Of a stretch of 20,500 bases of DNA, positions 1-20,500 are shown in pieces; position 1 is the first letter of the stretch; every line of letters begins with the position of its first letter. Made by a program: the position numbers and the translations under genes. A model generated the notes under the pieces. The model was given only the letters and a program-made list of their open reading frames with translations. It made no database searches and was not told the DNA's origin. This DNA is from a virus: IMG/VR virus record IMGVR_UViG_3300042470_000386, positions 1 to 20,500 of that record, one strand, 5' to 3'.

Positions 1-198
1 AGGCGGCGGCGCCATCGTGCTTTGCATTTGCAACTGTTGCGACACACGCTCATTTAGCCCACGCACTTGCGCCGTCAGCTCGCTGATCTGCGCGGGCAGC
101 TGCAGCAGCGCCTCCATCCGGCCCTCTAGTCGGGTGACGCGTTGGGCCAAATCGGAATGTTCGCGAAAAACCACATAGCGTGCATCTAAATCACTCAT
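1..198 (-). CDS. Small coiled-coil protein, C-terminus beyond the window
   Basis: The reading frame opens at an ATG at 198 and stays open for 66 codons to the window edge, so the C-terminus is missing. A G-rich stretch (GGGGGG) a few bases upstream can serve as ribosome binding site. The visible part starts MSDLDARYVVFREHSDLAQR and continues as a heptad-like amphipathic helix (residues about 14-58: LAQRVTRLEGRMEALLQLP, then ISELTAQVRGLNERV), turning Pro-rich at the edge. It follows the o-spanin gene after an 18-base gap, so it sits in the lysis module. Short phage coiled-coil proteins in this position sometimes end in a membrane helix (XhlA-like), but no membrane segment is visible here. Function unknown; being a gene is fairly secure from coding quality and spacing. 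Confidence 0.7.
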   Translation of the reverse strand, partial: MSDLDARYVVFREHSDLAQRVTRLEGRMEALLQLPAQISELTAQVRGLNERVSQQLQMQSTMAPPP

Positions 199-216
199 GC
201 CAGCCCCCCGAATGCG

Positions 217-567
217 TCACTTAATCAACCGCGCCCACTCGGCGCAGCGCGAGCGCACGACAGCCTCCTGATCGTAGGCGACACGCAAATCGTCGTATGA
301 GCCCTCAAGGCGCTCGGCATAGGCCCTGAGCCTATCTGCCGCGTTGCGCAGCGCTTCAACCTCACTCGCCGGGGTTTGTATTGCCGGCGGGATCGTTGGC
401 GCTGGGCGCAGGGGCGGGCGTGCTGCCGGGTCCGTCTGGCACTCGGCCGGCGCTATCACCACCGGACGGGGCGGCGGGCAGGCCGGGCACGGCTGCGGCT
501 GCGCTGGGCTCGGCAAGCTGGCGCAGGCGGTTATCAAGGTCGATAGGCTCAGGGCGAGTAAACGCAT
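217..567 (-). CDS. Outer-membrane spanin lipoprotein (o-spanin, Rz1-like)
   Basis: 116 residues from the ATG at 567; longer in-frame starts upstream would put an unlikely Arg/Ser-rich leader before the signal. The N-terminus is a textbook lipoprotein signal: MRLLALSLSTLITAC, with the lipobox I-T-A-C and acylated Cys at residue 15. A Pro/Cys-rich stretch follows (about 18-66) and then a helical segment (about 68-105). Rz1-type o-spanins are short, Pro-rich outer-membrane lipoproteins that bind the C-terminus of the inner-membrane spanin across the periplasm and disrupt the outer membrane in the last step of lysis. The gene starts out of frame within the upstream i-spanin-like gene (codon about 350) and continues 145 bases past its stop, the classical overlapping spanin layout. 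The ribosome binding site is weak (GAGAGA about 13 bases upstream), which suggests coupling to translation of the host gene. Naming rests on lipobox, composition and overlap. Confidence 0.82.
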   Translation of the reverse strand: MRLLALSLSTLITACASLPSPAQPQPCPACPPPRPVVIAPAECQTDPAARPPLRPAPTIPPAIQTPASEVEALRNAADRLRAYAERLEGSYDDLRVAYDQEAVVRSRCAEWARLIK

Positions 568-1615
568 TAGATCGGTCTTTCTCTCTTGCCTGCGCGCGGG
601 CCGCGCGGCGTTGACGATCGCTGTTGAGTGCAGCGCTCTTTTGCGCCTCTGCACGCTGGCGCTCTTCCAATTCGGCCATGGCGGTGCGGTTCGCTTCCGC
701 CAGGCGCTCGGCGTTGTCGGCCCGCTCGCGCCAGATGCGCGCGGTTGTTTCCTGCTCGGCCAGCTTGGCCCGCGCTTCGTTGCGTTGTGCGTGCGCAATC
801 ACGTTGCTGGCGCCAAGCGCGAGGATCAGAGCGCCAGCCGCCAGACCGGCCCACAGCTGCCACTTCGCGCCTGCCGCTGCCGCCGCAACTACAGGCATCG
901 ACACAAAGCCCTGCGCCGTGACGGTCGGCGACGCGATTACTTTCGGCGGTTTAGGCCTGCGCAGCGGCCCAAGCGGATCGTCACCGTGGTACTCCAGAGC
1001 GGGGATGGTTTGCGCCATGAGCAGAAGCCGTTGCTGGCGCTCTCTGGCCTCTGGTGCATCCGGTGCAACCGCGCCAAGCGGCGGTTGCATAATCACCTGA
1101 ACAAAAGCCTCCCGCGTGTGCTTGTGGTCGGTTGACAGCGGCTGATCCGGAAACAGCCGGTTGCGCAATTCGGTGACGTCGCCGACCTCTTGCGGCACGA
1201 TCTGCACGCGCATCACGACACGCACGCGGCGGGCCAGAGACGGCAGCTTGTCGGGCAGTGCGGTAAATGCGCCTGTCACACCGCGCTGGCGGACCGTGTT
1301 GACGATCTCACCAACGGTCGGCAACGCAACCCACAGGATGCGGACTAGCCGCCCCGGAAGATCGGTCAGCGTGGCGATCACGCCGTCGCGCTTCATGTCT
1401 TTCCAAAAGCCGCGCAGCGCTGGGACATACAGCAGGCAAAGCGCCAAAACGAGCCAACCCTTGAGCGGCGGCTCGACAATCGCAATGCTTGTTGCTTGCA
1501 GGCTCATCGCGAGAAATGCCGGCAACCACACGTTCATTACGTCTGGGTCTGGCGGGTGCGCTTCGGTCGGCGCCTCATCGGGCAGCGGCGGCTGTGTGTC
1601 GTAGGGCGTCGTCAT
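362..1615 (-). CDS. Inner-membrane spanin-like protein with large N-terminal membrane region
   Basis: 417 residues. The C-terminal third looks like an Rz-type i-spanin: a membrane helix (residues about 252-271, LWAGLAAGALILALGASNVI) followed by a long charged coiled coil (about 276-347) and a Pro/Ala/Gly-rich tail. The o-spanin gene starts out of frame inside it. Ahead of this is something ordinary i-spanins lack: a Pro/Asp-rich start, two hydrophobic segments (about 29-47 and 52-69), a possible third (about 90-106), and a 140-residue soluble stretch. Lambda Rz is about 153 residues, so this is nearly three times the usual size. The gene starts with an ATGA overlap with the upstream gene. The N-terminal part could be a holin-like or membrane-anchoring domain, but I do not recognise it. 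The spanin role is inferred from domain order and the embedded lipoprotein gene. Confidence 0.7.
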   Translation of the reverse strand: MTTPYDTQPPLPDEAPTEAHPPDPDVMNVWLPAFLAMSLQATSIAIVEPPLKGWLVLALCLLYVPALRGFWKDMKRDGVIATLTDLPGRLVRILWVALPTVGEIVNTVRQRGVTGAFTALPDKLPSLARRVRVVMRVQIVPQEVGDVTELRNRLFPDQPLSTDHKHTREAFVQVIMQPPLGAVAPDAPEARERQQRLLLMAQTIPALEYHGDDPLGPLRRPKPPKVIASPTVTAQGFVSMPVVAAAAAGAKWQLWAGLAAGALILALGASNVIAHAQRNEARAKLAEQETTARIWRERADNAERLAEANRTAMAELEERQRAEAQKSAALNSDRQRRAARAQAREKDRSNAFTRPEPIDLDNRLRQLAEPSAAAAVPGLPAAPSGGDSAGRVPDGPGSTPAPAPSANDPAGNTNPGE

Positions 1616-2337
1616 CTGTTGGAATCCATGTATGCCAAGCCGCCCAACGCAGCCGGCCCAAGATACAAGTTTGCGTCCATCAGCGGGTTGCCTAACGCGC
1701 GCTCTACGGCAGCAACACGATCCGCAGCAGCGTTAAGCGGACGGGCCAGATAATCGCTAAACACAGTGTCGCCAAGCCAAATGCGATCAGCTTTTTTGCG
1801 CTGCAATTCCCACTGCGCCAAATCGGCAGCGTCTTCGGCCGCCGATAGTTGGCGGGCGTAGGTCGGGATCACGCCGCCCGTGTATTCAAAGGCCAAGTCA
1901 GGGTTGCGCGCAGCCAAGCGGCGCAGCAGCCCATCGTACAATTTACTGCGCGATGCGCTCGTTGGCGCGAAGGTCAGTTCTTTGGGCCGGATGCCGCCAA
2001 GCATGTCCTGATACGTGTCGGCAACCTGGCGCATAGCGGCGAGAGCCTCGGATGGGCTGACGTCGCGCTCGGCGCCCTCTCGGGCGAACGACAGCATTGA
2101 TCGCCGGTGTGAGCCCGACGCATCGACACGCATCGGCCCAGCCGGCGTGTCGATCAACCTGCTTAAAGCGTGGCGCGGGCCATCGGCTTTTTCCATGGTC
2201 CGCACCGCGGCGCGATCAAAGGCGCGGCCAACAGAGCTTGCGCCCGACGATAATGCGCGCAGCGCTGTGGCCACAGGCTCAGCAGCCATTTGCGAGCGGC
2301 CTGCTGTTACCGCGCGAAGAATATTCAGCAGACTCAC
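1612..2337 (-). CDS. Hypothetical phage protein (241 aa)
   Basis: I do not recognise this 241-residue protein. It starts with GTG, overlapping the upstream stop as GTGA, and its own stop overlaps the next gene as ATGA, so it is translationally coupled on both sides. The N-terminal 80 residues are Ala/Ser/Arg-rich and probably helical, the middle is mixed (segment EALAAMRQVADTYQDMLGGI, residues about 98-117), and there is an aromatic-containing stretch (PDLAFEYTGGVIPTYARQL, about 151-169). The C-terminus is short and moderately hydrophobic (NLYLGPAALGGLAYMDSN). No signal peptide or catalytic motif stands out. Its place between the fibre cluster and the spanin genes suggests either a late internal virion protein or a fibre accessory; I cannot choose between them. 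Confidence 0.75.
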   Translation of the reverse strand: MSLLNILRAVTAGRSQMAAEPVATALRALSSGASSVGRAFDRAAVRTMEKADGPRHALSRLIDTPAGPMRVDASGSHRRSMLSFAREGAERDVSPSEALAAMRQVADTYQDMLGGIRPKELTFAPTSASRSKLYDGLLRRLAARNPDLAFEYTGGVIPTYARQLSAAEDAADLAQWELQRKKADRIWLGDTVFSDYLARPLNAAADRVAAVERALGNPLMDANLYLGPAALGGLAYMDSNR

Positions 2338-3008
2338 GGCCAGGGCGCCTCCTCGACGTTATACGCTTGGAGCATATTCAACGGCAAATCTGGCAGCTGC
2401 AAATACAAAGACTGAGCAAAAGCGCGCGTCTCGATGATCCAGCGATCCGCAGCTTGCGCCGCGTCAAATGCGTCGCACTCTACGTCAGTGACGGGCAGGG
2501 AAAGCGCCACCTTGTTGGTGTGGTTGCTCATGGCTTGCGCCATATCTTGACGCGCGGATGCATCATAGCGCGCCGTGATGCGCTGTTCGGCATACTGCGC
2601 AATGCGCCCCGTCAGCATGCCGACGCGCCAAGCAAGCTCGTCCTGCACCAGCATAAGGCCAGCGCTTGCGAGCGCGTCCAGCGATTGCGGCTCTGGCTCT
2701 GGCTCTGGCTCTGGCTCAGGGTCAAAGAGGTCGGCGACGGACGCTGCTGGGATGGGTGGGGACGCCTCGTCCGTCGCCTGCTCGAACACCGCGGGAACCG
2801 ATTCCACGGTGGGCTCGAGGTCTCGTGGTCGCCCGTGTTTTGCGAGATCGTGCGCAAGGCTGAGGGCGTCCTCGCGCGCGCCTGCGTGGGCTGCGTCACC
2901 CCATTTGCAGCCGATCAGCCACAGGCGGCCAACGGTTTCAATGCGCACATCGCGCGCGCCGTCGAGGATGTCGCGGCATTGCGCAATTGTTTCGTCGCGT
3001 GTCATCAC
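2334..3008 (-). CDS. Hypothetical phage protein with Glu-Pro repeat linker
   Basis: About 224 residues, no recognised family. Two adjacent starts are possible: GTG at 3008 (GTGA overlap with the previous stop) or ATG at 3005 (TGATG overlap); the difference is one residue. The protein has two folded-looking parts. An N-terminal part (about 1-65) includes ETVGRLWLIGCKWGDAAH. A helical C-terminal part (about 112-224) includes DELAWRVGMLTGRIAQYAEQ. An acidic, Pro-rich linker between them contains an (EP)5-6 run near residues 96-107, encoded by an in-frame tandem hexanucleotide. The stop overlaps the next gene as GTGA. It lies downstream of the second tail fibre, so a fibre-associated or assembly role is possible but unsupported by any motif. 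Confidence 0.75.
   Translation of the reverse strand: MMTRDETIAQCRDILDGARDVRIETVGRLWLIGCKWGDAAHAGAREDALSLAHDLAKHGRPRDLEPTVESVPAVFEQATDEASPPIPAASVADLFDPEPEPEPEPEPQSLDALASAGLMLVQDELAWRVGMLTGRIAQYAEQRITARYDASARQDMAQAMSNHTNKVALSLPVTDVECDAFDAAQAADRWIIETRAFAQSLYLQLPDLPLNMLQAYNVEEAPWP
2689..2718 (-). repeat. Tandem hexanucleotide repeat encoding Glu-Pro
   Basis: On the plus strand GGCTCT is repeated four times perfectly and followed by one variant unit (GGCTCA). Read on the coding (minus) strand it gives alternating Glu and Pro codons in the 224-residue protein. The unit is a multiple of three, so gain or loss of copies would lengthen or shorten the linker without breaking the frame. Confidence 0.9.
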
Positions 3009-3358
3009 GATGTGTTCTCCAGGTTCACGGTGATATCCGCCGTCGCAGTTGCCGACGCCGCGTCTGTGGCAGTCACACGGTATGTTCCCTGCGCCGTGCT
3101 TCCAGCAAAAAGCAGCCTTGAAAACGTCGTAGCGGCGCTAGAAGCAGCGCTGAGCGTAAACGTGTCGCCGCTTACAAATGTCCATGCGTAAGTGTACGGT
3201 GACGTTCCGCCGCTTGCTGCTGCGGTTGCGGTGTTGGATGTGACGGTCCCGCTTGGTGAGCCCGCCGCGGCAGACACATCCACATTAGCGGGGCTGATCG
3301 ACACAGACAGAGCAGGTGTGCCGCTCGAAAGCGTTGCACCACACAACAAGAGGCTCAT
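3005..3358 (-). CDS. Small Ig/PKD-like beta-sandwich protein
   Basis: 117 residues from the ATG at 3358, which overlaps the fibre stop as ATGA; an upstream in-frame ATG at 3382 lies inside the fibre gene and is less likely. After a short hydrophobic start with one Cys (MSLLLCGATLSSG) come Ser/Thr/Ala-rich strands with a pattern seen in Ig-like/PKD-like modules of phage virion proteins. Key elements are SPYTYAW (about residues 53-59), GDTFTLSAASSAATTF, and a final YRVTATDAASATATADITV strand pair. Such domains usually decorate capsids or fibres and bind carbohydrate or cell surfaces weakly. Here the domain is a separate small gene directly after the fibre, so a fibre-tip or accessory surface role is likely. 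The first Cys is not a convincing lipobox (no basic n-region). Family call is by pattern only. Confidence 0.7.
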   Translation of the reverse strand: MSLLLCGATLSSGTPALSVSISPANVDVSAAAGSPSGTVTSNTATAAASGGTSPYTYAWTFVSGDTFTLSAASSAATTFSRLLFAGSTAQGTYRVTATDAASATATADITVNLENTS

Positions 3359-5040
3359 GTCACAGCCCCGCTTACGATGCACTCGGAGGCGCTCAAAAAA
3401 TAAATCTCAAATCGACCGCGCGCCGCAACCGTGCGATTGCCGGTAGTTGCGGTCCCGCCCAAGCGCATCGTCACGCCGCTGCCCTCCGTCAGCGTGATCG
3501 TGCTGCCGCTGTCGTTGTATCCAGATACGATGTCGCCAGCGCTAAACACGCTGTTGTTAATCGTGACGCCGCCGCTGCAAACGATGGTGCGATTTGCGTG
3601 GCTTGCGCGCGTCAGCGTACCAGAGACGCCCGTCGCGGCGCGGACGGGTGAAAGCAAAGAGCCTGTCGTTATGTCTATATCGGACGTAATCGTTAGCCCT
3701 GTCGACCGCGCCTCGATGGATGACCATTGTGACGAAAGCGCATGGTTGGTGAACTGAATAATTCCGACCGACCCCGCACTCGCGGGGCGCACTGCAAAAG
3801 CACGGCCAGCAGCGTCGTGATTTACAAAGCTAGTCGTGCCCAAATTGTCAAAGGCCTGGCTGGCCGTCCACGTAATTGCCGTGCCAGGGAGGTTGCCGGC
3901 GTGATAGACGGTGTTGCCGTCAAAAGTGAGCGCATTTGTGGTGACAACAAGACCAGCGTCGCTGAGAGAACCAACACGCAAAGAAAGCTGGCCGCCGTCA
4001 TACACGAGAAAACCGCTTGTCGCGCCAGAGTCTGTTTCTGCTAAAGTGATGTACGGAGCCGTGCCAGATAGAATGATGCCCGCCCCGGCGTTAGCGCTAA
4101 ACGTCTGCGCCGCCGTCCACGTAATTGCCGTACCGGGAAGGTTGCCGGCGTGGTAGACGGTGTTACCCCCCGCTTGCAGCGTGCCAGAAGGGAAGTTAAT
4201 AGAGGTAACAGTCACGCCGCTACGGCTCACCACAAGCCATTGCGCCGACACGCTGTTTGCATCGTTGGCGATATACTCAACCAGAAGCCCGTTGTCGACA
4301 TTGCGAAACCACCGCTTTGCATCAGCTGGGCCGTCCAACTCATGCCATTGCGTAAAAATGGCATTGCGCGAAAAACTTACGTCATTGCTGTAAGTTTGCG
4401 CCGCCGACCACGTATTAGCCCCATCTAGCAGCGGTATCGTGGCGCCACTTGTGCCGGTATTGACCGTCGCTGCCGTGCCAAGGCCCATTGACGTGCGGTG
4501 CGTGCTGGCACTCTCAACGACAAACGTGTCTGCGCCGGTCGCTTTTAGAAACGTGTCGCCGCTAAATGTCAGGCCGGCAAAAGCCGTTAGGGTGGCGTCG
4601 AGAGGCTGATACGCACCGCCGCCAAGCGTGTTAAACACCTGGAACGCCGTACCGTCATAGGCCAGCAGATAGCGCCCGCCGCTAACGAGATCGCCCGCAA
4701 TGACAGCGCCGCCGTCCGCCGTCACAATGTTTTTTGCGCCCAGCCCATCCACATTGATTGTCGCTGCGCCCGTGCTTGTCGCGTTTGGCACCAAGCAAAC
4801 CATATTGCCCGCCGCATACGCCGTCAGCGCATGACCGCTTGGACTGGTCATCGTATAAGCGTTGCCCGTGCCGCCATACGTCGCTGTGCCGCCAATTTGG
4901 TCCAACCAGGCCGCCAACCGCGCCATCACGGCGCGCACGCTGTTGCGCGTGTCAATGCCGGGCTGATTGTCAGCCAGGTCAGCCGTCGCGTCCGCCGTGG
5001 CATTAGTCGCCGCGGTCGTGCTCCATGTGTAAATTGTCAC
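3355..5040 (-). CDS. Tail fibre protein (561 aa)
   Basis: 561 residues, starting with GTG at 5040; GGGGA seven bases upstream supports this start. The N-terminus (ATNATADATADLADNQPGI, then TRNSVRAVMARLAAWLDQIG) resembles the virion-attachment end of many phage fibres, where a helix of the form RxxMARLAxW follows a Trp/Thr-rich start. The rest is Gly/Ser/Thr/Ala-rich beta structure typical of trimeric fibre shafts. A module NTVYHAGNLPGTAITWTA appears twice (about residues 293-310 and 376-393). The C-terminus (about 480-561) is a beta-rich tip-like domain. No S74 chaperone motif is present at the end. The protein should trimerise and contribute to host recognition. It follows the ejection protein genes after 3 bases and overlaps the Ig-like gene by 4, forming a fibre cluster ahead of lysis. 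Confidence 0.85.
   Translation of the reverse strand: MTIYTWSTTAATNATADATADLADNQPGIDTRNSVRAVMARLAAWLDQIGGTATYGGTGNAYTMTSPSGHALTAYAAGNMVCLVPNATSTGAATINVDGLGAKNIVTADGGAVIAGDLVSGGRYLLAYDGTAFQVFNTLGGGAYQPLDATLTAFAGLTFSGDTFLKATGADTFVVESASTHRTSMGLGTAATVNTGTSGATIPLLDGANTWSAAQTYSNDVSFSRNAIFTQWHELDGPADAKRWFRNVDNGLLVEYIANDANSVSAQWLVVSRSGVTVTSINFPSGTLQAGGNTVYHAGNLPGTAITWTAAQTFSANAGAGIILSGTAPYITLAETDSGATSGFLVYDGGQLSLRVGSLSDAGLVVTTNALTFDGNTVYHAGNLPGTAITWTASQAFDNLGTTSFVNHDAAGRAFAVRPASAGSVGIIQFTNHALSSQWSSIEARSTGLTITSDIDITTGSLLSPVRAATGVSGTLTRASHANRTIVCSGGVTINNSVFSAGDIVSGYNDSGSTITLTEGSGVTMRLGGTATTGNRTVAARGRFEIYFLSASECIVSGAVT
3863..3921 (-). repeat. Direct repeat copy 2 in fibre gene
   Basis: About 58 bases nearly identical to 4112-4169, encoding the second NTVYHAGNLPGTAITWTA module. 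The two copies differ at a handful of positions. Confidence 0.85.
4112..4169 (-). repeat. Direct repeat copy 1 in fibre gene
   Basis: First copy (in translation order) of the fibre module repeat; see 3863-3921. A weaker third relative lies near 4389-4420, encoding NTWSAAQTY. The similarity extends to the nucleotide level, so the copies are recent duplicates or are kept alike by recombination. Confidence 0.85.
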
Positions 5041-5043
5041 TTT

Positions 5044-6450
5044 TTATTCCCCAAAAAGATACGGAGCGCCGTGGGCGGCGACAGCCGCCGGCTGGGACAG
5101 AAACACGGCGCGCTCAAGCTGATCGTCAGTCACGCCGCCAAAATACGAATTGGGCCTGAACCGCATGCCTGGCCGATACAAACCCTCCAGCGCTGCCGCC
5201 TGCGCATCAGGCCGCACCGCGTAAGCGCGGCGCGCGCGCATAGCCTCCATCAGCAATGCTGCCGCGTCCTCATCCGACAGGCGCGCCTGAAGCGCCAAAC
5301 CGCCATCATTGGAATTTACGAATGCCGGGCTGTCAGTGTTCGCCATCCGCTGCCGCAACGCAGTCTCGTCCGCCACGGGCGCAGCACCGCGCCCGCGCCC
5401 GCGCGCCGCATTCGCGCCAGGCCTTGAGCGCGCGCCCGCAGCCGCCAGTTTTTCCAGAAATTGCGGATCCGCCAAATTTTGCGGATCAGCCTTCGCCTTG
5501 CGCACTAGGGCGGCGCCCACTGCTGCCCGCTGCGGCGCGGCAAGGCGTCTAACCTCAGACAGCCACGATTTATGCGCCTGCGGCTGGTCGGCGAAGTCGA
5601 CCAAATCTTGCACCGTCGCCCTCGTCTTAGCCCCGCCAATGCGCGCGCCCGTGGGCGGGGAAAGGCGCTTCGCCTGCGCAGCAAGGCGCTGAGCTACCAT
5701 TTCATCGGCCAAGCGACCTAGCATAGACTGGCCGCCTGGCGAGCGGGCGGCGTAATCCACAAGCGAGCGCACGGACGCCTCGCCAGCGCCAGACTGCCAC
5801 GGGATAATCTCCTCGCCCTGCCGGCCGATCACCTGCCTACCCGCGCGCATGGCGGCAGATTCATCCTGCGCCAGCGCCGCGGCAAGCGCCGCTTGCGCGC
5901 GTTCCGATGGCGAGCCGCTTCCAGCCAGCCGCGCCTCAAGTGGCGCTGTAAGGCGGGTGCCTTGTCCTGGGCGTGCCCATTGTGAAAAGTCCGGGCCGTC
6001 CGGGTTGTAGACACGGCGCCGCCCAATCATGGCGGGCAAGTTGTCGGCTATATCGCCGCCCACCTTAACCGCCGTTGGCATTAACGCGCCAACCGCGCCG
6101 CCAACACCCGCGCCAAGGCCAGCGCCGGCTAGGCGATCCTCAAGAGTGGCGTCCAAGCCCCTTTCGCCGGCGCCAGATCCGGCTAGGGCGCCGTGCGCTG
6201 CGCCTGCGGCCGCTGCCGTGCGAAAACGGTTTTTGTTGCCCCGTAAGGCTTTGGCGCCAAGAGCGGCCCAAAGCAGAGAGCCTAACATTTCGCCGCCCAT
6301 CATCGAGCCGGCATAGTCTCGCCGCGCCGCCGCGTAGTCGTCGGGGCTGCCAAACAAACTAGCCTCGTCAGCCCACCCGAAGCCGACGCCCTGTGCTACG
6401 CCAAGCCCGGCAGCTTTAGCCTCACTCTGGAGGCGTTCGAGGAGACCCAT
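5044..6450 (-). CDS. Putative ejection (internal virion) protein, 468 aa
   Basis: 468 residues. The N-terminus carries a motif AQGVGFGWADEASLFG (about 19-34) of the type found near the start of many large phage internal virion proteins; a related version occurs in the 745-residue protein upstream. A glycine-zipper-like, Ala/Gly-rich stretch follows (about 80-125, for example AGAGLGAGVGGAVGAL), able to form membrane-inserting helices. The remainder is Ala/Arg-rich and helical, ending in GAPYLFGE. No peptidoglycan hydrolase motif was seen. Podovirus ejection proteins leave the capsid with the DNA and build a conduit across the cell envelope; composition and position with two other such genes suggest this role. 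The start overlaps the 49-residue membrane peptide gene by 29 bases and has no strong ribosome binding site, so it is probably coupled. Function is inferred. Confidence 0.72.
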   Translation of the reverse strand: MGLLERLQSEAKAAGLGVAQGVGFGWADEASLFGSPDDYAAARRDYAGSMMGGEMLGSLLWAALGAKALRGNKNRFRTAAAAGAAHGALAGSGAGERGLDATLEDRLAGAGLGAGVGGAVGALMPTAVKVGGDIADNLPAMIGRRRVYNPDGPDFSQWARPGQGTRLTAPLEARLAGSGSPSERAQAALAAALAQDESAAMRAGRQVIGRQGEEIIPWQSGAGEASVRSLVDYAARSPGGQSMLGRLADEMVAQRLAAQAKRLSPPTGARIGGAKTRATVQDLVDFADQPQAHKSWLSEVRRLAAPQRAAVGAALVRKAKADPQNLADPQFLEKLAAAGARSRPGANAARGRGRGAAPVADETALRQRMANTDSPAFVNSNDGGLALQARLSDEDAAALLMEAMRARRAYAVRPDAQAAALEGLYRPGMRFRPNSYFGGVTDDQLERAVFLSQPAAVAAHGAPYLFGE

Positions 6451-6571
6451 CGTCTTGTGTCCATCTGCTACGGGCTATGCGCTCTTGACGCTCAGCCCAC
6501 CAAGTCCAAAACCAGCCACCCAGCGCTAAACCGGTTATCACGCCAATGATGTTTAGCGCCGCCGGGTCCAT
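6422..6571 (-). CDS. 49-residue single-span membrane microprotein
   Basis: ATG at 6571 to TGA at 6422 gives MDPAALNIIGVITGLALGGW, then FWTWWAERQERIARSRW and a short polar Pro-rich tail. Residues about 6-25 form one hydrophobic helix with small residues, followed by an aromatic belt (WFWTWW) and a basic stretch, so the C-terminus should be cytoplasmic. GGAG lies six bases upstream of the ATG, the best ribosome binding site in this part of the window. One base separates it from the stop of the 745-residue gene, and it overlaps the start of the 468-residue gene by 29 bases. It could be a minor virion membrane component, a lysis helper or a coupling leader; the sequence alone does not decide. It is too short for a typical holin. 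Confidence 0.68.
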   Translation of the reverse strand: MDPAALNIIGVITGLALGGWFWTWWAERQERIARSRWTQDDGSPRTPPE

Positions 6572-6572
6572 A

Positions 6573-8810
6573 TCATTCTCCGCTTAGGCCAGTGGCGCCA
6601 ATGCCGCCGGCAACGCCACTTGCGCCGGCCTGTCTGGTCCAGCGCTCGCGATCGCGAAGGTACTGCAACAGGCCGCGCCGCAATTCGTCGACTCGGGCGG
6701 CGTTGTAATCAGGTAATCCTGGGTCAATAGGCTCATACAACGCTGCGCCAATTCTGTTTCGCGCGCCCTCACGAATTGGGCTCATAACCCTGTTCAATGC
6801 ACCAGCAATTAAATTGCGCGGATCCGGCCTCAACTGCTCCGCGCTGATTTGGTCCATAGCGTCCAGCATAATGCCCGCCGTCTGCGACCCTGTCCGCGGC
6901 ATCATTCGAATTGCATTGCCGTACAGCTCGTCCTCTTCCCGCAGCAGCGCGCCGAGATCACTGTAGCCCTGGCGATCAACCAGGCGCCGAACCTGCGGTT
7001 GAGAAAGTGCATTACCCGCGACGTTAGACGTATCTTTTCGCTGAGCGCCGCGAAGCGCGCGCACGATTTCCCGCGGCGCAATCACATCTTGCAATTCGTT
7101 CATGGCCTGCCTGTACCCAGGCGATACCCGCTCGGCAGCGTCTGCGATTGCATCAGCAGCAGAAACAAGCAATGCGTTATCAATTCGCGCCGCGCTGTTG
7201 CGCACCAAGTTGGGGTCTTTGGCCTGCGCCTGAAGCACAATCTTGGCATAATGCAGCCGCGCCATTGGATTGTTGCGAATAGTGTCGCGCGCCAGCCCGG
7301 CTTCAACCAATTCGGAAATCATTTCATCTGCGTCTTCGAGCGCATCGCGAACAGGGCCGCGCCGCTGAAGCAAATTCAGCGCGTTTTCTGCCGCTTCGCG
7401 CTGCGACCAAGACGCTTGCGCAAACCAAGGCTCAAGAACGCGTTGAGACGTCAGTTGCACCTGTTGATTTAAGGCTTCAAGGCTGTCACCGGTATTTGTG
7501 CCTGATATGCGCCGCTCGATGCGATCTAGCGCGCCCCGAACGCGCTCGCGCATTCTATTGAGCGCAATATCGCCAGTTCGACCGGGCAATTCTGCCAGCG
7601 TGCGCGCGCGCCGCACCCCAGCCTCGCCAAGAATGTCTGCAAATACGCGCGCTTGTCCCGTCCCTTGCGCGCTTTCCAGGCGATTGACCAAAGATTCCGG
7701 ATCAATGTCCGCGCGCTGCGCCAGTTGGGCCATAACACGCAATACGGGGTCGTCTGCGTTTGGCGGGCGCTCTGGCGGGCGCCCCAGATTGCCGCCAAAA
7801 GAACCAAGAGAATTGGGGCGAGGCGTTGGTATGGCGTTGTAAATAGCGCGGCCCAACGGCTGCAACGCACCAAGAGATTGTTTTGCACCAACAACGCCAA
7901 GGCCGCCAAGGGCTCCCACACCAGCGCCAGACAAAGCGCCGCTTACGGGGTCGTCTGGATCAAGCATGGCGCCAAAGCCGCCGCCCACTGCGCCGCCAGC
8001 GGCAGCGCCTGCGCCCAATCTCCCCAAAAGGCCAAGCCCTGAGCGCGAATTAAGGCCCGCGCCTGCAGCCTGAAAACCACCGCCAAATGCGCCGCCAAGC
8101 AACGCGCCCTCTAATGCAGACTGGCCGCGCGCGCTTCCTTCACCCGCTCCATAACCATACAGACCGCCAATGCCAGCGCCGCTAGACGCAGCCAAGCCAA
8201 CGCGGCCAGGAGCATTTAGACCCTGCATTCCCCGAAACGCCCGCGTCGCCGCTAGGCCGGGGACTAAACTAGCGCCAATGTTTGCGCCCATATACGCGAG
8301 CGGCTGCGCTTCAATTGCCACTTGGCGCGCGCCGCGCATCATGTTGCGGTTTGCCAGTTCTTCCGGCGTGGTCGTGGCAGCAAAACTTCGATTGGCGCGT
8401 GCTGTTGGGTCCAACCCTGTTGAACGCAAAAGCTGATTCCAGCCGATTGCTTCGTTCATGGTTTCAATTGGGGCCATCAACAGGCCGCCAGTTTGATTTA
8501 GCGCTTGCCCAAAATCACCGCGGCCGACACTTGAGCCGATCGCATTCACACGCGAGCCGATTTCGTCGGAGAAAGGCAGCAAGTCGGCAACGCCCTGCGC
8601 CGCTGCAAACACTGGCGACTCAGCTGAGCGGCGCTGTTGCTCGTTCAAACGCAATACGTGCGATTCCTCCCAGCGCCCGTTTACAAACTGCAAGCGCTGC
8701 CCGGTTTGCGGATTCGTTGCGGTGATTGGGCGCTGGGACGCCAGAGGGCGCCATTGCCCGTCAACATACTCCAAACGCTCGCCGGTTTGTGGATTGGTCG
8801 CTGTGATCAT
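6573..8810 (-). CDS. Putative large ejection (internal virion) protein, 745 aa
   Basis: 745 residues; the ATG at 8810 overlaps the previous stop as TGATG. The N-terminus carries a duplicated short motif, ITATNPQTGERLEYVDGQW (residues 2-20) and ITATNPQTGQRLQFVNGRW (29-47), a type that occurs at the start of large phage internal proteins. Next comes AAQGVADLLPFSDEIGSR (about 70-87), related to the motif in the 468-residue protein. A Gly/Ala-rich glycine-zipper region (about 201-310) follows, then a long helical Arg/Ala/Leu-rich part to the end. No lysozyme or transglycosylase signature was seen. The likely role is an ejected protein that inserts in or spans the envelope during DNA delivery. It is the largest complete protein in the window and sits between two other putative ejection proteins. 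Confidence 0.75.
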   Translation of the reverse strand: MITATNPQTGERLEYVDGQWRPLASQRPITATNPQTGQRLQFVNGRWEESHVLRLNEQQRRSAESPVFAAAQGVADLLPFSDEIGSRVNAIGSSVGRGDFGQALNQTGGLLMAPIETMNEAIGWNQLLRSTGLDPTARANRSFAATTTPEELANRNMMRGARQVAIEAQPLAYMGANIGASLVPGLAATRAFRGMQGLNAPGRVGLAASSGAGIGGLYGYGAGEGSARGQSALEGALLGGAFGGGFQAAGAGLNSRSGLGLLGRLGAGAAAGGAVGGGFGAMLDPDDPVSGALSGAGVGALGGLGVVGAKQSLGALQPLGRAIYNAIPTPRPNSLGSFGGNLGRPPERPPNADDPVLRVMAQLAQRADIDPESLVNRLESAQGTGQARVFADILGEAGVRRARTLAELPGRTGDIALNRMRERVRGALDRIERRISGTNTGDSLEALNQQVQLTSQRVLEPWFAQASWSQREAAENALNLLQRRGPVRDALEDADEMISELVEAGLARDTIRNNPMARLHYAKIVLQAQAKDPNLVRNSAARIDNALLVSAADAIADAAERVSPGYRQAMNELQDVIAPREIVRALRGAQRKDTSNVAGNALSQPQVRRLVDRQGYSDLGALLREEDELYGNAIRMMPRTGSQTAGIMLDAMDQISAEQLRPDPRNLIAGALNRVMSPIREGARNRIGAALYEPIDPGLPDYNAARVDELRRGLLQYLRDRERWTRQAGASGVAGGIGATGLSGE
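6578..6581 (-). promoter_or_regulatory. Ribosome binding site of the 49-residue membrane peptide
   Basis: GGAG on the coding strand, six bases ahead of the ATG at 6571 and overlapping the last codons of the upstream gene. It selects the ATG at 6571 rather than the ATG five bases upstream, which gives no useful frame. Confidence 0.7.
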
Positions 8811-10396
8811 CAGTCGATCCTAAAACCTGGCGGCGGGGTGGGCACTGCACCGCCAGACGGACCAGGCGGCGCGGCGGCTGGCGTTGGTCGAGCCCATGAC
8901 GAGTCAACTTGCCATGATGGCCTGTTGGCCGACTGGCCTGATTGCGTTGCTGTTAAAGATTGTTCCGCGGCAAGCATGGCCCGCGCATGCGTCTCCATGA
9001 GATCAACGACGTTCTGCCTCAACTGGGGCACGCTGTTAGAGCCAGGGTCAAGCAGGGTTGTGGCGTTTTTGATGTTGTCAAAGTCCTTGTCCGTCATCGG
9101 ATTCATGCTAACGCCCGCGGCCCTTAGTTCCATCACGCGCGAAAATGCGGCGTTGGTGGCCAAAAAGCCCAAGCGCCCCCGAAGTTGCGCTTGCTCACTC
9201 GCCGGGATCCTCGCAAGAGCCTCCGCGGCAAGTCCCACTTGCGGGTTGAGCGCGCCGTGCCTGTCAAGCAAGGCTAGGGCCTGTTCGCCGTAATTAATAA
9301 TCGCGGCCGAATTCTGAAGGGCGCCTAAATCAAAGCCGCCCGAAGCGCCGCCTTTAGCGCCGCCCCCTCCTAAACTTCCAGCCGCGTTAAGCGCCCGACG
9401 TCGCAAGTTAATCTCTTCTCTCCTTAAACCAATTTCCGCTTCTTCTGCGGCCGTCAGCGTGCCGCGCTTTTCCAATTCATAAGCGCGCTGTTGCCTAGCA
9501 AGCGCGTCTTCCCGCGCGCGGGTGTCGCGCGTTTCGTTCCGGCGACCAAACCACGCGGCAATGTCCTCTGGCGCCATGGCCTCAAGTTCGCGGCGATCAT
9601 CGGCGCTGAGATTTGGATCGGCCAACGCCTGCGCCTTTACGCGCCGCGCTTGCTGAAGCAGCGTTTGCTGGTTCGCGTATTCGGTGTCCTCGCGCTCATT
9701 TTCGACGGTTTCGCGCGCGCGCTGCTCACGCAGCCAGTCCGATTGTTCGCGCCGCAAGCCGCGCTGCGACTGCCCCTCAAGCGCTTGACCAACTTGCGTG
9801 AACGCATCGCCAACTGGCCCGCCTTCGCCAGCATTCAGAAACGCTCCGGCCATTTGAAACCATGTTTGCGGGTCAATCTGCCCAAGTCGCTGCGCCGCCG
9901 CGTCCCACATTGAGGACGGCGCGGCTTGCACTGGCGGTAATGCGGGCGTTCTGGCCAGCTGCTCGGGCGTGACGCGCGTTAAATCTTTGCGCGGGGCAAG
10001 CGGATTAAACACGCTGTTGATCTGCATGTCTGGCGTAGATACGCCACCAAGCATCGGCTGTTGCGGCATGAGATCGTTGCCCACAGGGCGCCCGCCCAAG
10101 CCGCCGCCGCCGAGGGGCATAGGCTGCACTACAGGCGGGGCTAAGCGCGGCTGCTGCATCGGCGGGCGCGGTTGCTGCATCGGCGGGCGCGGCTGCTGCA
10201 TCGGCTGCGCCATCGGCTGCGCCATTGGCTGCGGAGACGTCTGCCCCGCCGCGTCCAGCCCCATCGGACGCCCGCCCATTCCAAAGGCCGATTGCATAAA
10301 GGCCGGCTGCTGCATTTGCCGCAGTCGCCGCAACAGGCCGCCCTCTTGCATATCCTGGCGCGGTTGCATCCACGGGGCTTGATAAAGAGCAAACAT
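8810..10396 (-). CDS. Putative ejection/internal virion protein with Met-Gln-Pro repeats, 528 aa
   Basis: 528 residues. The first ~135 residues are low complexity, rich in Met, Gln, Pro and Gly, with tandem MAQP and MQQPRPP repeats (about 58-84). Residues about 155-200 include SMWDAAAQRLGQIDPQTWFQ and a Gly-rich turn. A long charged coiled coil follows (about 205-340, many Arg/Glu/Gln), then a helical domain (about 355-480: NYGEQALALLDRHGALNPQ) and a Pro/Ala-rich tail. The start has GAGAGG seven bases upstream and lies 3 bases after the stop of the S74 gene. Its neighbours and composition fit a virion-internal or tail-tip protein; the middle region resembles phage proteins annotated loosely as DNA transfer or injection proteins, but I see no diagnostic motif. 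Confidence 0.68.
   Translation of the reverse strand: MFALYQAPWMQPRQDMQEGGLLRRLRQMQQPAFMQSAFGMGGRPMGLDAAGQTSPQPMAQPMAQPMQQPRPPMQQPRPPMQQPRLAPPVVQPMPLGGGGLGGRPVGNDLMPQQPMLGGVSTPDMQINSVFNPLAPRKDLTRVTPEQLARTPALPPVQAAPSSMWDAAAQRLGQIDPQTWFQMAGAFLNAGEGGPVGDAFTQVGQALEGQSQRGLRREQSDWLREQRARETVENEREDTEYANQQTLLQQARRVKAQALADPNLSADDRRELEAMAPEDIAAWFGRRNETRDTRAREDALARQQRAYELEKRGTLTAAEEAEIGLRREEINLRRRALNAAGSLGGGGAKGGASGGFDLGALQNSAAIINYGEQALALLDRHGALNPQVGLAAEALARIPASEQAQLRGRLGFLATNAAFSRVMELRAAGVSMNPMTDKDFDNIKNATTLLDPGSNSVPQLRQNVVDLMETHARAMLAAEQSLTATQSGQSANRPSWQVDSSWARPTPAAAPPGPSGGAVPTPPPGFRID
10147..10231 (-). repeat. Tandem Met-Gln-Pro repeat DNA
   Basis: Three 21-base units (plus strand core CTGCATCGGCGGGCGCGG) followed by shorter 12-base units (CATCGGCTGCGC) encode MQQPRPP and MAQP repeats in the N-terminal part of the 528-residue protein. 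Units differ by single bases. Confidence 0.8.
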
Positions 10397-10399
10397 ACG

Positions 10400-12013
10400 T
10401 CAGCCTCTCCACGCAGCAAGGCCCGCGTAGTCAACCGCGCGGAAACCGTCGAGCAAGAACACGAACTGCGGCGCAATTTTCTCCAACTCGTCCGCCATGA
10501 CGCCAAAGCGTAGCGGCGCATCGTCGTCTTCTTCGTTGTAATGGAACGTCCACCAACGGACGCCGCGCGGATCTTCGCCAATCAACTTGGCATTTTTTTT
10601 GCGGCGAGGATCTGACGTAGGGCTGAAAAACCCGCCAGCACCCATCATACCCATCGGGCCAAACAGGCCGCTGCCAATGCCGGCAAGGCCCGCGCCAACA
10701 CCAAGCGCCGTCATGAAGGGATTTTGCCGCGGCACAAGTTGCTCTTGCGTCCCTGTCGTCGTTCCATACCGATCGGAGGGTAGGCCGTTGTACATATTGG
10801 CCAACCAGCCGATGTTATTGCGCTCGGCGTTGGCGTTGTAATCGTACCGCTGCCTATCTGCATCAATAAGCGCCTGGTTCTGCGCGTCGATCATGGCGCC
10901 GGCTTGACCCAGTGTGTTAGTCGGCATCATGCTGTAGTCGAACAGGCCCGGCAGCGCAGACAGACCGCGCAAGCCGGCTTGGTTGGCCCCCTGGAACATG
11001 TCGAACAGCGATCCGGCGCCAGCCATGCGCCGTTGCGCGTCCTCGCCAAACAGGCCAGCTGCCGCGCCAAAGCCCTGCATCTGCGCCGCGCGGTCGCGAG
11101 CGAATGAATCGTCAGCCGCGCCAAAGCCCTGCATTGCGGCGGCGCGATCCTGCGCTGACAGGCCCGCCGCCGCATTAAGCGCGCCAAGTGATCGGCCCGT
11201 CCCGCTTTCGATAAGATCGGCAGCCATTCCCAGCCCCTGTTGTCGCCGCGCCAAATCGGCTGCATTGACGCCCGCCAATGCGTTGGCCGCGCTCAATTGG
11301 GCTTGGCGCTCTTGCGCATAAGCAGGCGCGTAAATGTCGCTGTACAGACCGCTTAGACTGTCGCCCAGCGCGCCGGCATATTGCGCCGTACCCTGCATGC
11401 CAGCGCGCCTAAAAGCGCTGTCTACCTGGTTTTGAATTTGGTTTGCGCCGCGGCTGTACATTTGAGCGAGAAACGGATTGTTGGCCAACATTTGCCCGCT
11501 GGCGGTCTGCTGCAGCGCATCAACACCGGCCTGCACCTGCCCAGGGTCGGACAAGGCGCTAACAAAAGGATTTGCCTGTTGCCCGGTCTGCGCGATTTGC
11601 TGCGTAAACGGGTTGGCCTGTTGCCCGGTCTGCGCGATCTGTCCGCCAAATCCCGACGATTGACCACCAATGCCCGCCAGACCGGCCATGAATGGGTTGT
11701 TCATGCCGCCCATGGCCGCCTGCGCCATCACACCAAAGCCTGGCATTGCTCCGCTCATATTGCGAGCGGCGGCGCCATACCCCATGCCAAGGAAAGGCGC
11801 GGGCTGCATACCCATGGCGGTCATCTGGTCCAGCGCGGCGCCCGTCTCAAACGAGAACGGCGCGACCGTTTGGCCGGGGTAATATGCCGGCATGCCCTGA
11901 TTTGCAGCCGCCGTAGCGCGGGCAAATAGATCCTGCCGCATTTGCTGCGTAAGTGGATCGGGCGCGGCCGTCTGTGTCGATGTGGTTGTTTCGCGCCGCG
12001 TTCCGCTGCTCAT
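10400..12013 (-). CDS. NPF-rich virion protein with C-terminal S74-type chaperone domain
   Basis: 537 residues; the ATG at 12013 overlaps the GNAT-like gene's stop as ATGA. The body is Ala/Gln/Gly-rich and helical, with NPF motifs near residues 106, 134, 148, 179 and 431 and internal repeats (QIAQTGQQANPF twice; DRAAxMQGFGAA twice). A glycine-zipper-like stretch lies at about 438-463. The last ~70 residues look like the intramolecular chaperone domain of peptidase S74: SDPRRKKNAKLIG, a middle WTFHYN, RFGVMADELEKIAP and a final DGFRAVDY. In endosialidase-type fibres a Ser-Lys dyad spaced five residues apart performs self-cleavage; Ser467 and Lys472 fit that spacing. The domain normally assists trimer folding and is then cut off. 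Its position beside the ejection proteins suggests a tail-tip or ejection component. Domain call good, role inferred. Confidence 0.78.
   Translation of the reverse strand: MSSGTRRETTTSTQTAAPDPLTQQMRQDLFARATAAANQGMPAYYPGQTVAPFSFETGAALDQMTAMGMQPAPFLGMGYGAAARNMSGAMPGFGVMAQAAMGGMNNPFMAGLAGIGGQSSGFGGQIAQTGQQANPFTQQIAQTGQQANPFVSALSDPGQVQAGVDALQQTASGQMLANNPFLAQMYSRGANQIQNQVDSAFRRAGMQGTAQYAGALGDSLSGLYSDIYAPAYAQERQAQLSAANALAGVNAADLARRQQGLGMAADLIESGTGRSLGALNAAAGLSAQDRAAAMQGFGAADDSFARDRAAQMQGFGAAAGLFGEDAQRRMAGAGSLFDMFQGANQAGLRGLSALPGLFDYSMMPTNTLGQAGAMIDAQNQALIDADRQRYDYNANAERNNIGWLANMYNGLPSDRYGTTTGTQEQLVPRQNPFMTALGVGAGLAGIGSGLFGPMGMMGAGGFFSPTSDPRRKKNAKLIGEDPRGVRWWTFHYNEEDDDAPLRFGVMADELEKIAPQFVFLLDGFRAVDYAGLAAWRG
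11565..11641 (-). repeat. Tandem repeat encoding QIAQTGQQANPF
   Basis: Two copies of about 35 bases (11565-11599 and 11607-11641) with three or four mismatches. They duplicate an NPF-bearing segment in the S74-domain protein. Confidence 0.8.
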
Positions 12014-12513
12014 TGTGGGGCCTCGCCGGTAAAATTATCTGCCCGAATTTCAAATTCCAAAACGCGCGCCGTGGCCTTGAACTCGGGGAACATCCGCGCG
12101 AAACCGTCCCGCGTCGCCATTACGATGCGGTCAAAGCCATTTTCTCGACACCACGATTTCAGCTGCGTCATGCAGTTGCGCAAAACCGGCTTGTTGTCTT
12201 CAGCGGGCGACCCACCAAGCAGCACGATTTCAAGCATACGTAGGCCCGTTGGGCGGACGTCTTCGGCGACCACGGCCAGCACTCGAGGCTCATAGCCTTT
12301 TGTGCCGTAAAGCAAGCCGAACTCGCCCGACGCAACACGCTCAACGATGTGCATCGGCTCATATCGTCCGCCGCTGTGCAGGCAGGCGCGCTCGAGCAGT
12401 GGCGCAACGTATGGCCACATGTCCGACAAGTCTTCGATGGTCAGGCGCATGAAATACACCTGATCGTCGGCAAACCGCGGCTCTAAAATGCGCTCAGCGC
12501 TGCTCGCTTCCAT
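12010..12513 (-). CDS. GNAT-like acetyltransferase-fold protein
   Basis: 167 residues from the ATG at 12513 (GAGGG just upstream, overlapping the preceding gene by 31 bases). A second start at 12450 (Met22, AGGTG seven bases upstream) gives 146 residues beginning MRLTIEDLSDMWPYVAPLLE and matches the usual GNAT N-terminus better. The pattern fits the phage GNAT-like proteins often found in podovirus structural operons: an N-terminal helix pair, GEFGLLYGTKGYEPRVLAVV as beta-strand core (about 63-82), RMLEIVLLGGSP (about 91-102), a helix LRNCMTQLKSWCRENGFDRI (about 111-130), then a strand. A canonical acetyl-CoA loop (Q/RxxGxG/A) is not clear, so catalytic activity is uncertain. The ATGA overlap with the S74-domain gene suggests the two products work together, perhaps by modifying a virion protein. 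Confidence 0.65.
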   Translation of the reverse strand: MEASSAERILEPRFADDQVYFMRLTIEDLSDMWPYVAPLLERACLHSGGRYEPMHIVERVASGEFGLLYGTKGYEPRVLAVVAEDVRPTGLRMLEIVLLGGSPAEDNKPVLRNCMTQLKSWCRENGFDRIVMATRDGFARMFPEFKATARVLEFEIRADNFTGEAPQ

Positions 12514-12698
12514 ACGCCCTCGCTCACTTGCACGTAAATGTAATTTGCATCGATTGCGATCTTGATATTTGAGGCGGTCGCATCCGAACCGGTTGCCGGC
12601 GTAAACTCGACCGGCAAATAATTATCAACGATGCCCATTTTGTCCGCCATCTTGGCCGTCGTGTCGCCGGTTATCGGGATGCGAACAGAAGGGCGCAT
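12483..12698 (-). CDS. Small beta-rich phage protein (71 aa)
   Basis: 71 residues, start overlapping the Gly/Met/Pro-rich gene as TAATG and end overlapping the GNAT-like gene. The sequence begins [20 protein letters not shown] and ends with NYIYVQVSEGVWKRAALSAF. The element NYIYVxVxxxxWKRxALS is a strand-turn-strand that recurs in small phage virion-associated proteins and at fibre C-termini. It probably folds as a small beta domain. The role is unknown; location in the neck cluster suggests a structural or assembly component. Confidence 0.72.
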   Translation of the reverse strand: MRPSVRIPITGDTTAKMADKMGIVDNYLPVEFTPATGSDATASNIKIAIDANYIYVQVSEGVWKRAALSAF

Positions 12699-13135
12699 TA
12701 GCCGCCGCGCATGCCGATGGGCGCGCCGAAGGGAACGCCGCTAGGCAGGCTGCCAGGCATACCGCCGAACATGCCGCCAGGCATGCCGCCAAACATACCG
12801 CCAGGCATACCGCCGAACATGTTGCCAGGCATGCCAGTAGGCAGGCCGCCGGGCGCGCCGGGTTGCTGCGTAGCCGTCAATGGGTCGGGCTGGCCGCCGC
12901 CAAGCACGCCCCTTGGAAATTGCGGCATGCTGACCTGAGAAATTACGCTGGGGTCAAGCATGCCGCCAGGCATGCCGGGCATGCTGCCGGGCATGCCAAC
13001 ACCCCTTGGAAATTGCGGCATACTCACTTGCGGGCTCATGCCGCCGCCAGCCATTGCGCCGCCGCCCCTTGGAAACTGAGGCATCCCCATTTGCTGGCCC
13101 ATACCGCCGCCAGCCATTCTGTTTGCAATGCCCAT
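12698..13135 (-). CDS. Gly/Met/Pro-rich repeat protein (145 aa)
   Basis: 145 residues of extreme composition, dominated by Gly, Met and Pro. It has three MPQFPRG boxes (about residues 18-24, 39-45 and 72-78), runs of MPG/GMPG, and a tandem FGGMPGGM array (about 107-129). No charged core, membrane segment or signal peptide is visible, so it is expected to be largely disordered or a loose polyproline/glycine structure. It overlaps both neighbours as TAATG: the nozzle-like gene upstream and the 71-residue gene downstream. That tight coupling and the absence of frameshifts across the repeats support it being translated. I do not recognise a family; possible roles are a flexible linker, a minor virion protein, or an internal protein packed with the ejection machinery. 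Confidence 0.72.
12753..12835 (-). repeat. 24-base tandem repeat (three and a half copies)
   Basis: Units of 24 bases at 12753-12776, 12777-12800 and 12801-12824 plus an 11-base partial, with few mismatches. On the coding strand they encode the FGGMPGGM array of the Gly/Met/Pro-rich protein. The period is a multiple of three, so copy changes keep the frame. Confidence 0.92.
12909..13084 (-). repeat. Three dispersed 20-base boxes encoding MPQFPRG
   Basis: Copies at 12909-12928, 13002-13021 and 13065-13084; the first two are identical over 20 bases and the third differs at two positions. They lie within the Gly/Met/Pro-rich gene. Confidence 0.88.
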
Positions 13136-14589
13136 TATCGTGATCCCGTTGCTGCCGCCGAAATGTCAAACGCATTAATATGCGTCCATACCGCATCGGC
13201 CGGCGTAATGATCCGAACACGGTGAAATCGTCCGCCCCGACGCACAGCGCAGCGGCCGCTGGCCTGCTGGCTGGTCTGGCTGCTCCACACGAACACATCG
13301 CTTTGCCGCTCGCGCGCACCGACCTGCACTGTGGCGGTCGAAACGTCAGCCATTGGCGCGACAAATTGCGTAATCGCTCGCCCTGCGGAGTTTATCTGAA
13401 AGTCGCCCGTTTCGATCAGCGCGGCTCGCGGCGTGCCGGTGTAAAATCCCACCTTGTCATCGTGCGTGATACAGCCCCAACGCAAAGACCCACCGATAAA
13501 AGACGGATCGTCCAGCGGCGCAGGGTAGGCATCAAGCGTGCCGTAAAGCGCGTCCAGCTCCTCCAGCGTAAAACCAAGGGTCAGCATCGTGCTTAATATT
13601 TTTGCGCTTGTGTCAGCCTCATAAGACCAGCGCTGCGCCGCCCAATTGTGGATCAATACCGTGTCCACAATGCCGGCAGGGCTGTCCACACTAACAAAAC
13701 CCCAGGCGACCAGCTTGTTGTACGGGTCGACGCTCGACGTAATCAGGTGATCTTTGCCGCCAACTATTTTGTCGCGAAACCATTCGTCCACCTGCTCCGC
13801 GCCAATCGGTTGCGAGCGCTGGCCGTCAAAGCGGTAAAAACCGTCGCGGCTCATATAGAAGATGTCCGCGCCCAGCTGTGCAATTGCGCCCTGGTTGATT
13901 GGACCCCGACCGCGCTCGATCACGTCGATCTGAAACACCTGCGGCGGGCCAACATAAGCCACGCGCCGAATTGCGTACTCCTGAAACACGTACAACACGT
14001 CAGTCACAGCGAAGCCGCGCACCTCGCCGCCGTCCTCGAAGGTCTGGCTGCCCGCTTGATTGACGCCCTCTGTCCATGATGTCGGGTCTTCGATTGCCGA
14101 CCAGCGAATTTGCTGCTTGCTCGTTGCCGTCGCGCCGAGAAACAGAAAGCCAGAATAGGCCGTGACATACGACGCGCTTGGCGGCGATCCGCCCAGGGCG
14201 GCGAAATTGGCGCCCGTGCTCATCGTAATAACCTGAGGCGTATCAGCGGCGTTGGTGGCGACCATCAAATCCTTGTATTGCGCGAAATGCCACCGCCCCA
14301 CGCTGCTTGTCGTGTAATCGCCGCCGGACAATCGCGTTGCGTTGGTCCACGTTCCGCCGCCGAGTTCGTACAGCCGCGCCGCCGTGCCGGCATAGACATG
14401 CACCGATCCCGACGCATCGCGCGCCGACGTCACACCAATGGCCGCCGCAGGCAGCGCGGTGCTTTGCTCATTCACCGCGCTTAGCGGCTCATAGCCCTCT
14501 GTCGTCGGCACCACGTTGCGCGCCTCCCTGCAATGCGGGGCGCGCAGGACGGGCCGATCTGGCAGCCATGGCCCAAGCTGGACAATCAC
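13135..14589 (-). CDS. Putative tail nozzle / head-tail stabilisation protein (484 aa)
   Basis: 484 residues from the GTG at 14589, which overlaps the preceding microprotein's stop as GTGA. An in-frame ATG at 14649 would add 20 unlikely residues covering that microprotein. The start ([18 protein letters not shown], then [16 protein letters not shown]) matches a recurrent phage family whose members begin with GPWxPD and an A-x-NVxP segment. The body is beta-rich with repeated short blades, for example [18 protein letters not shown] (about 64-81), [31 protein letters not shown] (about 159-174) and [16 protein letters not shown], consistent with a propeller-like platform. In podoviruses a protein of this kind forms the nozzle below the adaptor. 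Nozzle naming is by gene order and fold pattern; packaged-DNA stabilisation is the alternative description. Confidence 0.72.
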
Positions 14590-14681
14590 CGCCGCAGGAC
14601 CATCACGACATGCGCGAGGCTGTAGCCGGTGCACAAACCGACAGCCCACATCGCGAGCATAGCGAAAACGTCACCGTTCAC
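14586..14681 (-). CDS. 31-residue single-span membrane microprotein
   Basis: GTG at 14681 to TGA at 14586 reads MNGDVFAMLAMWAVGLCTGY, then [11 protein letters not shown]. It is one hydrophobic helix of about 23 residues with a C-terminal Arg-Arg, so the C-terminus should stay in the cytoplasm. Both ends are four-base GTGA overlaps: its start with the stop of the 58-residue gene and its stop with the start of the nozzle-like gene. That symmetric coupling, and the way it fixes the nozzle start, are the main support. Function unknown; lysis, membrane targeting of assembly, or pure translational coupling are possible. Confidence 0.6.
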   Translation of the reverse strand: MNGDVFAMLAMWAVGLCTGYSLAHVVMVLRR

Positions 14682-14854
14682 GCCGCTTCGTCCATTTGGG
14701 CTTGCGTCTGCGCTTCGGCCTGCGCCGCGGCCTTCACGGCTTGCATCAGGTCCACCACGTCATCTTCCATGGCGCGAATGCCGAGGGTTTTGATCGCGGC
14801 GTCAAGCAAGCCGGCAAGGGTCTGGAATTGAGCGGGGGTGAGGTCAAGCTGCAT
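14678..14854 (-). CDS. Small helical phage protein (58 aa)
   Basis: ATG at 14854 with GGAG seven bases upstream; overlaps the previous gene by 11 bases and the next as GTGA. The sequence is MQLDLTPAQFQTLAGLLDAA, then an acidic helix (EDDVVDLMQAVKAAAQAEAQ) and a Gln/Ala tail. It looks like a two-helix bundle without membrane segment. Small proteins starting with an LTPxQ helix are common beside phage fibre genes, with no known role. Length and codon pattern are consistent with a true gene. Confidence 0.65.
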   Translation of the reverse strand: MQLDLTPAQFQTLAGLLDAAIKTLGIRAMEDDVVDLMQAVKAAAQAEAQTQAQMDEAA

Positions 14855-15056
14855 CGGGGGTCTCCACAGGGGCAGGAAGAGCGGCGTTGTACGCCTCGCG
14901 CGCGGCGGTGATGCCAGCCTCTTTGTCGGCGGCTGAGTATTGTTTGGCGTAGCTCTCAGCGGCCATGTTGAGGACGAACGTCAGATAGGTGGCGTTGTCC
15001 GGCATCGGACCTTCGGGGGTCACGTAGTCGTCGGTGATGGTGAGGGTGTAGGTCAT
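14844..15056 (-). CDS. Small phage protein after the fibre (70 aa)
   Basis: ATG at 15056 is chosen because AAGGAGA lies seven bases upstream, right after the fibre stop; a longer in-frame reading to 15374 would run antiparallel to good coding sequence of the fibre and lacks a start signal. The product starts MTYTLTITDDYVTPEGPMPD with a beta-strand-like beginning, then helical (YLTFVLNMAAESYAKQYSA, about 24-42; EAGITAAREAYNAALPAP, about 46-63). No membrane helix or signal peptide. It may be a fibre assembly factor or simply an accessory; unknown. Confidence 0.75.
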   Translation of the reverse strand: MTYTLTITDDYVTPEGPMPDNATYLTFVLNMAAESYAKQYSAADKEAGITAAREAYNAALPAPVETPDAA

Positions 15057-15063
15057 TGGTCTG

Positions 15064-15070
15064 TCTCCTT
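15064..15070 (-). promoter_or_regulatory. Ribosome binding site fixing the 70-residue gene start
   Basis: AAGGAGA on the coding strand, overlapping the last base of the fibre stop region and seven bases before the ATG at 15056. Confidence 0.75.
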
Positions 15071-16428
15071 TATGCGGCAGTTGTGACGGCGGTCCAAGTC
15101 GTGGCCCCGTCCGTGTTGACATACATGCGGTCGTTGGTGGTTGATCCGTCAGAGCGCAGGTAGAGCGATCCCTTAGCTGCGCTGAGTGTGGGCGCGCCAG
15201 AGCCAAAGAACACGCCGAAGTTTGTGGCTGAGGAAACCCGGACGCCTGCGCCTGTTGTGCCGCCTGCTGGGATAGCCGTGGTATAGTGAGCATGAACACG
15301 CGCTTCTGCGCGAATTTCAGCCGTGGTGGAAATACCAGCGCATTCAAAGTTGGCAAACGCGCTGTCATCCGCAAGGCGGACTTGCAGGGTTGCGCTGGAC
15401 CGCTTCAGCGCCGGGAAGCTGGGGATGGTGCCGCCGAACTGGAGGCGGTTGAAGTCGGTGCCGGCGTTGTTTTCAAGAAGTATAACGCCAGTTGCGGCAG
15501 CGCCCATCCTCGCAGAACCGGCAAAATTTACCAGACCAGCAATGAAAATATTCCTCGGCCTACTCGCCCCGCTCGCGCCGATGTCGTAGGTGTTGTCGGC
15601 TCCTGCGAGGAAGTGGCCCGCATTAGTAATAGTCCACTGTGTTGCTCCGCCGTTCGCTGCATTCCAAAAGAAACTAGACGCAGAAAAGATAAGCGATCTT
15701 GCGGTTCCTGATCCCGCCGATGATGAGTCTAAACGCGCAAAGTTAGATGAAAATCTAAGTTCAAGCCGCTCATAATTGCTCGCATCCGTGAACGTGTTGT
15801 AGAGCCGAAACGCCTGCGCGTTCGTCCCGTTGCGTTGCTCAATGACGTTTGCAGTCAGGCTCAGGGCTAGATTGCCGCCTGCGCTGAAAATTTGGCCCTC
15901 GGTAAAACCACTGGCAACGCCAATTCGCCAGATGCTTCCGGCATTGTCCGCAAACGCATAGTCGCCGCCTTGAGCTAAGCGCAGAGATGATATGCGAAAA
16001 GTGCTGCCCCAAACGTCTCCAACCTTATCAACTCGGAACCTACTCGTCCCCCCCACCTGCAAATCCAGCAGCAGGCTGCCCGCTGCGGAGGCGGTGTCGG
16101 TGACGTTCGCCTTTAGCAGTGTCGGCGTGCCGCTGGTGTTCCAAGTGCCCGCAAGGTCGAGCAGGCTTTGCGCATTGGCCCCGGTCAGGCTGTAGTTGCT
16201 GGCAGAGATGATCGCGGTGTTGGTGCTGGTGACGTCAAAAAACACCCGCTTGCCGTGCACCGCGCCCAGCTTGGTGATGTAAAAATCGCTGACGCCGCCT
16301 ACCTGCAGATCGAACAGCCGCGACGCGCCAGCCGACGCTGTGTCGGTGACGTTCATCTTGATGGCGGTGAACGTGGTGGCCCCGTTATTCCAGGTGTCCG
16401 CCATATCGTAAAGGTTCATCGTGCTCAT
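15070..16428 (-). CDS. Tail fibre / appendage protein with internal repeats (452 aa)
   Basis: 452 residues, Gly/Ser/Ala/Thr/Asn-rich and beta-structured. Two diverged copies of a ~55-residue module lie at about 5-59 and 86-141, sharing ADTW/AGTWN, NVTDTASA, DLQVGG and a final VDKVGDVxG / ITKLGAVHG; such modules are common in phage fibres. The middle includes ADNTYDIGASGASRPRNIF (about 276-294), a repeated shaft element of many fibres. The C-terminus (SLYLRSDGSTTNDRMYVNTD, then TTWTAVTTA) is a common fibre end strand. It begins one base after the stop of the preceding small ORF and is followed by a Shine-Dalgarno for the 70-residue gene. With the second fibre at 3355-5040 it likely makes two separate appendages. 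Attachment to the adaptor or nozzle is inferred from gene order. Confidence 0.82.
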   Translation of the reverse strand: MSTMNLYDMADTWNNGATTFTAIKMNVTDTASAGASRLFDLQVGGVSDFYITKLGAVHGKRVFFDVTSTNTAIISASNYSLTGANAQSLLDLAGTWNTSGTPTLLKANVTDTASAAGSLLLDLQVGGTSRFRVDKVGDVWGSTFRISSLRLAQGGDYAFADNAGSIWRIGVASGFTEGQIFSAGGNLALSLTANVIEQRNGTNAQAFRLYNTFTDASNYERLELRFSSNFARLDSSSAGSGTARSLIFSASSFFWNAANGGATQWTITNAGHFLAGADNTYDIGASGASRPRNIFIAGLVNFAGSARMGAAATGVILLENNAGTDFNRLQFGGTIPSFPALKRSSATLQVRLADDSAFANFECAGISTTAEIRAEARVHAHYTTAIPAGGTTGAGVRVSSATNFGVFFGSGAPTLSAAKGSLYLRSDGSTTNDRMYVNTDGATTWTAVTTAA

Positions 16429-16429
16429 G

Positions 16430-16567
16430 TCAGCGTCCCACTATTTTCGCGCCTGAGCGCGCGGCGATCACCGCGCCAGAGCGCGATAGTATTTCTTTGG
16501 CGGGGGTAAAACTTGGCGTAAGGCGCTGCGATTGCAGCAGCGCGCCCAAACGAAACAGCTGTGGCAT
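16430..16567 (-). CDS. 45-residue small ORF, uncertain
   Basis: ATG at 16567 overlaps the previous stop as TGATG, and the TGA at 16430 ends one base before the fibre ATG, so it fills the space exactly. The product is MPQLFRLGALLQSQRLTPSF followed by TPAKEILSRSGAVIAARSGA and KIVGR; basic, with no motif. A competing frame in the same bases (ATG at 16577, 50 residues, MPADATAVSFGRAAAIAAPY, stop overlapping the fibre start as ATGA) is also plausible. Codon third-position GC slightly favours the 45-residue reading. Existence of one of the two is likely; which one is open. Confidence 0.5.
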   Translation of the reverse strand: MPQLFRLGALLQSQRLTPSFTPAKEILSRSGAVIAARSGAKIVGR

Positions 16568-16863
16568 CAGCTGGCATACAGCGCGCAGGGCGCGATAAAC
16601 AAATGGCCATCTGAGGCGCTGCGAATAACTGCAATCAAACTACCCGCCTTGATACGCAAGTGCATTTTTTCGCCAGCCTCCAGCGGAATGCTGCCCGCGC
16701 CATTAGACGCTGTGGGATTAGAGCCCACCCGGAAAAAACAGGCTGTCGTAGCGTGCAGCAACACCTCATCGGCGTTTACCGCCGCGGATTGCCCCGACGC
16801 CGCCCCAACAGCTATTTGCTGCGCGGCCGCAAAATCATACGCGCGCGTGCCCTCTCGAAACAT
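16567..16863 (-). CDS. Small beta-rich virion-associated protein (98 aa)
   Basis: 98 residues; the ATG at 16863 has GGTGAGG upstream, at the end of the adaptor gene (7-base gap). After an N-terminal strand region, the core reads VLLHATTACFFRVGSNPTAS (about 34-53), a Gly-containing turn, EAGEKMHLRIKAGSLIAVI (about 62-80) and GHLFI. The element ATTxCxxRxGxNPTA followed by LxAG...I.AGxxIAVI recurs in small phage proteins encoded near neck genes and fits a compact beta sandwich. The biochemical role is unknown; location next to the adaptor suggests a neck or tail accessory. Confidence 0.75.
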   Translation of the reverse strand: MFREGTRAYDFAAAQQIAVGAASGQSAAVNADEVLLHATTACFFRVGSNPTASNGAGSIPLEAGEKMHLRIKAGSLIAVIRSASDGHLFIAPCALYAS

Positions 16864-16870
16864 GACTACC

Positions 16871-17491
16871 TCACCATCCTGGCTTGATTATGCGCGTCGG
16901 TCGACGGCGCATGTGCTCACGGTCAAGCGCATCTATTGCAACCGCGACCGCCTCTTTCTGCTCTGCAACGCCCGCTTGATCTCGAATTGTGTCGCGATAC
17001 AGCGTCATCATCGCATGCGCGCGAATCAGCGGCGCGGCGGTCGTGGTCCAGTCGTTTGAATCGCCGTCGGCAGAAAGCGCGGCCTCTTCAAACAAGCCCT
17101 TCCACGTCAGCGTATAAACTTGGTCCGGCGTCGGATACAGCCGCATCTGCTCTGCTCGCACGTTGTAATTGTACGGCTCACCGTTGGACGGCGTGCCATC
17201 GTGCAACCATTCCATTGTTTGGAACGAAATCTCGCTCAGGTCTTTTACCTGCCCGTTCACCGTGATGCGCAGGCTGTCCAGCTGGATTAGCCCCGGATAC
17301 AGCGACACGTAGGAATTACCCGCCGTTGTCGTGCTGGTGTAGGCGCCGCTGGTTGGCCCTTCCAAGAACCACCAGCGGCGCCCACGATGTGTTTGAATCG
17401 CATCCTGAATATGATCTCCGATCAGCGCCGTAAGGTCCGATCGGTCTAACTCAGATGCAATCCTCGCCTTCATCACACCAAACGTAGTCAC
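16871..17491 (-). CDS. Head-tail adaptor protein (SU10-type)
   Basis: 206 residues from the GTG at 17491, one base after the stop of the 40-residue gene. The N-terminus (MTTFGVMKARIASELDRSDL, then IGDHIQDAIQTHRGRRWWFLE) matches the start typical of phage SU10-type adaptors: a helix with RIAxELxR, a second helix xxIxxAI, then an aromatic RxWFxE. A beta-containing middle (SYVSLYPGLIQLDSLRITVN, about 61-80) with a Tyr/Trp-rich strand (YTLTWKGLF) and a long C-terminal helix (PLIRAHAMMTLYRDTIRDQA) complete the usual layout. The protein should form the dodecameric ring below the portal that connects to the nozzle. Family assignment is by pattern and by position after the capsid genes. Confidence 0.8.
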   Translation of the reverse strand: MTTFGVMKARIASELDRSDLTALIGDHIQDAIQTHRGRRWWFLEGPTSGAYTSTTTAGNSYVSLYPGLIQLDSLRITVNGQVKDLSEISFQTMEWLHDGTPSNGEPYNYNVRAEQMRLYPTPDQVYTLTWKGLFEEAALSADGDSNDWTTTAAPLIRAHAMMTLYRDTIRDQAGVAEQKEAVAVAIDALDREHMRRRPTRIIKPGW

Positions 17492-17492
17492 C

Positions 17493-17615
17493 TCAATACT
17501 TGCCCTTCTTCGGGGCTTTCGGCGCCGGCTTTTTCACGGCCGGCATGGCAGGCACAGCTTTCGCCGGGCCTGCCTTCGGAGCGGCTTTTGCCGCCTCCAC
17601 ACCGCGCCGCCTCAC
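17493..17615 (-). CDS. 40-residue basic Lys/Ala/Pro-rich peptide
   Basis: GTG at 17615 overlaps the previous stop as GTGA; the TGA at 17493 is one base before the adaptor start. The product is MRRRGVEAAKAAPKAGPAKA followed by VPAMPAVKKPAPKAPKKGKY. It is strongly basic with no acidic residue after Glu7, rich in AP/KP/PK dipeptides like the tails of histone H1-type proteins, and should be disordered and able to bind nucleic acid. It sits between a capsid accessory gene and the adaptor, so a DNA-contacting head component is one idea. Support comes from the perfect fit between two genes and coupled start; no homologue could be checked. Confidence 0.65.
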   Translation of the reverse strand: MRRRGVEAAKAAPKAGPAKAVPAMPAVKKPAPKAPKKGKY

Positions 17616-18004
17616 AAATCGTTGTCCGGAATGTAGCAGATAACGACCTCGCCCTCGCCGGCCGTAGCCGCCGTGCCGCCAAGAACAACGGACGCCGTGA
17701 TTGCGGTCGCTGCGGAGGTGCGAAAACCTGCCACGTTTTCATCAACAGCGACGAAACCGACAGACCCCAGGGCCAAATCTGTCCCAAACAGGTCTGCAGT
17801 TGCCGTCGTGCCGATATCCAAAACGTTGGATGAGCCGGCGTTGAACGCGGTAATGACGTGGACACCAGAGGCGGGCCGCAGGATCAAAGAGCCGGCTGGA
17901 ATTGTGCCGACCTCCAACACCGCGCCGTTGTTGGCGAACGTCACCGTGCGCCGCAGGTAATGCACCTGCTGCGTGTGATATTGACGCGCTTCAGAAACAG
18001 CCAT
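17612..18004 (-). CDS. Putative capsid decoration/accessory protein (130 aa)
   Basis: 130 residues, ATG at 18004 with a strong AAGGAGGG six bases upstream that overlaps the capsid stop, implying high translation. The sequence is Ala/Gly/Thr/Val-rich and beta-structured, starting MAVSEARQYHTQQVHYLRRT and including AVLEVGTIPAGSLILRPASG (about 29-48), GSSNVLDIGTTATADLF and a terminal EGEVVICYIPDNDL. No cysteine pair or membrane segment. A small, highly expressed beta protein directly after the major capsid gene is typically a decoration or head fibre protein. I see no diagnostic motif, so the role is inferred from position and ribosome binding strength. Confidence 0.68.
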   Translation of the reverse strand: MAVSEARQYHTQQVHYLRRTVTFANNGAVLEVGTIPAGSLILRPASGVHVITAFNAGSSNVLDIGTTATADLFGTDLALGSVGFVAVDENVAGFRTSAATAITASVVLGGTAATAGEGEVVICYIPDNDL

Positions 18005-18010
18005 GACGCG

Positions 18011-18018
18011 CCCTCCTT
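18011..18018 (-). promoter_or_regulatory. Strong ribosome binding site of the capsid accessory gene
   Basis: AAGGAGGG on the coding strand, six bases before the ATG at 18004, one of the longest anti-16S matches in the window. Confidence 0.85.
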
Positions 18019-19114
18019 AAGCTGCGTTCGCTGCGTAGGACGACACGACGATGGTCGCAAAGTCCTTCGAGTCGAACCGGGTTTTCTTCATGCCGAAAAT
18101 GCTGATCGCGTTGACGCCAAGCTGCCGCCCGTAGTCAAACGTTTCTTCAGTCATTTTCCACTCTTCAGGGCCGTAACCGTCGCCGAACGCCAACGCCAAC
18201 GCCTGCGCACCGCAGAAAATGGCGCGCCGAACAGTCGTGATCGCCGCCCCCGTCGAGGTGTTAACGCCCTGTGGAACGCGCGACGATTTCACCAACAGCG
18301 TTTTGTTGTACACGCCGAGGCCGCCCTTCCAGAACATGCTTTCCTGGCCGGTGCCGCCCTGCAGCATTGCTTTCTGCAAGTCGGCCCAGCTCAGGGCTGT
18401 GCTGCTCGTGCGGAGGCTGGTTTCCTGGGTCGGATGGACGAACATCACATATTCAGCGCCGCCAGGCAGCCCCCGAATTGGACGGATCGGCACCAGGTTA
18501 GTTGAGCCGCCAGTTTCGGCCAGTTCAACGCAACGGTCGATTTGCTGCAACGTCAGCTCATCGCCCGTTGAGTCCAAATCCTGATCAGCCGTGGCGCCCG
18601 CTTCGGTCCACAAATGACGGCCCGACGTCGGCGCCGTAATCGTGTTGCCGCCATTGTACTGGCCGCTGTTGCCCTGCGTGTTTGCGGGGGTAAAGCCAGC
18701 CAAATGGTTGAAGCCAATGGTGTCCATCCGCGCCGCCCACCAATCGGCAAGCGCGTCGTTCATTTCGCGGCCCAGCTTGAAGGGCACGCGCTGCTGACTG
18801 ATCTTCACCTGCGAACGGGTCGCGTGGGAAAGCTCGAACAGCGACACGTTGTCCGTGAATGTGGACAGCGCCTCTTCGTTGCCCTCTTGCGTTTGGTTCT
18901 CGGTCACGCCGTCGCCGCTCAGCTGCATACGCAGCGTGACGGTTACACGGTCGCCAGAGCCCTTTTGTGTGTCGGATTCAATGCACGCCAGCGCGTCCGA
19001 AGAGTCCTTCATGTAGGGAACAAGAACGGTGCGCTTGAGAGCCTCGCGCGCGAGCCGCTTGCTCCACAACTTGACGACTTCGGGATCACCAGCGGCATAC
19101 GTCTTCGTAGCCAT
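18017..19114 (-). CDS. Major capsid protein, N4-gp56-like family
   Basis: 365 residues from the ATG at 19114 (AGGA eight bases upstream). The N-terminus (MATKTYAAGDPEVVKLWSKR, then LAREALKRTVLVPYM) and following elements agree with the N4-gp56 family of HK97-fold major capsid proteins. They are GDRVTVTLRMQLSGDGVTEN (about 53-72), the LSTFTDNVSLFELSHATRS stretch, LGREMNDALADWWAARMDTI (about 114-133), and the C-terminal TEETFDYGRQLGVNAISIFG and KKTRFDSKDFATIVV. Length is close to that of the family. No N-terminal scaffold-like delta domain is seen, which fits the separate scaffold gene just upstream. Many copies form the icosahedral shell. The gene is preceded by the only long gap of the window and followed by the accessory gene after 12 bases. 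Confidence 0.93.
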   Translation of the reverse strand: MATKTYAAGDPEVVKLWSKRLAREALKRTVLVPYMKDSSDALACIESDTQKGSGDRVTVTLRMQLSGDGVTENQTQEGNEEALSTFTDNVSLFELSHATRSQVKISQQRVPFKLGREMNDALADWWAARMDTIGFNHLAGFTPANTQGNSGQYNGGNTITAPTSGRHLWTEAGATADQDLDSTGDELTLQQIDRCVELAETGGSTNLVPIRPIRGLPGGAEYVMFVHPTQETSLRTSSTALSWADLQKAMLQGGTGQESMFWKGGLGVYNKTLLVKSSRVPQGVNTSTGAAITTVRRAIFCGAQALALAFGDGYGPEEWKMTEETFDYGRQLGVNAISIFGMKKTRFDSKDFATIVVSSYAANAA

Positions 19115-19267
19115 TGTGGTTGTCCTGTCAAAATGTGGGAATTGGGGTCACGCTGGTTTAGCACCTGCCCTACGGCGCGCTCTCACTCAGCCGGTCCGTC
19201 CGTGGACCAAACGAAGGCGGGTTGCGCACCCGCGGGCGAAGGCCGACTTTATCGCGTCGGCGGGCGC
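19115..19267 (-). promoter_or_regulatory. Scaffold-capsid intergenic region with two hairpins
   Basis: The 153 bases hold no convincing ORF. Two inverted repeats are visible: GCGGGT/ACCCGC with a five-base loop (19217-19233) and GGTCC/GGACC with a six-base loop (19193-19208). No run of U follows closely, so they are not a standard intrinsic terminator. They could adjust transcript stability or ribosome loading before the capsid gene, where expression must rise over the scaffold. A promoter may also lie here but no paired -35/-10 was found. Confidence 0.5.
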
Positions 19268-20164
19268 TCAGCGACCCTTCACGGCGTCGCTGAGAAATTT
19301 GTCAAACGCAGAATCAAAAGCCGCGCCTTCAAGCTGCGCCATGGACTTTAGGCTGACTCCACCGCTAGGGCCAGCGCCGCCGCCGGACAGCGTTTTAGCC
19401 GCCTCACGGCCCTGCTTGATCTGCGCCAGCTTTTCAGCGCCCGGCGCGACTGCGCCAGACCAGCCATTATCCTTGGCCGAATTGTACATCGCCGCAGCCG
19501 GGCTAATCCCGTTGCGCATCGCATTTGTGGCGATCTGAATCAGCATCTCGCCCGCAAAATGTTTGCGCTGCTCCTCGCTGTAACCGCTGTTTTTCAGCGT
19601 GTTCGCAAGCTGGCCCTCAAGAAAATCAACCGCAGCGTCATAATCCGGCGCCTTGGAGCGAAACTCTGTCTCGTAATCATCAATAGCGGTGTACATTGCG
19701 TTGTACTGCAGCTGCCGCTGCCGCTGCGCCATTTCATGCTGCTGCCGCTGGAACGCTTGCTGTTGCTGCTCGACAATTGCCGCCTGCACGTGCTGTTGAT
19801 ATTCGCGCGCCCCGTCCGGATCCTGGTACGGATCGGGTGGCGCCTGCAAGGCCATAACCCGCTCGGCGTATTGAGCCTGCATCCGCTGAAACGCCTGCTC
19901 CATGCGTTGTTGTTCAGCCTGCAAGGCGAGCGTTTGCTGCTCCACAGCCCGGCGCCGGTCGCGCTCGGCACGCAGCGCTTTCTGTGTGTTTTCGTACCGA
20001 TTGCGGACCTCGTCAGGCGGCAGGGCTGTGAAATCCTCGCCAGCGTCAGCTTCGGACTGTTCGGCAGGCTGGCGCGGCGTTGGAGAACCAACGCTGGGTT
20101 CATTGGGCGCGTCTGGTGCACTGCGTTCAAGCGCGTCGATCTGAGCTTCGATGTCTTCAGCCAA
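19268..20164 (-). CDS. Capsid scaffold protein
   Basis: 298 residues from a TTG at 20164, selected because GGAGG lies five bases upstream; another in-frame TTG at 20176 would add four residues but lies ahead of that site. The protein is acidic at the N-terminus (MAEDIEAQIDALERSAPDAP), followed by a Gln/Arg/Glu-rich coiled coil (about residues 50-155, including RNRYENTQKALRAERDRRRA), a short folded part (AIDDYETEFRSKAPDYDAAV, about 160-179), and a Gly-rich linker. A C-terminal helix segment (about 270-298, FDSAFDKFLSDAVKGR) would contact the capsid protein. Scaffolds of tailed phages are helical, charged, Gln-rich and located between portal and capsid genes, as here. It overlaps the portal stop by 8 bases. 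It should guide shell assembly and then leave the procapsid. Confidence 0.85.
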   Translation of the reverse strand: MAEDIEAQIDALERSAPDAPNEPSVGSPTPRQPAEQSEADAGEDFTALPPDEVRNRYENTQKALRAERDRRRAVEQQTLALQAEQQRMEQAFQRMQAQYAERVMALQAPPDPYQDPDGAREYQQHVQAAIVEQQQQAFQRQQHEMAQRQRQLQYNAMYTAIDDYETEFRSKAPDYDAAVDFLEGQLANTLKNSGYSEEQRKHFAGEMLIQIATNAMRNGISPAAAMYNSAKDNGWSGAVAPGAEKLAQIKQGREAAKTLSGGGAGPSGGVSLKSMAQLEGAAFDSAFDKFLSDAVKGR

Positions 20165-20500
20165 TTTCGCCTCCAAATTCGGTTCTGCCCCCGCCGCCGC
20201 CTATTCGCGCGCCACGGCGTCCCATTTCTTCGCGGAAAAGCGCCTCGCGCTCTTGCATCATCCGCTCAAAGTCGAATTGCATCATATCGAGGCGCGCCTT
20301 GTGTTCGAGGCGCTGCTGCTCGATCTCGGCAATAGCCGCCGCCTTGTCGCGCTCGATCTGCGCGCGCATTTCAGCAATGCGGTAGTCAATCTGCGCCTTG
20401 ACCTGCGCTTGCTCGGCGTTAGCCGCAATCTGCGCTTCCGACTTTTCGCGCTCGGCCATTAGCCGCATTTGCGCCTCTTCGCGCTTCAGTTGCGAGTCAG
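20157..20500 (-). CDS. Portal protein, C-terminal part only (5' end beyond the window)
   Basis: The frame is open from the right edge (no stop up to 20500) to the TGA at 20157, so only about 114 C-terminal residues are present; the apparent ATG at 20468 is internal. The visible part is one long charged coiled coil with the pattern REEAQMRLMAEREKSEAQI, AEMRAQIERDKAAAIAEIEQ and RLDMMQFDFERMMQEREALF, ending in a Gly/Arg-rich tail. Many podovirus portals end in such a helical barrel or tail extending into the capsid, and the downstream order scaffold-capsid-adaptor supports this. The portal forms the dodecameric DNA entry ring. The core domain is not in the window, so the call depends on context. 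Confidence 0.65.
   Translation of the reverse strand, partial: DSQLKREEAQMRLMAEREKSEAQIAANAEQAQVKAQIDYRIAEMRAQIERDKAAAIAEIEQQRLEHKARLDMMQFDFERMMQEREALFREEMGRRGARIGGGGGRTEFGGEIG
20170..20174 (-). promoter_or_regulatory. Ribosome binding site deciding the scaffold TTG start
   Basis: GGAGG on the coding strand, five bases before the TTG at 20164 and inside the last codons of the portal gene. Confidence 0.75.

Follow-up and report, generated by a model that had tools for sequence, protein, structure and literature searches.

The window analysed here, the whole stretch of DNA under study, is an entire virus record of 20.5 kb with its late genes on the minus strand and a major capsid gene of the Phage_capsid_3 type. 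At its left end, immediately behind genes for tail fibres and presumed fibre chaperones, lie two overlapping ORFs, 362-1615 (417 aa) and 217-567 (116 aa), present exactly as the original prediction described them. They are treated below as the genes of a spanin pair, an inner-membrane i-spanin and an outer-membrane lipoprotein, the o-spanin. The features of the locus are as follows.

1..198, minus strand: next gene of the cassette, coil plus C-terminal transmembrane (TM) segment, cut by the contig end; 139 aa in the relative L002 (4854-5270)
217..567, minus strand: o-spanin, Pro-rich lipoprotein of 116 aa, ATG start, +1 frame (ORF, codon shuffles, codon constraint)
362..1615, minus strand: large i-spanin, 417 aa, ATG ORF, at the left end of the window
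365..562, minus strand: Pro/Gly-rich C-terminal tail of the i-spanin, whose other frame holds the o-spanin start (sequence)
523..534, minus strand: lipobox ITA/C, o-spanin residues 12-15 (sequence)
563..793, minus strand: predicted periplasmic long helix of the i-spanin, residues 275-351 (AlphaFold)
794..862, minus strand: TM3, residues 252-274 (hydropathy; profiles align from here in relatives)
893..1231, minus strand: conserved, predicted cytoplasmic domain, residues ~129-241, with a juxtamembrane QGF motif at its end (BLASTP, hhalign, model)
1403..1546, minus strand: two predicted N-terminal TM helices, residues 24-71 (hydropathy and low-confidence model)
1612..1615, minus strand: ATGA, the i-spanin start on the stop of the upstream 241-aa gene (sequence)
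1612-2337, minus strand: 241-aa gene preceding the i-spanin (ORF; L002 is the sole relative of the window copy)

The i-spanin start is translationally coupled to the upstream stop via the ATGA, and in relatives the corresponding overlap is 4-13 nt. The o-spanin gene starts inside the i-spanin gene, with its ATG at codon 350 in the +1 frame, and ends beyond it after an overlap of 206 nt; its product has the lipobox LITA/C with the Cys at residue 15. All o-spanins of relatives that were located by script likewise lie in the +1 frame, overlapping by 113-221 nt, and most o-spanins among the relatives are preceded by a good Shine-Dalgarno (SD) sequence. That of L109, whose lipobox carries Ser at position -3, had to be identified by eye. 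Loss of the lipobox in homologues, raised in the original prediction as a point that would tell against it, was not seen: the Cys is kept in 10 of 10 aligned homologues, with G or A before it and A or Q after it, while position -3 varies between I, T, A, L and S. Besides this Cys, two further Cys and Pro positions are conserved among the ten. Asp never follows the lipobox Cys in the alignment, which fits sorting to the outer membrane. When the synonymous codons of the long ORF were shuffled, a comparable lipoprotein ORF arose in 3 of 1000 trials for the window and in 0-6 of 1000 for each of ten relatives. The overlapping lipoprotein ORF is more than a chance occurrence.

A cassette shared by metagenomic phages

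Direct search returned L002 as the sole full-length relative of the i-spanin, at 95% identity. The wider family was found by way of the 4-TM protein encoded downstream of the pair in L002 (P0003), which led to L094 and L095; from an alignment of these three 4-TM proteins (A6), 16 loci were reached. The cassette is present in about ten distinct metagenomic phages, and i-spanin homologues of 326-349 aa occur in nine further distinct phages besides the window/L002 type. Every located cassette joins an i-spanin of 326-417 aa to a Pro-rich lipoprotein that overlaps it in the +1 frame. The gene order, read at every locus with enough upstream sequence, is presumed fibre chaperone, sometimes a gene of 229-241 aa, i-spanin, o-spanin, a gene for a coil-plus-TM protein and the 4-TM gene; the last two follow the o-spanin wherever the downstream side of the cassette is present. 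The gene preceding the i-spanin belongs to some cassettes only, with a copy of 229 aa in L102 (3709-4398).

The 4-TM protein, of 465-496 aa with a helical stretch, is always downstream of the spanin pair and has no family match; its gene (L002 5287-6768; L094 7980-9467; L095 7965-9359) is the best handle for finding the cassette. The coil-plus-TM protein that comes after every o-spanin has 108-139 aa, with an N-terminal coil and a C-terminal TM, and draws weak XhlA-like and 'hol-like' profile matches only. It is a candidate holin or lysis regulator.

The cassette adjoins three mutually unrelated capsid genes, those of the window, G038 and G041 types, which have no BLASTP similarity to one another; the capsid genes of G038 and G041 were named from sequence and position. 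Because one cassette stands beside at least three unrelated capsid genes, it travels as a module, and comparison of the window with G001, G038 and G041 points to strong modular exchange of the lysis cassette among phages.

The spanin family is absent from the isolate collections searched: tblastn searches of GenBank phages with the i-spanin, the o-spanin and the 4-TM protein gave no match, and direct search of GTDB genomes gave no homologue. The one i-spanin match in plasmids (tblastn, E 2) was attributed to chance, and L003 proved not to be a homologue, its match being a chance FWKDMKRD peptide inside another protein. Among relatives of the major capsid protein (L006-L089), a direct search of 40 records, run without a positive control, found no cassette.

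The i-spanin and its N-terminal extension

Hydropathy places the hydrophobic segments of the window i-spanin at about residues 29-47 and 53-71, a hairpin with EPPLKG between its arms, and then at TM3 (252-274); a low-confidence structure model has N-terminal helices at 24-45 and 51-84. Two or three extra hydrophobic segments had been claimed, of which the two of the hairpin hold up, whereas the possible third (90-108) is weak, with a KD mean of 1.44. Residues 252-351 are predicted by AlphaFold as a single continuous helix, with pLDDT 81-94 over most of its length and a modest heptad pattern only, and the periplasmic part has no Cys. The predicted order is thus TM3 followed by a long helix, with additional TMs upstream of TM3 in the window. 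The protein does not begin with its TM domain (TMD), since TM3 comes only after about 250 residues in the window and after about 165-205 in relatives; TM3 is probably the anchor, the counterpart of the N-terminal TMD of Rz. Unlike in a unimolecular spanin, lipobox and TMD sit on two separate proteins. The i-spanin is far longer than usual, as first claimed, at 417 aa against 85-212 positions in the matched Rz-like PHROG profiles.

Homology of the extension reaches across the family. By BLASTP, residues 138-241 of the window protein match L097, L103 and L108 (E 9e-5 to 2e-4), and hhalign comparisons gave E values of 1.4e-6 and 7.7e-6, with a third, A10 against A11, that is weak (E 0.023). The extension profile was found as one copy per record, always at the i-spanin, in 11 of 11 records, which were picked because they hold the cassette. 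Structure prediction yields a small helical domain with moderate confidence (pLDDT 70, pTM 0.50). No credible match was found against Pfam, PHROG or PDB sequences, nor in a fold search against the PDB and viral models; an Ig-type match of L109 (PF17964, E 0.003, below cut-off) was rejected as chance.

The hairpin varies. It has two segments in the window, L098, L102, L103 and L107 types and one TM in L097, and there is no strong TM in L105, L106, L108 and L109, four of the ten distinct relatives. Relatives share, within the extension, a helical domain that looks soluble and a juxtamembrane linker to TM3 (APxxxVQGF-like), so that its conserved part is this domain and linker, not the hairpin. 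The extension is predicted to face the cell interior. An amphipathic helix in the TM-less relatives was considered and dropped, the moment being not above that of shuffles in three of the four.

Codon constraint was measured between the window and its 95% identical relative L002. The i-spanin pN/pS is 0.09 in residues 1-239 (32.5 synonymous against 8.5 non-synonymous changes) and 0.24 in residues 240-349, where synonymous changes predominate too. Constraint on the long N-terminal extension is as strong as on the TM-plus-coil part, and the extension is under purifying selection. The non-overlapping part of the o-spanin has five synonymous changes and no non-synonymous ones. Where the two genes overlap, constraint is stronger on the o-spanin frame than on the i-spanin frame in all six pairs compared (window/L002 and five others), and the i-spanin tail has a pN/pS of about 1 in its own frame. 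This stronger constraint on the o-spanin frame is consistent with the dispensable i-spanin C-terminus that is described in PMC6139136.

An SD match of at least four bases precedes the first i-spanin start in eight of ten distinct relatives, the window/L002 type and L097 being those that lack it. No consistent SD-led internal start before TM3 was found across the relatives. The extension thus belongs to the full-length i-spanin, translated from the first start.

Spanin identity and competing readings

The link to known spanins is made in the C-terminal half. DUF2570 (PF10828), which we take to contain Rz/LysB-like proteins, is reached by L105 (31.1 bits) and L108 (28.8 bits) against a Pfam cut-off of 26.6, and Rz-like spanin PHROGs are matched by L097 (phrog_214, 1.2e-5) and L105 (phrog_1327, 1.1e-5); all of these matches are confined to the part from TM3 on. 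For the window i-spanin the Rz-like match is not significant (phrog_739, E 0.29), nor does the protein reach the DUF2570 cut-off, so the family link runs through the relatives. Coil-containing proteins draw weak matches, such as that to TIGR04402 (4.8e-5, far below its cut-off). Computation has established the architecture, conservation, the single reading frame and, in relatives, the homology between the C-terminal half and Rz-like profiles. The overlapped +1 lipoprotein and the Rz-like matches of relatives support the original assignment as a spanin pair, and the pair is probably a two-component spanin of the overlapped class in which a large N-terminal cytoplasmic extension has been added to the i-spanin. 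The overlapping genes most likely serve to break the host outer membrane at the end of infection. Points that count against this are the missing Cys in the periplasmic part of the i-spanin and the degenerate lipobox position -3, besides the missing Rz match of the window protein and the lack of a recognised endolysin.

The extension had been read as a holin- or antiholin-like part fused to the i-spanin, with the hairpin oligomerising to time or make the hole and the C-terminal half disrupting the outer membrane. The two predicted TM helices of the window and the other types that have them are in keeping with such a fusion, as is a weak holin-profile match over the L098 hairpin (phrog_3427, E 0.23), but the hairpin is absent or weak in the four relatives named above, the shared part looks soluble and is not a membrane segment, and separate membrane-protein genes come next in the cassette. 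Conservation of the domain and linker rather than of the variable hairpin argues against the fusion, and we consider it improbable. We give as little credence to a two-product arrangement, in which translation from an internal start at Met240 yields a short classical i-spanin of about 178 aa, as an additional or as the main product, and the long form has another identity. The ATG at codon 240 does lie immediately ahead of TM3, 11 nt downstream of an AGG, and is kept in L002; most relatives, however, have no comparable SD-led start near TM3, though their first start has one, and the juxtamembrane motif just upstream of TM3 is conserved.

It is likewise very unlikely that the pair has no part in lysis and instead bridges the envelope as an inner-membrane protein and an outer-membrane lipoprotein, for example in DNA entry or superinfection exclusion. 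Its position directly behind the fibre and presumed chaperone genes and the lack of a recognised endolysin would suit such a role, whereas the overlapped +1 lipoprotein, the Pro-rich region and the Rz-like matches are spanin hallmarks (PMC6139136). That a frameshift or misassembly fused two genes, as the unusual i-spanin length might suggest, is hardly conceivable: the identical continuous frame occurs in L002 and nine further distinct phages, with codon constraint throughout, and the relatives refute an artefact.

Proposed action and the lysis setting

For the overlapped spanin with a cytoplasmic extension, our inference on membrane orientation, function in lysis and what the extension contributes is as follows. 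The i-spanin would sit in the inner membrane via TM3, N-in/C-out, with its long helix and tail reaching into the periplasm, and the o-spanin, lipidated at Cys15, would be anchored in the outer membrane, from which its Pro-rich and C-terminal parts would extend inwards. After loss of the peptidoglycan, the two would bind and draw the membranes together, as Rz/Rz1 do. The extension, a helical domain and conserved linker to TM3 with or without the membrane hairpin, would form one chain with the spanin and most likely docks it to a second lysis protein encoded in the cassette or sets the time of its release; in the timing variant it would delay the i-spanin until the inner membrane is breached.

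An ordinary principle, the overlapped spanin, is found here in an unusual form that is conserved across one family. To our knowledge, spanins have been described as acting solely in the periplasm; a conserved cytoplasmic domain on an i-spanin suggests that outer-membrane disruption may be subject to sensing or control from the cytoplasm. A fuller version, in which the domain acts as the control, an internal trigger or a cassette partner (the coil-plus-TM or 4-TM protein) switches on outer-membrane disruption, and the peptidoglycan is broken by means other than a recognisable endolysin, is tentative and rather unlikely. I-spanins of this kind can escape searches that expect a short protein with a TMD at its start. 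None with such an extension was found in the literature covered, which took in few subscription papers and not the supplementary tables of PMC6139136.

Like lambda Rz/Rz1 (PMC5295617), the pair would combine a helical inner-membrane protein of predicted N-in/C-out orientation with a +1-frame Pro-rich outer-membrane lipoprotein. Lambda Rz, however, starts with its single TMD, whereas 165-250 conserved residues precede the TMD here, and the Rz1 gene is embedded whereas the present o-spanin gene is overlapped. The Rz TMD is an anchor only, replaceable by an artificial TMD (PMC5295617). The overlapped arrangement resembles that of P2 LysB/LysC-like spanins (PMC6139136; TIGR03495), and L105 and L108 reach DUF2570 and L097 gives a sub-threshold LysB match (E 0.19, below the NCBIfam cut-off); unlike the present protein, P2 LysB has no N-terminal extension. 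Mu gp25 releasin (PMC9239132) offers an analogy only, in that an inner-membrane-tethered cytoplasmic domain regulates another lysis protein, but it is a separate 99-aa protein of opposite topology that acts on a SAR endolysin.

The cassette comprises three membrane proteins and one lipoprotein in phages seemingly without a standard endolysin. No endolysin was recognised within the cassette or near the spanin genes, and in the 11 cassette records there was no match to Phage_lysozyme, GH108 (whose positive control matched only below its cut-off), Amidase_2, SLT or Peptidase_M15_4; a GH19 search was uninformative, as no control matched. With no recognisable endolysin, the case for a lysis setting depends on the spanin pair itself, and a diverged enzyme is the simplest answer for the peptidoglycan step. 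The spanin pair without a recognisable endolysin is seen in G038 (L120-L122), a complete genome by its 127-bp terminal repeat, in G041 (L123-L125), in G001 and in the other cassette records. In G038 a virion-type protein of 1204 aa matches SLT below threshold, a match absent from the listing of the genome-wide search.

Genes for the GcrA cell-cycle regulator, above the Pfam cut-off, occur in five of the 11 records (G039, G040, G041, G043 and G001), and phage-borne GcrA points to alphaproteobacterial, diderm hosts. The coil-plus-TM and 4-TM genes are better candidates for holin-like parts than the i-spanin extension. A further membrane protein, of 233 aa with a helical stretch and no family match, is encoded beside the cassette on the other strand (L002 6813-7511 and G038 19346-20047, both minus strand).
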